Below are positions 1 to 64,000 of a DNA stretch of 64,000 nt, in pieces. Origin of the DNA: Methylothermaceae bacterium. Lineage in GTDB: Bacteria; Pseudomonadota; Gammaproteobacteria; Methylococcales; Methylothermaceae. Under the pieces are notes generated by a model. It worked only from the letters and a program-made list of their open reading frames with translations. It was not told the DNA's origin and did no database searches. A program made the translations under genes and the position numbers. Location: NCBI GenBank assembly GCA_026981855.1, contig JALSIB010000029.1, positions 62,001-126,000 on the forward strand, in the 5' to 3' direction. The number at the start of each line of letters is the position of its first letter. Position 1 is the stretch's first letter.

Positions 1-609
1 GATGCCGGGGAGGGGCTGGGGGCGTTCGCGCTGTATCTTTGGTGCGGCTTGGTGCCTTACAACAGCTTTCAACAGGCCGTACAGGGCAGTGCAGGGGTGC
101 TTGTGGGGAATCGTCCGCTATTGCTGCATACCAGATTTCCCGGCTGGATGCTTCCACTGGTGGAAGTGCTGGGAAGCGCGGTGAATGAAATTCTCGGGCT
201 TTTCGTTCTGCTGCTGTTCGTCGGTTGGGAGCAGGGGGTGACTCCATGGATGGCGCTGATACCCCTGCTTGTTTTGGTGAGACTCCTGATCACGGGGGGC
301 GTGGCATGGTTCACCAGCATACTGGCCGTTTTTCTCCCGGACTTTTCACAGCTACTGAGGATGCTTTTGACGCTGGTCTTTTTTGCCACGCCGATCATCT
401 ATCCTTCCAAGCTTATCCCCATGGAATGGAAGTGGTTGTTGACTTTCAATCCTTTCTACTGGCTTGTGTCCGGTTACAGATCCGTGATGCTTGAAGCGGC
501 CATGCCTCCTCCGGGATTCTGGTGGACAGCCTTGGGAGGGGGGCTGGGTTCGATGCTTGGTGTGGCATTCTTCAATCGCGCCCTCGGCAGGGCCAAAGAT
601 TTCCTATGA
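1..609 (+). CDS. wzm: Polysaccharide ABC exporter permease (Wzm-like), 5' end cut off
   Basis: This is an inner-membrane permease of the ABC-2 family that would move a lipid-linked polysaccharide across the inner membrane together with the ATPase encoded next. The frame is open from base 1, so the N-terminus lies outside the window and about 202 residues are visible. At least four hydrophobic segments can be seen, ending with a block containing ATPIIYPSKLIP and the NPFYWLVSGYR motif found near the end of Wzm/TagG-type permeases. Its TGA overlaps the ATG of the ATPase gene (ATGA at 606-609), the usual coupling of Wzm and Wzt. Assignment to polysaccharide export rests on family resemblance and context; the exact substrate is not shown. 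Confidence 0.85.
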   Translation, partial: DAGEGLGAFALYLWCGLVPYNSFQQAVQGSAGVLVGNRPLLLHTRFPGWMLPLVEVLGSAVNEILGLFVLLLFVGWEQGVTPWMALIPLLVLVRLLITGGVAWFTSILAVFLPDFSQLLRMLLTLVFFATPIIYPSKLIPMEWKWLLTFNPFYWLVSGYRSVMLEAAMPPPGFWWTALGGGLGSMLGVAFFNRALGRAKDFL

Positions 610-1820
610 CCGCGGCCCTCAATGCCTGGAATCTGGGCAAGGTCTACCGGCTTTACAATCGTCCCCTGGACAGTCTTCTGGAAATGCTGTTTCGCCGCCG
701 CCGCCACACCCCTTTCCATGCCTTGGAAGATGTGTCGTTTCAACTCGATTTCGGCGAGACGCTGGGTATTGTGGGGGACAATGGCGCGGGAAAGAGCACG
801 CTGCTGAAAATCCTGGCGGGGACCATCGAGCCTTCAACGGGCAGGTTGGAGGTTCGTGGCCGGGTGGCGGCCATACTCGAACTGGGGGTTGGTTTCCATC
901 CTGAATTCACGGGCCTGGAAAACCTGCGTCTTGGATGCGCGATGATGGGGCTGGACGAGTCCGAAACCGAGGAGCGCATTCCCCAGATCCTGGAATTCTC
1001 GGAATTGGGGGAGTTCATCCATCAGCCGCTCAAGACCTACTCATCCGGTATGTATGTGCGTCTGGCTTTTTCCCTGGTGACTTCCGTCGATCCCGATATT
1101 CTGATCATCGACGAGGCGCTGGCGGTGGGGGATGCCCATTTTCAGAAAAAATGCATGGACCGGATGACCGAATTCCGGCAGCAGGGCAAGGCACTTTTGT
1201 TCTGTTCCCACTCCCTATATCAGATACGTCATCTGTGCGACCGGGCGTTATGGATTGACCATGGCAGGGTGCGCCTTATGGGGCCGGTGGAAGAGGTGGT
1301 GGATGCCTATCAGGATCATGTCCGCCGGCAGGATCTCAGCCATCCGGCCAAGTCCACGGCGGTCGAACCCGCTCATGCCGGCCCCGAGGAAAAAATCGCC
1401 TGGATCACGGAGGTTCGATGGCTCGCTTCGCCTGCCGGCGAAGAGGGCGTGCCGGTCTTTTCTACTCATGATGCGCTCAGACTCGAGGTGGTGGCCGGGT
1501 TGGGCCGGGTGGAGGCGGATGACGTGCATATCGGCGTCGTGATCCGGCGCAACGACAGCGTCGCCTGCTTCGGCGCCAGCACCGAGGTCGATCGGGTACC
1601 ATTGGCGATTCTCGAGAAGGGGCGGGTGGGCATCGTCTATGAGATTACTGATCTGCCCTTGTTGTCGGGAGAATATGGTTGTGATATCTACCTGCTCGAC
1701 GCGACAGGCGTCCATATCTACGACTGTTGGCCTGCCTGTCTGAAATTCCGGGTCAGACAACCGGGCAAGGAGCTGGGAATGTGCTGGATGGAGCATCGAT
1801 GGTTGCCGCCGCAGGGTTGA
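606..1820 (+). CDS. wzt: Polysaccharide ABC exporter ATPase (Wzt-like) with C-terminal glycan-binding domain
   Basis: This is the ATPase of the exporter, 404 residues from the ATG that overlaps the permease stop. Walker A is GDNGAGKST at about residues 57-65, the ABC signature is TYSSGMY at about 144-150, and Walker B is ILIIDE at about 165-170. After about residue 250 comes a beta-rich extension of the Wzt_C type. In E. coli O8/O9a Wzt proteins this domain recognises the modified end of the O-polysaccharide, so here it probably selects a terminally modified glycan. A longer reading starting at 522 would overlap the permease by 29 codons and is less likely. Confidence 0.92.
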   Translation: MTAALNAWNLGKVYRLYNRPLDSLLEMLFRRRRHTPFHALEDVSFQLDFGETLGIVGDNGAGKSTLLKILAGTIEPSTGRLEVRGRVAAILELGVGFHPEFTGLENLRLGCAMMGLDESETEERIPQILEFSELGEFIHQPLKTYSSGMYVRLAFSLVTSVDPDILIIDEALAVGDAHFQKKCMDRMTEFRQQGKALLFCSHSLYQIRHLCDRALWIDHGRVRLMGPVEEVVDAYQDHVRRQDLSHPAKSTAVEPAHAGPEEKIAWITEVRWLASPAGEEGVPVFSTHDALRLEVVAGLGRVEADDVHIGVVIRRNDSVACFGASTEVDRVPLAILEKGRVGIVYEITDLPLLSGEYGCDIYLLDATGVHIYDCWPACLKFRVRQPGKELGMCWMEHRWLPPQG

Positions 1821-2791
1821 TGGCGCGAAAACAGGGAAGGGCCGGGCTGCGTATGGCGCCCGTGGATTCCTCCCGGGACGTCCGGGTGCATGCATTGTTC
1901 GAAACCGTGTTTGGCGTCAGGAAGCCTGCCGCTTGGTGGCGATGGAAATATGGCGGGGGAAGGGGGCTGGCGATGGGGGGCTGGCGCGGTGATCGGCTCG
2001 TGGCCCATTACGCCGGTTTTCCGCGTCAGGTCCGCTGGTTTGGAAAAACGGTCGGCGCCTTGCAGGTGGGTGACGTGATGGTCGAACCCTCCTCGAGAGG
2101 TGGATTGACGCGCCGGGGCGCTTTTCAGCGTTGTGCCGCCGCCTTTCTGGAAACCTGGCTGGGGGAGGGAAAGCCTTACTGGTTGGGCTTCGGCTTTCCG
2201 CATCTGCGGGCCATGCTGGTCGCTGAGCGTCTGGGATTGTATGCCCGGGTCGACCGGATGAGTGAACTCCACTGGGCGCCTTTGCCGGATCGCCCTCTTT
2301 GGGGCAGCCGGGTGTTTGCCGTTCAACTTCGAAAGGATGCGGGTGTTTTGGAGCGCTTGTGGATCGAGATGCGGGAGAAGCTGGCGGATTCCATCGTCGG
2401 GGTGCGTGATCCCGCATACTTGTTGCACCGTTATGGCCATCACCCCGAGCATGAATATCATTTGTTTCTGATCCAGCAGCGTTGGACCGGTCGCAAGCTG
2501 GGTGTGCTGGTGTTGCGCCGGGAGGGGGACCGATGCCTCTGGGTGGACTGGGTGGGGGACCCTTCCCATCTGGAAATGGCGGTTTTTCAAGCTAGGCGTC
2601 TGGCTTCGCGCTTCGGTGGGCATTTGTATACGTGGGCGAGCACGTGCCTGGCCCGGCGTCTGGCGCAGACGGAAGGGGAGGTGAAGCCGCTGGATGTCTA
2701 TATTCCCACTTGTGCCTGGACGAAGGGCCCGGCTGCCGGGATGATACGCGACCGTTGGTGGTTGATGCCTGGCGATACCGATTTTTTCTGA
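1820..2791 (+). CDS. GNAT-like acyltransferase of the polysaccharide cluster
   Basis: The product has 323 residues, using the ATG at 1820 that overlaps the wzt stop (TGATG). The opening contains an LFETVFG block followed by WWRWKY, a pattern common at the start of GNAT-superfamily acyltransferases in surface-polysaccharide clusters. There is no signal peptide or membrane segment, so it should act in the cytoplasm, perhaps acylating a nucleotide sugar or lipid-linked intermediate. The donor and acceptor cannot be read from the sequence. An in-frame ATG at 1799 would overlap wzt further. Tight spacing on both sides places it in the exporter operon. Confidence 0.6.
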   Translation: MARKQGRAGLRMAPVDSSRDVRVHALFETVFGVRKPAAWWRWKYGGGRGLAMGGWRGDRLVAHYAGFPRQVRWFGKTVGALQVGDVMVEPSSRGGLTRRGAFQRCAAAFLETWLGEGKPYWLGFGFPHLRAMLVAERLGLYARVDRMSELHWAPLPDRPLWGSRVFAVQLRKDAGVLERLWIEMREKLADSIVGVRDPAYLLHRYGHHPEHEYHLFLIQQRWTGRKLGVLVLRREGDRCLWVDWVGDPSHLEMAVFQARRLASRFGGHLYTWASTCLARRLAQTEGEVKPLDVYIPTCAWTKGPAAGMIRDRWWLMPGDTDFF

Positions 2792-2795
2792 AAAC

Positions 2796-4772
2796 ATGCC
2801 TTCGTTGTTGATTGTTACCCGCGAACGGTCCGATGACCGTCGTTATGGTCTGGGAAAGAGCCTGGATCCTGTCCTGCGGTCACTGCGGGATCAGGGCATG
2901 GAAATCCTCTATTTGTCCCAACAGGATGCCGGCGAGCGGGGGCGGCTGCTCCTGGCGCGCTTGCAGGGCCGGATCGTGCGATGGTTTGGCTGGATCTTCA
3001 GCGGCAGTGAGTTCGACGCTTTGGTGGGGGGGATCCTGGAACGCCTCAACATGGGACGTTTGGCCGCCAAAGTGGCCTTCGGTCGGCGACAGACCCACGT
3101 CCATTGCCACGATCCCATCATTGCCGCGGGCTACCAATGGTTCCGCTGGTATTACGGGGGGTACAAGGCCGGGAGGGTGCGTCATGGACTGACCCAGCAC
3201 GGGTTCGGAAGCTATACCCAGGCTTTGCATGAGGATGGCGCGCGATTGAATGGCTGTCTGATGGCGTGGCTGCGCCGCTGGGAACGCAGGATTTTACAGC
3301 GGGCCGATTGGGTGTTGACGCCTACCGTCGCCAGCCTTGAACAATTGGCCCGTGATCTTGCCTGTTACCCTATCCCGCAGCACTGGCAGGTGATTCCTCA
3401 TGCCCGTCCCGGGTTGACGCTGACATCCCGGGCCCAGGCGCGAAAAACGCTCGGATGGTCCGAAGACTGGTTCGTGGTGCTCGGGGTGGGGCGCAACGCG
3501 CCGCTCAAACGTTTCAGCGACCTCATCCAGGCCTGCGCCAGCTTTGACGAGGATTCTCTTCATCTGGTGCTACTGGGCCCCGGGGACGATCCTACGTTAC
3601 GCCGGTTGGCCCGGGAAGCGGGATTGCCCGAACACCGGTTGCATCTGGAGGCGAGCCCCGAGGCCGGTATTTACTACAGCGGTGCCGATGTGTATGTCAG
3701 TACTTCTCTCACCGAATCGTTCGGATTGGCGAATCTGGAGGCGCTGGTCGCGGGACTGCCGGTGATCGCCACGGCCGTGGGAGGCGTGCCGGAAGTGGTG
3801 GGGGATGGGGGCTGGTTGATTCCTCCCCGTCAGCCCGCGGTACTGGCGGAAGTCATTGAAAAGTTGTGGGCCGACGGCGAACTTCGCGAGGATCTTTCCC
3901 GCCGCGCCGTAAACCGGGCCCGGGGATGGCCTGACGAACACGCTGTGGCGGCTCGATACCTGGCGCTTTATCGGGAAGGAAAGGCCGGCGAAGGGGGGCA
4001 GTGGAAGATGCCGCAGAGAAAGAAGATGGAAAAGGATCGAATGGAAGATCTGTCCGTCTATCCATTGCCCCGGCCTTTGAGTCTGTCTGGCGATCTGCGG
4101 GTCTTGGTGTTTGCGCCCCATCCGGACGATGAAACCCTGGGCGTGGGGGGAATGTTGGCGGGACTGGCGGAGATGGGCGCGCGGGTGAAACTCGTGGTGG
4201 TGACCGAAGGGGAAAGAGGTGACCCGGCGCGCAGGTTTCAAGCCCCGACAGTCCGGGTGAGGCAAGAGGAATTGCGGCAGGCGCTGGCGATCCTGGGGAT
4301 CGATGAATACGTGCAGTGGAAGTTGCCCGATGGCGAATGTGTGGACGATGCGTCTTTGCGCGGGCGGATACAGGCTGAAATTCATGCCGGGCGGCCCGAT
4401 TGGCTGCTGGTCCCTTCTCCCCTGGAGATTCACCGCGATCATGTGGCGGTGGCCGGGGCGGTGACCCATGCCTGGCGGCGGTTGGGCACGCCGGGGCGGT
4501 TGTTTTATTACGAAGTGAGCCAGCCTGTCGCCGCGACCCACGTGGTGGACGTGACGCCGTGGCAGAAGCGGAAACTCCAGGCATTGCAATGTTACCGCCT
4601 GCCCTTGAGCTACTGTGACTATTCCACCCTGTCCACTTCTTTGATGGCCTATCGGGCCCGATGTCTGGCGCCTGGCGCGGAGTCTGTGGAAGCCCTTCTG
4701 GAAATGAAGCCAAAGGAAAGCGGTCGCTTGATGCGGTCCATGGCTTCGTTACGCCGTCACATGGAGCCCTGA
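2796..4772 (+). CDS. GT4 glycosyltransferase fused to PIG-L-type deacetylase
   Basis: This is a 658-residue fusion. Residues about 1-405 form a GT-B glycosyltransferase of family 4: there is a nucleotide-sugar region starting near GVGRNAPLKRF and the E-x7-E type motif ESFGLANLE at about residue 308. Residues about 430-600 form a PIG-L/LmbE zinc deacetylase with APHPDDETLG at about 439 and a second metal site EIHRDH near 546. PIG-L enzymes remove N-acetyl groups from sugars such as GlcNAc conjugates. The simplest reading is that one protein adds an N-acetylhexosamine and deacetylates it, but the substrates are inferred. The linker (about 405-430) is charged and lysine-rich. The gene starts 4 bases after its neighbour's stop. 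Confidence 0.85.
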   Translation: MPSLLIVTRERSDDRRYGLGKSLDPVLRSLRDQGMEILYLSQQDAGERGRLLLARLQGRIVRWFGWIFSGSEFDALVGGILERLNMGRLAAKVAFGRRQTHVHCHDPIIAAGYQWFRWYYGGYKAGRVRHGLTQHGFGSYTQALHEDGARLNGCLMAWLRRWERRILQRADWVLTPTVASLEQLARDLACYPIPQHWQVIPHARPGLTLTSRAQARKTLGWSEDWFVVLGVGRNAPLKRFSDLIQACASFDEDSLHLVLLGPGDDPTLRRLAREAGLPEHRLHLEASPEAGIYYSGADVYVSTSLTESFGLANLEALVAGLPVIATAVGGVPEVVGDGGWLIPPRQPAVLAEVIEKLWADGELREDLSRRAVNRARGWPDEHAVAARYLALYREGKAGEGGQWKMPQRKKMEKDRMEDLSVYPLPRPLSLSGDLRVLVFAPHPDDETLGVGGMLAGLAEMGARVKLVVVTEGERGDPARRFQAPTVRVRQEELRQALAILGIDEYVQWKLPDGECVDDASLRGRIQAEIHAGRPDWLLVPSPLEIHRDHVAVAGAVTHAWRRLGTPGRLFYYEVSQPVAATHVVDVTPWQKRKLQALQCYRLPLSYCDYSTLSTSLMAYRARCLAPGAESVEALLEMKPKESGRLMRSMASLRRHMEP

Positions 4773-5708
4773 ATGACCTCGTCGAAGCACCTCGATCATG
4801 AATGGCTGCCGGCTTTCATCGGCGGTTTTCGAAGCGGTTCCACGCTATTGGTCAATCTGCTGGGATTTCATCCCCGCTTGACGCCCTGGTTCGAAACCAA
4901 GGAATTCTGTGAATCCCTGCGCTGGCTCAGGGTTCTGGAAAACCCCGGGGCGCGGGCCGGGGAGGAATCGTTGATTCAGCCGCGGGCACCGGCGGGTTTT
5001 TCCCTGGATGCGGTCGCGGCGAGGATGCGCTGGCACATAAGCCATAACGATCGACGCCTGAAGAAACAGGTGGCGGACGGGAAGCGGAGCCATGAACGCT
5101 ATCCCTTCGGGGGGGACCATATTCTCTATTCCCTTTCGGAAGCCGGGCGTGCGTTGAATCACTGGCTGGCGCTGCTTGGCGACGATTGCTCCCCCCCTTC
5201 CGTCGCCCGGGCGACGGGGGAAATGATCACCGCTCTGGGGCGGCGGCAGGTCGCTCTGGCGGGACGGAATTACTGGATCAATAAGACCCCGGAGATACCA
5301 CGCTTCGGCCGGGAGCTTCGCTCGTGCCTGGGTGATTGCCGGATCGTTCTGATGGTGCGTAACGGTTGGGACGTGGTGGATTCGGCTTTGGCATTGCAAT
5401 GGGGGCAGGTGGAGGAACTGGCCTGGTGGTGGCGGGGGCTGATTGAACAAAGCCGGGATGCGGCCAAACCCGGGTTATATCTCGAGGTGCGTTATGAGGA
5501 GCTGGTCAGCCGGCCGGTTGAAACCCTCGACCGGGTTCTGGAGTTTATCGGGGTGCGGCCTGTGGGCGGGCAGGTGTATCGGAATTACCTCTCGTCCGGC
5601 GGCGCTCCGCTGGCCTTGAGGTCTCGGCGTGACGGGGGCAGGTCGGGGTTGCGCGCCCGCTTCGAGCGGGTCGCCGGGCGATTGATGGCTGAATTGGGAT
5701 ATGACTGA
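4773..5708 (+). CDS. Sulfotransferase family protein
   Basis: This 311-residue protein begins directly after the stop of the preceding fusion gene. It has the PAPS 5'-phosphosulfate loop as FIGGFRSGSTLL at about residues 15-26, and a 3'-phosphate-binding segment MVRNGWDVVDSAL near residues 193-205, where the Arg and Ser match the usual R...S pair. It would transfer sulfate from PAPS to a carbohydrate or other acceptor. In this operon the natural target is the polysaccharide being assembled, which would make the surface glycan sulfated. That link is inference from context; no PAPS synthesis genes are in the window. Confidence 0.78.
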   Translation: MTSSKHLDHEWLPAFIGGFRSGSTLLVNLLGFHPRLTPWFETKEFCESLRWLRVLENPGARAGEESLIQPRAPAGFSLDAVAARMRWHISHNDRRLKKQVADGKRSHERYPFGGDHILYSLSEAGRALNHWLALLGDDCSPPSVARATGEMITALGRRQVALAGRNYWINKTPEIPRFGRELRSCLGDCRIVLMVRNGWDVVDSALALQWGQVEELAWWWRGLIEQSRDAAKPGLYLEVRYEELVSRPVETLDRVLEFIGVRPVGGQVYRNYLSSGGAPLALRSRRDGGRSGLRARFERVAGRLMAELGYD

Positions 5709-5726
5709 CCACTCTGTGGGATTTCC

Positions 5727-8700
5727 ATGAAAGACGAACAAACGGTGAAAGTGAACACGCCTTTGGTCTCGGTTATCGTCCGCACCAAAGATCGTCCCGA
5801 AGCACTGGTCAAAGCCCTCGATTCCCTGGCCGCTCAAGCCTGCCCGAATCTCGAGGTGATCGTCGTCAACGACGGGGGGCGTGATGTGGCGAAGCAGCTC
5901 GAAAGCCTGCGCAGCCGCTTCGCCTGCCTGGAATACATCGATCTGCAGCCGGGGCGGGGGCGTTCCGCCGCGGGGAATGTGGGGTTGGAAAAGGCCAGGG
6001 GAAAATATCTGGGTTTTTTGGACGATGACGACTGGTTGTTGCCCGGGCATTTTTCCCTGTTGCTGGATGCCCTGGAGAAGGGGACCGATCGGGCCGCCTA
6101 TAGCGGGATACAGTGCGTGCGGCTGGAAAAGGGCCGGTGGCGGAAGCTTCACGTCTACAACGAACCCTACGATCCCCTGAAACTGTTGACCCGGAACTTC
6201 CTGCCGATCCATTCGGTGTTGTTCGATCGCTCTCTGGTGGCCGAAGGATGCCGGATGGACGAGAACCTGGAACGTTACGAGGATTGGGATTTCTGGCTCC
6301 AGGTGGCTGAAAGAACTGGCTTTATCCATGTGGACCGGATCACCGGATGTTACCGGGTCGGGGATGGGGCCGGGTTCGGGTTCGAAACCGGCCGTCAGGA
6401 GCAGTTCGAGGCGCAGAAGGTTCTATACCGTAAATGGCGGCGGCGTTGGCCGGACGAGGTTCTGGTCCGATTGATCCAATATGCCCGGGATGGGATCGAC
6501 CAGCCCTTGAAAGAATCTCATCTGGCCAATCTGGAGAAACTGCTGCGGGAGAAAGACAGGGCCCTGGCTGGGCAACAGATTCATTTGTCCAATCTGGAGC
6601 GTTTGCTGGAGGAAAAGGACCGGGCGCTCGAGTCGCGGCGGGCGCATGTGGCGAATCTGGAGCGTCTGCTGGAGGAAAGGGACCGGGCGCTCGAGTCACA
6701 GCGGGCGCATGTGGCGAATCTGGAACGGCTGGTGGCGGAAAGAGAGCGTGCTTACGCCGCCCAGCAGGTGCATGTGGCCAATCTCGAGACCTTGCTCGAA
6801 GAGGCCAGACAACATGGCCGGGAACTGGAAGCGCATCACCGGCGTCAGCTCGAGGCGTTACGGCAGGAGGTCCGGCACTGGCGGGCGGCGCATCGGGAAG
6901 TTCTCCAATCCACCAGTTGGCGTGTCTCGGCGCCGGTCAGGGTGGCGGGCAGGGCGCTTCGAAGATTGAAGTATTGGGGACGCCGACGTACCTTGAAGCC
7001 GGACCTGAAGCCGCTCCATCAGCTGAGAGCGCTGCCTTGCGGTGGATTCGAGTCCCTGGGCCCCGATCCCCACTTCTCCCTGGAATTTCCCGCCGGACGC
7101 TGTCCCGAGCGCTGGATTGCCGTTTCCGCCCGGATCGAGGGCGATCCTGCCGCCGAGCCGGAAATCTATTTCGATTCAGGAGGGGGATTCGACGAACGGC
7201 GCAAATTCGTCCTCGATCACGTCGGCGGGTCGCGCTTCCAGGCCTTGGTGCGCCTGCCCGAAGGGGTGCAGCGGCTGCGGTTCGACCCCCTCCCTGTGCG
7301 GGGAAAGCTCGAGCGGGTTTCGCTCACCGTGGTGGAAATCGGGCCGCCGGAAGCGTGGGGGCGGCTCGTCCTGGCCGCCGTGGCCGGCTTGCTTGCCGAT
7401 CCCGCAGACTGGCTGGACGGGCTTCGGGAAATGCGGCGTGTCTGGCGGCAAGGGGGCTGGGCGGGGCTTCGGCTGGCGCTGGCGGGCCTTCCCTGCCCGG
7501 CGGAGGAAACGGCCGATTATCCCGCTTGGTTCGAGCGCCACGGCCGCTTGAGCCGGTCCGACCGGCGGGCGATCATCCGTCACTTGCGGTCGCTTCCCAG
7601 GCGGCCGCGGATCTCCGTGTTGATGCCGGTCCACGATCCCGACGAGCGCTGGCTGCGGGCGGCGATCGAATCGGTGCGCCGCCAGCTTTATCCCCAATGG
7701 GAACTTTGTATCGCCGACGACGCTTCCACCCGTCCTTACGTGCGCCGGATACTTGAGGAATACCGGGCGCGGGACGACAGGATCAAGGTGTGTTACCGCC
7801 CGATCAACGGTCATATCTCGGCGGCCTCCAACGATGCCCTGAACATGGCGAGCGGCGAATACGTGGCCCTGCTCGATCACGACGACGAGCTGGCCGAGCA
7901 CGCCCTGTATCTGATGGCCGTGGAGATCGGGCGCCATCCCGAGGCGGTACTTTTCTACAGCGACGAGGACAAGATCGACGAAACGGGGAGACATTTCGAT
8001 CCCTATTTCAAACCCGACTGGAATCCCCTGCTGCTCCTGGGCCAGAACTACCTCAATCATCTCACGGTGTATCGTACCGAGGCGGTGCGCCGCGCCGGCG
8101 GTTTCCGGGAGGGATTCGAGGGCAGCCAGGACTGGGATCTGGCCTTGCGGGTCAGCGAGTCGTTGAAGCCTCGGCAGGTCCGCCATCTGCCTTTCGTTCT
8201 CTACCACTGGCGGGCGGCGGCAGGTTCCACCGCCAGGTCGCCGGAAGAAAAGGGCTACACCGGCGAGACGGCCGTGCGGGCGGTGTCGCAGCATCTCGAG
8301 CGATTGAAGCGTCCCGCCAGGGTGACGCCTTTGCCTGGCGGACATTGCCGGGTGCGTTTCCAGCTGGCGCACAGCCCGCCCCCCGTGAGCCTGATCATTC
8401 CCACCCATGACGGCCACGCGCTGCTGCACCGCTGCGTCGAAACCCTGCTGGCGAAAACCGATTATCCCGACTACGAAGTGATTGTGATCGACAATCGCTC
8501 GCAGGATCCGAAGACTTTGTCCTATCTCGATGAACTGGCGGTCAGGGATCGCTTCCGGGTATTGCGTTACGACCGGCCGTTCAATTACTCGGCCATCAAC
8601 AATTTCGCCGTCCGTCAGGCCCGGGGCGAGATCCTGGGATTTCTCAACAACGATCTGGAAATCCTGGAGGGTGGATGGTTGCGGGAGATGGTCTCCCATG

Positions 8701-9233
8701 CGGTTCAGCCCGAAAACGGTGCGGTGGGGGCGATGCTCTACTATCCGGACGCCCGTATCCAGCACGCTGGGATCGTGCTGGGCATGGGGGGGGTGGCCGG
8801 CCATGCCTGGGTGGGCTGTCCGAAGGGAACGCCGGGGCAGATGGGGCGGCTGCGGCTGGCGCAGCATCTGACCGCGGTGACCGCCGCTTGCCTTGTGGTC
8901 AGGCGCGAGGTGTTCGAGGAAGTGGGCGGATTCGACCAGCGGGGCCTCAAAGTGGCCTTCAACGACGTGGATCTGTGTCTGAAAATCCACGCGGCCGGTT
9001 ACCGCAACGTCTGGACGCCGCTGGCAGAACTGAATCATCACGAGTCGGCCACCCGTGGCTACGAAGACACGCCGGAAAAGCAGCGCCGTTTCCGGCGCGA
9101 GATCGATCTGATGCAGCGGCGCTGGGGCGAGCTGCTGTATGCCGACCCGGCCTACAATCCCAACCTGACGCTGGAAAACTGCGATTTTTCCCTTGCTGTT
9201 TGTCCGAGGGTCGTAAAGCCATGGAAGTCGTGA
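5727..9233 (+). CDS. Triple-domain GT2 glycosyltransferase with tandem-repeat coiled coil
   Basis: A 1168-residue protein. GT2 domain 1 spans about residues 12-240 (VSVIVRTKDRPEALVKALDS, then LDDDDW). A coiled coil at about 258-400 contains five copies of a 21-residue unit beginning H-(LVI)-x-NLE. A linker with STSWRVSAPVR follows. GT2 domain 2 is at about 628-850 (ISVLMPVHDPDERW, IADDAS, LDHDDEL), and GT2 domain 3 at about 887-1150 (VSLIIPTHDGHALL, IDNRS, LNNDLE). Proteins with stacked GT2 domains can act as polymerising or chain-capping enzymes in O-antigen assembly, and the coiled coil may work as a ruler or scaffold as in WbdD-type systems; that role is inference. Start is an ATG 18 bases after the sulfotransferase stop. 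Confidence 0.88.
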   Translation: MKDEQTVKVNTPLVSVIVRTKDRPEALVKALDSLAAQACPNLEVIVVNDGGRDVAKQLESLRSRFACLEYIDLQPGRGRSAAGNVGLEKARGKYLGFLDDDDWLLPGHFSLLLDALEKGTDRAAYSGIQCVRLEKGRWRKLHVYNEPYDPLKLLTRNFLPIHSVLFDRSLVAEGCRMDENLERYEDWDFWLQVAERTGFIHVDRITGCYRVGDGAGFGFETGRQEQFEAQKVLYRKWRRRWPDEVLVRLIQYARDGIDQPLKESHLANLEKLLREKDRALAGQQIHLSNLERLLEEKDRALESRRAHVANLERLLEERDRALESQRAHVANLERLVAERERAYAAQQVHVANLETLLEEARQHGRELEAHHRRQLEALRQEVRHWRAAHREVLQSTSWRVSAPVRVAGRALRRLKYWGRRRTLKPDLKPLHQLRALPCGGFESLGPDPHFSLEFPAGRCPERWIAVSARIEGDPAAEPEIYFDSGGGFDERRKFVLDHVGGSRFQALVRLPEGVQRLRFDPLPVRGKLERVSLTVVEIGPPEAWGRLVLAAVAGLLADPADWLDGLREMRRVWRQGGWAGLRLALAGLPCPAEETADYPAWFERHGRLSRSDRRAIIRHLRSLPRRPRISVLMPVHDPDERWLRAAIESVRRQLYPQWELCIADDASTRPYVRRILEEYRARDDRIKVCYRPINGHISAASNDALNMASGEYVALLDHDDELAEHALYLMAVEIGRHPEAVLFYSDEDKIDETGRHFDPYFKPDWNPLLLLGQNYLNHLTVYRTEAVRRAGGFREGFEGSQDWDLALRVSESLKPRQVRHLPFVLYHWRAAAGSTARSPEEKGYTGETAVRAVSQHLERLKRPARVTPLPGGHCRVRFQLAHSPPPVSLIIPTHDGHALLHRCVETLLAKTDYPDYEVIVIDNRSQDPKTLSYLDELAVRDRFRVLRYDRPFNYSAINNFAVRQARGEILGFLNNDLEILEGGWLREMVSHAVQPENGAVGAMLYYPDARIQHAGIVLGMGGVAGHAWVGCPKGTPGQMGRLRLAQHLTAVTAACLVVRREVFEEVGGFDQRGLKVAFNDVDLCLKIHAAGYRNVWTPLAELNHHESATRGYEDTPEKQRRFRREIDLMQRRWGELLYADPAYNPNLTLENCDFSLAVCPRVVKPWKS
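6519..6833 (+). repeat. 63-bp in-frame tandem repeat, five copies, coding a coiled coil
   Basis: Copies start at 6519, 6582, 6645, 6708 and 6771 with an exact 63-base period. Copies 3 and 4 are nearly identical at the DNA level; the outer copies have diverged. Each unit codes 21 residues, exactly three heptads, with leucines at heptad spacing and many Glu, Arg and Lys residues. Confidence 0.92.
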
Positions 9234-9312
9234 AGGTGGTTCTCACACTGGACCGGATGGCGAGAGACCCCGGCCTCGGGGTGAGAGGGGGAACGATCCG
9301 CAGGAACCGCCC

Positions 9313-11028
9313 ATGAGCATTCCCCCGGTGCTGCCGCGTGTCGGCCGTTACCTGGCCTTTATCCTCCTGTGTCCGCGCTTTCTGCTGCCCGGCCGTTGGC
9401 ACTGGCTGCGCTATTACCCGCCGGTGGTTCCCGATGAGCTGCTGCTGAGCCGCTGGTCGGGCAGCGAATGGCCTGATTACCAGCGCTGGATCGACCGCAA
9501 CGACCGCATGGATCTTCGCCGCTGGCGACGGCTCCATCAGAGGGCCCGCAGCAGGCCGCCCGCCGCCTCGATATCCATCGTCACACCGGTTTTCAATACC
9601 CCACCCGCGATTCTGCAGGAATGTATCCTCTCGGTCAGAATGCAGACTTCTCCCTACTGGGAGTGGATTCTCGTCGATGACGCTTCCGCAAGCCCCGAGA
9701 CCCGCGCGGTGCTGGCCTCGCCTTTCGTCCGCGATCCCCGCATCCGGATATTCTCCACCGGCGGCGGCCGGCCGGCGGGTATCTCGGCTGCCACCAATCT
9801 GGGCATCGCCCGCGCCAGAGGCGAGTTCGTCGTCTTTCTCGATCACGACGACCGCCTGGCCCTGGAGACCGTCCAGGTGTTGGAAGAGACGCTGGCGGCC
9901 GATCCGGATCTGGACATCGTCTATTCCGACCGCGACATGTTGTCGCCCCAAGGCAGGCGCTATATGCATCTGATGAAGCCCGACTGGTCTCCCGAAACGC
10001 TCCTTTCCGGCAACTACGTCTTTCATCTGCTGTGTTATCGCAAGTCTCTGATCGGGCGGGTGGGTGGCCTGCGGGGGGAATACGACGGATCCCAGGACTA
10101 CGACCTGATCCTGCGCTGCATGGAGCATACCGACAGGATCGCCCATGTTCGCCGGGTTTTGTATCACTGGCGTCAGCATCCGGCTTCGGTGTCTCTCGAC
10201 GACGGCGCCAAGTCCTTCGCCTTCGACGCCGGCGTCCGGGCGCTGCGGGACGCCCTGCGGAGAAGGGGGATCGATGGCCGGGTCGAGGAGGAGGGGAACC
10301 TGTGGCGGGGGCATTATCGTGTCAGACTGCCGTTTCCGCCGCCCGCTGCGGCGGACAGGATCCTCCTGCCCCCGGAGTCTGGTGGACAGGGTTATGCCGT
10401 CCAGGTCCGGGCGGCGCGGTGCACCGGACGGCCTTACCTGCTGATTCGTGACGGCGAAGTGACGCCCGCCGATACCGGTGCGGAGCCTGAGTTGTTGAGC
10501 TGGCTGAGGCTCGAAAAGGTGGGGCTGGTGACGGGGAGAACGCTGGACGCCCGGGGGCGGAATGTCTATGCGGGGGCGGTGCTGACACGGCGGGGGACGT
10601 TGCTGCGGCCTTACCACGGCTTTCCCGCCGCAGAGCCGGGATATATGGCGGTGACCTCGATCGTGCGCAATCTCAGCGTCCCCGATCCTTTTTGCCTGGC
10701 GGTCCGGCGGGAATTGTGGGAGCGGCTGGGCGGGCTCGATCCGGCGTTTCAGAGCCCCTGGGCGATGCTGGATTTCGCGCTCAGGGCGCTGGCCTCCGGC
10801 TGGCGGATCGTGTACGTGCCGTCGGCGCGTTTCGAATGCCGGGAAGATCCCTGGGCGGGGCGTTTCCCGGAGCGCGACAGGGCGGTGTTCGCCAGCCGCT
10901 GGCGGGCCTGGCTTCGGCGCGGCGATCCCGCCTACAACCCCAATCTCTCGGAATCCAGCGACCGTTACGAGCTGGCGTTGGAAACGTCAACTCAGGGCGA
11001 CCGTCCAAAGAGCCTGGATGAGGGATGA
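9313..11028 (+). CDS. GT2 glycosyltransferase with degenerate second domain
   Basis: This product has 571 residues. After a hydrophobic, proline-rich N-terminal stretch comes one standard GT2 domain at about residues 90-330: ISIVTPVFNTP, VDDAS, LDHDDR and a late DYDLILR. A second region at about 350-545 keeps the end of a GT2 fold (LAVRRELWERLGGLDPAF, then YVPSARFECRED) but has no recognisable DxD-like or nucleotide-binding start, so it looks catalytically dead. The domain plan mirrors the last two domains of the preceding 1168-residue protein. The 79-base gap before it holds only a weak CCCCG/CGGGG stem. Its 3' end overlaps the convergent gene by 42 bases. Confidence 0.82.
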   Translation: MSIPPVLPRVGRYLAFILLCPRFLLPGRWHWLRYYPPVVPDELLLSRWSGSEWPDYQRWIDRNDRMDLRRWRRLHQRARSRPPAASISIVTPVFNTPPAILQECILSVRMQTSPYWEWILVDDASASPETRAVLASPFVRDPRIRIFSTGGGRPAGISAATNLGIARARGEFVVFLDHDDRLALETVQVLEETLAADPDLDIVYSDRDMLSPQGRRYMHLMKPDWSPETLLSGNYVFHLLCYRKSLIGRVGGLRGEYDGSQDYDLILRCMEHTDRIAHVRRVLYHWRQHPASVSLDDGAKSFAFDAGVRALRDALRRRGIDGRVEEEGNLWRGHYRVRLPFPPPAAADRILLPPESGGQGYAVQVRAARCTGRPYLLIRDGEVTPADTGAEPELLSWLRLEKVGLVTGRTLDARGRNVYAGAVLTRRGTLLRPYHGFPAAEPGYMAVTSIVRNLSVPDPFCLAVRRELWERLGGLDPAFQSPWAMLDFALRALASGWRIVYVPSARFECREDPWAGRFPERDRAVFASRWRAWLRRGDPAYNPNLSESSDRYELALETSTQGDRPKSLDEG

Positions 11029-12366
11029 TAGGCGCGGCCTTTCGCGCAGGCTGAGGGATTCGTTGTTGAGGAACAGCACCTGCCGTCCCAGCCGCGACAG
11101 GGCGGGAACGGGCCGGTAGTCCGATTGCAGAACCAGGTCGTAGGGCGGCTGCCTCCGCAGCCAAGCGCGCCATCGCCGCAGCCGGTTTGGCGGGCGTTTT
11201 TTCGAGGCGCCGGGCACCTCGTTCATCCAGGCGGCCTCGGTACCGTCGGGCGATAGCAGCAGATCGACCGTCAATCCCGGCCGGCTCAGGAGGGCGGGCA
11301 GGTCCAGGCCTTCGGTCGGCACCGTCCAGGGGATCAGGATTTTTCGGATTTCGGGCCGCGACAGAAGGGTTTCCAGTTCGCCCAAGGGCCGGTAGACCGG
11401 GTCCAGTTCGATGGCGCTTTTTCCTTTCACCCGCTTGCGGAAATCCTGCAGTGCCCGGCAATGGAGGCGGGAAAGATCCTGTTTGCCCAGCACCGCGTAG
11501 TAGAGGGCCTTGAGCTTGATCCAGCGCCGGGTTCTGGCCACCGACCCCGGCTCGCCGTGCTTTTCCAGCAGGTAGAGGACGTTGCGGTTGTCGTAGTACA
11601 GAATCCAGCTGGGCACCTTGGAGAGGGCGGACAGGTGCCAGATGAGCGAGTCCGCCGAGACGGCGACGCCATGGCCCAGCCGGGCGATACGAAGGCACCA
11701 CTCCACGTCGTCGAAATGGATGAAGAAGTCGTCCCACAACCCGGCCTGGCGGGCCACCTCCGAGCGGATCAACAGCGAGGCGGCGGCCACGTAATCGACT
11801 TTCCGCCATTTCGGGCACCCGGGCAGGTGCCTGCCCAGGTCGATGTCCAACGTGCGCAGCCGTTCGAGCGGGAGGGATTTCCAGGCGGTGATCTCCTCCA
11901 TGTGCCGGTGGAGCTTCAGCACCCCCCGGCGCCTGTCGAAAGACGCCCCCATTTCGTTGATCCGCCACGGGTAGTCGAGCTGCATCATGGTGGAGCCGGC
12001 GACCGCGAGATCCGGGTTGTCGCGCAGCAGCGCCACCAGGGCGGTGAGGGCGTTTCGATGCACCTGGACATCGTTGTCCAGCAACCAGAGAAAGTCGTAA
12101 CGCCCTTCAGGCTGGGCGAAGGCCCATGCCAGGCCGGTGTTGAAACCTCCGGTCCCGCCCAGGTTTTCCCGGTTGCGCAGCAGGGTGATGTCTTTCCGTC
12201 CTGCCAGGGCCTCCACCGTGCCGTCGCTGCTGGCGTTGTCCACCACCAGGATGTCGAGCGACCGCCGGGGATAGTCGAGGGAGGACAGCGAGTCGAGGAG
12301 ATCGAGCAGATAGCGTTTCTTGTTCCAGGTGACGATGATGACCAGGGTCTTGGGGGCGTCGTTCAT
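10987..12366 (-). CDS. GT2 glycosyltransferase, galactofuranosyl/rhamnosyl-like
   Basis: This 459-residue protein uses the ATG at 12366; a TTG at 12387 in the same frame would overlap the gene upstream. It has a GT2 opening VIIVTWNKKRYLLDLLDSL, VDNASSDGT near residue 45, LLDNDVQ near 95 and FIHFDDVEWCLRI near 230. The N-T/V-W-N opening with a conserved DDVEWCLR is typical of GT2 enzymes that add galactofuranose or rhamnose. The C-terminal 150 residues are less conserved and may be a separate module. It is the last gene of a three-gene minus-strand operon with UDP-galactopyranose mutase, which supports a galactofuranose donor. Confidence 0.8.
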   Translation of the reverse strand: MNDAPKTLVIIVTWNKKRYLLDLLDSLSSLDYPRRSLDILVVDNASSDGTVEALAGRKDITLLRNRENLGGTGGFNTGLAWAFAQPEGRYDFLWLLDNDVQVHRNALTALVALLRDNPDLAVAGSTMMQLDYPWRINEMGASFDRRRGVLKLHRHMEEITAWKSLPLERLRTLDIDLGRHLPGCPKWRKVDYVAAASLLIRSEVARQAGLWDDFFIHFDDVEWCLRIARLGHGVAVSADSLIWHLSALSKVPSWILYYDNRNVLYLLEKHGEPGSVARTRRWIKLKALYYAVLGKQDLSRLHCRALQDFRKRVKGKSAIELDPVYRPLGELETLLSRPEIRKILIPWTVPTEGLDLPALLSRPGLTVDLLLSPDGTEAAWMNEVPGASKKRPPNRLRRWRAWLRRQPPYDLVLQSDYRPVPALSRLGRQVLFLNNESLSLRERPRLSSLIQALWTVALS

Positions 12367-12379
12367 GTCGCGGGGTGGT

Positions 12380-13273
12380 TCAGGCAAGTTTGAAGAGTTG
12401 GTGGAAGAGGCTGTTCTGGCGCCAGAAGGGCCTGGACTGGCGGCGGATCTCCGCTGGCAGGATCTGCCGCTCGACCGGCCGGGCGAAGGCGTCCCGGACC
12501 GCCCGCAGGTAGGTTTCCAGCTCGCCGAATTGCAGCGCCCGCGCCAGACCGATCAGAAGCCTGGAAACGAGGAGATAGCCGGCTTCCGGCTGAGGATAAT
12601 GGCGGCGGATCAGCCACAGGGTGTTGCGGGTGGGGAAATACACCCGCCGCCAGCCGGGGCGCTGGCCCGGTGTGCCCCGGTGGACCACCCGGCAGTCGGG
12701 GCGATATTCGATCCGGTAGCCCTGTTGCCGGACCCGGAAGGCGACCTCGATTTCGTTCTGGTAGAGGAAGAAGTCTTCCGGATACCAGCCGGTGCGCTCG
12801 AACAACTCGCGGCGGATGGCGAAACCGCAGCCGATGAAGAAGGGCGAGGGACCGGCCACCGGTTTCTTCGGCAGGTGCCAACTCCATTGCGGCCGGCCGT
12901 CGGGGGTTTCGATATGGCAGGCGACGATGCCCAGACCGGGGTCCGTCTCCAGCGCTTCGATCACCCCGCCCAGGGTGGCGGTGTCGCGGGGGCAGGAGTC
13001 GTCGTCCAGTACCAGCAGGTATCGCCCGCGGGCGATCTTGAAGCCTTCGTTGTAGCCGGCGATGCCGAGGTTGCGATCCAGCAGCACGCTGCGGATGCCC
13101 CTTTGGCTCTCAAGGTATCGGGCGGTGCCGTCGCGGGAACCGTTGTCCACGGCGATGATTTCGCTGTCGTCGCGGTTTCCGCAAAGCGCCAGCAGCCGTT
13201 CCGTGGTCTGCCGCGTTTCGTGGAGGCGGTCGTAGTTGAGGAAGACGATACTCAGCAGGGGGATCCGGCTCAT
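12380..13273 (-). CDS. GT2 glycosyltransferase, rhamnosyl-like
   Basis: The 297-residue product starts at the ATG at 13273, which overlaps the stop of the upstream mutase gene by four bases. GT2 motifs are present: LLSIVFLNYDRLHETRQT at the start, AVDNGSRDGT near residue 50, LVLDDDSCP near 90 and ENEIEVAFRVRQQG-like NEIEVAFR near 190. The gene is co-transcribed with the mutase upstream and the next GT2 gene 13 bases downstream. The sugar specificity cannot be read from sequence; the neighbour suggests galactofuranose. Confidence 0.82.
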   Translation of the reverse strand: MSRIPLLSIVFLNYDRLHETRQTTERLLALCGNRDDSEIIAVDNGSRDGTARYLESQRGIRSVLLDRNLGIAGYNEGFKIARGRYLLVLDDDSCPRDTATLGGVIEALETDPGLGIVACHIETPDGRPQWSWHLPKKPVAGPSPFFIGCGFAIRRELFERTGWYPEDFFLYQNEIEVAFRVRQQGYRIEYRPDCRVVHRGTPGQRPGWRRVYFPTRNTLWLIRRHYPQPEAGYLLVSRLLIGLARALQFGELETYLRAVRDAFARPVERQILPAEIRRQSRPFWRQNSLFHQLFKLA

Positions 13274-14436
13274 GCCCCGTTTCCGAACCGGTCCTGAAAG
13301 ACCTCGAGGGCGCGGGCGACGATGTCGTCCATATCGAAATAACGGTATTCGGCCAGCCTCCCCACCAGGGTGAGGTTGGGGAAGCGGCGGGCGAATTCGG
13401 CGTAGCGCCGGTAGCGTTCCAGGTTTTCCTCCTGAAAGACGGGGTAATAGGGGATGTTGCGGCGGGCGTCGAGGCGGTCGTAGTCCTGGGGATACTCCCG
13501 GACGATGGTGGTGCCTGGAACCCGCTGACCGGTGATGTGCTTGAATTCGGTGATCCGGGTGAAGTCGTAGTCCTGCGGATAATTGACGGTGGTGACCTCC
13601 TGGAAGCGGTCGCCGGCGAGGTGTTCGAACTGGAATTTCAGCGACCGGTAGGGCAGTTCGCCGAAGCGGTGGTCGAACAGCTCGTCGATCATGCCGGTAT
13701 GGATCAGCTGGCCCTCGAAAGGGTGGCCGAAGCATCGGATGCGGTGGCTGTCGGCATCGAGGCGGACGATCTCCCGGTAGTCGGTATTGAGCATCAGCTT
13801 GATGTCGGGGTGATCGATCAGGTTCTCGAACAGCCGCGTGTAACCGTGCCGGGGGATGACCTGGTACTTGTCCTGGAAGTAACGGTCGTCGCGGGAGACG
13901 AAGACCGGCACCCGGGCGGTGACTTCCGGCGAGATCTCCTCCGGGGAGCAGGCCCATTGCTTGACGGTGTAGTTGAGGAAGATCTTGTTATAGATGAAAT
14001 CGGCCAGGTATTTGAGTTCCTCGTCCGCCTGTTTCCGAAGTTCCAGGATGGGGACCTTGACGTCGAAGCCGTAGTGCCCGATCAGCTTGTTTTCCAGCGA
14101 TCGCGCCATTGAGGCGGGAAACACCCGGTGCAGGGAATCGAGATTGAAAGGCAACGGAATCTTCCGCCCGTCCACCACGGCGAGCACCCGGTGCTGATAT
14201 TCGATCCAGTCGGTGAAGCGGCTGAGGTAATGGAAGACTTCGGCGTTGGAAGTGTGGAACAGGTGGGGACCGTATTTATGCACCAGTATCCCCTGGTCGT
14301 CGTAATGGTCGTAGCAGTTCCCGCCGATATGGCTCCGTTTTTCGATCAGTAGAATGTTTCCCTTGCGCCGGGAGGCCAGGCGTTCCGCCAGAACGCAGCC
14401 GGCGAATCCTGCGCCGACGATCACATAATCGAACAT
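13270..14436 (-). CDS. glf: UDP-galactopyranose mutase
   Basis: This flavoenzyme interconverts UDP-galactopyranose and UDP-galactofuranose, supplying galactofuranose for glycan assembly. It has 388 residues, close to the E. coli enzyme. The FAD-binding Rossmann motif is VIVGAGFAGCVLAERLA at residues 5-21, followed by IEKRSHIGGNCYD. The family-typical KYGPHLFHTSN and YTVKQW segments are both present. It is the first gene of a minus-strand operon with two glycosyltransferases and has a 350-base divergent intergenic region upstream. The presence of glf is the best evidence in the cluster for the chemistry of the polysaccharide. Confidence 0.96.
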   Translation of the reverse strand: MFDYVIVGAGFAGCVLAERLASRRKGNILLIEKRSHIGGNCYDHYDDQGILVHKYGPHLFHTSNAEVFHYLSRFTDWIEYQHRVLAVVDGRKIPLPFNLDSLHRVFPASMARSLENKLIGHYGFDVKVPILELRKQADEELKYLADFIYNKIFLNYTVKQWACSPEEISPEVTARVPVFVSRDDRYFQDKYQVIPRHGYTRLFENLIDHPDIKLMLNTDYREIVRLDADSHRIRCFGHPFEGQLIHTGMIDELFDHRFGELPYRSLKFQFEHLAGDRFQEVTTVNYPQDYDFTRITEFKHITGQRVPGTTIVREYPQDYDRLDARRNIPYYPVFQEENLERYRRYAEFARRFPNLTLVGRLAEYRYFDMDDIVARALEVFQDRFGNGA

Positions 14437-14580
14437 GGTGTTTTATGCTGTGGCAATGGTTTGTGGATTGGAATGTCGCAGGCGCGTTCCCGGCCGGAAA
14501 AGTATCGTAAGAGGGCCTGAGTCCGGCGGGCGCGGCAGAGGCCGTTGCGGTCGGTACATTGTCGAAGTTTCATCGCCGTT

Positions 14581-14597
14581 TGGCAAGGGACTTGCCA
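14581..14597. repeat. Perfect 7-bp stem, 3-base loop
   Basis: TGGCAAG and CTTGCCA flank GGA. There is no T-tract after it, so it is not an obvious terminator; it could be an operator or an RNA hairpin. Confidence 0.6.
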
Positions 14598-14615
14598 CCT
14601 GTCACTTCTGTCGAA

Positions 14616-14709
14616 GGAGTCCTGGAAGGGTCCGTCAACGGCCGGGGAGGGCCGCGCCGGGCCTGAATTTACGGACGAATTTCGGTCCGGCGGACCCTTC
14701 CCGGACTCC
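14616..14709. repeat. 19-bp inverted repeat with one mismatch, 56-base spacer
   Basis: The left arm is 14616-14634 and the right arm 14691-14709; 18 of 19 positions pair, including an unbroken 11-bp core (14624-14634 with 14691-14701). A small inner stem (CGGAC/GTCCG) lies near 14672-14689. It is far longer than chance would give in a gap of this size. Confidence 0.75.
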
Positions 14710-14786
14710 GAAGAAGCAAACCGATAGATGGTGAGGGAAAGGGATCTGCGGATTTCCCGCCGCAACTTTTGTATGATTGAAGGCGT

Positions 14787-15614
14787 ATGACCGTTTCCCG
14801 TCTGGTTGTCTCCATCGTCGTCCACCGTTCTCCGCTCAAGGAGCTGGAGCGTGCCTTGTCTTGCCTGCGCGTCGCCGGCGAAAAGCTGGTGCGGGCCGGA
14901 AAGGCGGCCGCCTTGAGCGTGGTGGTGGTGGACAACGATTCGGGGCCGGGGTATCGGCAGGCGCTGAGGGATCTGCTGGCGCGCCTCGAGCGGCGGGGAG
15001 TGCGCTGCCGTCTGGTGTGCAGTCCTGTCAATGAGGGGTATGGCCGCGGGCACAACCTGGTGGCGGCAGGGGAAGAGGATTTTCGGTTGATCCTGAATCC
15101 GGACGTGTTTCTGGAGCCTGACAGCCTGGTTCGGGGCATGGCGTTTCTGCAACGTCATCCCCGGGTGGGGCTGCTGGTTCCTCGGGTGGTTGGTGTCCAG
15201 GGCGGGCCGGAGTATCTCTGCAAGCGTTATCCCACTGTTGTAGTGTTGCTGCTGCGGGGGTTCGCGCCGGGTTGGGTCAGGGATTTGTTTCCAGGTTATC
15301 TGGAGAGATACGAGATGCGCGACCTGGATTGGGAGCGGCCGCGGTTCGATCTCGAGCTGGTCAGCGGTTGCTGTATGTTGATGCGCGGCCGGGTGTGGCG
15401 GGAAACGGGGGGATTCAGCCCCGATTACTTTCTCTATTTCGAGGATTTCGATCTGTCCCTGCGGGCGGCGCGGAAAACGCTGCTGGCCTACGCTCCCGAC
15501 TTCCGTATCACCCATCTGGGTGGTGGAGCGGGACGCAAGGGGTGGCGTCACCGTTTTTGGTTCATCCGTTCCGCCTGGCGGTTTTTCAACAGGCACGGCT
15601 GGAAATGGTATTAG
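14787..15614 (+). CDS. GT2 glycosyltransferase, WcaA/rhamnosyl-like
   Basis: This 275-residue product begins with a GT2 fold: VVSIVVHRSPLKELERAL, then VVVDNDSGPG near residue 48, ILNPDVFLEP near 96 and YFLYFEDFDLSLRA near 220. The LNPDV and FEDFDL motifs are typical of rhamnosyl/fucosyl GT2 enzymes of O-antigen and exopolysaccharide clusters. Start is the ATG at 14787 with GAAGG four bases upstream. Its stop overlaps the start of the initiating transferase gene, so the two are probably translated together. The sugar it transfers is not determined. Confidence 0.82.
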   Translation: MTVSRLVVSIVVHRSPLKELERALSCLRVAGEKLVRAGKAAALSVVVVDNDSGPGYRQALRDLLARLERRGVRCRLVCSPVNEGYGRGHNLVAAGEEDFRLILNPDVFLEPDSLVRGMAFLQRHPRVGLLVPRVVGVQGGPEYLCKRYPTVVVLLLRGFAPGWVRDLFPGYLERYEMRDLDWERPRFDLELVSGCCMLMRGRVWRETGGFSPDYFLYFEDFDLSLRAARKTLLAYAPDFRITHLGGGAGRKGWRHRFWFIRSAWRFFNRHGWKWY

Positions 15615-16603
15615 CCGTCGTCACTGGCCTGGGGGCGTTGGTGGCGTCCTGGTTGGCGGCGGGGTGGGTCTTGCGCCTGTCGGCGAACGGGAGGCTGATG
15701 GATATTCCCAATGCCCGCAGCGCCCATCAAACCCCGACGCCCCGGGGGGGCGGGATCGGGGTCGTCCTGGGATTCGGGTTGGCTTCGCTGGTTCTGTGGC
15801 GTTTCGGCTGGATCGCCACCGGTCCCTTGGCCGCCGTCGTGGGAGGAGGGATGGCGGTGGCGGGAATCGGCCTAGTGGACGATTTCGGCCATGTCGCCAT
15901 CCGTTGGCGGCTTCTGGTCCAGGTGGGGGCGGTTTGTCTCGGTCTGGCCTTGCTGCTTCCTCCGGCCGCCGCCGCGTTCCCGGCCGGCTGGTTGCTGGCG
16001 GCGGTCGGTTGGGTGTGGCTGATCAATCTCTACAACTTCATGGACGGCATCGATGGCCTGGCGGCGGTCGAGGCGGTGACGGTGATGGTGGCGGCCGCCG
16101 TGATCCTGATTTCCACCCAGGCGTTCGGTCTGGCCGTGTGGGCGGGTACCCTGGCCGCGGCCTGTGCCGGTTTCCTGTTTTGGAACTGGCCGCCGGCGCG
16201 AATTTTCATGGGGGATGTGGGCAGTGGTTATCTGGGCTACGTGCTGGGCGTGCTGGCGTTGGCCGGCGGCGAAAGTGGCGCGATCAGTCCATGGAGCTGG
16301 GCGATCTTGCCGGCGGTATTCGTCAGCGATGCTACCCTCACCCTGTTGCGGCGGATGTGGCGGAGGGAACGCTGGTGGCGGCCCCACAGCGCCCATGCCT
16401 ATCAACACCTCGCCAGGCGGTATGGGCACCGGGTGGTGACCTTGGCGGTGGCGGCGGTCAATCTGTTCTGGTTGTTGCCCTGGGCGTGGCTGGCGGCAAG
16501 CGATTCCGCCCGGGGCGGGCTGTGGCTGGCGCTGGCCTATGGGCCTTTGGTGGTCGTTGCGTTTCGGGCCGGGGCGGGATTGCCGCCGGCGGGGAGGAAA
16601 TGA
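15605..16603 (+). CDS. Undecaprenyl-phosphate sugar-1-phosphate transferase (WecA/MraY family)
   Basis: This polytopic membrane enzyme loads the first sugar phosphate onto undecaprenyl phosphate to start a lipid-linked glycan. It has 332 residues from the ATG at 15605, inside the end of the preceding gene, and about ten hydrophobic segments. Diagnostic motifs: NARSAHQTPTPRGGG near residue 40, LVDDFG near 90, LYNFMDGIDG near 140, FMGDVGSGYLGY near 200 and the HSAHAYQHL histidine block near 260. These match the soluble-sugar WecA/WbpL subgroup rather than MraY. Donor is probably UDP-GlcNAc or UDP-FucNAc, unproven. It fits as the initiating enzyme for the cluster. Confidence 0.88.
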   Translation: MVLAVVTGLGALVASWLAAGWVLRLSANGRLMDIPNARSAHQTPTPRGGGIGVVLGFGLASLVLWRFGWIATGPLAAVVGGGMAVAGIGLVDDFGHVAIRWRLLVQVGAVCLGLALLLPPAAAAFPAGWLLAAVGWVWLINLYNFMDGIDGLAAVEAVTVMVAAAVILISTQAFGLAVWAGTLAAACAGFLFWNWPPARIFMGDVGSGYLGYVLGVLALAGGESGAISPWSWAILPAVFVSDATLTLLRRMWRRERWWRPHSAHAYQHLARRYGHRVVTLAVAAVNLFWLLPWAWLAASDSARGGLWLALAYGPLVVVAFRAGAGLPPAGRK

Positions 16604-16632
16604 GCGTGATTTCGTTCCGGTGCGGGTATAAT
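16604..16632 (+). promoter_or_regulatory. Possible sigma-70 promoter for hslVU
   Basis: A perfect TATAAT lies at 16627-16632, 31 bases before the hslV ATG. The -35 region at the right distance (GCGTGA or GTGATT) is poor. No CTTGAAA/CCCCAT heat-shock pair is seen. Confidence 0.4.
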
Positions 16633-16663
16633 GGACCGGATCTGGACACAGGAAACAGTCATC

Positions 16664-17212
16664 ATGGAAACCTTCAAAGGAACGACCATTCTGTCCGTCC
16701 GCCGCGCCGGCAAGGTGGTCATCGGGGGAGACGGGCAGGTCTCTCTGGGCAATACGGTGATGAAAGGCAATGCCCGCAAGATCCGCCGCCTGTATCATGA
16801 CCGGGTGCTGGCCGGTTTCGCCGGCGCGACGGCCGACGCCTTCACCCTGTTCGAGCATTTCGAGGGCAAACTGGAGAAACATCGCGGTCATCTGATCCGC
16901 GCCGCGGTGGAAATGGCCAAGGACTGGCGCACCGACCGGGCCCTGCGGCGGTTGGAGGCGCTGCTGGCGATCGCTGATGCCAAGGCGTCGCTGATCCTCT
17001 CCGGAACCGGGGACGTGATCGAACCGGAAAACGATCTCATCGCCATCGGTTCCGGCGGTTTCTATGCCCTCTCCGCCGCCCGCGCGCTGTTGGAGAATAC
17101 GGAACTGGGCGCCCGGGCGATCGTCGAAAAGTCCCTGCACATCGCCGGCGATATTTGCATCTACACCAACCACAACCTGACCCTGGAAGAGCTGGAGTCG
17201 GAAAAACCATGA
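16664..17212 (+). CDS. hslV: HslV peptidase subunit of the HslVU protease
   Basis: HslV is the threonine peptidase that forms a double hexameric ring and degrades proteins unfolded by HslU. The product has 182 residues from the ATG at 16664; an upstream in-frame ATG at 16631 adds 11 residues that do not fit the family. The sequence opens [14 protein letters not shown], where the catalytic threonine follows a short propeptide. The family segments [18 protein letters not shown] and [14 protein letters not shown] are present. Its TGA overlaps the hslU ATG by four bases. Confidence 0.97.
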
Positions 17213-18537
17213 CCATGACCCCCCGCGAAATCGTCCACGAGCTGGACAAGCACATCATCGGCCAGGCCGACGCCAAGCGCGCGGTGGCCATCGCCCTGCG
17301 CAACCGCTGGCGCCGCAGCCAGGTGGACCCGGCGTTGCGCGAGGAGATCACGCCCAAGAACATCCTGATGATCGGTCCCACCGGTGTGGGCAAGACCGAG
17401 ATCGCCCGCCGCCTGGCCAGGCTGGCGGGTGCCCCGTTCATCAAGGTGGAGGCGACCAAGTTCACCGAGGTCGGCTATGTGGGGCGCGATGTGGAATCCA
17501 TCGTCCGCGATCTGGTGGAGGTGGCGGTGAAGATGACCCGCGAGAGAGAGATGGAAAAGGTCCGCACCCGCGCCGAGGAGGCCGCCGAGGAGCGGGTGCT
17601 CGACGTGCTGGTGCCGCCGCCCTCGAGCTGGTCCGAGCAGCAGGCGGCGGAGAAGGATTCACCGGCGCGCCAGCGGTTCCGGGACAAGCTCCGGGCCGGC
17701 CAGCTCGACGACATGGAAATAGAGATCGAGCTCCAGGCGCCCGCCCTGGGGGTGGAGATCATGGCTCCGCCCGGGATGGAGGAGATGACCAGCCAGCTTC
17801 AGGGGTTGTTCCAGAACATGGCCGCGGGCAAGACCAGACGCCGCAAGATGAAGATCAAAGACGCCCTGGAAGCCCTGCGGGACGAGGAGGCCGCCAAGCT
17901 GGTCAACGAGGAGGAGATCAAGCTGCGGGCGGTGGAGTCGGTGGAGCAAAGCGGCATCGTGTTTCTGGACGAGATCGACAAGATCTGCCGCCGTTCCGAA
18001 ATGGGCGGCAATGCCGACGTGTCGCGGGAAGGGGTGCAGCGGGATCTGTTGCCGCTGGTGGAGGGCAGCACCGTGAGCACCAAATACGGAATGGTGAAGA
18101 CCGACCACGTGCTCTTCATCGCCTCCGGCGCCTTTCATCTTGCCAAACCGGCGGATCTCATCCCCGAGCTCCAGGGGCGTTTCCCCATCCGGGTGGAGCT
18201 CGACGCCTTGTCGGTGGAGGATTTCATCCGCATTCTCACCGAACCGGACGCTTCCCTCACCGAACAGTACAAGGCCCTGATGGCCACGGAAGGGGTGAGA
18301 CTGGATTTCACCGCCGACGGCCTGGCCCGTATCGCCGAAATCGCCTGGCAGGTCAACGAGACGGTGGAGAACATCGGCGCCAGGCGGCTGCATACGGTAT
18401 TGGAGAAACTGCTGGAATCGGTTTCCTTCGAGGCTCCCGACCTGGGCGGGCAGACCCTGGAAATCGACGCCGCCTACGTGGACGCTCACCTGGGAGAACT
18501 GGCCCGGGACGAGGATCTGAGCCGCTATATATTGTGA
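17209..18537 (+). CDS. hslU: HslU unfoldase subunit of the HslVU protease
   Basis: This AAA+ ATPase unfolds substrates and feeds them to HslV. It has 442 residues, practically the length of the E. coli protein. It begins [19 protein letters not shown]; Walker A is [15 protein letters not shown] near residue 60, the pore loop region [13 protein letters not shown] follows near 85, Walker B is [10 protein letters not shown] near 250, and the C-terminus EDLSRYIL carries the conserved tail that docks into HslV. The intermediate I-domain occupies about residues 110-240. Start overlaps hslV. Confidence 0.98.
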
Positions 18538-18833
18538 GGCGACAGGTGCCGGTCCCCACTCAGATCAAACTCCATACCCGCTCGTGCCGTCTCGAGATCC
18601 GCTTCGAGGACGGTCTCCAGTGCCGCTTGCCCTTCGGTTATCTCCGGTCCCATTCCCCGGCGGCGGGCGAACACCCCCAGGATGCCGGGGACGTTCGGGT
18701 CACGGCCATCGAGCCGGTGGGCAATTACGCCGTCCGGCTGGTGTTCAGTGACGGCCACGACAGTGGCTTGTATACTTGGGACACGCTTTATCGACTGGCG
18801 AAAGCATTTTCCGCCCCACAGGATTCCTTATGA
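18534..18833 (+). CDS. DUF971 (gamma-butyrobetaine hydroxylase-like N-terminal domain) protein
   Basis: This 99-residue protein consists of a single DUF971 domain: [19 protein letters not shown], then [20 protein letters not shown] and [11 protein letters not shown]. The domain is found alone in many proteobacteria and as the N-terminal domain of carnitine-synthesis hydroxylases; its own function is not settled. The start is a GTG overlapping the hslU stop, and its TGA overlaps the ubiE ATG. The order hslU-DUF971-ubiE is common in gammaproteobacteria, which supports the short frame being real. Confidence 0.88.
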
Positions 18834-19594
18834 ACGAGAGCAGACACGATAGCGATCAAACCACCCACTTCGGCTTCCGCCAAGTGCCCAAAAAGGAAAA
18901 GGCGCGGCTGGTGCGTAACGTTTTCGATTCGGTGGCCGATCAATACGATTTGATGAACGACATGATGTCGTTCGGGGTCCATCGCCTGTGGAAACGGCTG
19001 ACGGTATTTTTGAGCCAGGTCCGCTACGGCGAACGGGTGCTCGACCTGGCGGGCGGTACCGGTGATCTGACCCGCCTGTTTCATCCGCGGGTGGGGGACA
19101 AGGGCGAGGTGATTCTGGCCGACATCAATGCGTCGATGTTGCGGCGCGGCCGCGACCGCCTGACCGACGAGGGATTGGTGGGCGGCGTCGGTTATGTCCA
19201 GGTGGATGCCCAGACGCTGCCGTTCGAGGACCAGTCGTTCGATTGCATTACCATCGGCTTCGGGCTGCGCAACGTCACCGACAAGGACAAGGCGCTGGCT
19301 TCCATGTACCGGGTGCTCAAGCCGGGCGGGCGGTTGCTGATCCTGGAATTTTCCAGGCCCACCAACGCGCTGTTCAGCCGGGTCTATGACCTCTATTCCT
19401 TCAAGTTGCTGCCGTTGATGGGCAAGCTGATCGCCGGGGATCCCGACAGCTATCGCTATCTGGCTGAATCGATCCGCATGCACCCGGATCAGGACACGCT
19501 CAAGGGGATGATGGCCAAGGCGGGCTTCGAGCGTATCGAGTACTTCAATCTGACCCAGGGCGTGGTCGCCATCCACCGGGGGTACAAGTTGTAG
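18830..19594 (+). CDS. ubiE: Ubiquinone/menaquinone C-methyltransferase UbiE
   Basis: UbiE is an S-adenosylmethionine-dependent C-methyltransferase of ubiquinone (and menaquinone) synthesis. The 254-residue product starts at the ATG overlapping the DUF971 stop. Diagnostic segments are [19 protein letters not shown], the SAM-binding [13 protein letters not shown] near residue 70, [13 protein letters not shown] near 140 and [17 protein letters not shown] near 160. It lies in a row with ubiJ and ubiB, as in E. coli. Confidence 0.97.
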
Positions 19595-20197
19595 ATGCTT
19601 GCCCGGGCCTTGTCTTCACGCACCGTCGAGATCGCCGTCGCCAGGCTCCTGGCGCTGGATCCGGGTCATGCCAGGCTGCTCGAGCCCATCGCCGGCAAGG
19701 TCATCGCGGTGGAGGTGCTGCCCTGGCGGGGGCGCTTCTGGTTCAGTCCCACCACCGATACTGTCCTGGTGCTCGCCGACTGTCCCGGTGAGCCGGATGT
19801 GGTGCTGCGGGGCTCCCCGCTGGGATTTGCCCGAATGATGATGAGTGGCCGGCCCCAGACCGAGCTGTTCCACGGCAGCGTGACGGTGGAAGGGGACATG
19901 GGGGTGGCGCGGCGGCTGCAGGAATTTCTCGACCGCCTCGATCTGGACTGGGAAAGCTGGTTGGCGGAGATGACCGGAAGGGAAGCGGCCGCCCGGGTCA
20001 AGGGCATCGTGGCATGGCACCGTCAGGCCTGGGAGACTTTCCAGCTGAATCTGGGCGAATTTCTCCAGGAAGAAACCCGGGCGCTGCCGGCGCCTCTGGA
20101 GGCCGAGGATCTGTACCGCCGGATCTCCGGGTTGCGTGACGGCGTGGAACGGCTGGAAGCGCGGGTGGAACGGCTGAAACGGCGATTGGAGGCATGA
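19595..20197 (+). CDS. ubiJ: UbiJ, SCP2-domain ubiquinone biosynthesis accessory factor
   Basis: UbiJ is a lipid-binding accessory factor of the soluble ubiquinone-synthesis complex. The 200-residue product has an SCP2-like domain at about residues 25-110 ([16 protein letters not shown], then [15 protein letters not shown]) and ends in a short charged coiled coil, [20 protein letters not shown]. It sits between ubiE and ubiB with no gap to ubiE, the standard order. The SCP2 fold was named for sterol binding, but in UbiJ it is linked to quinone precursors, so the sterol genes elsewhere in the window need not be connected. Confidence 0.9.
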
Positions 20198-20225
20198 GGC
20201 CGAGGTTGCGGGAGTGGTCGCCGGG

Positions 20226-21863
20226 ATGATGCCTTTTCGCTCCCTCTGGCGGCTGATCGGGATTCAGCGGATATTGCTGCGTCACGGCCTGGATGAGTTG
20301 ATTCTGGGGCTGCCGTGGTTGAGACCGCTGCGCTTTCTGCGCTGGTTTTCCCCCAATACCTGGCGTATCCGCCACCGGGGCCCGCGGGGAGAGCGAATCC
20401 GGCTGGCCCTGGAGGAACTGGGTCCCATCTATGTCAAGTTCGGCCAGGCGGTATCGACCCGTCGCGACCTGCTTCCCGACGACATCGCCGACGAACTGGA
20501 GAAACTTCAGGACCGGGTGCCGCCTTTCGCGGGTGATGAGGCCAGGAAGATCGTGGCGCGGCAGTTGGGACAGCCCCTGGAACAGGTGTTTTCCGAGTTC
20601 GAAACCACCGCTCTGGCTTCCGCCTCGATCGCCCAGGTGCATGCGGCCCGGCTGAGAACCGGCGAGTCGGTGGTGGTCAAGGTGTTGCGTCCCGGCATAG
20701 AGTCCAGGATCCGGGAGGACGTGAGGCTGATGGCGCTGTTCGCGGGGCTTCTCGAGCGCTTCGTTCCCGAATCGCGGCGGTTGCGTCCGGTGGCGGTGGT
20801 GGCCGAGTTCGAGAAGACCATCCTGGACGAGCTGGACCTGGTGCGCGAGGCCGCCAATGCAGCCGAACTCCGGCGTCATTTCGAAGGTTCGGAAATGCTT
20901 TACGTGCCCAGGGTGTATTTCGACTGGACCCGCCCCAAAGTGCTGGTGGTCGAGCGCATTCACGGGATTCCTGTCACCGACAAGAAGGCGATGGTCCAGG
21001 CCGGGGTGGATCTGGAGCTGCTGGCCGAACGGGGGGTGGAGATTTTCTTCACCCAGGTGTTCCGGGACAATTTCTTCCACGCCGACATGCACCCCGGCAA
21101 CATCTTCGTCGATCCGCATTCCCCCGCTCGCTACATGGCGGTGGACTTCGGCATCGTCGCCAGCCTGTCCGAGGCCGACCAGTTTTATCTGGCATCGAAT
21201 CTGCTGGCTTTCTTCAATCGTGACTACCGCAAGGTGGCGGAGATGCACGTGGAATCGGGATGGGTGCCGGCCGATGTCCGGGTGGAGGAATTCGAGGGGG
21301 CCATCCGGGCGGTATGCGAGCCGATCTTCTCCAAGCCTCTGGGGGAGATTTCCTACGGACAGCTGTTGCTGCGGTTGTTTCAGACCGCGCGCCGTTTCCG
21401 CATGGAGGTGCAGCCCCAGCTGGTGTTACTGCAAAAGACCCTGTTGCAGATCGAGGGGCTGGGACGCCAGCTCTATCCCCAGCTGGATCTGTGGCAGACC
21501 GCCAAGCCTTATCTAGAGGAATGGTTCAGGCGCCGGGTGCATCCAAAGACCCTTTTCGCCAAGACCCGCGACCAGATTCCCTTGTGGGCCGAGCAGTTGC
21601 CCGAAGCGCCTGGCTGGGCGCTCAGGTTATTGGACGATGCCAGCAGGGGGCGGCTGGAGGTTCGATGGCGTTCCAGCGAACTGACCGCGTTGAAGGCGCA
21701 AATGCAGCGCAATCACCGCCGTACCGTGGCGGCGATCGGGGGTGGGGCCTCCCTGATTTCAGCCAGCGTGCTGCTGGGACTGGGGGTGGTCCAGCCGTTG
21801 ACCCTGGGGTTGGCCGCCCTGGGTGGGGTGATGCTGGGCGGGGCCTGGTGGGGATCCCGATAA
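20226..21863 (+). CDS. ubiB: UbiB, atypical protein kinase-like ubiquinone biosynthesis protein
   Basis: This membrane-associated ABC1/ADCK-family ATPase is required for ubiquinone synthesis. It has 545 residues from the ATG at 20226; another ATG follows at once and a GTG lies 12 bases upstream. The family KxGQ motif is [16 protein letters not shown] near residue 75, the alanine-rich loop region is [13 protein letters not shown] near 130, the nucleotide-binding lysine sits in VVKVLRPG, and the active site is [14 protein letters not shown] followed by AVDFGIV. Two hydrophobic helices end the protein. It is the last gene of the ubi group. Confidence 0.96.
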
Positions 21864-21882
21864 CCGTTTTTTTTCGCTTCGG

Positions 21883-21907
21883 CGGGGTGAAAGGCCGGCG
21901 CACCCCG
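21883..21907. repeat. 7-bp hairpin between ubiB and aas
   Basis: CGGGGTG and CACCCCG are separated by 11 bases. A run of eight T residues lies before the stem on the plus strand, not after it, so this is not a textbook terminator in either direction. It may end ubiB transcription or mark the aas leader. Confidence 0.4.
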
Positions 21908-21942
21908 TGATTGAAACCTGGCTTCCCTGAAAAGGATTGCCC

Positions 21943-24102
21943 ATGCTCAAACTCGTCGTTCGTTTCCTGCTGAAGGTGCTCTATCGGGTGGAACTTCACG
22001 GATTGGAGCACTACCGGGCCGTCAGCGGCAAGGTTCTGATCGTCGCCAATCACCAGTCGTTTCTCGATCCGGTGTTGCTCTGGGCCTTCCTCCCCGGCGA
22101 TCCGGGCTTCGCCATCGACAGCCGGGTCGCGCGGCTGTGGTGGGTCCGGCCGTTTTTGCGGTTCGCCCGGGTGTTTCCACTCGACCCGCGCCAGAGCGGT
22201 TCCCTGAAGTCGTTGATCCGCCATTTGCAGGCGGGCCGCCGCGCCGTCATTTTTCCCGAGGGCAGGATCACGGTCACCGGCACTTTGATGAAGGTCTATG
22301 ACGGCCCGGGCATGGTGGCGGACCGCTCTGGAGCGATGGTCCTGCCGGTGCGTATCGACGGCGCCCAGTTCACGCCTTTTTCCCGTCTCAAGGCACAACT
22401 TCGCTGGCGCTGGTTTCCCAGGATCCGGCTTCATGTGCTTCCCCCCAGGGACATCCGTCCCCCCGCCGCGGTGAAAGGGAGCGAAAGGCGCAAACTGGCC
22501 GGGTTGCGCCTGGCGGACTTGATGGCGGAAATGCTCCTTTTGACCAGCCCCGTGGGCAGAACCCTGTTCGCGGCCATACTGGACGCCCGCCATCTCCATG
22601 GAAGCGGGAAGAAGATCCTCGAGGACGGCGAGCGCAAGCCCCTGAGTTACAGTGCCCTGATCGCTTACAGCATCGTTTTGTCGCGGCAGGTGCGGCGTCA
22701 CAGCGGGGAAGGCGAAACGGTCGGACTGCTTTTGCCGGGCGCCAATGTCACCGTGGCCCTGCTGCTGGGCTGCCAACTGGCGGGCAGGTTGCCGGCGATG
22801 CTCAATTATACGGCCGGCAGCCACGGGCTGCTGGGCGCCTGTTCCACCGGCAGGATCCGCACCGTCGTCACCTCCAGGCGCTTTGTCGCCATGGCTCAGC
22901 TGGAAGCGCACGTCGAAGCGTTGCGGGGGGACGGAATCCGTATCCATTTTGTCGAGGACTGGAAGCGGGAGGTGGGGCTGGTGCCGAGACTGTGGGCGAT
23001 GGCGGCCGGCTTGAGTGCCAGGGCGTGGTATCGGCCTGACGAACAAGCGCCCCGCCGCCCCGCGGTGATGTTGTTCACCTCCGGTTCGGAGGGGGCTCCC
23101 AAGGCGGTTTTGCTGTCCCATCGCAACATTCTGAGCAACTGCGCCCAGTTGGGGGTGGTGGTGGATTTCAACGTTCGTGACGTGATTCTCAACGTCCTGC
23201 CGCTGTTTCATGTCTTCGGGCTGGGGCCGGGTCTCATGCTGCCGCTCATTTCCGGCATGCGCACCTTTCTTTATCCCAACCCGCTCCATTACAAGCTGAT
23301 TCCGGAGCTGGCCTATGAAATCAATGCCACGGTATTGTTCGGAACCAACACCTTTCTGGCCGGCTATGCCCGGTATGCCCATCCTTATGATTTCTACAGT
23401 GTCCGTTATGTCTTTGCCGGGGCCGAGAAGTTGCAGGAGGAGGTGCGCCGCTTGTGGATGGAAAAGTTCGGAATCCGGATTCTGGAAGGGTATGGCGCCA
23501 CCGAGACCAGTCCCGTTCTGGCGGTCAATACGCCCATGTTCCACCGTGCGGGGACGGTGGGCCGCTTTCTGCCCGGCGTTCGGTGGCGGCTGGAAAAGGT
23601 GGACGGTCTGGCCGAGGGGGGCAGGCTCCATGTAAAGGGGGAAAACATCATGCTGGGTTATTGTCTTCCCGACCGGCCCGGTACCCTGGTTCCGCCCCGT
23701 TCGCCGCTGGGGGAGGGGTGGTACGACACCGGCGATGTGGTCCGGATCAATGAGGAAGGGTTCGTGACCATCGTCGGCAGGCTCAAACGCTTCGCCAAAG
23801 TGGGGGGGGAAATGGTGCCGCTGACCGCCATCGAGAAGCTGGCGTTCCGGCTCTGGCCCGACCATCTGCACGCCGTGGTTTCATTGTCACACGCCCGCAA
23901 GGGTGAGGAAATCGTATTGGTGAGCGAATGCCGGCAGGTGGCGCTCGATCTGTTGAAACAGGCCGCCCGCGAGGCGGGCATGCCGGAGCTGTGGCTGCCG
24001 AGGCGGGTGCTGGCGATGGAGAAACTGCCTCTGCTCGGCAGCGGCAAGGTGGATTACGCGAGGATCGAGGGGTGGGCGGTGGCGCATTCCCCACCGCCCT
24101 GA
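21943..24102 (+). CDS. aas: Bifunctional 2-acyl-GPE acyltransferase / acyl-ACP synthetase
   Basis: Aas re-acylates lysophosphatidylethanolamine at the inner membrane, activating fatty acids on a bound acyl carrier protein. The product has 719 residues, the same as E. coli Aas. Residues about 1-200 are a PlsC-type acyltransferase with the HX4D site NHQSFLD (about 37-42) and FPEGRIT near 105. From about 230 is an AMP-binding adenylating domain: LFTSGSEGAPKAVLLSHRN near 380, LEGYGATETSPV near 515, WYDTGDVV near 595 and the terminal lysine in LPLLGSGKVDY. Start is the ATG at 21943 after AAAAGGA. It ends 7 bases from the convergent secretin gene. Confidence 0.9.
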   Translation: MLKLVVRFLLKVLYRVELHGLEHYRAVSGKVLIVANHQSFLDPVLLWAFLPGDPGFAIDSRVARLWWVRPFLRFARVFPLDPRQSGSLKSLIRHLQAGRRAVIFPEGRITVTGTLMKVYDGPGMVADRSGAMVLPVRIDGAQFTPFSRLKAQLRWRWFPRIRLHVLPPRDIRPPAAVKGSERRKLAGLRLADLMAEMLLLTSPVGRTLFAAILDARHLHGSGKKILEDGERKPLSYSALIAYSIVLSRQVRRHSGEGETVGLLLPGANVTVALLLGCQLAGRLPAMLNYTAGSHGLLGACSTGRIRTVVTSRRFVAMAQLEAHVEALRGDGIRIHFVEDWKREVGLVPRLWAMAAGLSARAWYRPDEQAPRRPAVMLFTSGSEGAPKAVLLSHRNILSNCAQLGVVVDFNVRDVILNVLPLFHVFGLGPGLMLPLISGMRTFLYPNPLHYKLIPELAYEINATVLFGTNTFLAGYARYAHPYDFYSVRYVFAGAEKLQEEVRRLWMEKFGIRILEGYGATETSPVLAVNTPMFHRAGTVGRFLPGVRWRLEKVDGLAEGGRLHVKGENIMLGYCLPDRPGTLVPPRSPLGEGWYDTGDVVRINEEGFVTIVGRLKRFAKVGGEMVPLTAIEKLAFRLWPDHLHAVVSLSHARKGEEIVLVSECRQVALDLLKQAAREAGMPELWLPRRVLAMEKLPLLGSGKVDYARIEGWAVAHSPPP

Positions 24103-24109
24103 CGACATT

Positions 24110-26281
24110 TCAAGGGTTCGCCGCTTCTTTCGGGTAAGGCGGGGTGTCGGAGGGCGGGGATGGGGAAGCCTGGCCTGCCGGAGGCGGGGCGGTTGGATAT
24201 TCTTCGGTTTGATAGAGTTCCCGCAGCCGCTGTTTGAATTCCTTGGTGATATCGAAGGCGTCGCGGCGATTTTCCACGACTCTGGGAGTGATCAGAACCA
24301 CCAATTCAGTGCGCTTGAAGGTATCGTTGGTGGTGCCGAAGAGATGTCCGATCCACGGTATCCTATACAAAATGGGAATACCGCTGACGTTTTCTGATCG
24401 GTTATCCCTAATGAGTCCACCCAATACCAGAGTATCCCCGTTTTTCACGGCGACCGTCGTATTGATTTGCCGTTGCAGAATATCCGGGTTGGGGCTGCCT
24501 TCCCTGATCTGTCCCACATCGTCCACTTTTTGCTCCAGTTCCATGATGACCAAACCACCGGAATTTACTCGCGGTTTGATCTTGAGTTGAACACCGGTAT
24601 CGCGCTGCTGGAAGGTGCTGGTGACGAATGGATTGTTACCACTGGTACCGGTATTGACGGATTGGGAGGTTTGCAGCGAAATCTGGTCGCCCACCACGAT
24701 GGTGGCCTCATGGTTGTTGAGCACCATGAGTGAGGGGGAGGAAATGACGTTGAGTTTGCCATTCTGTGCGGCCGCCTTGAGAATGACGCCGAGGTCTTGC
24801 GATTTGCTTTGCCATACATAACTGAAGCCTGGGGCCAACGTATTCAGGAGGGCGCCTTTGGCGGCTTCGGTCAGATTCAACCCGCTCTTCGTGAATCCCG
24901 TCACACTATGTTGATCGGGGATTTTGTTCTGGGCGAACCATTCCAGCCCGTATTCCAATTCGTCGGTCAGGGTGACCTCGATGATGGACGCATCGATCAA
25001 TACCTGAAGCGGAAGCCGGTCCAGCTGTTTGATCACCCGCTCGATGGAGCGGAAGTTCTCCTGGTCGGCGATGATGATCAGGGCATTGTTGGGTTCGTCG
25101 GCGATGATGCGGATATCCTTTCCGCTCTGGTTCGTCATGCGGGTGATTCTTCCGCCGGGGCGCTTGCTTTTGCCGCTCACCGTGGCCTTTTTCAGGCCCG
25201 GTGCGAGGGTCAGGCCGGCCTTGGGCTTGAGTCCGGTGAAGATCTGATTGAGGGTTTCGGCCAGTTTCACCGCGTCCACGTTCTGGGCCCGATAGACATG
25301 AACGGAGCCGGAGGTTTCCACCAGTGCCCTGTCCAGTCGCTTGATCCAGGTATCGGCGAGCTTGAGGTAGTCGGGCTGGGCGGTGATGACCATCACCGCG
25401 TTGAGCCTTTTGATGGGCAGGATACGCAAAAGCGAGGTGTCCTTGTCCAGAATCTTTTCACCCAGGGCGGCCTTGAGATCCTCGGCCAGGGTTTCCGAAT
25501 CCAGGTTGTAGAGGGGATACAGGCCCACCGACATTCCCTTGAGATAGTTGACGTCGAAGGTCCGGACCATTTCCCCGATGGTGCGTAATTCCGCCGCCGT
25601 GCCTGCCACCATCAGCAAATTGCGCACAGGGTCGGCATAGAGGATGGCTTTGGAGGGTAATGTGGGTTTGAGGATCTTCTCCATGTTTTCCACCCCGATG
25701 TACCGCAGCGGAAAGATCCGGATCTGATAGCCGGCCGGCACCTTTTTGCCCGGAATGCTCAATGGCGCGCCCGCGGTGGCTTCAGTGGCGGGGCCAATCC
25801 AGTAGAAACCGCTTTTCCGCACCATGGCCAGGCCGTTGGTGCGCAAAACCATCTCCAGGGTGGGAAGTACCTCCTCCCGATGCAGGGGGCGGGTGGTTTT
25901 CAGGGTGACTTTACCATGGGCTTTGGGGCTGATGACGTAATTGAGCTTGAGGATGTCCCCCAGCACCACTTTCGCCACCTCGTTCAGGTCGGCATCGTCG
26001 AAATTGAGCGAATACTTGCCCGGTTTCCTTTCCGCCGGTGGCTGTTGGGGAGGATGGATGAAAACCCCGCTTCCCCTGCGTATTTCGGGTTTGGTCAAGG
26101 GTTGGGTCACCGCTTCTTCGGCCGGGAGCGGGGGCGGGGGTTCTTCGGCAGGTATTTCCGTGACCTTGCTCAGCTCCAGGGGGATTTTTTCACCGGGGCG
26201 GGGGGGCACCATGCCGCACGATGACAGCCCGTAGAGGAAAGCCATGAGAAGGGGAATGGAAAAGTGGGGTCGCATCATCAT
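24110..26281 (-). CDS. gspD: Type II secretion-like secretin, predicted lipoprotein
   Basis: This 723-residue secretin would form the outer-membrane channel of a type II secretion-like system. The ATG at 26281 (three ATGs in a row) follows AAGGAA. A signal peptide ends in the lipobox LSSC near residue 22, so it should be a lipoprotein. Periplasmic N-domains follow (LNFDDADLNEVAKVV, IRIFPLRYIGVENMEKIL, IIADEPNNALIIIA). The secretin core starts at about 440 with VLIDASIIEVTL and includes VISSPSLMVLNNHEATIVVG and TLVLGGLIRDNRSENVSGIP, then RTELVVLITPRVV. A proline-rich tail ends it. It is the last gene of a four-gene minus operon. Confidence 0.93.
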   Translation of the reverse strand: MMMRPHFSIPLLMAFLYGLSSCGMVPPRPGEKIPLELSKVTEIPAEEPPPPLPAEEAVTQPLTKPEIRRGSGVFIHPPQQPPAERKPGKYSLNFDDADLNEVAKVVLGDILKLNYVISPKAHGKVTLKTTRPLHREEVLPTLEMVLRTNGLAMVRKSGFYWIGPATEATAGAPLSIPGKKVPAGYQIRIFPLRYIGVENMEKILKPTLPSKAILYADPVRNLLMVAGTAAELRTIGEMVRTFDVNYLKGMSVGLYPLYNLDSETLAEDLKAALGEKILDKDTSLLRILPIKRLNAVMVITAQPDYLKLADTWIKRLDRALVETSGSVHVYRAQNVDAVKLAETLNQIFTGLKPKAGLTLAPGLKKATVSGKSKRPGGRITRMTNQSGKDIRIIADEPNNALIIIADQENFRSIERVIKQLDRLPLQVLIDASIIEVTLTDELEYGLEWFAQNKIPDQHSVTGFTKSGLNLTEAAKGALLNTLAPGFSYVWQSKSQDLGVILKAAAQNGKLNVISSPSLMVLNNHEATIVVGDQISLQTSQSVNTGTSGNNPFVTSTFQQRDTGVQLKIKPRVNSGGLVIMELEQKVDDVGQIREGSPNPDILQRQINTTVAVKNGDTLVLGGLIRDNRSENVSGIPILYRIPWIGHLFGTTNDTFKRTELVVLITPRVVENRRDAFDITKEFKQRLRELYQTEEYPTAPPPAGQASPSPPSDTPPYPKEAANP

Positions 26282-26877
26282 GATCCGTTCCTTTTTCTGG
26301 ATGCGGTGGAAGGTTGTCTGGTCCTCGGGAATCGTTGCTTGAAGCCCGGTTTGCGCCGTGGCGTCACGGGCCTGGGCTTGATCAGTTTGAGGGTGTGCTT
26401 CTGCGGGCCGTTGGTGAGGGTGACGTGCTCCGGCGTCACTTCGCTCAGGCGCCATCCCTCCACGCTGTCTCCGGGTTTGAGGCGGTAATGGTGCTTGCCG
26501 TCGTCGCTGCGCAGCAATACCAGCGTGCCCATGTCCGGAATTTCGAGCACACCCGTCAATTGCAGTTTTGGCGGATCCTTGGGGGCGGGTTTCGTGGTGT
26601 CGCCGGTGGTTTCGGTGTCGGTGTCCGCCGGCGGGAGCGGTTTCCTTCCCTCGATGAACAGCGGCTTGTCCACCATGGCCTGGAAATGTTCCGGTGGCGG
26701 CAGGGTGAAGTCTTCCTCCCGTGGAAGGGGGGGCAGGGCGGACGGGGCAGCGGGGGGCTGGCGGCTTTCGGGCCGGTCGGGCGTCAGGGACGCCTCGATG
26801 GCCAGCCATGCCCCGGCCAGCACACAAGAGAGCGCCAGCAACGTGGTGGGCCAGTATCTGAGCAACAAGGCTTTCAT
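26278..26877 (-). CDS. Type II secretion GspN/GspC-like inner-membrane protein
   Basis: This 199-residue protein starts at the ATG at 26877, overlapping the GspM-like gene by four bases, and ends overlapping the secretin start by four. One N-terminal membrane segment (about residues 8-28) is followed by a proline-rich linker and the motif DKPLFIEGRKPLPP, resembling the PLF...RRP block of GspN/GspC-type proteins. A small beta-rich domain (LQLTGVLEIPDMGTLVLL, then YRLKPGDSVEGWRLSEV) matches the homology-region domain that links the inner-membrane platform to the secretin. The C-terminus is very basic. Whether it should be called C or N cannot be decided by eye. Confidence 0.7.
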   Translation of the reverse strand: MKALLLRYWPTTLLALSCVLAGAWLAIEASLTPDRPESRQPPAAPSALPPLPREEDFTLPPPEHFQAMVDKPLFIEGRKPLPPADTDTETTGDTTKPAPKDPPKLQLTGVLEIPDMGTLVLLRSDDGKHHYRLKPGDSVEGWRLSEVTPEHVTLTNGPQKHTLKLIKPRPVTPRRKPGFKQRFPRTRQPSTASRKRNGS

Positions 26878-27473
26878 GATCCGGGTGTCGCCATGTATCC
26901 GGCCACCACCATGTCCACGTTCAATTTGTCCACCGGTATGATCTTTCGGGTTTTTCTGGACCGCCGGCGGCCGCGGAGAGGGCGGATGTTCATGGATTCG
27001 ATCTGGAGCAGTGGTTGATCCGATTCGATCCCGTGGAGAATCTCGCGCAAAGAGGGGGTGTCGGTGGAGAACCGGATCCGCACCGAAATTTTGCTGAAAG
27101 CGCCGTCCGGCTTCGTCGCAAGCACCTGGGTGCTGGTGATTTCCCCTCCCGCCTGGTGGATGATCTCCCGCAAGTGTTCCTGCAATTCCGCGGAAGCCAG
27201 GGCGGTGGTCGTGCCTGTCAGGTAATGATGATTTCGCCTTTGTGCTTCCTTGAGGGATTGTAGCCGCTTTTTCCACAGAGGTTCCCGGGAAGTGGTTCGC
27301 CGGAGTCTTTCCAACTGGAACGTCAGGTCGGCGATCCGTTCGCGTTTGTCGGCCAGCAACTGCCGATATGGGGCGATGACCACGAAATAGACCACCAACA
27401 AGGGAAGCAGCAACAAGGCTAACGCCAGAGCACGCTGACCCTGTTTAAGCGCCGGAATCCGGTTTTGTGCCAT
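26874..27473 (-). CDS. Type II secretion GspM/PilO-like protein
   Basis: A 199-residue bitopic protein from the ATG at 27473. A short cytoplasmic lead is followed by a membrane helix at about residues 17-35 (ALALALLLLPLLVVYFVVIAP), then a charged coiled coil (about 40-75) and a ferredoxin-like periplasmic domain (about 85-160: LREIIHQAGGEITSTQVL, SVRIRFSTDTPSLREILHGI). This is the plan of GspM and PilO. A basic RGRRRSRK stretch precedes the end. It sits between the GspL/PilN-like and GspN/C-like genes with overlapping ends, so all four genes form one operon. Confidence 0.75.
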   Translation of the reverse strand: MAQNRIPALKQGQRALALALLLLPLLVVYFVVIAPYRQLLADKRERIADLTFQLERLRRTTSREPLWKKRLQSLKEAQRRNHHYLTGTTTALASAELQEHLREIIHQAGGEITSTQVLATKPDGAFSKISVRIRFSTDTPSLREILHGIESDQPLLQIESMNIRPLRGRRRSRKTRKIIPVDKLNVDMVVAGYMATPGS

Positions 27474-28539
27474 CGGTGATTTCCATGCTGATGCGAAAGC
27501 GCTCCAGTCCACTGGCGCGATCGTGGGTGATGGGGGAAACGAAATGGACATCCTTCAGATAGGGGGACGCCTCCAGTAACTCCACCAGTTTCGATGCGGC
27601 GGGAGATTTGCCATCGATATTGATACGTCCGTCCCGGAACTGGAAACCCGTCAGCCAGGTGTCGTCGGGAATACGCTGGCTGATCTCCTCCATGAGCGTG
27701 ATGATGGGAGGGGCTTCGTTCTTTTTGTCCAGCACGAAGCGGATCTGTTTCTGTAACTGGAGCAATTCCCGCTTGATGTCATTGGCTTTGGCGGCGGCTC
27801 TGCGTGTCTGATCGACCTGCCGCTCCAACGATTGAATCGTCCGGTCGTAGCGAACGACCGGCACCGCGAAAGCGAGAACCAGCAAAACCACGAGCAGCCC
27901 TGCCAGTCCAAGGTTGAGCAGCCGCAATAAACGGGGAGGCCTGGATTTCAGTTCAGGGGGCAGAAGATCGAAGTCCTGTTCCGGCCGCAGGTCCGGGCCC
28001 GCCGATATCGTCGCCTGGCGCAAAGAGACGGTGGGCAGCTGGTTGACGAAACCATCCAATACCCGTTTGGGGGTCAGAGCGACATCGACACGTATTTGGC
28101 TTTGTTTGGGAAGGACGTCCGCGACCTTGACGGCGAAGTAGACCTGATCGGCGGTAAAGGGCGTATGACGGTCCAGTTCGAACCCGACGACCTGTTTGAG
28201 GTTTTCCCTGGCGGCCGCGGGCAGGTCGAAACGACGGCGCAGGTATTGACCGGGGCGCAGAAGCAGAATGAAAACGGGATTGTCCGGCAGATCGGCGTCC
28301 TCCGACCACAGGCGGAGCCCGCCGACGGGAAGCCTGGCCAGTTCACGCAATTGCCCGTCTGACTGCGGATGCAAAATGGCGATGGTTTTTTCATCGCTGA
28401 AAGTGATGTAGAACCGATTTCTGGGAATAAGCAGAACGCGCGCCTTCTCCGGCAACAATGGCGTCAGCTGCCCCCGCCACCAGTTCCAGAGGCGTTTCAG
28501 CAGATAGGATTGCGAAAATTGTAATAGAATGACCGCCAT
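27445..28539 (-). CDS. Type II secretion GspL/PilN-like protein
   Basis: The 364-residue product is the first gene of the operon. The N-terminal half resembles a PilM/GspL cytoplasmic domain (PVFILLLRPGQYLRRRFDLP, FELDRHTPFTADQVYFAVKV). One membrane helix follows at about residues 212-232, then a coiled coil and a periplasmic PilN domain (EISQRIPDDTWLTGFQFRDG; LLEASPYLKDVHFVSPI). GspL recruits the secretion ATPase in type II systems. The gene overlaps its downstream neighbour by 29 bases. No GspE, GspF or pseudopilin gene is in the window, so the rest of the machine must lie elsewhere. Confidence 0.75.
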   Translation of the reverse strand: MAVILLQFSQSYLLKRLWNWWRGQLTPLLPEKARVLLIPRNRFYITFSDEKTIAILHPQSDGQLRELARLPVGGLRLWSEDADLPDNPVFILLLRPGQYLRRRFDLPAAARENLKQVVGFELDRHTPFTADQVYFAVKVADVLPKQSQIRVDVALTPKRVLDGFVNQLPTVSLRQATISAGPDLRPEQDFDLLPPELKSRPPRLLRLLNLGLAGLLVVLLVLAFAVPVVRYDRTIQSLERQVDQTRRAAAKANDIKRELLQLQKQIRFVLDKKNEAPPIITLMEEISQRIPDDTWLTGFQFRDGRINIDGKSPAASKLVELLEASPYLKDVHFVSPITHDRASGLERFRISMEITDGTKPDSGA

Positions 28540-28632
28540 TCAGGGATAAACCGCTGGAGAATGGGGAATGACAAGGGCGCGCGCGTCCATGGCGGCTCTG
28601 TCTTGGGTCAAGGACTGAACAATGAGGTGGGG

Positions 28633-29895
28633 ATGAAAAACGCGAATCATCTGACTTTATACATTTTCCTTGCGATCGTGTCGGGAATCGTCCTGGCTCT
28701 GGCGAGCCCGCAGCTGGCCATGCGTTTCGATATCGGCGGCGAGGTTTTCCTGCGTCTGTTGAAAATGCTCGTGGTGCCCCTGGTCATGTCCAGCGTGATG
28801 GCCGGAATCATCGGTCTTGGCGATGTGCGTAAACTGGGGCGTCCGGGTGGTGCGGCGGTGGGATATTACCTTGCCACCACATTGCTGGCGGTGATCGTCG
28901 GAATCGTTCTGGTCAATCTGATCGAGCCGGGGGCCGGCGCTGCGGATCGCGAGGCGGTCCGGAATCTTGCGGGTGGCGAAGAGATCGTCGCCGCCGGCCA
29001 AATGGGGATTGGCGCGATCCTGAAGAACCTGTTGTTGATGCTGGTTACCGATAACCTGTTCGCATCCATGGCGCATGCAGACCTGCTGCCCTTGATCGTT
29101 TTTTCCATTCTCTTCGCCGGCGTGTTGACCGTGATGGGGGAAAAGACGGTTATTGTGACGACTTTCATCGTCCAGATCAATGAGGCGTTCCTTTCCTTCA
29201 TCATGGGGCTGATGAAACTGGCGCCTTTGGGGATTTTTTGCCTGGTGGCGGCGCGCTTCGGTGAAGCCCAGGCCGAAGGGGCGTTTTTGGAAACCTTGCG
29301 GCAAACGGGAGGGTATGTGATGACGGTGCTGCTCGGTTTGGGCGTGCATGCGTTTTTGACCTTGGCCGCGATTCTTTGGTTCTTGACCCGGCGTAATCCC
29401 TTTCTGCTGTTGAGCCGGATGTCGCCGGCGCTGTTGACGGCTTTTTCCACCGCCAGCTCTTCGGCCACGTTACCGATCACCATGGAGTGCGCCGTGGAGC
29501 GGGCCAAAGTGTCGCGTGAGTCGGTGGAATTCGTGTTGCCGCTGGGGGCCACCATCAACATGGATGGCACGGCATTGTATGAAGCGGTGGCGGCGATTTT
29601 CATCGCCCAGGTGGTGGGGATGGATCTGAGTCTGTTGCAGCAGGCGACCGTGGCGGTCACCGCAACCCTTGCGGCCATCGGCGCCGCCGGGATTCCGGAA
29701 GCGGGACTGGTGACCATGGTGATCGTGCTCAATGCGGTGGGGCTGCCGGTGGAATACATCGGCATCCTTCTGTCGGTCGACTGGTTGCTGGACCGCTTCC
29801 GAACCGCCGTGAACGTTTGGGGGGACAGTGTGGGCAGTGTCGTCGTGGAAAAGGTGATTCCAGGCGCTCAGACCGAAAGCAGGGTCCATTCGTAA
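28633..29895 (+). CDS. Dicarboxylate/amino acid:cation symporter (DAACS family)
   Basis: This secondary transporter of the GltP/GltT/DctA family takes up glutamate, aspartate or C4-dicarboxylates with protons or sodium. It has 420 residues from the ATG at 28633, which has GAGGTG upstream. Family landmarks: LLKMLVVPLVMSSVMAGI near residue 50, the serine-rich hairpin TAFSTASSSATLPIT near 270, GATINMDGTALYEA near 310 (the substrate and cation site), and AAIGAAGIPEAG near 355. The residues that separate glutamate from dicarboxylate carriers were not resolved. It is divergent from the secretion operon and convergent with the DUF5658 gene, overlapping it by 28 bases. Confidence 0.9.
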   Translation: MKNANHLTLYIFLAIVSGIVLALASPQLAMRFDIGGEVFLRLLKMLVVPLVMSSVMAGIIGLGDVRKLGRPGGAAVGYYLATTLLAVIVGIVLVNLIEPGAGAADREAVRNLAGGEEIVAAGQMGIGAILKNLLLMLVTDNLFASMAHADLLPLIVFSILFAGVLTVMGEKTVIVTTFIVQINEAFLSFIMGLMKLAPLGIFCLVAARFGEAQAEGAFLETLRQTGGYVMTVLLGLGVHAFLTLAAILWFLTRRNPFLLLSRMSPALLTAFSTASSSATLPITMECAVERAKVSRESVEFVLPLGATINMDGTALYEAVAAIFIAQVVGMDLSLLQQATVAVTATLAAIGAAGIPEAGLVTMVIVLNAVGLPVEYIGILLSVDWLLDRFRTAVNVWGDSVGSVVVEKVIPGAQTESRVHS

Positions 29896-30311
29896 CCGAT
29901 CAAAACCGCGTAACCGAAAAACAACAGCGGCAGAATCTTTCGTACCGGAATGCCCAGCACCCGGTAGTTGACGTGGAAGAGGATGAAAATCACCGCGCCG
30001 GCGGTCGCCAGATATTTGACGTAGAAGAAGACGGGAACACTGATGCCCAGCAGGAACGCCATCACGGGATTGAGCTCCATCCCCCCCTTGTCCAGGATTT
30101 GCAGGGTCAGCAGCGCGTCGATGCTGCAAAACCCGACGATCCCGCAGGTCCAGAGCAACAGGCGGTGATCTTCGTAGATGTCCACATAGTGGGGGCGGTT
30201 CAACTCTTCCGCGCGTCTGAGTCCGCGCCGTCTGCCCCGTATCAACGCATACCACAGGGTTTTCAGGCCGAATTGGCGGCGGTCCGGGTTGATGCGGTTT
30301 TCGGGCGGCAT
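29868..30311 (-). CDS. DUF5658 family membrane protein
   Basis: A 147-residue protein with a basic N-terminus (GRRRGLRRAEELNR) and four predicted membrane helices between about residues 50 and 145. The stretch IDALLTLQILDKGGMELNPVM is typical of the DUF5658 family, in which an acidic Asp and an ELNP motif lie in the first helical pair. No function is established for the family. Its 3' end overlaps the symporter gene tail to tail. Start is the ATG at 30311. Confidence 0.72.
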   Translation of the reverse strand: MPPENRINPDRRQFGLKTLWYALIRGRRRGLRRAEELNRPHYVDIYEDHRLLLWTCGIVGFCSIDALLTLQILDKGGMELNPVMAFLLGISVPVFFYVKYLATAGAVIFILFHVNYRVLGIPVRKILPLLFFGYAVLIGYEWTLLSV

Positions 30312-30352
30312 GGACCCAATGTCGTTCGTGTTTTATCAGGAGTATAGACGAC

Positions 30353-32455
30353 TTATTCTTTTACGGGATTGACCAGAATGATCAGCGCCCGGCCGCCGAT
30401 TTCCAGGTTGTGGAGATCTTCGATTTCGGGTTCCGAGCCCGGTTCGTGAATGTCGTCGGGGGACTGGGCCGACGTATCGACCGCCAGCCGCCACTTCCTG
30501 CCGCCCGGTGCCGGGGGCAGGGTGAATCTGACAGGTTCCGGCGTGGCGTTGAAGAACATGCACAGATGGGAATGTTCGGGGTCGCCCGGAAAAATGTACA
30601 GACCCAGGGATTGACCGTTGCGCCAGTCGGGGGGCGCGCCGTGGGGACCGAACCATTCTATCTCGTCCGGCTGGTAGAAATCTTCCTTGCTCAGCAGGGG
30701 GTGCGCCTTGCGGAAGCGGATCAACTGCTGGACGAATCTCACCAGCGCGTTGTGCTTCTTCGCCAATCTCCAGTCGAACCAGGAGATCTCGTTGTCCTGG
30801 CAGTAGGCGTTATTGTTGCCCTGTTGGGTGCGGCGAAACTCGTCCCCTCCCAGCAACATGGGAATGCCCCGGGAGACGAACAAGGTGGCGAGCATATTTT
30901 TGATCTGACGTAATCTGACGGCCTCGATCGCGGGATCGTCGGTCGGTCCCTCGACACCGTAGTTGCAGCTGTAGTTTTCGTTGCTGCCGTCACGATTGTC
31001 TTCGCCGTTGGCCTCGTTGTGCTTGTGATCGTAGCTGACCAGGTCGTTCAGGGTGAACCCGTCATGACTGGTGATGAAGTTGATGCTGTTGACCGGGGTC
31101 TTGCCGCTGTGCTGGTACAGATCCGCGCTGCCGCACAGGCGGGTGGCGAAGGGGCCGAGCATGCCGTGGTCGCCGCGCCAGAAACGGCGCACGTCGTCGC
31201 GGTACTGGCCATTCCATTCGGACCAGCGTTCTCCCGGGAACAGGCCGACCTGATAAGCACCTCCCGCATCCCAGGCTTCGGCGATGAGTTTGACCCCGCG
31301 CAGGATCGGATCCTCGGCGATGGCTTCCAGCAGAGGGGGGTTGGGAATCAGGCGTCCCGAACGGTCCCGGCCGAGGATGGAGGCCAGGTCGAAGCGAAAA
31401 CCGTCCACGTGCATTTCGGTGACCCAGTATCTGAGGCATTCCAGAATGTAATTGCGGACCACCGGATGGTTGCAATTGAGGGTGTTGCCACAGCCGGAAT
31501 AATTGACGTAGCGGCTTTTGTCATGTTCTTCCAGCAGGTAGAAGACAGGGTTGTCCAGTCCCTTGAAGTTCAAGGTCGGCCCTGCCTCGTTTCCTTCGGC
31601 GGTATGGTTGAACACCACGTCCAGGAGCACCTCGAGCCCCGCTTCGTGAAGGGCCTTGACCATGGTCTTGAACTCCGAGAGCTGGCCGCCGGGATACCGG
31701 CCGGTGCTGTATTGGGCGTGGGGGGCGAAAAAGGAGACGGTGCTGTAACCCCAGTAGTTGACCAGAGGCTCCCCGGTGAAGGGATTTTTGCGGTCCAGTT
31801 CACGGGGGTTGAATTGATGTACCGGCATCAACTCCAAGGTGGTGATGCCAAGCTCCTTGAAATAAGGGATCTTTTCGATCACTCCCAGATAAGTGCCGGG
31901 ATACTGGACGCAGGAGGAAGGATGGATGGTGAGGCCGCGCACATGGGTCTCGTAGATGACCGTTTTCTGCCAGGGAATCTTGGGGTGGACGTCCCCGTTC
32001 CAGTCGAAGTCCTCTTCCGGAGGGATCAGGGCCTTGACATGATATTGAGCCTTGGGGATCTTTTCTCCGGGATGGGATTCGAGCCAGCTGTCACAAAGAA
32101 TCGAGAAATCCCACTGTTCCACGCCCGTCAGGGCCAGTGCGTAGGGGTCGAGCAGCGCCCGCCGGGGGTTGAAGCGGAGCCCCCGGGAGGGCGCGCGCGG
32201 GCCGTCGGCCTGGAAGACGTAGAACAGGCCGGGTCTGGCGCCGCGCACATAGACGTGCCAGATGTCGCCGCTGCGGTGCGTGTCCGGGTCGAGTTCAAAG
32301 CACCAGGTGGGTTCCAGGGCCAGGCGATCGTCGAAGATCAGCAGCCATAGCCGGGTCGCGTGGCGGCTGAATACCGCGAAGTTGATGCCACCGTCGAAGC
32401 TGTGTGTTCCCAGGGGTAAAGGACGCCCCCGGCTGACCGTCAGAGCCGTTTCCAT
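30353..32455 (-). CDS. glgX: Glycogen debranching enzyme GlgX
   Basis: GlgX is a GH13 isoamylase-type enzyme that hydrolyses alpha-1,6 branches of phosphorylase-limited glycogen. The 700-residue product has an N-terminal CBM48-like domain (LPLGTHSFDGGINFAVFSRHA) and the GH13 barrel with the four conserved regions: DVVFNHT, DGFRFDLAS with the catalytic Asp, KLIAEAWD with the catalytic Glu, and FITSHDG. It stands alone, with no other glycogen gene in the window. It starts 91 bases from the divergent metG gene. Confidence 0.94.
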   Translation of the reverse strand: METALTVSRGRPLPLGTHSFDGGINFAVFSRHATRLWLLIFDDRLALEPTWCFELDPDTHRSGDIWHVYVRGARPGLFYVFQADGPRAPSRGLRFNPRRALLDPYALALTGVEQWDFSILCDSWLESHPGEKIPKAQYHVKALIPPEEDFDWNGDVHPKIPWQKTVIYETHVRGLTIHPSSCVQYPGTYLGVIEKIPYFKELGITTLELMPVHQFNPRELDRKNPFTGEPLVNYWGYSTVSFFAPHAQYSTGRYPGGQLSEFKTMVKALHEAGLEVLLDVVFNHTAEGNEAGPTLNFKGLDNPVFYLLEEHDKSRYVNYSGCGNTLNCNHPVVRNYILECLRYWVTEMHVDGFRFDLASILGRDRSGRLIPNPPLLEAIAEDPILRGVKLIAEAWDAGGAYQVGLFPGERWSEWNGQYRDDVRRFWRGDHGMLGPFATRLCGSADLYQHSGKTPVNSINFITSHDGFTLNDLVSYDHKHNEANGEDNRDGSNENYSCNYGVEGPTDDPAIEAVRLRQIKNMLATLFVSRGIPMLLGGDEFRRTQQGNNNAYCQDNEISWFDWRLAKKHNALVRFVQQLIRFRKAHPLLSKEDFYQPDEIEWFGPHGAPPDWRNGQSLGLYIFPGDPEHSHLCMFFNATPEPVRFTLPPAPGGRKWRLAVDTSAQSPDDIHEPGSEPEIEDLHNLEIGGRALIILVNPVKE

Positions 32456-32546
32456 GGTGTTTGCCCGTAGATGTAAGTTAAATAATACTTTACCATCAAA
32501 CTAGGCTAAAATACCCGGCTCGTTGAAATGGAAGGAAGGACGCCTG

Positions 32547-34583
32547 ATGTCATCCCGCGGACGCAAAATACTCGTCACCAGCGCGCTGCCCTATGCCAAC
32601 GGCCCCATCCATCTCGGTCATCTGGTCGAGTACATTCAGACCGATATCTGGGTCAGATTTCAGAAGATGCGCGGCGCGCAGTGCTGGTATGTGTGCGCCG
32701 ACGACACCCATGGCACGCCGATCATGCTCAAGGCGCAGCAGGAGGGGATCACACCCGAGGCGTTGATCGAACGGATCGGGCGGGAACACCGGGCCGACTT
32801 TGCGGATTTCGGGATCGGTTTCGACAGTTATTACAGCACCCACAGCGAAGAAAACCGCGAACTGGCCGGTGATATCTATCTGAAATTGAAGGAGCGGGGG
32901 TATATCGAAGCGCGGAAGATCACCCAGCTGTACGATCCGGTCAGGGAAATGTTCCTGCCCGACCGCTTCATCAAGGGCGAATGTCCCAAGTGTGGCGCCA
33001 AGGATCAATATGGTGACAGTTGCGAGTGTTGTGGCGCGACCTATTCCCCCACCGAGCTGAAAAATCCCGTTTCGGCGGTTTCGGGGTCGACGCCCGTCGA
33101 AAGGGAAACCGAGCATTTCTTTTTCAGGCTCTCGGCGTTTACCGGTTTTCTGAAGGAATGGGTGCACCGGAAAGGCCATCTGCAACCGGAAGTGGCCCAT
33201 AAGGTGGATGAATGGCTTGAAAGCGGACTGCGCGAGTGGGACATCACCCGCGACGCCCCCTATTTCGGTTTCGAGATTCCGGATGCGCCGGGGAAGTATT
33301 TTTACGTATGGCTCGATGCCCCCATCGGCTACATGGCCAGTTTCAAGCACCTGTGCCGCCGGAAGGGGCTGGATTTCGACGCCTGGTGGGGAGAAGGCAG
33401 CGACGCCGAACTGTATCATTTCATTGGCAAGGACATCATCTATTTCCACGCCCTCTTCTGGCCCGCGATGCTCCATGGCGCGGGCTACCGCACGCCTACG
33501 GCGGTGTATGCGCATGGTTTCCTGACCGTGAACGGCGAGAAGATGTCCAAGTCGCGCGGCACCTTCATCAAGGCGCGCACCTACCTCGAGCACCTGGACC
33601 CACAGTATCTGCGTTATTATTTCGCCGCCAAGCTGGGCAGTGGGGTGGACGATATCGATCTCAGCTTCGAGGACTTCACACAGCGGGTCAACGCCGATCT
33701 GGTGGGCAAGGTGGTGAACATCGCCAGCCGGACCTCCAGTTTCATCCGCAAGCGATTCGCCAACAAGCTGGCCGACGAATTGCCCGATGAGGATCTGTAC
33801 CGGCGTTTCTTGGGGGCGGCGGAAGAAATCGCGGCGCTGTACGAATCCCGCGAATTCGGCAAGGCGATGCGCGAAATCATGGCCCTGGCCGACGCCGCCA
33901 ACCAGTTCATCGACGAGCACAAGCCCTGGGTGATCGCCAAGGATCCCGCCCGCGAGGGGGAGTTGCAGCGGATCTGCACCCAGGGGCTGAATCTGTTCCG
34001 TCTCCTGGTGGCCTATTTGAAACCGGTTCTGCCCAAGCTCGCGGCCGATTCCGAGGCGCTTTTGGGCATCGGGCCGGAGAGTTGGCCCGATGCCGAAACC
34101 CGGCCACTGCTGGGGTGCAAAATCAACGATTTCAAGCCCTTGATGCAGCGGGTCGATCCCGACAAAATCGCGGCCATGGTGGAGGCGTCGAGGGAAAGCC
34201 TGGCGCCGGCCCCGTCCGAAAAACCCCAGGGAGCGCAGGCGGCCGAACCTGTCGCCGGGGAAATCGACTTTGCCGATTTTGCCAGGGTGGATTTGCGGAT
34301 CGCCAGAATCGTCGGGGCGGAGCACGTCGAGGGCGCCGACAAGCTGTTGCGGTTGACCCTCGATCTGGGCGGTGAAACCCGTACCGTCTTCGCCGGCATC
34401 AGGTCGGCCTACGATCCGGAACGGCTGGTGGGCCGTCTGACCGTCATGGTGGCCAACCTCAAGCCCCGCAAGATGCGCTTCGGCCTGTCCGAAGGCATGG
34501 TCCTGGCGGCCGGCCCCGGTGGCGGGGAGCTGTTCCTGCTCTCACCCGACGAAGGGGCCGAGCCGGGCATGCGGGTGAAATGA
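32547..34583 (+). CDS. metG: Methionyl-tRNA synthetase
   Basis: The enzyme charges tRNA-Met and tRNA-fMet. The product has 678 residues from the ATG at 32547, preceded by GGAAGGA; the family length in E. coli is 677. The HIGH box is PIHLGHL near residue 20, the zinc knuckle is [18 protein letters not shown] near 145, KMSKS is intact in [10 protein letters not shown] near 335, and a C-terminal tRNA-binding OB domain starts near 575 with [20 protein letters not shown]. All parts of the dimeric bacterial enzyme are present. Confidence 0.98.
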
Positions 34584-34589
34584 TCCCTG

Positions 34590-35717
34590 TCACTCCGCAT
34601 AGCTCTGGTAGACCTTGAGCAGCATCTCCACTTCCGCCGGTTCGGGCGCCGTCCAGCCTTCGATCTCCAGATCCTGGAACAGCTGACACCCCCTGTCGTC
34701 GTCTTTCATGCCCAGGAGCGCGGATTTCAGTCCCTCCCGGGTGGATTCGTCGAGATAAGGGGCGGCGCAAAAGAGGTGGGCGGTCAGCTCCGTCTGGCTC
34801 TGATCCATCACTTTCAGTTGCCGCCGGCTCAGGGAGGACAGTCCCTCGAAGGTCTTGCGCGACATGATGACCCAGTCCACCTTGCGGCGGATCAAAAACT
34901 GAACCGCCTTGATGTCGTTGCCGGTCTGGTGGAAAGTGAAGTTGTCGGAATCCAACCCCTTCTCGTCACAGAGAAAACGCCCCAGAAGATAGGTGAAGCT
35001 GTGTTCGCTGGCGACAGCGACCTTGGCGCCCGTCACGCTTTCCAGCGGCCGGGTGTCTTCCGCATGGGCGAGGATGACCACCTCGTCGGTTTCTCCGCAG
35101 GGCTTGGCCACCACCGAGAAACCCTGGCCCCGGATGAGTCGGCAGGCCTCGAAGGGGCCTGCGAACACTAGTTCCGCTTCGGGCGGTTGCTGGCTGTCGT
35201 TGCGGTCGGCCAGGGTCTGGGCCTGAAACTGGATGGAACGGTGGAGTTGGCGTTGCAGGTAGGTGTTGAACAGGAACCAGCCGTTGAGTTGCTGGCTCGT
35301 CTGCAGATGAGCGAACATCCTCAGTTTTCCCTGGATGGAGGCGGGAGATGTCCGGGGTTGCGGCGCCGGCGCGCCGGTATCGACGGACGGCCCGCGGCCC
35401 GCCTCCCCCCCGCCTTCGAGGAAACGTCCCAGTCCGGTGATCTTGAACAAGATGGCGGCCATGCGGTTGAGGTTGACGACCCGGACGCTTTTTCCCTGGC
35501 CCTCCCATACGTTCAGCATTTTCAGCAGCAACGCCAGTCCCATTGAGTTGATCCGCTGGATTTCCGAGAAGTCCAGAACCACCTGCGAGGGAGAGGGCGG
35601 TGTTTGGGCCAGGGAACTGAGGATTTGTTTGCTGTAGGCGTCGATGATACCTGAGAAACGGTAGCAGGCGATGTCCTCCCCGAGTTCGGGCGTGACGTGT
35701 AGCGTTTGTTCGTTCAT
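34590..35717 (-). CDS. STAS domain fused to PhnD-like substrate-binding domain
   Basis: The 375-residue product has no signal peptide, so it should be cytoplasmic. Residues about 1-115 are a STAS domain of the anti-sigma-factor antagonist type (VVLDFSEIQRINSMGLALLLKML), with the serine of the INS-GL segment in the place of the regulatory phosphorylation site. After a proline-rich linker, residues about 150-365 look like a type 2 periplasmic-binding protein of the PhnD kind (GAKVAVASEHSFTYLLGRF, then QFLIRRKVDWVIMSRKTF). The gene directly follows the SpoIIE phosphatase gene. The ATG at 35717 has AAGGAAG upstream; an ATG at 35741 overlapping the previous stop (ATGA) would add eight residues. 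The likely role is a partner-switch protein whose state is read by a ligand-binding-like module. Confidence 0.72.
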   Translation of the reverse strand: MNEQTLHVTPELGEDIACYRFSGIIDAYSKQILSSLAQTPPSPSQVVLDFSEIQRINSMGLALLLKMLNVWEGQGKSVRVVNLNRMAAILFKITGLGRFLEGGGEAGRGPSVDTGAPAPQPRTSPASIQGKLRMFAHLQTSQQLNGWFLFNTYLQRQLHRSIQFQAQTLADRNDSQQPPEAELVFAGPFEACRLIRGQGFSVVAKPCGETDEVVILAHAEDTRPLESVTGAKVAVASEHSFTYLLGRFLCDEKGLDSDNFTFHQTGNDIKAVQFLIRRKVDWVIMSRKTFEGLSSLSRRQLKVMDQSQTELTAHLFCAAPYLDESTREGLKSALLGMKDDDRGCQLFQDLEIEGWTAPEPAEVEMLLKVYQSYAE

Positions 35718-35737
35718 GGTTCCGCTTCCTTGATCTG

Positions 35738-38407
35738 TCATTGTTCGAAGTATTGAAAACCCGTGTCTTCCGATACCGGCGTCCAGTCGCCCGTATTCCA
35801 CAAGGCCAATACGCGGGTGTGTTGATGGGGGTGGACCCGGACCTGGAAGTAGTGGCTCAATTCCCACATCATGTAGAGTCCCGCGCCGCCGACCCCCGAG
35901 GTGACGCCCTCGCGCGAGGCCCGGCTCAGGTGCGCCAGAAAACGCTCGCTGGTGAGGGTTCCCCAGGTATCGGTGGCCATCAGCGCCCAGAGATCCCCCA
36001 GTTGCGCGATCTCGATCAGAACGGTTTCTTCGTCCAGGGACCGGGGTGTTCCCTTTTCGTGCAGGGGGCGGTGGCGTCCGTCGCGGGGAGCGGCATAGAA
36101 AGCGTTCTCCAGCATCTCGTCGGCGACGATGATCATTTGCTGGGTTTGTTCCTCGGTGCAGCCCCGGTCACGCAGCAGGGCTTCGAGTTCCTCCAGAATG
36201 AAGCCCTTGTCGTCGGTATGGGTCAGGGGATAGCTTTGCCGCCAGTGGGAAGGGCCCAGCAATTGCGTCAGATCATCGCCGTGGTCGTCGTGCTGGGCCA
36301 GCAACGTTTCCATGGACACGCTGTCGTAGAGGGGATGAGGCGCCACCGGCACCACCCGGCGGATATCGTCGCGGGCGATGTCGGGGAGAAATTCCTTGAA
36401 CGGGCCGTCGGTTTGCAGCACCAGCCAGCGGCGGTCGATTTCGGGCTCCGGGTGTTCCCCCCGGCGGTAATGGGACAGGGGGATGAAATGAATGTGATCG
36501 GTGCCCAGAGTCTCCTGTCCAACGACGCGCTCGGTGTGATCGAGGGTCACGATGGTAACGTCGTCTTCGAACTGCGAACGCAGGGTGTGCTGCTGCAGGG
36601 TTTCGAACACCTTTTGGCACAGTTGTTCCGGCGCTTCCCGGCTGCGGGAAATTTCCTGTTCGAGACGTTCGTAACCGTACATTTCCCCGCTTGGGGATTC
36701 CTCCTCGACCAGTCCGTCCGTGAACAGGACGATCCGCGCCCCCAGCGCCCACTCGGCTTCGATTTCGGCTTCCCGGTAATCGTGGGACTGATCCTGCCCC
36801 AGCGGCTGGGCGAAAGACTCCAGCGGGCGCGGGTCGCCGTCTTCCGGCAGGTAATAGGGCGGCGCATGGCCGGCGCACGCCAGTTGCAGTTTTCCTTCCC
36901 TTGCGTCCAGAACCAGACAGGCCATGGTCATGAAAAGGGTCTGCTGGCCCACATCGGCGACGATGTCGTTGACGGAGGCCAGAATCTCCGCCGGCCGGTG
37001 GACGTGATGGCTGCGCAGCCGGGTCACGGCCGCCTTGACGGCGCTGACCAGACTGCCCGCCCCCACACCGTGGCCGGTGACGTCGCCCACCAGGATGACA
37101 CTGTAACGGTCGTCGACTGCGTAATAATCGTAGTAATCGCCGCCGACCGCGCTGGAGGTCCGCATCGCGGCGTATCCCTCGATTCCCGGCAGGGTGATTT
37201 TCGGTGGCGGCAGCATGGCCTGTTGCAGACTGGCCGCCATGCGGATTTCCTCGTTCTGCCGCTGGTGCAGTCGTTCGAGCTCGTCCAGGGTATGGCGCAA
37301 ACGGTTTTCCGCCTGCTTGCGTTCAGTGATGTTGATGCCGGTCATCAGCAGCAGGGGTTGATCGCCCTGTGCCGGCAGAACCGTGTTGTGCCAGACCACG
37401 GTCAGGGATTCTCCGGTGCGCAGCAGGAAGGGGGTTTCCAGTTCGCTTTCCAGCAATTCACCGGCGAGTAGTTGACGGAGGTTGTCGCGGAATCCGGCGT
37501 TTTCGTTTTCGGGAATGAAGTGATCGAAAAAGTTTTCGCCTTCCAGCTCTTCCGCCGCCCAGCCGCTTTCCTGTTGGGTGTATTCGTTGATCAGGCGGAT
37601 CTTTCCTTCGGAGTCGGTGACCGCGATCAGCGCCTGGGCGGTGTTGAGAACCGTCGAAGTGAAATCCCGTTCCTGTTGCAGTTGTCCGATCGTCTGTTCC
37701 AGCTTGACGATCAGGGGTTTGACGACCATCTGGGCGATTCCCAGCAATCCCAGCAGCATCAGGATGTATAGGGTGGAAAAGGTGGTGACCGCCTGGTCGA
37801 ACTGGGCGGCGCTTTCCTTTTCCACCAGCCTGGCGGCGCGCTCAAGATCCGGAATCAGGTTGTCGATCATGGCGAGCGTCCGATCGACGACCGGGTTGTC
37901 GAAACGCACCCGGGAGCGGCTGGCAATGGAACGGGCAAGGGTGATAAACTCACCGATTCTGCTGTCCAGCGCGGTGTCGCCGTGATAGATCCGGCGCAGC
38001 TCATCGGACAGTTCCCCGGGGGCCGTGACGTACCACAGATCCTGGGTGGGGAGGATTCTTTCCCCGGAGGCCAGAACACTCTGGGAATCTCCGATCTTCG
38101 TCAGAATCTCCAGAAGCCGGGAACGGGCCCGGCGGTTGATATCCGGGTCGCTGGTCTGGGACAGGGCGAGGATTTCCGCCCGGGCCGCCTCGGCCAGGCG
38201 CACCACGTTTTCCGCCAGCTTGACCCGGGCGATGTTGCCGCGCTGGTTTTCCAGGCCGGTGCCGATCAGAAGAAACACCACTGTCATCATGGCGGCGGTC
38301 AGCAGGATTCCGGTGGCGTAGTGGCCGCCGGTCAGGCGGCGTATGTTTTGCCACAGACGCTGCAGAACGTCGCCCGGACGGGAATGATCGAGAGAAATGG
38401 TTGCCAT
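35738..38407 (-). CDS. Membrane sensor with PAS, SpoIIE phosphatase and HATPase domains
   Basis: An 889-residue regulator. Membrane helices at about residues 31-50 and 210-232 bracket a periplasmic helical sensor. A PAS domain follows (about 245-365: VLNTAQALIAVTDSEGKI), then a PP2C/SpoIIE phosphatase (about 405-600) with metal-site motifs VGGDYYDYY, VGDVTGHGVGAG and LFTDGLVEEE. The C-terminal part (about 750-885) is an anti-sigma-type HATPase with MLENAFYAA and GGAGLYMMWELSHYF. Phosphatase and kinase-like domains in one chain suggest that it both phosphorylates and dephosphorylates STAS partners, with the next gene as the obvious client. Its target sigma factor or output is not visible. Confidence 0.82.
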   Translation of the reverse strand: MATISLDHSRPGDVLQRLWQNIRRLTGGHYATGILLTAAMMTVVFLLIGTGLENQRGNIARVKLAENVVRLAEAARAEILALSQTSDPDINRRARSRLLEILTKIGDSQSVLASGERILPTQDLWYVTAPGELSDELRRIYHGDTALDSRIGEFITLARSIASRSRVRFDNPVVDRTLAMIDNLIPDLERAARLVEKESAAQFDQAVTTFSTLYILMLLGLLGIAQMVVKPLIVKLEQTIGQLQQERDFTSTVLNTAQALIAVTDSEGKIRLINEYTQQESGWAAEELEGENFFDHFIPENENAGFRDNLRQLLAGELLESELETPFLLRTGESLTVVWHNTVLPAQGDQPLLLMTGINITERKQAENRLRHTLDELERLHQRQNEEIRMAASLQQAMLPPPKITLPGIEGYAAMRTSSAVGGDYYDYYAVDDRYSVILVGDVTGHGVGAGSLVSAVKAAVTRLRSHHVHRPAEILASVNDIVADVGQQTLFMTMACLVLDAREGKLQLACAGHAPPYYLPEDGDPRPLESFAQPLGQDQSHDYREAEIEAEWALGARIVLFTDGLVEEESPSGEMYGYERLEQEISRSREAPEQLCQKVFETLQQHTLRSQFEDDVTIVTLDHTERVVGQETLGTDHIHFIPLSHYRRGEHPEPEIDRRWLVLQTDGPFKEFLPDIARDDIRRVVPVAPHPLYDSVSMETLLAQHDDHGDDLTQLLGPSHWRQSYPLTHTDDKGFILEELEALLRDRGCTEEQTQQMIIVADEMLENAFYAAPRDGRHRPLHEKGTPRSLDEETVLIEIAQLGDLWALMATDTWGTLTSERFLAHLSRASREGVTSGVGGAGLYMMWELSHYFQVRVHPHQHTRVLALWNTGDWTPVSEDTGFQYFEQ

Positions 38408-38560
38408 GGGTAAAATCCTGTTGTTGGTTTCGACTGCGAACGAATCCAGTATAGGAAGCCGCCGACAGGGCCAGTGTGAACTCTGTCGCAATTTCATGAA
38501 CGGCTGGGTGCCCGGCGGCGGGGAAACGAACCGCGCCGGCACGATGAGCGGTGAGAGCGA

Positions 38561-38935
38561 ATGAGCGAAAGGACGCGCCGCGCCTTTTCCACTGTCGCCT
38601 GGATCGAGGAGTCCCGCTGTGTCGGTTGCGCCCGCTGTCTGGAAGTCTGTCCGGTGGACGCCATCGTCGGGGCCAGAAACAGGATGCACACCGTCATCGC
38701 GGCCGAATGTATCGGTTGCCGGCTGTGTCTGGAGCCTTGTCCCGTGGATTGCATCGTGATGAAACCCACGCCCGCCGGTCTCAAGCCGGAAACCGCTCAG
38801 GAAAGATCGCACCGCGGCCGCCTGGCCAAAGCACGCCACCGGGCGAGGCGAGAGCGGCTGGAGAAGCGGGCGGAAAAGAAGCGCGACCGGCTCCAGGTTC
38901 GGAAAAAGGCCTTGTTGCAGAGGCGCGGTTCGTGA
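38561..38935 (+). CDS. Short RnfB-like 2[4Fe-4S] ferredoxin protein
   Basis: This 124-residue protein has two [4Fe-4S] ferredoxin motifs, [12 protein letters not shown] near residue 21 and [12 protein letters not shown] near 50. They match the C-terminal ferredoxin part of RnfB/RsxB, as does the order before nth. It lacks the N-terminal membrane helix and first Fe-S domain of full RnfB, and instead ends in about 45 very basic residues ([20 protein letters not shown]). It may be a soluble electron carrier, perhaps for the Fe-S enzyme encoded next. The GTG start of nth overlaps its stop. Confidence 0.8.
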
Positions 38936-39600
38936 ATCAGATGAAGCGGCGACAGATCTTCGAACGTCTGTCGCAGGCCATTCCCGATCCCACCACCGAA
39001 TTGAAATACACCACCCCTTTCGAGCTGTTGATCGCCGTGGTGTTGTCGGCTCAGGCGACCGACAAGAGCGTCAACAAGGCGACGGAAAAATTATTCGCCG
39101 TGGCCAATACGCCCGAGAAAATATTGGCCTTGGGCGAGGAAGGTCTCAAACGCTACATTCGTCACATCGGCCTCTACAATACCAAGGCGCGCAATATCAT
39201 CGCCCTTTGCCGCCAATTGCTCGACCGTCATGGGGGGGAGGTTCCCCGTCGCCGCGAAGCGCTGGAATCTTTGCCCGGTGTGGGGCGCAAGACGGCGAAC
39301 GTGGTGTTGAACACCGCTTTCGGGGAACCGACCATCGCGGTCGATACCCATATCTTCCGGGTGTGCAACCGGACGGGGTTGGCGCCGGGGAAAAACGTCC
39401 GTCAGGTGGAAGACAAACTGAACCGCCATACGCCGGTGGCGTATAAAAAGGATGCCCATCACCTGCTGATTCTGCATGGACGTTATGTTTGTACCGCCCG
39501 GCGGCCGAAATGTGATCGCTGCGTCATTGATGACCTGTGTGAATACCCGCACAAGCGTCTTCCCCAGCCGGACGGCGGCCGGGAGCGTACCGACGGCTGA
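38932..39600 (+). CDS. nth: Endonuclease III
   Basis: Nth is the DNA glycosylase/AP lyase that removes oxidised pyrimidines. The 222-residue product aligns with E. coli Nth if the GTG at 38932 is used, overlapping the ferredoxin stop; an ATG at 38941 would drop three residues. The helix-hairpin-helix with catalytic lysine is [14 protein letters not shown], the catalytic Asp lies in VDTHIFRV, and the [4Fe-4S] ligands C-x6-C-x2-C-x5-C are all present near the end. The pairing with an Rnf/Rsx-type ferredoxin repeats the rsx-nth linkage of gammaproteobacteria. Confidence 0.96.
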
Positions 39601-39715
39601 CGGAAGACAGCCGTACGGGATATTTGGTATGCTTTGTCCGTGGTCGGTTCTTCCAACTGGCTGAAAAACAACAAAAGTAAAATAGAAATACATTCATGAA
39701 CAGGAGGAGTCTCAG

Positions 39716-40324
39716 ATGGCGAGTTTAGAAACACCGGTTTGCGAATTTGGCAAACCCTGCCCGGATTTTTCCCTGCCGGGCGTCGATGGCAAGACTTGGA
39801 CCCGTGACGCGTGCAAGGGGGAAAATGGCCTGTTGGTCATGTTCATTTGCAATCACTGCCCTTACGTCAAGGCGGTTCTCGATCGCATCATTCGCGATTG
39901 CAGGGATCTGCAGAAATACGGTATTGGATGTGTGGCGATCAACGCCAACGACGCGACGCAGTACCCGGAAGATTCCTTCGAGAACATGAAGCGGCTGGCG
40001 GAAGAAAAGCGCTTCCCGTTTCCTTATTTGTTCGATGAGAGCCAGGAGGTCGCCAAGGCCTTCGGCGCCGTCTGCACCCCCGACTTTTTCGGTTACAACG
40101 CCCGCTTGGCGCTGCAGTACCGGGGACGGCTCGACGCAAGTCGCAAAGAGGCGGTTCCCGACGCGGCACGCGAGTTGTTCGAGGCGATGAAACGCGTCGC
40201 CATCTGTGGCAATGGACCCAGGGAACAGTATCCGAGCATGGGATGTTCGATCAAATGGAAGCAGGAAGAACCCACGAAGGCCCCGGAAGGCGCGGAGAGC
40301 CCGGATGCCGGGGAAAACGGCTGA
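39716..40324 (+). CDS. Thioredoxin-fold protein with CNHC motif (peroxiredoxin-like)
   Basis: This 202-residue thioredoxin-fold protein has an AhpC/TSA-like layout: PCPDFSLPGVDGKTW, then MFICNHCPYVKAV with a possible redox CxxC (CNHC), and FGAVCTPDFFGYN where the cis-proline loop is expected. It has no signal peptide, so it is probably cytoplasmic. The substrate is unknown; reduction of disulfides or peroxides is plausible. It starts at an ATG after AGGAGGAG, a very strong ribosome-binding site. It stands alone between nth and pgk. Confidence 0.8.
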   Translation: MASLETPVCEFGKPCPDFSLPGVDGKTWTRDACKGENGLLVMFICNHCPYVKAVLDRIIRDCRDLQKYGIGCVAINANDATQYPEDSFENMKRLAEEKRFPFPYLFDESQEVAKAFGAVCTPDFFGYNARLALQYRGRLDASRKEAVPDAARELFEAMKRVAICGNGPREQYPSMGCSIKWKQEEPTKAPEGAESPDAGENG

Positions 40325-40350
40325 AATCGATTAAACCTTAAGGAGGGAAG

Positions 40351-41532
40351 ATGACCATCAAGAAGATGACCGATCTGGACTTGCAGGACAAGCGGGTATT
40401 GATCCGTGCCGATCTCAATGTGCCCATCAAGGAGGGGGGGGTGAGTTCCGATACCCGCATTCGTGCCAGCGTGCCGACGATTCGCCGGGCGCTGGAAATG
40501 GGAGCGGCGTGCGTGATGGTCATGTCCCACCTTGGGCGTCCCAAGGAAGGCGAATTTGATGAACAATATTCACTGGCGCCGGTGGCCGATCGCCTGACCG
40601 AGCTTCTGGGGCGGCCGGTCAGCCTGGTGCGTGACTGGATCGATGGGGTGGAATGCCAGCGTAAGGGAGAGGTGCTCCTGCTGGAGAATGTCCGTTTTCT
40701 GGTGGGGGAAAAGAAAAACGATCCGGACCTGGGGCGGAAAATGGCGGCCCTTTGTGACGTGTTCGTCATGGATGCCTTCGGGACGGCCCACAGGGCCCAG
40801 GCTTCTACGCATGCGGTGGCCCGGTTCGCGCCCCAGGCATGCGCCGGTCTCTTGTTGGCCCAGGAACTGGAAGCGCTCGGCAAGGCGCTGGAAAATCCCG
40901 AGCGCCCCCTGTTGGCCATCGTCGGTGGGTCGAAAGTTTCCACCAAGCTGACGGTCCTAGAAACTTTGGCGCAGAAAGTCGATCAACTCATCGTCGGCGG
41001 TGGTATCGCCAACACCTTCATCGCTGCGGAGGGGTACCCGGTCGGCAAATCCCTGTATGAGCCGGACCTGATTCCCGAAGCCAGGCGCCTGATGGAACAG
41101 GCGAAGGCTCGCGGGGCGGAAATTCCGATACCGGTGGATGTGGTGGTGGCCACGGAATTTTCCGAGACTGCCCAGGCGGTCACCAAGCCGGTGGCCGAGG
41201 TAGCGGAGGACGAAATGATTCTCGATATCGGACCCGAGACCGCGGCCCGGTACGGAAGAATGATCGAACAAGCGGGTACCATCGTCTGGAACGGTCCTGT
41301 CGGCGTCTTCGAAATCGATCAATTCAGTGAGGGGACCCGCAAGGTGGCCGAGGCGATTGCCGAAAGTCGGGCTTTTTCCATCGCCGGCGGCGGCGATACC
41401 CTGGCCGCTATCGAGAAGTTCGGCGTTGCCGAAAGGATTTCGTATCAGTCCACGGGTGGCGGCGCGTTTCTCGAGTTCCTGGAGGGTAAGAAACTGCCTG
41501 CCGTGGAGATTTTGGAGCAGCGTGCGGAATGA
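40351..41532 (+). CDS. pgk: Phosphoglycerate kinase
   Basis: This glycolytic enzyme makes ATP from 1,3-bisphosphoglycerate and ADP. It has 393 residues, close to the E. coli enzyme (387). Signature segments: [14 protein letters not shown] near residue 17, [15 protein letters not shown] near 55, [12 protein letters not shown] near 145, [16 protein letters not shown] near 190, and [14 protein letters not shown] near 350 for the nucleotide loop. AAGGAGG lies just before the ATG. No other glycolytic gene is adjacent in this window. Confidence 0.97.
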
Positions 41533-41561
41533 TTGTAATTCTGCAACAACTTTGCTATACG
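41533..41561 (+). promoter_or_regulatory. Possible sigma-70 promoter for rpoZ-spoT-recG
   Basis: TTGTAA at 41533-41538 and TATACG at 41556-41561 are 17 bases apart, each matching four of six consensus positions, and lie 32 bases upstream of the rpoZ ATG. Confidence 0.42.
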
Positions 41562-41592
41562 TTTACAACAAAGATGAAGGAAAGGAGCATTC

Positions 41593-41850
41593 ATGGCCCG
41601 CATCACCATTGAAGACTGTCTGGAGAACGTTGATAACCGTTTCGAGCTGGTCCTGCTCGCGACCAAGCGGGCCCGTCAGTTGCTGGCGGGGGCCGACCCC
41701 CTGGTGGAGTGGGGCGACGACAAGGCGACGGTGGTGGCGCTGCGGGAGATCGCGGCGGGAAAGGTGGATATCGATAAACTCAGGGATGTGGATATGAACG
41801 GCGGTGTCGCGGTGGTCAGGGAAGAAGGGATGCCGCCCCAAATGATGTAG
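41593..41850 (+). CDS. rpoZ: RNA polymerase omega subunit
   Basis: Omega stabilises the beta-prime subunit and contributes to a ppGpp-binding site. The 85-residue product begins [20 protein letters not shown], a standard omega opening, and continues with [20 protein letters not shown] and [22 protein letters not shown] precedes the ATG. It is followed after 10 bases by spoT, whose product controls ppGpp, as in E. coli. Confidence 0.97.
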
Positions 41851-41860
41851 AGGAACCCCC

Positions 41861-44017
41861 ATGGCGGAACCGGCCCGGCAACTCGAACGCCCACAAGATG
41901 CTTTGGCGGCGGAGCTCATCGAAGCCGTGGCCGGTTATTGCACCCAGGACCAGCTGGACGCGGTCCGGCAGGCCTATGTCTTCGCTGATATGGCCCACGC
42001 CGATCAATACCGGCTCAGCGGTGAGCCTTACATATGCCACCCCCTTTCGGTGGCGCTGATCCTGGCCCGGGAGATGCGCATGGACGTGCATGGCATCATC
42101 GCCGCCATTTTGCACGACGTGGTCGAAGACACGCCGTTCACCAAGGAACAGTTGGAGGAGTCGTTCGGCTCCGAGGTGGCGGAACTGGTCGATGGGGTGA
42201 CCAAGCTCACCCAGCTGGATACCAAGTCGAAGCAGGAGGTCCAGGCCGAATCCCTGCGCAAGATGATTCTGGCCATGGCCAGGGATCTGCGGGTCATTCT
42301 GGTCAAGCTTGCGGACCGGCTTCACAACATGCGGACCTTGGGGCCCATGGCGCCTGCCAGAAGGCGGCGTTTCGCCCGCGAGACGCTGGACATCTACGCG
42401 CCGTTGGCCAACCGGCTGGGGATGCACCGGATGCGCCTGGAGCTGGAAGACCTGTCCATGCAGGCCATGTATCCGATGCGCCATCGGGTGATCACCCAGG
42501 CGGTCAGGCGGAGCCGGGGCAACCGGAAGGAAGTCATCGTGACCATCGAGCGGGCCATTCGTCAACGCCTTGCCGAAGCCGGCCTGGAATGTGAGGTGGC
42601 CGGGCGCGAGAAGCATGTCTACAGCATTTACAAGAAGATGCGCGCCAAGGGGCTGACGTTCAACCAGGTGTACGATGTCTATGCCGTGCGCGTCGTGACC
42701 TCGAGCGTGGAGGAATGCTACCAGGTTCTGGGCGTCATGCACGGCCTGTTCAAGCCGGTGCCGGGGCGGTTCAAGGACTATATCGCTTTGCCCAAGGACA
42801 ACGGCTATCAATCCCTCCACACGGTTCTGGTGGGGCCTTATGGCCTGGCGGTCGAACTCCAGATCCGGACCCGGGACATGCACCGGGTGGCGGAGAACGG
42901 CATTGCCGCCCACTGGCTCTACAAGAAAGAAATCGATGACAGCGCCAAGACGCGCGCCTACGCCTGGATCAAGGAATTTCTGGAACACCAGCAAGGGGAG
43001 AGCGGGTCGCTGGAGTTTCTGGAAAACCTGAAGGTGGACCTGTTTCCCTCCGAAATCTATGTCTTCACCCCGAAAGGCGATATTGTCAAGCTCCCGCAAG
43101 GCGCCACGGCGCTGGATTTCGCCTATGCGGTCCACACCGAACTGGGAAACAGCTGCGTGGCCGCCCGGGTCAACGGTTACCTGTCGCCTCTTCACTCGGT
43201 GTTGGCCAATGGCGATACGGTGGAGGCGGTGACCAATGAATGGAGCCGCCCCAGCCCCGCTTGGTTGAATTACGTGGTGACCGCCAAGGCGCGTACCGCC
43301 ATCCGGACCTATCTGCGAAATCTCAAGAGCCGTGAGGCGATCAAACTGGGGCAGCGGATGCTCGAAGCCGAGCTGCGCAAGCTGGACCAGTCCCTGGAGC
43401 GGATCCCCGAGGACCGCCTGCAGGCCAAGCTGAAGGCTATGGAGTGCGGCGAACTGAATGTCTTGTTGGAACAGATCGGTCTGGGAAACCGCCTGGCCAT
43501 GCTGGTGGCGAGGCAACTGGCCGCGGAAGGGGAAGGCGTCGACGTCACCCTCGATGACGAGAATCAAAGCGGCTCCCCACTGATCATTCGTGGGACCGAG
43601 GGGATGGTGATCAGCCTGGCGCGTTGCTGCCGGCCGATTCCCGGCGACGAGATCGTCGGTTTCTTCAATCCGGGGAAGGGCTTGGTGGTGCATCGGGGTT
43701 GTTGCCACAATGCGCTGGAGTTTCAGAAGAAACACATCACCTGGGTGCCTGCGGAATGGGATGGCCGGGTGGACGGCGAATTTTCCGTGGATCTGCGGGT
43801 GGTACTGCTGGACCGCCGCGGCACCCTGGCCAAGGTGGCTTCCACCATTGCCGAAGAAGGGGCCAATATCGAGAATTTTCAGGTGACCCAGCAGGACAGT
43901 CACACCAGCACCGATTTGATCACCCTCACCGTCCGTGACCGGGTGCATCTGGCCCGAATCATTCGCAGGTTGCGCATATTGCCCGTGGTACTGCGCATTC
44001 AGCGGGCACGGGCCTGA
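41861..44017 (+). CDS. spoT: Bifunctional (p)ppGpp synthetase/hydrolase SpoT
   Basis: SpoT makes and degrades the stringent-response alarmones. The product has 718 residues. The HD hydrolase domain shows IAAILHDVVEDTPFT near residue 80 and VKLADRLHNMRTL near 150, so hydrolase activity should be intact. The synthetase domain contains YDVYAVRVV and the KDYIALPKDNGYQSLHT substrate loop near 310. TGS (VFTPKGDIVKLPQGATALDF), the RCCRPIPGD block and a C-terminal ACT domain follow. Position after rpoZ and before recG is the standard gammaproteobacterial order. Confidence 0.97.
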   Translation: MAEPARQLERPQDALAAELIEAVAGYCTQDQLDAVRQAYVFADMAHADQYRLSGEPYICHPLSVALILAREMRMDVHGIIAAILHDVVEDTPFTKEQLEESFGSEVAELVDGVTKLTQLDTKSKQEVQAESLRKMILAMARDLRVILVKLADRLHNMRTLGPMAPARRRRFARETLDIYAPLANRLGMHRMRLELEDLSMQAMYPMRHRVITQAVRRSRGNRKEVIVTIERAIRQRLAEAGLECEVAGREKHVYSIYKKMRAKGLTFNQVYDVYAVRVVTSSVEECYQVLGVMHGLFKPVPGRFKDYIALPKDNGYQSLHTVLVGPYGLAVELQIRTRDMHRVAENGIAAHWLYKKEIDDSAKTRAYAWIKEFLEHQQGESGSLEFLENLKVDLFPSEIYVFTPKGDIVKLPQGATALDFAYAVHTELGNSCVAARVNGYLSPLHSVLANGDTVEAVTNEWSRPSPAWLNYVVTAKARTAIRTYLRNLKSREAIKLGQRMLEAELRKLDQSLERIPEDRLQAKLKAMECGELNVLLEQIGLGNRLAMLVARQLAAEGEGVDVTLDDENQSGSPLIIRGTEGMVISLARCCRPIPGDEIVGFFNPGKGLVVHRGCCHNALEFQKKHITWVPAEWDGRVDGEFSVDLRVVLLDRRGTLAKVASTIAEEGANIENFQVTQQDSHTSTDLITLTVRDRVHLARIIRRLRILPVVLRIQRARA

Positions 44018-44034
44018 GTCTGCGGAAACGGGCC

Positions 44035-46095
44035 ATGGCGGCACCCGCCGCTCCCCCCTCCGTTCTGAAGCTCAAGGGTGTGGGGACAGCGCTTGCATCC
44101 AGGCTGGCCCGGCTGAATATCCACGATATCCGCGACCTGCTTCTTCACGCGCCATCACGCTACGAGGACCGTTCCCGCATCACCCCCATTGCCGAAGCCC
44201 GGGGCGGCCGGGTGTTGATCGAAGGGGAGGTGGTGCGTGCCGAGGTCGCCGGCAGACGCAAACCCGTTCTGGTTTGCCGGTTACAGGATCGGAGCGGTTC
44301 GATCGAACTGCGTTTTTTTCATTATGCCTCCTCCCTGCGCAATCGGTTGTTGCCGGGAACCCGCTGGCGCTGTTACGGCGAGGTGAAGACCGGCCGTTTC
44401 GGCAAGGAAATGATCCATCCGGAACTGATGTCCGCCGCTTCCGGGCCGGAAGGCATCGTGCCGGTGTATCCGGCGACTCAAGCGCTCGGGCAAAAGACCC
44501 TCCGCCGCCTGATCGGGCAAGCATTGGAAATTCTGGAAAACGCCCCCCCATGGCTGCCCGGGCTGCCGCCTTCATGTTTTCCGGAAGGCGTGTTCCTGCC
44601 TCTGCCGGCGGCATTGCGCGCCTTGCATTCTCCCCCCTCCGGCGCCGCGATCCCGCTGTTGAACGAAAACCGCCACCCGATCCAGCGCCGCCTGGCTTTC
44701 GAGGAACTGCTGGCCCATCAACTGGTATTCCAGGGACAAATCCACCTCCGTGAAAACAGCCGGGCGCCCCGTTTGCTGTTGACCGAAAAAGGGTTGCGGC
44801 GCTTCACCGCCGGTCTGCCCTTCGAACTGACAGCCGCGCAGCGGCGGGTTTTCGCCGAGATCCGTCAGGATCTGGAAAGAACCGTTCCCATGGGGAGGTT
44901 ATTGCAGGGGGATGTGGGGTCGGGAAAGACCGTGGTGGCGGCCCTGGCGGCGCTGACGGCCCGGGAGGGCGGCTGTCAGTGCGCTTTCATGGCGCCCACC
45001 GAACTTCTGGCCGAGCAGCACTGGCGTACCTGGAACGGCTGGTTGTCGCCACTGGGGGTGAGGGTCGCCCTGTTGACTTCGCGGCAATCCGGGAAAGAGC
45101 GGGAGCGGTTGCTGGCCGCCGTGTCCGGAGGCGAGGTGGATGTGCTCATTGGCACCCATGCGCTGTTCCAGAAAGAGGTGCGTTTCGATCGTCTGGGGCT
45201 GGTGGTGGTGGACGAGCAGCACCGTTTCGGCGTCGACCAGCGGATGGCCCTCAAGTCCAAGGCGGAAGGGCATGTGCCTCATTATCTGGTGATGACCGCC
45301 ACCCCCATTCCCCGTACCTTGGCCATGTTGCGATATGGCGATCTCGACCTGTCGGTGATCGACCGGCTTCCCCCCGGCCGGGAGCCGGTGGAGACCCGGG
45401 TGATGAGCGAAGACAAGCGCCACCTGTTGCTCCAGCGGTTACGGCGCTGGATCGGCGGGGGGCGCCAGGTTTACTGGGTATGCACCCTCATAGAGGAATC
45501 GGAGGCGCTGTCGGCGGAGGCGGCGGAAAAGACCGCCGAAACCCTGGAAGCGGAATTGCAAGGCGTGCGCGTGGGACTGGTTCATGGCCGGATGAAAGCG
45601 GAAGAGAAGGATGCGGTGATGGACGCATTCAAGGCCGGCGGGATCGACCTGCTGGTGGCGACCACGGTCATCGAGGTGGGGGTGGACGTGCCCAATGCCG
45701 GTCTGATGGTGATCGAAAACTCGGAACGCCTGGGACTGGCCCAGCTCCACCAGCTGCGGGGCCGGGTGGGCCGGGGAGGGGGCAAAAGCTACTGCATTCT
45801 GTTCTACCGCCCGCCTCTCTCGGACACGGCCCGGCGGAGACTGGCTTACCTTCGCGAATGTCATGATGGATTCGCCCTGGCGGAAAAGGATCTCGAACTG
45901 CGTGGCCCCGGCGAACTGCTGGGTACCCGCCAGAGCGGCGACTTGCGTTTCCGCCTGGCCGATCCGGTGCGGGACCGCGATCTGCTGCCCCAGGTCCGGG
46001 AAGCGGCAAGATGGCTGGGCCGCCATGCGCCGGAGGCCATTCCACCTTTGATCGCATTCTGGCTGGGGGAGGGGGGGCGTTACGTGGAGGTTTGA
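44035..46095 (+). CDS. recG: ATP-dependent DNA helicase RecG
   Basis: RecG remodels stalled replication forks and branched DNA. The product has 686 residues (E. coli RecG 693). The N-terminal wedge domain includes YEDRSRITPI and an OB fold near residue 70. Helicase motifs: GDVGSGKTVVA near 295, VVDEQHRFGVDQR near 395, MTATPIPRTLA near 430, and in the second lobe VATTVIEVGVDVPNA and LHQLRGRVGRGG. The TRG-like end is present (AYLRECHDGFALAEKDLELRGPGE). It ends the rpoZ-spoT-recG run. Confidence 0.97.
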   Translation: MAAPAAPPSVLKLKGVGTALASRLARLNIHDIRDLLLHAPSRYEDRSRITPIAEARGGRVLIEGEVVRAEVAGRRKPVLVCRLQDRSGSIELRFFHYASSLRNRLLPGTRWRCYGEVKTGRFGKEMIHPELMSAASGPEGIVPVYPATQALGQKTLRRLIGQALEILENAPPWLPGLPPSCFPEGVFLPLPAALRALHSPPSGAAIPLLNENRHPIQRRLAFEELLAHQLVFQGQIHLRENSRAPRLLLTEKGLRRFTAGLPFELTAAQRRVFAEIRQDLERTVPMGRLLQGDVGSGKTVVAALAALTAREGGCQCAFMAPTELLAEQHWRTWNGWLSPLGVRVALLTSRQSGKERERLLAAVSGGEVDVLIGTHALFQKEVRFDRLGLVVVDEQHRFGVDQRMALKSKAEGHVPHYLVMTATPIPRTLAMLRYGDLDLSVIDRLPPGREPVETRVMSEDKRHLLLQRLRRWIGGGRQVYWVCTLIEESEALSAEAAEKTAETLEAELQGVRVGLVHGRMKAEEKDAVMDAFKAGGIDLLVATTVIEVGVDVPNAGLMVIENSERLGLAQLHQLRGRVGRGGGKSYCILFYRPPLSDTARRRLAYLRECHDGFALAEKDLELRGPGELLGTRQSGDLRFRLADPVRDRDLLPQVREAARWLGRHAPEAIPPLIAFWLGEGGRYVEV

Positions 46096-46184
46096 AAGCC
46101 CCGGCAGAGGAGGGGATGGATGCGTTCATGCCACGCTTTCCGGGCATTTTGCCGTCGTCGTGACTGCAAATAGTCCGACGCCAT

Positions 46185-46211
46185 AAATTTTCTTGTCAAG
46201 AAAATTTTTTT
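46185..46211. repeat. 11-bp perfect palindrome with T-tail between recG and cheA
   Basis: AAATTTTCTTG and CAAGAAAATTT are separated by one base and followed by TTTT. It can act as an AT-rich terminator for recG or as an operator, because it overlaps the -35 of the predicted cheA promoter. Confidence 0.6.
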
Positions 46212-46222
46212 GCTGCCGATAC
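46196..46222 (+). promoter_or_regulatory. Sigma-28 (FliA) promoter of the chemotaxis operon
   Basis: TCAAGAAA at 46196-46203, then 11 bases, then GCCGATAC at 46215-46222. This matches the flagellar sigma-28 consensus (TAAAGTTT or TCAAGTTT, N11, GCCGATAA) at the exact spacing, 45 bases upstream of the cheA ATG. Confidence 0.68.
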
Positions 46223-46266
46223 CGCTGGGTGAAAGAGGCAAACATGTGGAGGCAGTGGGGCGTCCG

Positions 46267-48408
46267 ATGTCGATGGATCTATCGGAATTTCTCGATGTTT
46301 TTCTCGAAGAGTGTTTCGAGGGGCTGGAGGTTATGGAATCCGGCCTGCTCAATCTCGACGCGGGTACCGATCTCGAGGAAGTCAACACTATTTTCCGTGC
46401 GGCCCATTCCATCAAGGGAGGCAGCGCCGCCTTCGGTTTCAATCACATTTCCGAATTCACCCATGTGATGGAGACGCTGCTGGACCAGCTGCGCAGCGGC
46501 AAGCGTCCGGTCGATCAGGGCAGCGTGGATTTGCTGCTCGCCTCGGTGGATGTGTTGCGCGAGATGGTGGAAGGGCTGAAGACGGACGAGGCGCCCGATG
46601 ACGATCGGGTGGCCGGGCTCAGGAAGAAACTGGAGGCGGTGATCGCTTCGGAGCTGGAGAGTGGGGAGGCGTCCCCGGAACCCGCCGGAACCTGCCGCGA
46701 TACCGAATCGCCCGGGAGCGAAGGCCCGGTGCGCCACTGGCGGATCCGGCTGGTACCGGGGAAGGAAATGTTCCGTGAAGGCAACGACCCGCTGGCGTTG
46801 ATCCGGGAGCTGAAAAAGCTGGGCGAACTCACGGTGGAAACCCGCGCTGACGGGCTGCCGGCACTGGCCGGGCTGGATCCTGCCAGCTGCCATCTTTCTT
46901 GGGAAGCCAGGCTGACCACCGCGGCCGGCGAGGACGAGATTCGCGAGATCTTCGCCTGGCTGGGCGAGGAGGCCGTGGTGGAGATCGCTTCCGGCGAGGC
47001 GTCCGGTCACGGGCGGGAAGCCCAGGCGGGGCCGGAGGAAGCGGTGACCGAGCCTGCCGCGCCCGCCTCTGACGTGGAAAGCAAGGGTACCGGGACCCCG
47101 CCGCCTGTCCCGGAACCTGAAAGTCCTCCCGAACCCGGAAAGCCCGCGACGAAAAAGGCCAATGGACTCAAGGCGGTGAAGAGCCCGGCCAACCGGGAAA
47201 GCGGCTCCATCCGGGTTTCCATCGAAAAGGTCGATCTGCTCATCAACCTGGTGGGCGAACTGGTCATTACCCAGTCGATGCTCAACCAGGTGGGCGCGGA
47301 CATTCTCCAGGAAGGGGGACCCCGGGCCGAAGCGCTGCTCAACGGCCTGGCCCAACTGGAACGCAACACCCGGGAACTGCAGGAGAACGTGCTGCAGATC
47401 CGCATGTTGCCCATCAGTTTCGCCTTCAACCGCTTTCCCCGCCTAGTGCGCGACATCAGCAACAGTCTGGGCAAGAAGGTGGAATTGGTGCTCACCGGCG
47501 AACAGACCGAAGTGGACAAAACGGTGCTGGAGAAAATCGGCGATCCCCTGGTGCATCTGGTGCGCAACGCACTGGACCATGGTCTGGAGACACCGGAGGC
47601 GCGCCGAGCCGCCGGCAAGGCCGAGCAGGGGCGGCTGGAACTGAGCGCCCAACACGAGAGCGGCAACATCGTGATCCGCATCAGCGACGATGGCGCCGGG
47701 CTGAACCGGGAAAAGATTCTGCGCAAAGCCATCGAAAAAGGATTGGTGAGCGAAAAGGACGAGCTTTCCGATGAGCGCATCGACAATCTGATCTTTCAGC
47801 CGGGTTTTTCCACCGCCGACAAAGTGAGCGATCTTTCCGGGCGTGGGGTGGGCATGGATGTGGTCAAGCGCAACATCAACGATCTGGGCGGCACCGTGAA
47901 TATCCATTCCGAGCCGGGAAAGGGGAGTACCGTCACCATCCGCCTGCCGCTCACCCTGGCCATTCTCGACGGCCAATTGGCGCGGGTGGGCGGGGAAACC
48001 TATATTTTGCCGCTCATCTCCATCGTCGAATCGCTGCAAATCAAACCCGGGAATGCCAAGAGCGTCACAGGTTGTGGAGAGGTGTACCGTTTCCGCGGCG
48101 AGTATATTCCCATCATCCGGCTCGACCGGCTGTTCGGGGTGCGCGGCGCCACCGAGGATCTGTACAAGGGACTGCTGGTGGTGGTGGAAACGGAAGGCCG
48201 CCACACGGGCCTGTTCGTGGATGCGCTGTTGGGACAGCAACAGGTGGTGATCAAAAGCCTCGAAACCAATTATCGGCAACTGGAAGGGGTGTCCGGCGCC
48301 ACGATTCTGGGCGATGGCCAGGTGGCCCTGATTCTGGATATCCCCGGTCTGGTGCAGCTTTTCCATCGTCAAATCCACCGGCCGGCAGAGCTTGCCGCCG
48401 TTTCCTGA
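46267..48408 (+). CDS. cheA: Chemotaxis histidine kinase CheA
   Basis: CheA autophosphorylates in response to receptors and passes phosphate to CheY and CheB. The 713-residue product starts at the ATG at 46267 (another at 46273). The Hpt domain holds the phospho-accepting His47 in FRAAHSIKGGSAAFG. A middle region (about 140-250) resembles a response-regulator-binding domain and is followed by a proline/glutamate-rich linker. The dimerisation domain begins near 315 (IRVSIEKVDLLINLVGELV), the HATPase has HLVRNALDHGLE, DDGAGLNREKIL and GRGVGMDVVK, and the C-terminus is a CheW-like domain (GQLARVGGETYILPL). First gene of the operon. Confidence 0.96.
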   Translation: MSMDLSEFLDVFLEECFEGLEVMESGLLNLDAGTDLEEVNTIFRAAHSIKGGSAAFGFNHISEFTHVMETLLDQLRSGKRPVDQGSVDLLLASVDVLREMVEGLKTDEAPDDDRVAGLRKKLEAVIASELESGEASPEPAGTCRDTESPGSEGPVRHWRIRLVPGKEMFREGNDPLALIRELKKLGELTVETRADGLPALAGLDPASCHLSWEARLTTAAGEDEIREIFAWLGEEAVVEIASGEASGHGREAQAGPEEAVTEPAAPASDVESKGTGTPPPVPEPESPPEPGKPATKKANGLKAVKSPANRESGSIRVSIEKVDLLINLVGELVITQSMLNQVGADILQEGGPRAEALLNGLAQLERNTRELQENVLQIRMLPISFAFNRFPRLVRDISNSLGKKVELVLTGEQTEVDKTVLEKIGDPLVHLVRNALDHGLETPEARRAAGKAEQGRLELSAQHESGNIVIRISDDGAGLNREKILRKAIEKGLVSEKDELSDERIDNLIFQPGFSTADKVSDLSGRGVGMDVVKRNINDLGGTVNIHSEPGKGSTVTIRLPLTLAILDGQLARVGGETYILPLISIVESLQIKPGNAKSVTGCGEVYRFRGEYIPIIRLDRLFGVRGATEDLYKGLLVVVETEGRHTGLFVDALLGQQQVVIKSLETNYRQLEGVSGATILGDGQVALILDIPGLVQLFHRQIHRPAELAAVS

Positions 48409-48424
48409 TGAGGGCCAGAGCAAC

Positions 48425-48949
48425 ATGACGACCAGCAACGCATTCAAAATCGATTCCGACCTGCAGGCGGAACTCGGGGCGAATCAGTATCTGACTTTTT
48501 TTCTTGGCGGGGAAGAATACGGGGTCAATATCCTGAAGGTGCAGGAGATCAAGGGCTGGACCGACGTGACGCCCATGCCCAATACCCCGGATCCGGTACT
48601 CGGGGTGATCAATCTGCGGGGCACCGTGGTGCCCATCGTGGAGCTTCGGAGCTATTTCAATCTCCCGAAGGCGGCCCGTGGAGCCACCACCGTCATCATC
48701 GTGGTCAAGGTCGAGGATGGCCGGGGCGGGACGCGCACCCTGGGGATGGTGGTGGATTCCGTTTCCGAGGTCCACAACATCCCCGGCGATGAAATCCAGC
48801 CGCCACCGATTGGCGAGGAAAACGATCGGGGCGTCATCGAAGGTCTGGCCACCGTGGGGGAGCGGATGATCATCCTGCTCGATATCGATGACCTGATGAT
48901 CAACGGCGTCCTCGGGCTGGCCCGCAAGACGGCGGAGATTCACGAATGA
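48425..48949 (+). CDS. cheW: Chemotaxis coupling protein CheW
   Basis: CheW links receptors to CheA. The 174-residue product starts at the ATG at 48425, 16 bases after cheA. The CheW fold is clear: [21 protein letters not shown], then [24 protein letters not shown] and [14 protein letters not shown]. The remainder ends in LLDIDDLM. There is an unusual hydrophilic insertion (ENDRGVIEG) before the last strands that is mild enough not to affect the call. Confidence 0.95.
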
Positions 48950-48974
48950 AGACAGCTTCAACGGAGAAAACGGC

Positions 48975-51683
48975 ATGAAGATCAACGAACCTGTAACCAA
49001 CAATGAAGTGGTGATGAATGAGGGAGAATTCATCGTCAGCACGACCGACCTGAAGGGAAGGATCACCTCCGTAAACCGGGTTTTCACCCGTATCAGCGGT
49101 TTCAACACCGAGGAATTGATCGGGAAAAGCCACAATATCGTGCGCCATCCCGACATGCCGCCCGAAGCCTTCGAAGATCTGTGGCGGACCATCAAGGCGG
49201 GCCGGCCCTGGACGGGGATGGTCAAGAATCGCTGCAAGAATGGTGATTTCTATTGGGTGAAAGCCAATGTCACGCCTTTGCGCGAGCACGGACGCATCAC
49301 CGGATACATGTCGGTGCGCGTCAAGCCGACCCGGCTGGAGATCGAGGCGGCCGAAACCCTGTACCGCGATGTCCGCGCCGGCAGGGCGTCTCTCGAACCC
49401 GGTATGTTGCAGAGAATGAAACAGAGGTTTCTCGATCAGGGAGTGGGGCGTTTTGCCGCCATGCTGACGTTTCTTTCCCTGGTTTCGATGGGAACGGTCG
49501 GCTGGTTGGCGATGATTGGCGCCTCCCTGCCTCTTTTGGCTTCTGTCATCGGCGCCTTCACGCTGGTGCTGGGGCTGGCTGCGTGGGGGCTCACCCGCTA
49601 CGTGAAGCGGCCGGTGCAGCAGGCCATCGAGTCGTTGCAGCAATTTGCCAGTGGCGAGTTTTTCCATTGGCCGGAAAACCGCCGCAACGATGATCTTGGC
49701 AGAATGCTGCAACAGCTCAAGTCGGCCCAGATCCGTCTCGGTTATGAAATCACCGAAACCACCCAGGCTCAGTCTTGCGATTTCGCCCGGATACGGGCGG
49801 CGCTGGAAAGTACCAGCGCCAAGGTAATGATCCTTGATGAGGATCTCAACATCATCTATCTCAACAAGGCGGCGGGCAAAATGCTGAAGGAGGCCGAAGC
49901 GGACATCCGGAAGGAATTGCCGGGCTTCGATGCGGACCGGGTGCTGGGGGGAACCATGGACCAGTTCCGCGATCCCGCCCAACCGCGGCAGGAAGATGTC
50001 CTCGGCCGGCTGGAAAAAACCTTCGTGGGTGAATTTTCCCTCGGCGGGCGTTTCTTCCGGGTCACGGCCAATCCGGTTTTCGGCAAGTCGGGCGAGCGTC
50101 TCGGCGCTGTGCTGGAGTGGGATGATCGTACTGCCGAAATGGCGATCGAGAAAGAGATCCAGTCCATCGTCGATTCGGCCTTGATGGGTAACCTTGGCGA
50201 GCGCATCGAAATGGCCGGGAAGAAGGGATTCTTCGCCACCTTGAGCCGCAGCGTCAACGAACTGGTATCGGTGCTGGAGAAGGTGATCGATGAAACCAGC
50301 GCGGTCATCGGCGCACTGGCCCGGGGGGATCTGAACAAAAAGATGGAAAACGAGTACGAGGGCGCCTTTGCCCGCCTCAGGGACGATGTCAACGCTACCA
50401 TTTCCAATCTTTCCCGGGTCATCGACAACATCCGGAAGGGCGTCGGTACGGTGGAACACGCCGCACGCGAGATCGCCGAAGGCAATGCCGATCTGGCCCG
50501 CCGCACCGAGACCCAGTCCTCCAGCCTGGAGGAAACCGCCGCGAGCATGGAGGAGATCACCTCCACCGTGCGCCAGAACGCCGACAACTCGCGCAAGGCC
50601 AGCGAGCTTTCGAAAGCAACCCTGGAACAGGCGGTGGCCGGTGGTTCGGTGGTCACGGAAACCATCGGAGCGATGGAGAAGATCACCGAATCGAGCAAGA
50701 AGATCGCCTCCATCATCGGTGTCATCGACGACATCGCCTTCCAGACCAACCTGCTGGCGCTCAACGCCGCCGTGGAAGCGGCCCGCGCAGGCGAGCAGGG
50801 GCGCGGCTTCGCGGTGGTGGCCACCGAGGTGCGCAACCTGGCCCAGCGCAGCGCCACCGCCGCCAAGGAAATCAAGGATCTCATCGAGGACAGCGTGAAG
50901 AAGGTCGAGGAAGGATCGGAACTGGTGGATCAGTCCGGCCGGACGCTTCGGGAAATCGTCGAGTCGGTGAAGCAGGTGAACGACTTCATCGCCGAGATCG
51001 CCGCCGCCAGCTCCGAGCAGTATGCCGGTATCGATCAGGTCAACCAAGCCGTTTCCCAGATCGAAGAGCTGACCCAGCGGAATTCCGCATTGGTGGAGAA
51101 AACGGCTCAGAGCAGCCAGATGTTGGACGACGAGGCCAAGGAGCTGGGGGCGTTGATCGCCTTTTTCAAGGCCGGCGAGACGGACCGCGAAGGATGGGAT
51201 GGGACGGAGCGCCGCTCATCCAACCGCCCCTGGGCGGACCGGAAGCCGGCCTCGCTGGATTTTTCGTCCGCGCGCACCAAGCACAAATTATGGAAAACCC
51301 GACTGCGTGCTTTTCTCGATGGTGAAGGGGGTATGAGCGAAAGCGAGGCGGTGTCCCATCATGATTGTGACCTTGGCAAATGGCTCTATGGAAACGGACT
51401 CGAGCGCTATGGGCATCTGCCGGAGATGCAGCGGCTGGAAAAGACGCACGCGGAAATGCATGCATTGATCAAACAGGTGATCCAGAGCAAGAATGCCGGG
51501 AATTCGCAGAAGGCGGAGACCGTCTTCGCCCGGGTGGAACGGTATTCCGACCAAGTGTCCGAGCTTTTGACACGGATCGAGCAACAGGTGAGTGGCGGCC
51601 CGCAGGGAAGCACAGCCGCTGATGGCGCTTCGGTTCCCCACCTCAAGGCGGTGGGTGAGGAAGAGGTCTGGGAAGAGTTCTGA
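48975..51683 (+). CDS. Aer-like PAS receptor with MCP signalling and zinc-binding CZB domains
   Basis: A 902-residue chemoreceptor. An N-terminal PAS domain (about 20-125: [20 protein letters not shown], then [18 protein letters not shown]) resembles that of Aer, which binds FAD and senses redox. Two adjacent membrane helices at about 163-206 form a hairpin with no periplasmic sensor. A second PAS (about 265-380), HAMP-like segments, and the MCP signalling domain (about 475-735, with [20 protein letters not shown] at the tip) follow. The C-terminal CZB domain (about 755-865: [34 protein letters not shown]) has the His and Cys zinc ligands. It probably reports energy state and possibly zinc or oxidants. 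Confidence 0.9.
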
Positions 51684-51689
51684 TCCGCC

Positions 51690-51989
51690 ATGACGACCGG
51701 AAGCGAGTGCGTTGTGTTGAAACTGGGGGGATGCCTGGAAATGGACAATCTTCGGGAGATGTCTGAACGTTTCCTGGCGGCGCTGACCGAAGGGGGGCCG
51801 ATAGTCCTCGATGGGTCGGCTCTCGAGCGGATCGACGGCGCCGGAATGCAGCTGCTGCTGGCCCTGGCGCGGACGGCCGGGCAAGAGGGCGTTGGAATCG
51901 AATGGCGGCAGCCTTCCCGCTGCCTGCTCGAGGCGGCGGAGCTGATGGGATTGGAAAAGGACTTGCGGCTGGAGGCGGACGGGCGATGA
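51690..51989 (+). CDS. STAS domain protein of the chemotaxis operon
   Basis: This 99-residue protein is a lone STAS domain: LKLGGCLEMDNLREMSERFL, then VLDGSALERIDGAGMQLLLAL, and RQPSRCLLEAAELMGLE. The site usually occupied by a regulatory serine next to the DGAGMQLL segment is an aspartate here (IDGAG), as in MlaB-like and CheA-linked STAS proteins that are not phosphorylated. It sits between the receptor and cheR; the cheR ATG overlaps its stop. Its role in chemotaxis is unknown. Confidence 0.8.
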   Translation: MTTGSECVVLKLGGCLEMDNLREMSERFLAALTEGGPIVLDGSALERIDGAGMQLLLALARTAGQEGVGIEWRQPSRCLLEAAELMGLEKDLRLEADGR

Positions 51990-52840
51990 AAGCGGTGGCG
52001 GAGCGCTGTTCCCGGTCCGGCTACGAATTCACCGACAAGGACTTCGAACGGTTGCGGGAGCTGGTTTACCGGCATACCGGTATCCGCATGGCGGACAACC
52101 GGCGCGATCTCATCTACGGCAGGCTTTCGAAGCGTTTGCGGATTCTTGGTATCACCCGTTTCAGCGACTATTGCCGGCTCATCGAGGACGGATACGAAGA
52201 GGAGCTGGAATCCTTCCGCAACGCGGTGACCACCAATCTGACCGCCTTTTTCCGCGAGGCGCACCATTTCGACTATCTGGCCCAAACCCTGCTGCCGGAG
52301 CTGCTGGCGCGGAAAAACACCGAGCGCAAACTGCGGATCTGGTCGGCGGGGTGTTCCAGCGGAGAAGAGCCTTACACCCTGGCCATGGTGTTGCGGGAAA
52401 CCATCCCCGATCCCCACAACTGGGACATCCGTATTCTCGCCACCGACCTGGATTCGAACGTGCTCAAGCGGGCCGAAGCCGGCATCTATGAATTGCAGGG
52501 CGTTCAGCGGACTCTGGGGACGCGGCTGAAACGCTGGTGCCTGCGGGGCAAGGGCGCCCTGGAGGGTAAGGTAAAGGTCAAGCCGGTCTTGCGGGAGATG
52601 ATCCGGTTCCGCAAGCTCAATCTGATGGAGGCGTGGCCCATCAAGGGACGCATGGATTTCATCTTCTGCCGCAATGTGCTGATCTATTTCGACAAGCCGA
52701 CCCAGAAAAAGCTGTTCGAGCGCTTCGCCGGCGTGCTCGGGGAAGATGGACATCTTTTCATCGGGCATTCCGAAAGTCCCCTGGACCTGACGGATCGCTT
52801 CGAACTCATCGGCAAGTCGATCTATCGAAGGGTGAGATAA
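51986..52840 (+). CDS. cheR: Chemotaxis protein methyltransferase CheR
   Basis: CheR methylates glutamates of chemoreceptors. The product has 284 residues from the ATG overlapping the STAS gene. It has the N-terminal helical domain (YEFTDKDFERLRELVYRHTGI), TTNLTAFFREAHHFDYL, the SAM-binding LRIWSAGCSSGEEPYTLAM near residue 115, and the end motif IFCRNVLIYFDKPTQ near 225. The order with cheB downstream is standard. Confidence 0.96.
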   Translation: MKAVAERCSRSGYEFTDKDFERLRELVYRHTGIRMADNRRDLIYGRLSKRLRILGITRFSDYCRLIEDGYEEELESFRNAVTTNLTAFFREAHHFDYLAQTLLPELLARKNTERKLRIWSAGCSSGEEPYTLAMVLRETIPDPHNWDIRILATDLDSNVLKRAEAGIYELQGVQRTLGTRLKRWCLRGKGALEGKVKVKPVLREMIRFRKLNLMEAWPIKGRMDFIFCRNVLIYFDKPTQKKLFERFAGVLGEDGHLFIGHSESPLDLTDRFELIGKSIYRRVR

Positions 52841-52854
52841 AGGAGAACCTGAGA

Positions 52855-54009
52855 ATGTCCATGATAAAAGTACTGGTCATCGACGATTCGGCCCTGGTCA
52901 GGAACCTGTTGCGCCGGATTCTCGAAACGGATGCCGCCATCGAAGTGGTCGGCACCGCCACCGATCCCTATGATGCGCGGGAAAAAATCAAGAAGCTGAA
53001 CCCGGATGTGTTGACGCTGGATGTGGAAATGCCGCGCATGGATGGCATCACGTTCCTGAAGAACCTCATGCGTCTTCGCCCGCTGCCGGTGGTCATGGTT
53101 TCGTCCCTGACGGAAAAAGGGGCGGAGACGACCCTGCAGGCGCTCGAACTGGGCGCCGTGGATTTCGTCTGCAAGCCGCAGGGGGAGCCTGCCACCGCGA
53201 TCAAGCGTTTGTCGGCGGAGATCATCTCCAAGGTGAAGATGGCGGCGCGAACCCGGCTCAAGAGGGCGGGAAGGGCGTCGCTGAAAGAAGCCGGGGGTGA
53301 GGATCCAGCCGGGTTGGATGTCGAGGAGCGATATGGAGTCGATGTGATTATCGGGAAGACGAACCGGGGGCGTGGCGGCGGCGGGCCGATCATCGCCGTG
53401 GGAGCCTCGACCGGCGGGACCGAAGCCATCAAGGAGTTGCTTGCGCCCCTTCCCCCTGGTTTGCCTCCCATCGTCATTACCCAGCATATCCCCGCCGGGT
53501 TCAGCGCCGCCTTTGCAAACCGCATGAATCGCCTGTTGGCTCTGGAGGTTTGCGAGGCTGAGGATGGCCAGCCCCTTCTGGCGGGGCATGTCTATATCGC
53601 CCCAGGGCACAGCCATTTGCTGGTTGCCCGGGAGCGCGGCGGTTACTGCTGCCGGTTGAACGACGGGCCCAGGGTGAACCGGCACAAACCCTCGGTGGAT
53701 GTTCTGTTCCGCTCCGTGGCCCAATGCGCGGGTGGAAAGGCCATCGGTATCCTGCTGACCGGCATGGGGGACGATGGCGCCCGTTGTCTGCTTGAAATGC
53801 GGGAGGCGGGCGCTTTCACCATTTGCCAGGACGAAGAAAGCAGCGTCGTCTGGGGCATGCCCGGCTCCGCGGTGAAACTTGGCGCGGCGTGTCAGGTGGC
53901 CCCGCTCGGGAAAATTCCCGAGGCGCTGCTGGACCAGTTTTCGAAGATGAATCACCGGGGCGCTGCGGGAACGCCCCGGCGTGCGCATTCCCATACTTTG
54001 ACCACTTAG
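52855..54009 (+). CDS. cheB: Chemotaxis methylesterase CheB
   Basis: CheB demethylates or deamidates chemoreceptors after phosphorylation by CheA. The 384-residue product starts at the ATG at 52855 after AAAGGAG. The receiver domain has the acidic pair VIDDSALVRN, phospho-acceptor Asp56 in VLTLDVEMPRMDG and the lysine in FVCKP. After a variable linker the esterase domain has Ser in AVGASTGGTEAI, His in ITQHIPAGFS and Asp in LTGMGDDGA, so the catalytic triad is complete. Confidence 0.97.
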   Translation: MSMIKVLVIDDSALVRNLLRRILETDAAIEVVGTATDPYDAREKIKKLNPDVLTLDVEMPRMDGITFLKNLMRLRPLPVVMVSSLTEKGAETTLQALELGAVDFVCKPQGEPATAIKRLSAEIISKVKMAARTRLKRAGRASLKEAGGEDPAGLDVEERYGVDVIIGKTNRGRGGGGPIIAVGASTGGTEAIKELLAPLPPGLPPIVITQHIPAGFSAAFANRMNRLLALEVCEAEDGQPLLAGHVYIAPGHSHLLVARERGGYCCRLNDGPRVNRHKPSVDVLFRSVAQCAGGKAIGILLTGMGDDGARCLLEMREAGAFTICQDEESSVVWGMPGSAVKLGAACQVAPLGKIPEALLDQFSKMNHRGAAGTPRRAHSHTLTT

Positions 54010-54036
54010 ACTGATACAACACACAGGAGGATCGAT

Positions 54037-54399
54037 ATGAAAATCATGATCGTGGACGACAGCATGGCGATGCGTCTGATCGTCATGAAAACTTTACGGG
54101 AAGCCGGCTTCGAGGGGCACGACGTGACCCAGGCCGAAGACGGCGCCAAGGCGCTGGAAAAGATCCGCCAGGACGAGCCAGATCTGGTGCTTTGCGACTG
54201 GAACATGCCCAACATGACCGGGCCGGAACTGCTGGAGAAGCTCAACGAGGAAGGTATCAAGGTCAGGTTCGGGTTCGTCACCACCGAGGCCTCGGAAGAG
54301 ATGCGGAGCAAGGCCGGGGAACTGGGGGCGCGCTTTCTCATCGCCAAACCCTTCACCCCCGAATCCTTCAGGGAAACGCTGGGCCCTTATATCAAATGA
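54037..54399 (+). CDS. cheY: CheY-like response regulator
   Basis: A single-domain receiver of 120 residues that would carry the signal to the flagellar motor. It has the acidic pair IVDDSM, phospho-acceptor Asp54 in LVLCDWNMPNMTG, a Thr in GFVTTEASEE and Lys in FLIAKPFTPE. The CDWNMP form is the one usual in CheY. It lies between cheB and an unknown gene; a run of GGAGG precedes the ATG (AGGAGG near 54026). Confidence 0.93.
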   Translation: MKIMIVDDSMAMRLIVMKTLREAGFEGHDVTQAEDGAKALEKIRQDEPDLVLCDWNMPNMTGPELLEKLNEEGIKVRFGFVTTEASEEMRSKAGELGARFLIAKPFTPESFRETLGPYIK

Positions 54400-54416
54400 C
54401 ATGACAGGAGCGTGAC

Positions 54417-54905
54417 ATGGCGAAGATTCCATTACCTGACCCCGATGGCTTGCGGCAGATTCTTTCCATGATGTATGGCAACGGACTCGAGGTGCGGGAG
54501 GGGAAACCGGTGCCGGCGGCAAAAGGCAGCGATTCCCTGGTCGCCCTTTATGTGGATGACGACGACAAGCCCGTGGTAGCGTGCGCTGTCGATTACCCTT
54601 TCACCGCCTATGGGGGTGCCTCGCTCACCCGCGTTTCCCCGGGGGTCGCCAAAGAGTGCGCAGGGAACGGCGACTTTTCGGATATCATGATCGGTAACGT
54701 GCATGAGATTCTGAATATCTGTTCCCGCTTGTTGATGAAAAAGAACAGCCCCCATCTGCGGTTGCACACCCTTTACCGTCAATCCGGCGATGTGCCCGAC
54801 GCCGTTCGGGAGCTGATTCAAAAAGCGCGTGAGGGCGTCGATCTGAACGTTTCCTTTCCGAACTACGGGGAGGGAGGCATGTCCTTCCGGATCCTGACGG
54901 CCTGA
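54417..54905 (+). CDS. Unknown protein at the end of the chemotaxis operon
   Basis: The 162-residue product has no signal peptide or membrane helix. It opens with DPDGLRQILSMMYGNGLEV and has a beta-rich middle (LVALYVDDDDKPVVACAVDYPF). A helix around residues 80-105 reads DFSDIMIGNVHEILNICSRLL; its spaced Glu and Asn residues faintly recall the E-x2-N helices of CheC/CheX phosphatases, but the match is weak. It starts 17 bases after cheY and no cheZ is in the operon. It is the last gene before a terminator. I do not recognise the family with certainty. Confidence 0.7.
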   Translation: MAKIPLPDPDGLRQILSMMYGNGLEVREGKPVPAAKGSDSLVALYVDDDDKPVVACAVDYPFTAYGGASLTRVSPGVAKECAGNGDFSDIMIGNVHEILNICSRLLMKKNSPHLRLHTLYRQSGDVPDAVRELIQKAREGVDLNVSFPNYGEGGMSFRILTA

Positions 54906-54917
54906 ATCCCCCGTTCT

Positions 54918-54942
54918 CCCCTCCCTGGCGGTGCGGGAGGGG
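54918..54942 (+). other. Stem that competes with the terminator
   Basis: CCCCTCCC at 54918-54925 can pair perfectly (8 bp) with GGGAGGGG at 54935-54942. The second arm is also the first arm of the terminator hairpin, so the two structures exclude each other. Confidence 0.5.
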
Positions 54943-54960
54943 ATTGTTCCCTCCTTTTTT
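54936..54960 (+). terminator. Intrinsic terminator after the chemotaxis operon
   Basis: GGAGGG (54936-54941) and CCCTCC (54949-54954) form a 6-bp stem with a 7-base loop, immediately followed by six T residues (54955-54960). Confidence 0.75.
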
Positions 54961-54986
54961 CCCGTTGCGGGTAAAATGCCCGGTTT

Positions 54987-55553
54987 GTGACTGCAAGCAA
55001 TCCGGGAGTTCGTTTGAAACACAGTGTATTGCTCGCCAGGGATCTCCGCTGGCTGGCCGCAGGTTCCCTTTGGCGTCATCGTTTCCCACCGGAGGCGCGC
55101 TCCTGGCTGGAAGAGCCGGGTTCCTTGACGGCGCGCCTGGCGTGTGCGTTCGGAGCTGTGCGGGTGACGGTTTTGCAGGAGGAGCGGGGCAGGCTGCTGG
55201 CGAGCGAGCGCCGGCGGATGGGACTGGGTTCGGGTGAATGGATCTGGGTCCGGGAGGTTCTGCTGCGGGCCGGAGACAGACCGCTGGTGGCGGCCCGCAC
55301 CGTGGCTCCCTGTTCGACCCTCAGGGGGGCGGGGGCAGCCTTTGCCCGTCTGGGAAACCGGCCTTTGGGCGAATTGCTGTTTACCCATCCCGGCGTGGTG
55401 CGGGGGGGCATGGAATGGAGCCGGGTGGAGAGCGGTCATTGGCGGCCGGCGGAGATTCCGCCCCCCCGCTGGGGCCGGCGTATCCTCTACTGGATCGGGG
55501 CCGGGCCCTTGCTGGTCAACGAGTTTTTTCTTCCCGGCGTGATGGAGGGGTGA
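54987..55553 (+). CDS. ubiC: Chorismate pyruvate-lyase UbiC
   Basis: UbiC converts chorismate to 4-hydroxybenzoate, the first step of ubiquinone synthesis. The 188-residue product uses a GTG at 54987; a TTG shortly downstream (55014) could also start the protein. Family landmarks: [35 protein letters not shown] with the Arg/Glu pair of the active site, and [16 protein letters not shown] near the end. It is followed by ubiA with a TGA/GTG junction, the classical ubiCA pair. Confidence 0.9.
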
Positions 55554-55555
55554 GT

Positions 55556-56446
55556 GTGACTGCGAGGATGAAACGACCGGAGAGGGATTTCATCGTGGAC
55601 AGACTGCGCCAGTACTGGCTGTTGATGCGGTTTCATCGCCCCATCGGGATTTTCCTGTTGCTGTGGCCCACTCTGTGGGCCTTGTGGATCGCCGCGGGCG
55701 GGATGCCCGATCCGAAGATCCTGGCGGTTTTCGTCCTGGGGGTGGTGCTGATGCGGGCGGCGGGTTGCGTCATCAATGATTACGCCGACCGTGACTTCGA
55801 CCCCCATGTGGCGAGAACCCGGCAGCGCCCCATCGCCGCCGGGCGGGTCAGCCCGGGAGAAGCGTTGACGCTGTTCGGGGCGCTGTGCCTGGCGGCGTTC
55901 CTGCTGGTTTTGCAACTCGACGGCCTGACCATTGCCCTGTCGCTGGTGGCGGCCTTGCTGGCGGCTTCCTATCCTTTCATGAAACGCTATACCCACCTTC
56001 CCCAAGCGTATCTGGGGCTGGCCTTCGGCTGGGCCGTTCCCATGGCCTTCGCGGCGCAGACGGGGGGCGTTCCGCCGGTCGCCTGGTGGTTGCTGCTGGC
56101 CACGGTCCTGTGGGCCTTGGCCTATGACACCATGTACGCCATGGCGGACCGGGAAGACGACTTGAAAATCGGGGTCAAGTCGTCCGCCATCCTGTTCGGC
56201 CGCTACGACCGCCACCTCATCGCCGCCATCCAGGTACTGATGCTGGGGATCTTGGGGTGGGTCGGGCGGCTGTCGGGGCTGGACGGCTGGTATGGGTTGG
56301 GGTTGATCGCGGCTGCGGGGCTGGCCGTCTATCAACAGTGGCTGATCCGCGATCGCCGGCCGGATCGCTGTATCCGGGCCTTTCTCAACAATCACTGGCT
56401 TGGGATGGTCGTTTTCCTAGGGATCGTGCTTGACTATATGTTTTGA
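55556..56446 (+). CDS. ubiA: 4-hydroxybenzoate polyprenyltransferase UbiA
   Basis: UbiA is a membrane prenyltransferase that attaches the polyprenyl tail to 4-hydroxybenzoate. The product has 296 residues from the GTG at 55556, which has GGAGGGG five bases upstream; an ATG at 55568 gives 292 residues but is badly placed for ribosome binding. Two aspartate-rich motifs bind the magnesium-diphosphate: [15 protein letters not shown] near residue 70 and [10 protein letters not shown] near 195. About nine hydrophobic segments are present. It follows ubiC directly. Confidence 0.95.
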
Positions 56447-56536
56447 TCCTTGGCGAAAATGCTGCCAGCACCAGCCGACACTACCCAATACCGCCACCAG
56501 CATGCTGCCCGCCATGATGATTTCCACGCTTGACAC
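56417..56536 (-). CDS. Candidate 39-residue membrane microprotein
   Basis: This short frame starts with GTG at 56536, preceded at a 6-base distance by GAGGTG, and ends at 56417. The product has one hydrophobic helix ([19 protein letters not shown] at about residues 6-24) followed by a basic tail ([14 protein letters not shown]), the layout of small inner-membrane proteins. Its end overlaps the 3' end of ubiA on the other strand by 30 bases. Good ribosome-binding site and topology support it, but length alone makes chance possible, and I know no named family. Confidence 0.35.
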
Positions 56537-56673
56537 AGGTTTCACCTCATTGGTTGGTTAATGATCCGTCCCCCTCGGCTTGGCGCCTTGCGGCGCCGGG
56601 GGCGTTGAGCCAAGTGTGGGACAAATTCGAATCGAAGGTTGTGAAAAGGCGCACGGTTTTGCAATCCGGCCTT

Positions 56674-57369
56674 TCAGGCTCGGGCCACGACCCAGACCTC
56701 GACCTTCGCCGCCCCCGCCTTCAGCAGGGTGGAAGCGATCTCCCGCACCGTCGCGCCGGTGGTCATGACGTCATCGATCAGGGCGATGTGGTGTCCCCCG
56801 ACCTTTTCACTGGCCTCGAACGCGCCGCGAAGATTGCCGCGCCGCTGCCCGGCATCGAGTTGCCGTTGCGGCACGGTGGCGCGGACGCGGCGGCAAAACC
56901 GGGGTTGAAGAGGAATTTCCAACCGCCGGGACAGGGGGCGGGCGATTTCGAGTGCCTGATTGAAACCCCGCCGGTGCTGGCGGTCTGGGTGCAGGGGCAC
57001 CGGAAGCAGGCAGTCGGGACGGGGAAGGTGCATCCATTGCCGTGCCAGAAGCTCGCCCAGCAATCTGGCGCACGCCAGTCTGCCGCCGAACTTGAGGGCG
57101 GCGACCAGTCCCGCCACCGGCGGCGCATAGTGCAAGGGGGCGCGGGTGCGGAAAAAAGGCGGCGGATGCTCGAGGCAGCGGCCGCAAAGGGCGTTCGCCA
57201 GGGGGACGGGCAGTCCGCATAGAGGGCAGCCCTTGTCGATCCAGGGAAGCGCCTGGTGGCAGGCGCGGCACAGATCCAGCCGATCCTGTCCCGCCGCCCC
57301 GCATAGCAGGCACGAGGGGGGATACAACAGGTTCTGGATTGTTTCGAGCCAATCGTTAACTTTTGGCAT
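56674..57369 (-). CDS. comF: ComF family phosphoribosyltransferase-like protein
   Basis: ComF/GntX proteins aid DNA uptake in competent bacteria and use of DNA as carbon source in some; the catalytic activity is not established. The 231-residue product has N-terminal zinc-binding cysteines (PPSCLLCGAAG, LCRACHQALP, CPLCGLPVP, LCGRCLEHPP) and a phosphoribosyltransferase domain with LLPVPLHPDRQHRRGFNQA near residue 120 and the PRPP loop ALIDDVMTTGATV near 195. It is alone on the minus strand, divergent from bioB with 106 bases between. Confidence 0.92.
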   Translation of the reverse strand: MPKVNDWLETIQNLLYPPSCLLCGAAGQDRLDLCRACHQALPWIDKGCPLCGLPVPLANALCGRCLEHPPPFFRTRAPLHYAPPVAGLVAALKFGGRLACARLLGELLARQWMHLPRPDCLLPVPLHPDRQHRRGFNQALEIARPLSRRLEIPLQPRFCRRVRATVPQRQLDAGQRRGNLRGAFEASEKVGGHHIALIDDVMTTGATVREIASTLLKAGAAKVEVWVVARA

Positions 57370-57378
57370 GAATATAAG

Positions 57379-57406
57379 TTGACAGGATCGGGGGTGGCGT
57401 TAATAT
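57379..57406 (+). promoter_or_regulatory. Sigma-70 promoter of the biotin operon
   Basis: A perfect TTGACA at 57379-57384 is 16 bases from TAATAT at 57401-57406. Transcription should start near 57413, leaving a leader of about 60 bases before the bioB ATG. Confidence 0.65.
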
Positions 57407-57412
57407 CGTTTT

Positions 57413-57455
57413 GCCCCGCGCACGGGGCGCAGGTTTCCCGGCGTATGGCCGGGAA
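57413..57455 (+). promoter_or_regulatory. Two-hairpin bioB leader
   Basis: The first stem is GCCCCG/CGGGGC (57413-57428, loop CGCA) at the predicted 5' end of the RNA; the second is TTCCCGGC/GCCGGGAA (57435-57455, loop GTATG). Both are perfect, of 6 and 8 bp. No T-tract follows either, and no BirA-type operator is visible. Confidence 0.6.
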
Positions 57456-57475
57456 TGCGTTAAATCTAGTTCATC

Positions 57476-58474
57476 ATGGAGTATTCGATGGCGGTATCTT
57501 GCGCTGAATTGTCCCAGGACGGGCTTCGACACGACTGGAGGCAGGAGGAAATCCTGGGGTTGTTCGATCGATCCCTGATCGATCTGGTTCATCAGGCCCA
57601 GAGTGTTCATCGGCAGTTCTTCGATCCCAACGAGGTTCAGGTCAGTACCCTGCTGTCCATCAAGACCGGCGGTTGCCCCGAGGATTGCGCCTATTGCCCC
57701 CAGAGCGGGCGCTATGAAACGGAACTGGAACGCGAGCGCCTGTTGCCGCTCGAGGAGGTGGTGGCGGCGGCGCGGGAAGCCAGGTCCAAGGGCTCCACCC
57801 GCTTTTGCATGGGGGCGGCCTGGCGCGCGCCCAGAGACAGGGACATCGACCAGGTGGCGGCCATGATCGCCGCGGTCAAGGCGCTCGGCATGGAAACCTG
57901 CATGACCCTGGGGATGCTGACCCGCCCCCAGGCGGAACGGCTGAAGGAGGCCGGGCTCGACTACTACAATCACAACCTCGACACTTCTCCCGAGTATTAT
58001 CCCGAGATCATCAGCACCCGGACCTATCAGGACCGCCTCGACACCCTGCGCCACGTTCGCGACGCCGGTATCGCCGTCTGCTGCGGAGGTATCGTCGGGA
58101 TGGGAGAGGATCGGGCCGACAGGGCGGGATTGCTGCAGCAACTGGCCAATCTGCCCCGCCATCCGGAGAGTGTCCCCATCAATCTGCTGGTGCAGGTGGA
58201 AGGAACGCCGTTGCACGGGGCTCAGGCGCTGGACCCCTTCGAATTCGTGCGTACCGTCGCCGTCGCCAGAATCCTGATGCCGGCTTCCAGGGTGCGCTTG
58301 TCGGCAGGACGGACCGGGATGAGCGACGAAATGCAGGCCTTGTGTTTCCTCGCGGGCGCCAATTCGGTGTTCTACGGGGAAAAGCTCCTGACCACGGACA
58401 ACCCGGGCGCCGATGCCGACCGGCGGTTGTTCGAACGACTGGGAATCCGCTTCACCGGGCCGGATGCCGGCTGA
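57476..58474 (+). CDS. bioB: Biotin synthase
   Basis: BioB is the radical SAM enzyme that inserts sulfur into dethiobiotin. The 332-residue product has the [4Fe-4S] radical SAM motif in [11 protein letters not shown] near residue 64. Other family segments include [40 protein letters not shown] and the [2Fe-2S]-site Arg in RVRLSAGRT near 275. The ATG at 57476 or the in-frame ATG at 57488 could start it. bioF overlaps its end. Confidence 0.97.
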
Positions 58475-59612
58475 ACTCGAGCGGGCGTTGCGGCGCCGCC
58501 GCAGCGAGGGCCTCTACCGCCGGCGCAAGGTGGTGGAAGGTGCCCAGGGCGTGGAAGTCACCGTCTCCGGCAGGTCGCTGATCAACTTCTGCAGCAACGA
58601 TTATCTGGGGCTGGCATCCCACCCCCGCCTCGTCGAAGCCATGCAGTCCGCCGCCGCCCGCTACGGAGTGGGCGGCGGGGCCTCCCATCTGGTGTGCGGG
58701 CACATGGCGCCCCATCATGCGCTGGAAGAGGAGCTGGCCGATTTCACCGGCCGGGACCGGGCGTTGTTGTTTTCCACCGGTTATCAGGCCAATCTGGGGG
58801 TGATCGGCGCTCTGTGCGGACGCGGAGACTGGGTTGCCGAGGACCGGCTCAACCATGCGTCGCTGCTCGATGGCGCGCGTCTGGCGGGGGCGCGGTTGAA
58901 ACGTTATCCCCACGGCGATGCCGGGGCGCTTGCCGCCTGGCTGCGGGAGCGGGAGCGGGTGCGGTTGGTCGCCACCGACGGAGTGTTCAGCATGGACGGG
59001 GACGTGGCCCCTGTGGGGGCGCTGGTTTCCGTGGTCGCCGGGCGGCATGGCTGGCTGTACGTGGACGATGCCCATGGGTTTGGCGTCTTGGGGCGGGGGG
59101 GGCGCGGCACGCTTGAGCAGCTGGGGCTGGGGCAGGAGGAAGTGCCCGTCTATATGGCGACCCTGGGGAAAGCGGCCGGGGTCTTCGGCGCCTTCGTGGC
59201 GGGGCCGGAGGCGTTGATCGAAACCCTGATCCAGCAGGCCCGAACCTACCTTTATACCACCGCCCTGCCACCCGCCGTGGCGGAAGCCGCCCGCGCCGGC
59301 CTCAGACTGTTGCGTGAAGAAAGCTGGCGGCGGGAGCGTCTGCGGGCGCTGATCCGGCATTTCCGGGCCGGGGCACAGGCCTTGGGGCTGCCGCTGATGG
59401 CTTCGCGGACCCCCATTCAGCCGCTGTTGATAGGCGACAATCACAAAGCGCTCGCAGCCAGTGAAAGGTTGTGGCAGCGGGGATTGTGGGTCACCGCGAT
59501 CCGGCCCCCGACGGTGCCCGCCGGTACCGCCAGGCTCCGCATCACCTTGAGTGCGGCGCACAGCCGGGCCCATGTGGACCGGCTTCTCGAGGCGCTCGCC
59601 GAGGTGATATGA
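58464..59612 (+). CDS. bioF: 8-amino-7-oxononanoate synthase
   Basis: BioF condenses pimeloyl-ACP (or CoA) with alanine in biotin synthesis, using PLP. The 382-residue product starts at the ATG at 58464 inside the end of bioB. Family motifs are [16 protein letters not shown] near residue 40, [14 protein letters not shown] near 130, [14 protein letters not shown] near 170, [11 protein letters not shown] near 200 and the PLP lysine in [13 protein letters not shown] near 235. The bioH ATG overlaps its stop. Confidence 0.96.
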
Positions 59613-60397
59613 GCGCCCTGTTTCAAGCGTGCCGTGGCGCGGGGGTGCCCATGGTGATGATTCCCGGCTGGGCGATGCACAGAAAGGTCTGGGGGGGGTG
59701 GGGCGATGCGCTGGCCCGCCGCCACCGGGTGTGTTGCATCGAGCTGCCGGGCCACGGGGGCACCCCCTCCCGGCCCGGCTGGACGTTGCCGGATGTCGCC
59801 GCCCGGCTGGCGGAAGCCATCGAGGCGCCTTCGGTCCTGGTGGGATGGTCGCTGGGCGGGCAGGTGGCGCTGCAGGTGGCTTCAAACCACCCGGAGAAAG
59901 TCGCCGGACTGGTGCTCATCGGCACCAATCCGAAATTTGCCGCGGAAGGTGGCTGGCCGGGGATGGCGGTGGAAACCTTGCGGCGGTTCCGGGAGGGGGT
60001 GGAAACCGATGTCACGGCGGCATTGAACCGCTTCCTGAGTCTGGTTTGTCAAGGCGGGGACGGGCGCGGTCTCAGGCTTCTGAGGCGGAACTGGCGCGCC
60101 CTGCCTCCGCCTTCCCTGGAGGATTTGTTGCAGGGGCTGAGGCTGCTGGAGGAGGTGGACTTGCGGCCGGTACTGACGGGTATCGGCGCCCCGGCGCTGG
60201 TCGTCGCCGGCGAGGGGGACGTCCTGGTGCCGCTTGAGGCATCCCGGCGTCTGGCCGCCATGTTGCCTGACGGCCGCTTGTTGACGCTGGAAGGGGGAGG
60301 CCATGCGCCGTTTCTGTTTCATCCTGAAGCGCTGCAGTCCGCCGTGGCCGGGTGCTTCGCCGGCGCGGATTTGGCCAGGGGCCAGCCGTCTCGTTGA
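59609..60397 (+). CDS. bioH: Pimeloyl-ACP methyl ester esterase BioH
   Basis: BioH hydrolyses the pimeloyl-ACP methyl ester, closing the BioC-BioH route to pimelate. This 262-residue alpha/beta hydrolase starts at the ATG at 59609. The nucleophile elbow is [11 protein letters not shown] near residue 75, the acid is likely Asp in AGEGDVLVP, and the histidine is in [12 protein letters not shown]. The oxyanion region is [12 protein letters not shown]. The partner bioC is not seen in the window; the gene just downstream is the sterol reductase, 35 bases away. Confidence 0.92.
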
Positions 60398-60432
60398 TCG
60401 ATTCGTTACCTGTCATGCCTGGAGGGCCAAAT

Positions 60433-61941
60433 ATGTTGCTGGATTTGATCACCCGTTACCGGGGTGTTTTCGTCACCCTTTTCGTGCTGCCGCTCTCGCT
60501 TCTCTTCAAGGGCTATATGGGGGCGCGCAACCGGCTGGCCTTCTGGCTCGACAGCGCGCCCGGCAAGCACGGGCAGAAGGTGGTCCGGGTACAGGCCCAG
60601 GTGAGGGACTGGAAGGCGCGGACAGGGGGTGCGGTCCCCATGTGCACCGCCAGGCCGGGTTGGCAGGCCATGTCCCTCAAACAGGGGAATTACAAAAAGA
60701 CCCATTACCGGGTCAGGATCAATCTTCCCGACATTCTGGAGATCGACGAACGGAAGAGGACGGTGCGGGTCGAGCCCATGGTGACCATGGGGCAGATCAC
60801 CGCGGCCCTCAATCCCCTGGGGTGGACCCTGGCCGTGGTGCCGGAGTTGGATGCCCTGACGGTGGGTGGGCTGGTCAATGGTTTCGGAATCGAATCCTCC
60901 TCCCATAAATACGGCCTGTTCCAGCACATCTGTGAAGGTTTCCAGATCGTCACCGCCGACGGTGCCTGTGTCCGCTGTTCCAGAGAGCGGAATCCGCAGT
61001 TGTTCCACGCCATTCCCTGGTCTCATGGTTCTCTGGGTTTCCTGGTGGAGGCGGAGCTGAGGATCGTTCCGGCAAAAAAATATGTCCACCTGACCTATCT
61101 GCCCTACCGCTCGAAAACGGCGTTCCTGCGGCGCTTCGCCGAGGAGTCGTCGAAACCCTTCGAGCAGGCCGCCGATTTCATCGAGGGGTTGATGTTTTCG
61201 GACGATACCGGAGTGCTGATGCTGGGGAATTTCTCCGACCAGGTGCCGCGGGGGAAGCGGAGAAACGCGATCAATCGTTTCTGGAAGCCGTGGTTCTACG
61301 AACACGTGCGGTCGTTTCTGCGGCAGGGACAGGGGGGCGAAGAATGGATTCCCCTGCGGCATTACTATCATCGCCATACCCGCTCGTTTTTCTGGGAGAT
61401 GCAGCAGATCATCCCTTTCGGCAACCATCCCCTGTTCCGCTATTTGCTGGGCTGGATGTCGCCGCCGGAGATCTCCCTGCTGAAACTGACCGAAACCCGC
61501 AAGATCCACGAACTTTATGACAAGTATCATATGGATCAGGATTTTCTGATTCCCATGAGTGCCCTGGAGTCGTTCTTGTCATTTTTGCGCCGGGAGGTGA
61601 GTTTCTATCCGTTGTGGCTGTGCCCGGCCAGGATTTTCGATGCGCCGCTGCGTGGTTTCGTCCATCCGGCACCGGGTGAGGAGATGTTCGTGGATGTGGG
61701 CATTTACGGCGAGCCTCAGGTGGTGCCTTATCACGCTGAAACCACCACCCGAAAATTGGAGGCGTTCGTCCGCCGGGTGCGGGGCTTTCAGGCGCTCTAT
61801 GCGGATACTTACCAGACCCGGGAGGAGTTCCGGCAGATGTTCGATCATACCCTGCTCGACCGGGAGCGGGTGCGCACCGGGGCGGTGGGCGCCTTTCCCG
61901 AGCCCTACGACAAGGTCTCCCGTAAGGCCAGGGCGTACTGA
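60433..61941 (+). CDS. Delta-24 sterol reductase (DHCR24-like), FAD-dependent
   Basis: DHCR24 enzymes reduce the C24 double bond of the sterol side chain with FAD and NADPH. The 502-residue product (human DHCR24 has 516) starts at the ATG at 60433, six bases after GGAGGG. An N-terminal membrane helix (LFVLPLSLLFKGYMG) precedes the FAD-binding domain, with RVEPMVTMGQITAALN near residue 115, GIESSSHKYGLFQHIC near 155 and WSHGSLGFLVEAELRI near 200. The C-terminal half has PLRHYYHRHTRSFFWEMQ near 305, LYADTYQTREEFRQMFD near 460 and FPEPYDKVSRKARAY at the end, matching the vertebrate protein block for block. It faces the oxidosqualene cyclase gene tail to tail. Confidence 0.92.
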   Translation: MLLDLITRYRGVFVTLFVLPLSLLFKGYMGARNRLAFWLDSAPGKHGQKVVRVQAQVRDWKARTGGAVPMCTARPGWQAMSLKQGNYKKTHYRVRINLPDILEIDERKRTVRVEPMVTMGQITAALNPLGWTLAVVPELDALTVGGLVNGFGIESSSHKYGLFQHICEGFQIVTADGACVRCSRERNPQLFHAIPWSHGSLGFLVEAELRIVPAKKYVHLTYLPYRSKTAFLRRFAEESSKPFEQAADFIEGLMFSDDTGVLMLGNFSDQVPRGKRRNAINRFWKPWFYEHVRSFLRQGQGGEEWIPLRHYYHRHTRSFFWEMQQIIPFGNHPLFRYLLGWMSPPEISLLKLTETRKIHELYDKYHMDQDFLIPMSALESFLSFLRREVSFYPLWLCPARIFDAPLRGFVHPAPGEEMFVDVGIYGEPQVVPYHAETTTRKLEAFVRRVRGFQALYADTYQTREEFRQMFDHTLLDRERVRTGAVGAFPEPYDKVSRKARAY

Positions 61942-61969
61942 GAACGGCCGGGATGGAACGCTTCGCCTC

Positions 61970-64000
61970 TCAGTGGTTTCTGTCTTGCCGATAGCTGGAA
62001 AAGTATCTGCCCAGGGCCCAGATGGGGAAGACGTTGCGGTAGGCGGTATAGGTGATGGCGCAGGTATGGTTGAAGACCCCGGAAATCCCTTCCTGGGGCC
62101 AGTCACCGTTTTCTTCCTGTCTCGTCATCAGGAAGCGGATGCCTTTTCGAACGGCCGCCGTATCCGGGCAGGCCGCCGCCATCAGGCTGAGCAGCGCCCA
62201 GGCGGTGTTGACGATTTGCGACTTGGCATGGGGCACGTATTCTTTCCGCAGGCAGGACTGGAAGGCTTCCCCCCAGCCTCCGTCCCCGTTCTGCCGGTCC
62301 AGCAAAAACCGGCAGGCCCTTTGCAAGTGGGGGTCGGCGCGCAGGGCGGCGGTGCCGCCCGCCTGTTTCGCCGCCGCGGCCAGCGCTTCCACCGCGAACC
62401 AGGTGCCGTAGGTGAAACACACGCCCCAGGAGCCGAACCAGCCGCCGTCTTGGCGTTGTTTGGCGCGGACGAAGCGGAGGCCGTTTTCGATCGCCCTGTC
62501 GATTTCGCCACGCCGGTAGCGGGGGTCTGACTCCCGGTAATGGAGCAGGGCCTGAATACAGGAGGCGGAGCATTCGGTATAGGAATAGTCGATCATGATA
62601 TCGCGGAAGATCGCCGCGGGATTGAGCAGTTCCAGCCAGGCCGGTCCCCGCGTGTTTTCGTAGCTGGCCCAGCCGCCATCGGGATTTTGCAGCGAGAGGA
62701 TGACATCGACCGCATCCTGCAATCTGTCCCGGCCGATGGGATTGGATCCGGCGGCCTCCAGCACCCCCGAGCGGTGGACCAGAAGCGTGGCATGGAGGCC
62801 CAGGGCGGTGCAGTCGGAGATCGGCCAGCCGTGAGGGCGGGTCGAGAACGGCCAGGCCCCCTTGGAAATGTGACGGAAGAAGCGTTCCCTGTCGGCGACC
62901 TCTTCCCTGAGCTGTTGCCGCTCGATGAACCGGTAGGCTTTCCTGACCACTTCGGGGAAGTGGCGCTCCATGCCGTTTTCGACGATGGCCTGGGTGGCGA
63001 AGCCGGTGTCCCACAGCTGGGAGCCGTTGTAGCCGTTCATTTTCATCCCGTCTTCGGCCACCCACAGGTAATCCGCCCAGCGCTCGACGTGTTTCCGGAA
63101 TTGCGGCGAGTCCTTGCCGTGGGCGTGCCAGATGCAGATCGAGTTGATCACCTGGTTGACCGGTCCGATATCTATGTATTCCGTCTGCCGGTCTTCCGCG
63201 TCGATGTATTCCAGGATGAATTTCAACGCCCGCTTTCGCAAAGGACGCAGATGGATGCTTTCATAACCGTCGAGAAACACGTTGAGGGTTTTCAGCAAGG
63301 GGGAGGGCGGGTGAAAAAGATCGGTGCGGGCGACCCGGTCGCGGGCGGCCCGCCAGTCGATGGTGGCGTAGTCGCAGGGGTACAGTTCCTGCCTCAATGC
63401 CCGGGTGACCTCGGTTTCGGAAGCGGTGACCCGGTGGCCGAAACAATAGGACATGGGCAGATAGACCATCCGGCAATGGCACCAGTAGCGCCAGGGGTGA
63501 ACGGGCAGAAAACGCGGCAACAGCCACATTTCCGGCATCAGGCTGTGATTGCCTTCCCAGGCGTAGACCCCCAGCACGGATAGGTAGAATTTTCCCCACG
63601 GCGGAATGCCGGTGGCGCCGCCCTGGCTCAAGATCCATTCCCGCGCCCGGGTCAATTCCGCATTGCCCGGATCCTCGCCCAACAGCCGCAACGCCACATA
63701 TTGGAGCACGGTGGTGAACAGCACGGAGGCCCCCTCCAGATGCAACCCCCAGCCGCCGTCGTCGTTCTGGTGGTTGTACATGTAGCGTTTCATCAGGGTC
63801 TGATGGGGCGGTGGAAAAGGTGCTCCGGTGATATGGGAAGCGATGACGAGGCCCGGCAGCAGGAAATGAGGACCGCCGTAATCGCCGGGCCAGTGGCCGT
63901 CGTCCCTTTGCAGACGGCGATAGAAATCGATACCGCGATGGGTGGAGAGAAAGGCCTGGTTGGCCAGAGGATCGCCCGACTCCTCCGGGACTGTTGCGGT
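61970..64000 (-). CDS. Oxidosqualene cyclase (cycloartenol/lanosterol synthase type), 5' end cut off
   Basis: Oxidosqualene cyclases fold 2,3-oxidosqualene into a protosterol. About 676 residues are visible; the frame is open to the window edge, and by comparison with human lanosterol synthase about 45 N-terminal residues are missing. The catalytic acid is in GWPISDCTALG (Asp codon 62813-62815), where the family usually has DCTAE; squalene-hopene cyclases would have DxDD instead. QW repeats are present (DDGGWGLH, NPDGGWASYE, RQDGGWFGSWG, GDGGWGEAF, NGDWPQEG), as are WCHCRMVYLPMSYC and WGVCFTYGTWF. Residues Tyr (63029-63031), His (62831-62833) and Ile (62819-62821) match those of plant cycloartenol synthase. 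Product not proven. Confidence 0.93.
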   Translation of the reverse strand, partial: TATVPEESGDPLANQAFLSTHRGIDFYRRLQRDDGHWPGDYGGPHFLLPGLVIASHITGAPFPPPHQTLMKRYMYNHQNDDGGWGLHLEGASVLFTTVLQYVALRLLGEDPGNAELTRAREWILSQGGATGIPPWGKFYLSVLGVYAWEGNHSLMPEMWLLPRFLPVHPWRYWCHCRMVYLPMSYCFGHRVTASETEVTRALRQELYPCDYATIDWRAARDRVARTDLFHPPSPLLKTLNVFLDGYESIHLRPLRKRALKFILEYIDAEDRQTEYIDIGPVNQVINSICIWHAHGKDSPQFRKHVERWADYLWVAEDGMKMNGYNGSQLWDTGFATQAIVENGMERHFPEVVRKAYRFIERQQLREEVADRERFFRHISKGAWPFSTRPHGWPISDCTALGLHATLLVHRSGVLEAAGSNPIGRDRLQDAVDVILSLQNPDGGWASYENTRGPAWLELLNPAAIFRDIMIDYSYTECSASCIQALLHYRESDPRYRRGEIDRAIENGLRFVRAKQRQDGGWFGSWGVCFTYGTWFAVEALAAAAKQAGGTAALRADPHLQRACRFLLDRQNGDGGWGEAFQSCLRKEYVPHAKSQIVNTAWALLSLMAAACPDTAAVRKGIRFLMTRQEENGDWPQEGISGVFNHTCAITYTAYRNVFPIWALGRYFSSYRQDRNH

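Follow-up and report, generated by a model that had tools for sequence, protein, structure and literature searches.

The window, a stretch of 64,000 nucleotides from a Methylothermaceae draft genome, carries most of the gene for an intact oxidosqualene cyclase of the cycloartenol-synthase type. Bacterial cycloartenol synthases are already known; here a real and intact cyclase of this type is found in a methanotroph. Judged from its sequence, the enzyme is rather likely to be functional and to make cycloartenol, from which the DHCR24 homologue encoded beside it is predicted to form cycloartanol, these two being probably the successive products of the window's pathway. The features concerned are listed below in window coordinates unless a contig (C29) or locus (L006) is named.

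61970..64000, minus strand: oxidosqualene cyclase with cycloartenol-synthase-type triad, 3' 676 codons; the gene runs to position 126243 of contig C29 of the window genome (G000)
63029..63031, minus strand: codon of Y442 (human T381, AtCAS1 Y410)
62831..62833, minus strand: codon of H508 (human C449, AtCAS1 H477)
62819..62821, minus strand: codon of I512 (human V453, AtCAS1 I481)
62813..62815, minus strand: codon of D514, the catalytic acid (human D455)
62801..62803, minus strand: codon of L518 (human E459), a Leu common only to the congener's cyclase
60433..61941, plus strand: homologue of the DHCR24-type FAD-dependent reductases that act on the sterol side chain (delta-24), 502 amino acids; reading frame open from 60352; PF01565
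C29, about 126535-128034, past the window: squalene epoxidase, upstream of and divergent from the cyclase; PF08491, 272 bits
L006:10080-13019, just past the window end: HpnN-family RND transporter beside the epoxidase; TIGR03480, 904 bits

The cyclase and its active site

The window end truncates the cyclase gene, its 5'-most 243 bp lying past base 64000. The likely start is an ATG at that distance (MKEFWKYW...), giving a product of 757 amino acids. From the earliest possible start on the 188 kb contig the frame is free of stops and comprises 795 codons, and residue numbers (Y442 and following) are those of this 794-residue frame. A phmmer search aligned 661 residues with human lanosterol synthase (1w6k) at about 50% identity and an E-value of 1.9e-219, and profile search placed the protein among the oxidosqualene cyclases (PF13243, 214.6 bits; PF13249, 171 bits); its score lay above the cut-off of TIGR01787 (714.7, cut-off 322.7) and below that of TIGR03463, osq_cycl (752.6, cut-off 851). 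D514, C515, C595 and H293 correspond to the human catalytic residues D455, C456, C533 and H232, and the active-site positions checked (H232, C456, C533, W387, F444, W581, F696 and others, human numbering) were intact. The two-barrel fold was present in an AlphaFold2 model (pTM 0.83, mean pLDDT 77.6), whose best PDB matches were the human enzyme structures 1w6j and 1w6k (TM about 0.8). Loop 444-474, ahead of the catalytic motif, had a pLDDT below 50, and the model was built on an alignment of nine sequences, for which reason its site geometry was left unused.

The motifs GYNGSQLWD and HGWPISDCTAL are encoded at 63034-63008 and 62833-62801, respectively, on the minus strand. Both were gap-free in phmmer and MAFFT alignments with 1w6k, in which Y442, H508, I512, D514 and L518 fell on human T381, C449, V453, D455 and E459; the enzyme thus has the Y/H/I of cycloartenol synthases at human positions 381/449/453. 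In Arabidopsis, Y410, H477 and I481 lie within KMQGYNGSQ and TADHGWPISDC (PMC7060231), i.e. within the same two motifs, so that the window trio occupies these positions. The initial annotation had equated the Tyr, His and Ile with CAS1 410/477/481, where animal lanosterol synthase has Thr, Cys and Val, and had named an alignment as the check; both alignments bear out this assignment.

In cycloartenol synthases the trio is invariably Y, H and I, and substitutions at these sites affect the deprotonation at C-19, while the Y,N,V triad of Saprolegnia yields lanosterol alone (PMC5101207). Among bacteria with lipid data, I453 goes with cycloartenol and V453 with lanosterol, with no exception (Wei et al. 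2016, PMC4919349). Given the invariance of Y/H/I and the match of I453 with cycloartenol in bacteria, cycloartenol is predicted for the window cyclase. D514 would protonate oxidosqualene, and Y442, H508 and I512 would guide the final cation such that the C-19 proton is lost and the 9,19-cyclopropane is closed.

The Leu following DCTA, regarded as an oddity in the initial annotation, is real and lies at human E459, but it is a lineage marker common with the congener, and the site is variable elsewhere too. Both Methylothermaceae cyclases have Leu; the other sequences have E, with D in two Bacteroidota and K in four. Lys at this position was seen in L093, L107, L113 and L117, from Bathymodiolus methanotrophic symbionts/Methyloprofundus. 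The Leu as a sign of a broken enzyme was rejected on account of the low dN/dS and its retention in the relative. Compared with the cyclase of the congener (G005), which is 75% identical, dN was 0.17 and dS 1.40; this purifying selection indicates that the enzyme works on some substrate. A decaying or unexpressed gene that provides no functional sterol cyclase in vivo is therefore very improbable, all the more as the frame is intact, the catalytic set is complete and the cluster order is preserved in two genomes. Such a case is nevertheless suggested by Corallococcus coralloides, which has a squalene epoxidase and a cycloartenol synthase yet is sterol-free (PMC4919349), and by the occurrence of the cyclase in just two of ten congeners.

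Neighbouring genes and the predicted pathway

The DHCR24 homologue lies downstream of the cyclase and is convergent with it, the two stops being 28 bp apart. It is 83% identical to its counterpart in the congener and 48-51% identical to methanotroph proteins in loci L056, L071, L085 and L098 and genomes G016, G027 and G012, which places it in this group; several DHCR24-type relatives in other methanotrophs sit in sterol clusters. Among solved structures, no DHCR24 was matched, just general FAD_binding_4 enzymes. DHCR24 homologues are present in Methylobacter, which saturates the side chain, and none occurs in Methylosarcina lacus, which does not (Wei et al., PMC4919349); in plants, cycloartanol is formed from cycloartenol by SSR2 (PMC7060231). 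Substrate supply for a cycloartenol synthase is encoded next to the cyclase, the epoxidase matching squalene monooxygenase 6c6n with E 1.4e-89, and squalene synthase and squalene-hopene cyclase (SHC) are encoded elsewhere in the genome. The proposed route would lead from squalene via oxidosqualene to cycloartenol and, by reduction of the side chain by the DHCR24 homologue, to cycloartanol.

The HpnN-type transporter beside the epoxidase is followed by bioC, and its score against the sterol transporter BstA was only 162 bits. Another HpnN, with which it is 40% identical, adjoins the SHC gene on contig 7 together with squalene synthase. The gene order DHCR24-cyclase-epoxidase-HpnN-BioC is preserved in L038. 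In both Methylothermaceae genomes the HpnN-type transporter stands beside the epoxidase, where Methylobacter (L056) has BstA. The epoxidase-side paralogue may have been recruited from hopanoid transport to sterol transport and may move the sterol.

The bacterial cyclase that makes arborane triterpenols is reportedly the Eudoraea enzyme, which is listed by Wei et al. as lanosterol-type. Prediction of the product from residues can fail, since according to a title cited in PMC10070321 a bacterial oxidosqualene cyclase yields arborane triterpenols. For the window cyclase, a non-sterol triterpenol of arborane-like or other skeleton is a far-fetched product, as the checked active-site residues are of the sterol type and an epoxidase and a side-chain reductase homologue flank the gene.

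In the window genome, a draft of 60 contigs that is 99.15% complete, searches for P450/CYP51, ERG4/ERG24, 8,14-sterol reductase (8,14-Bsr) and a Rieske protein as large as SdmA gave no match. For 8,14-Bsr, the search used the L056 protein encoded between CYP51 and the cyclase, verified by six residues (Y37, Y43, Y78, Y80, D133 and D136) named in PMC13277303; according to this 2026 paper, 8,14-Bsr is present in all sterol-producing methanotrophs. The CYP51-ferredoxin and 8,14-Bsr that mark the methanotroph lanosterol pathway were thus both missing from the window draft and both present in G005. A search with PF08498 gave no match anywhere, controls included, and matches to PF04116 were generic hydroxylases. 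With the demethylation enzymes missing, cycloartanol would be the end product. pmoA likewise gave no match in the draft, which hence has gaps, and this bears on the gene absences. Since pmoC lies on the cyclase contig (C29:142894-143619, 17 kb off), pmoA was probably lost in a repeat-operon assembly gap, and a non-methanotrophic host was rejected. In Methylomonadaceae, CYP51 and 8,14-Bsr were found in the flanks of all 19 long Y/N/V loci and of three of the eight long Y/Q/V loci, as compared with none of the 17 long Y/H/I loci; this contrast tracks taxonomy and is therefore not independent evidence. The genes kept and lost in the window genome support cycloartenol as a better fit than the lanosterol route usual among methanotrophs.

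The congener G005 has a Y/H/I/L cyclase with its epoxidase and DHCR24 neighbours retained, and also a CYP51-ferredoxin fusion and 8,14-Bsr, which share one contig of 3.8 kb. In L122 (G005 contig 374), the frame of the 8,14-sterol reductase is broken by undetermined bases in the assembly. Contamination as the source of the CYP51 contig was unsupported: within the limits of its 3.8 kb, GC (0.55) and tetranucleotide profile lay inside the range of G005's own contigs and outside that of the other methanotrophs compared. The module is either a leftover, or acts on a cyclopropyl sterol, or else the Y/H/I/L enzyme yields lanosterol.

As the congener with the same triad keeps this C-14 demethylation module, some probability, though a low one, is given to a Y/H/I enzyme that yields lanosterol or a mixture of lanosterol, cycloartenol and parkeol, other changes such as Leu for E459 altering deprotonation. 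The DHCR24 homologue would then form 24,25-dihydrolanosterol in the window genome, and CYP51 and 8,14-Bsr would act in the congener. Both of these enzymes, which stand with the same cyclase type in G005, were characterised on the lanosterol route, and the Leu is unusual; in addition, two myxobacteria have another mark next to that for lanosterol in Table 3 of Wei et al., by which mixed products may occur (PMC4919349). However, no I453 bacterium tested by Wei et al. made lanosterol, the trio is described as invariant in cycloartenol synthases (PMC5101207), and CYP51 is weak evidence, since the cycloartenol makers Stigmatella and Cystobacter also carry homologues and C-14 demethylated sterol was not seen in Cystobacter fuscus (PMC4919349). 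These myxobacteria weaken the CYP51 objection to cycloartenol as the product without removing it.

Distribution and ancestry

Cyclases were surveyed in 80 named loci and in 311 genomes of the order, 115 of which had a sterol-type cyclase. In the order survey, residues were read from the best 30 of the 115 loci, the rest being at most 56% identical over the matched part; these remaining matches belong to families f8 and f4, sampled members of which all had V453. Among the cyclases read, Y/H/I occurred within the order only in the window genome and in G005 (evidently locus L038). I453 was thus seen in no other Methylococcales cyclase read, in agreement with the contrast to lanosterol-type methanotrophs drawn in the initial annotation. 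All 76 Methylomonadaceae-type sequences, some of them redundant between the two collections, had Y/N/V, the commonest triad in this family, or Y/Q/V. H477N and I481V in AtCAS1 reportedly shift the product towards lanosterol, and, from their residues, the triads of Methylomonadaceae resemble a naturally occurring form of this change. Seven Methylococcaceae sequences had A/H/V. Three Methylomonadaceae cyclases (L174, L177 and L194) had one TAG listed within the matched stretch.

Bacteroidota cyclases had mostly Y/H/I, and Y/H/V in six. The latter were the Fluviicola-like L057, L059, L060, L073, L104 and L111, among which Glaciecola L062 with Y/H/I was nested; V and I apparently switch inside this clade. 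Cycloartenol has nevertheless been reported from Fluviicola taffensis (Wei et al. 2016, PMC4919349).

The cyclase tree comprised 61 rows without plant, heterokont, Dictyostelium and myxobacterial cycloartenol synthases, the plant and myxobacterial enzymes being compared via published residues only. The two Methylothermaceae cyclases grouped together (100) and fell outside the clade of Methylomonadaceae (100), among Bacteroidota sequences on a poorly resolved backbone. An origin of the window cyclase as an offshoot from within the Methylomonadaceae clade was rejected, that clade being monophyletic without it. In AU tests, a single clade for all Group 2 methanotroph cyclases was not rejected on the cyclase alone (p 0.227) and was rejected on cyclase and epoxidase together (p 0.024). 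The window epoxidase was closest to Bacteroidota (up to 53% identity, versus 46% for Methylomonadaceae), and the divergent layout of cyclase and epoxidase is common with Bacteroidota loci, in which squalene synthase intervenes. The joint test, the epoxidase affinity and the layout favour, but do not prove, a separate acquisition of the pair, which would derive from Bacteroidota-like stock apart from the lanosterol-type cyclases of Methylomonadaceae.

The plant/diatom cycloartenol synthase (AtCAS1, EC 5.4.99.8) has the same trio in the same two motifs and DCTA with the catalytic Asp, whereas the window gene is bacterial, stands beside an epoxidase, has Leu at E459 and lacks the plant demethylation genes. 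Bacteroidota cyclases of this type resemble it in Y/H/I, 50-58% identity and a divergent epoxidase; they differ in the squalene synthase between epoxidase and cyclase where examined, in E or D at 459 and, in the loci read, in having no DHCR24. The lanosterol-type enzymes of Methylomonadaceae (Group 2d, Wei et al. 2016) come from the same order and have about 50-54% identity and Tyr at 381, but carry V453 together with N449 or Q449 and are co-directional with the epoxidase, most loci carrying CYP51 and 8,14-Bsr. The Methylococcus Group 1 lanosterol synthase (MCA2873 type) shares the DC[TA]AE motif and an epoxidase in the genome, but is only about 40% identical, with A/H/V, W230Y, F103M and other changes.

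We tentatively propose, as a less secure reading than the product prediction itself, a methanotroph lineage in which a horizontally acquired cycloartenol pathway ending in cycloartanol replaced the lanosterol one; the congener would demethylate the cyclopropyl sterol directly or have an unknown cyclopropyl isomerase.

Implications for methanotroph sterols

Sterols serve as sediment markers of methanotrophs and eukaryotes, and cycloartanol is a cyclopropyl sterol otherwise known in plants and algae. A literature search found no paper on sterols in Methylothermaceae. If a methanotroph makes cycloartenol or cycloartanol, it would be an extra bacterial source of a plant-type sterol, and at least three acquisitions of sterol cyclases within Methylococcales would be suggested. 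The relatives with and without CYP51 offer a natural test of whether I453 alone fixes the product in bacteria.
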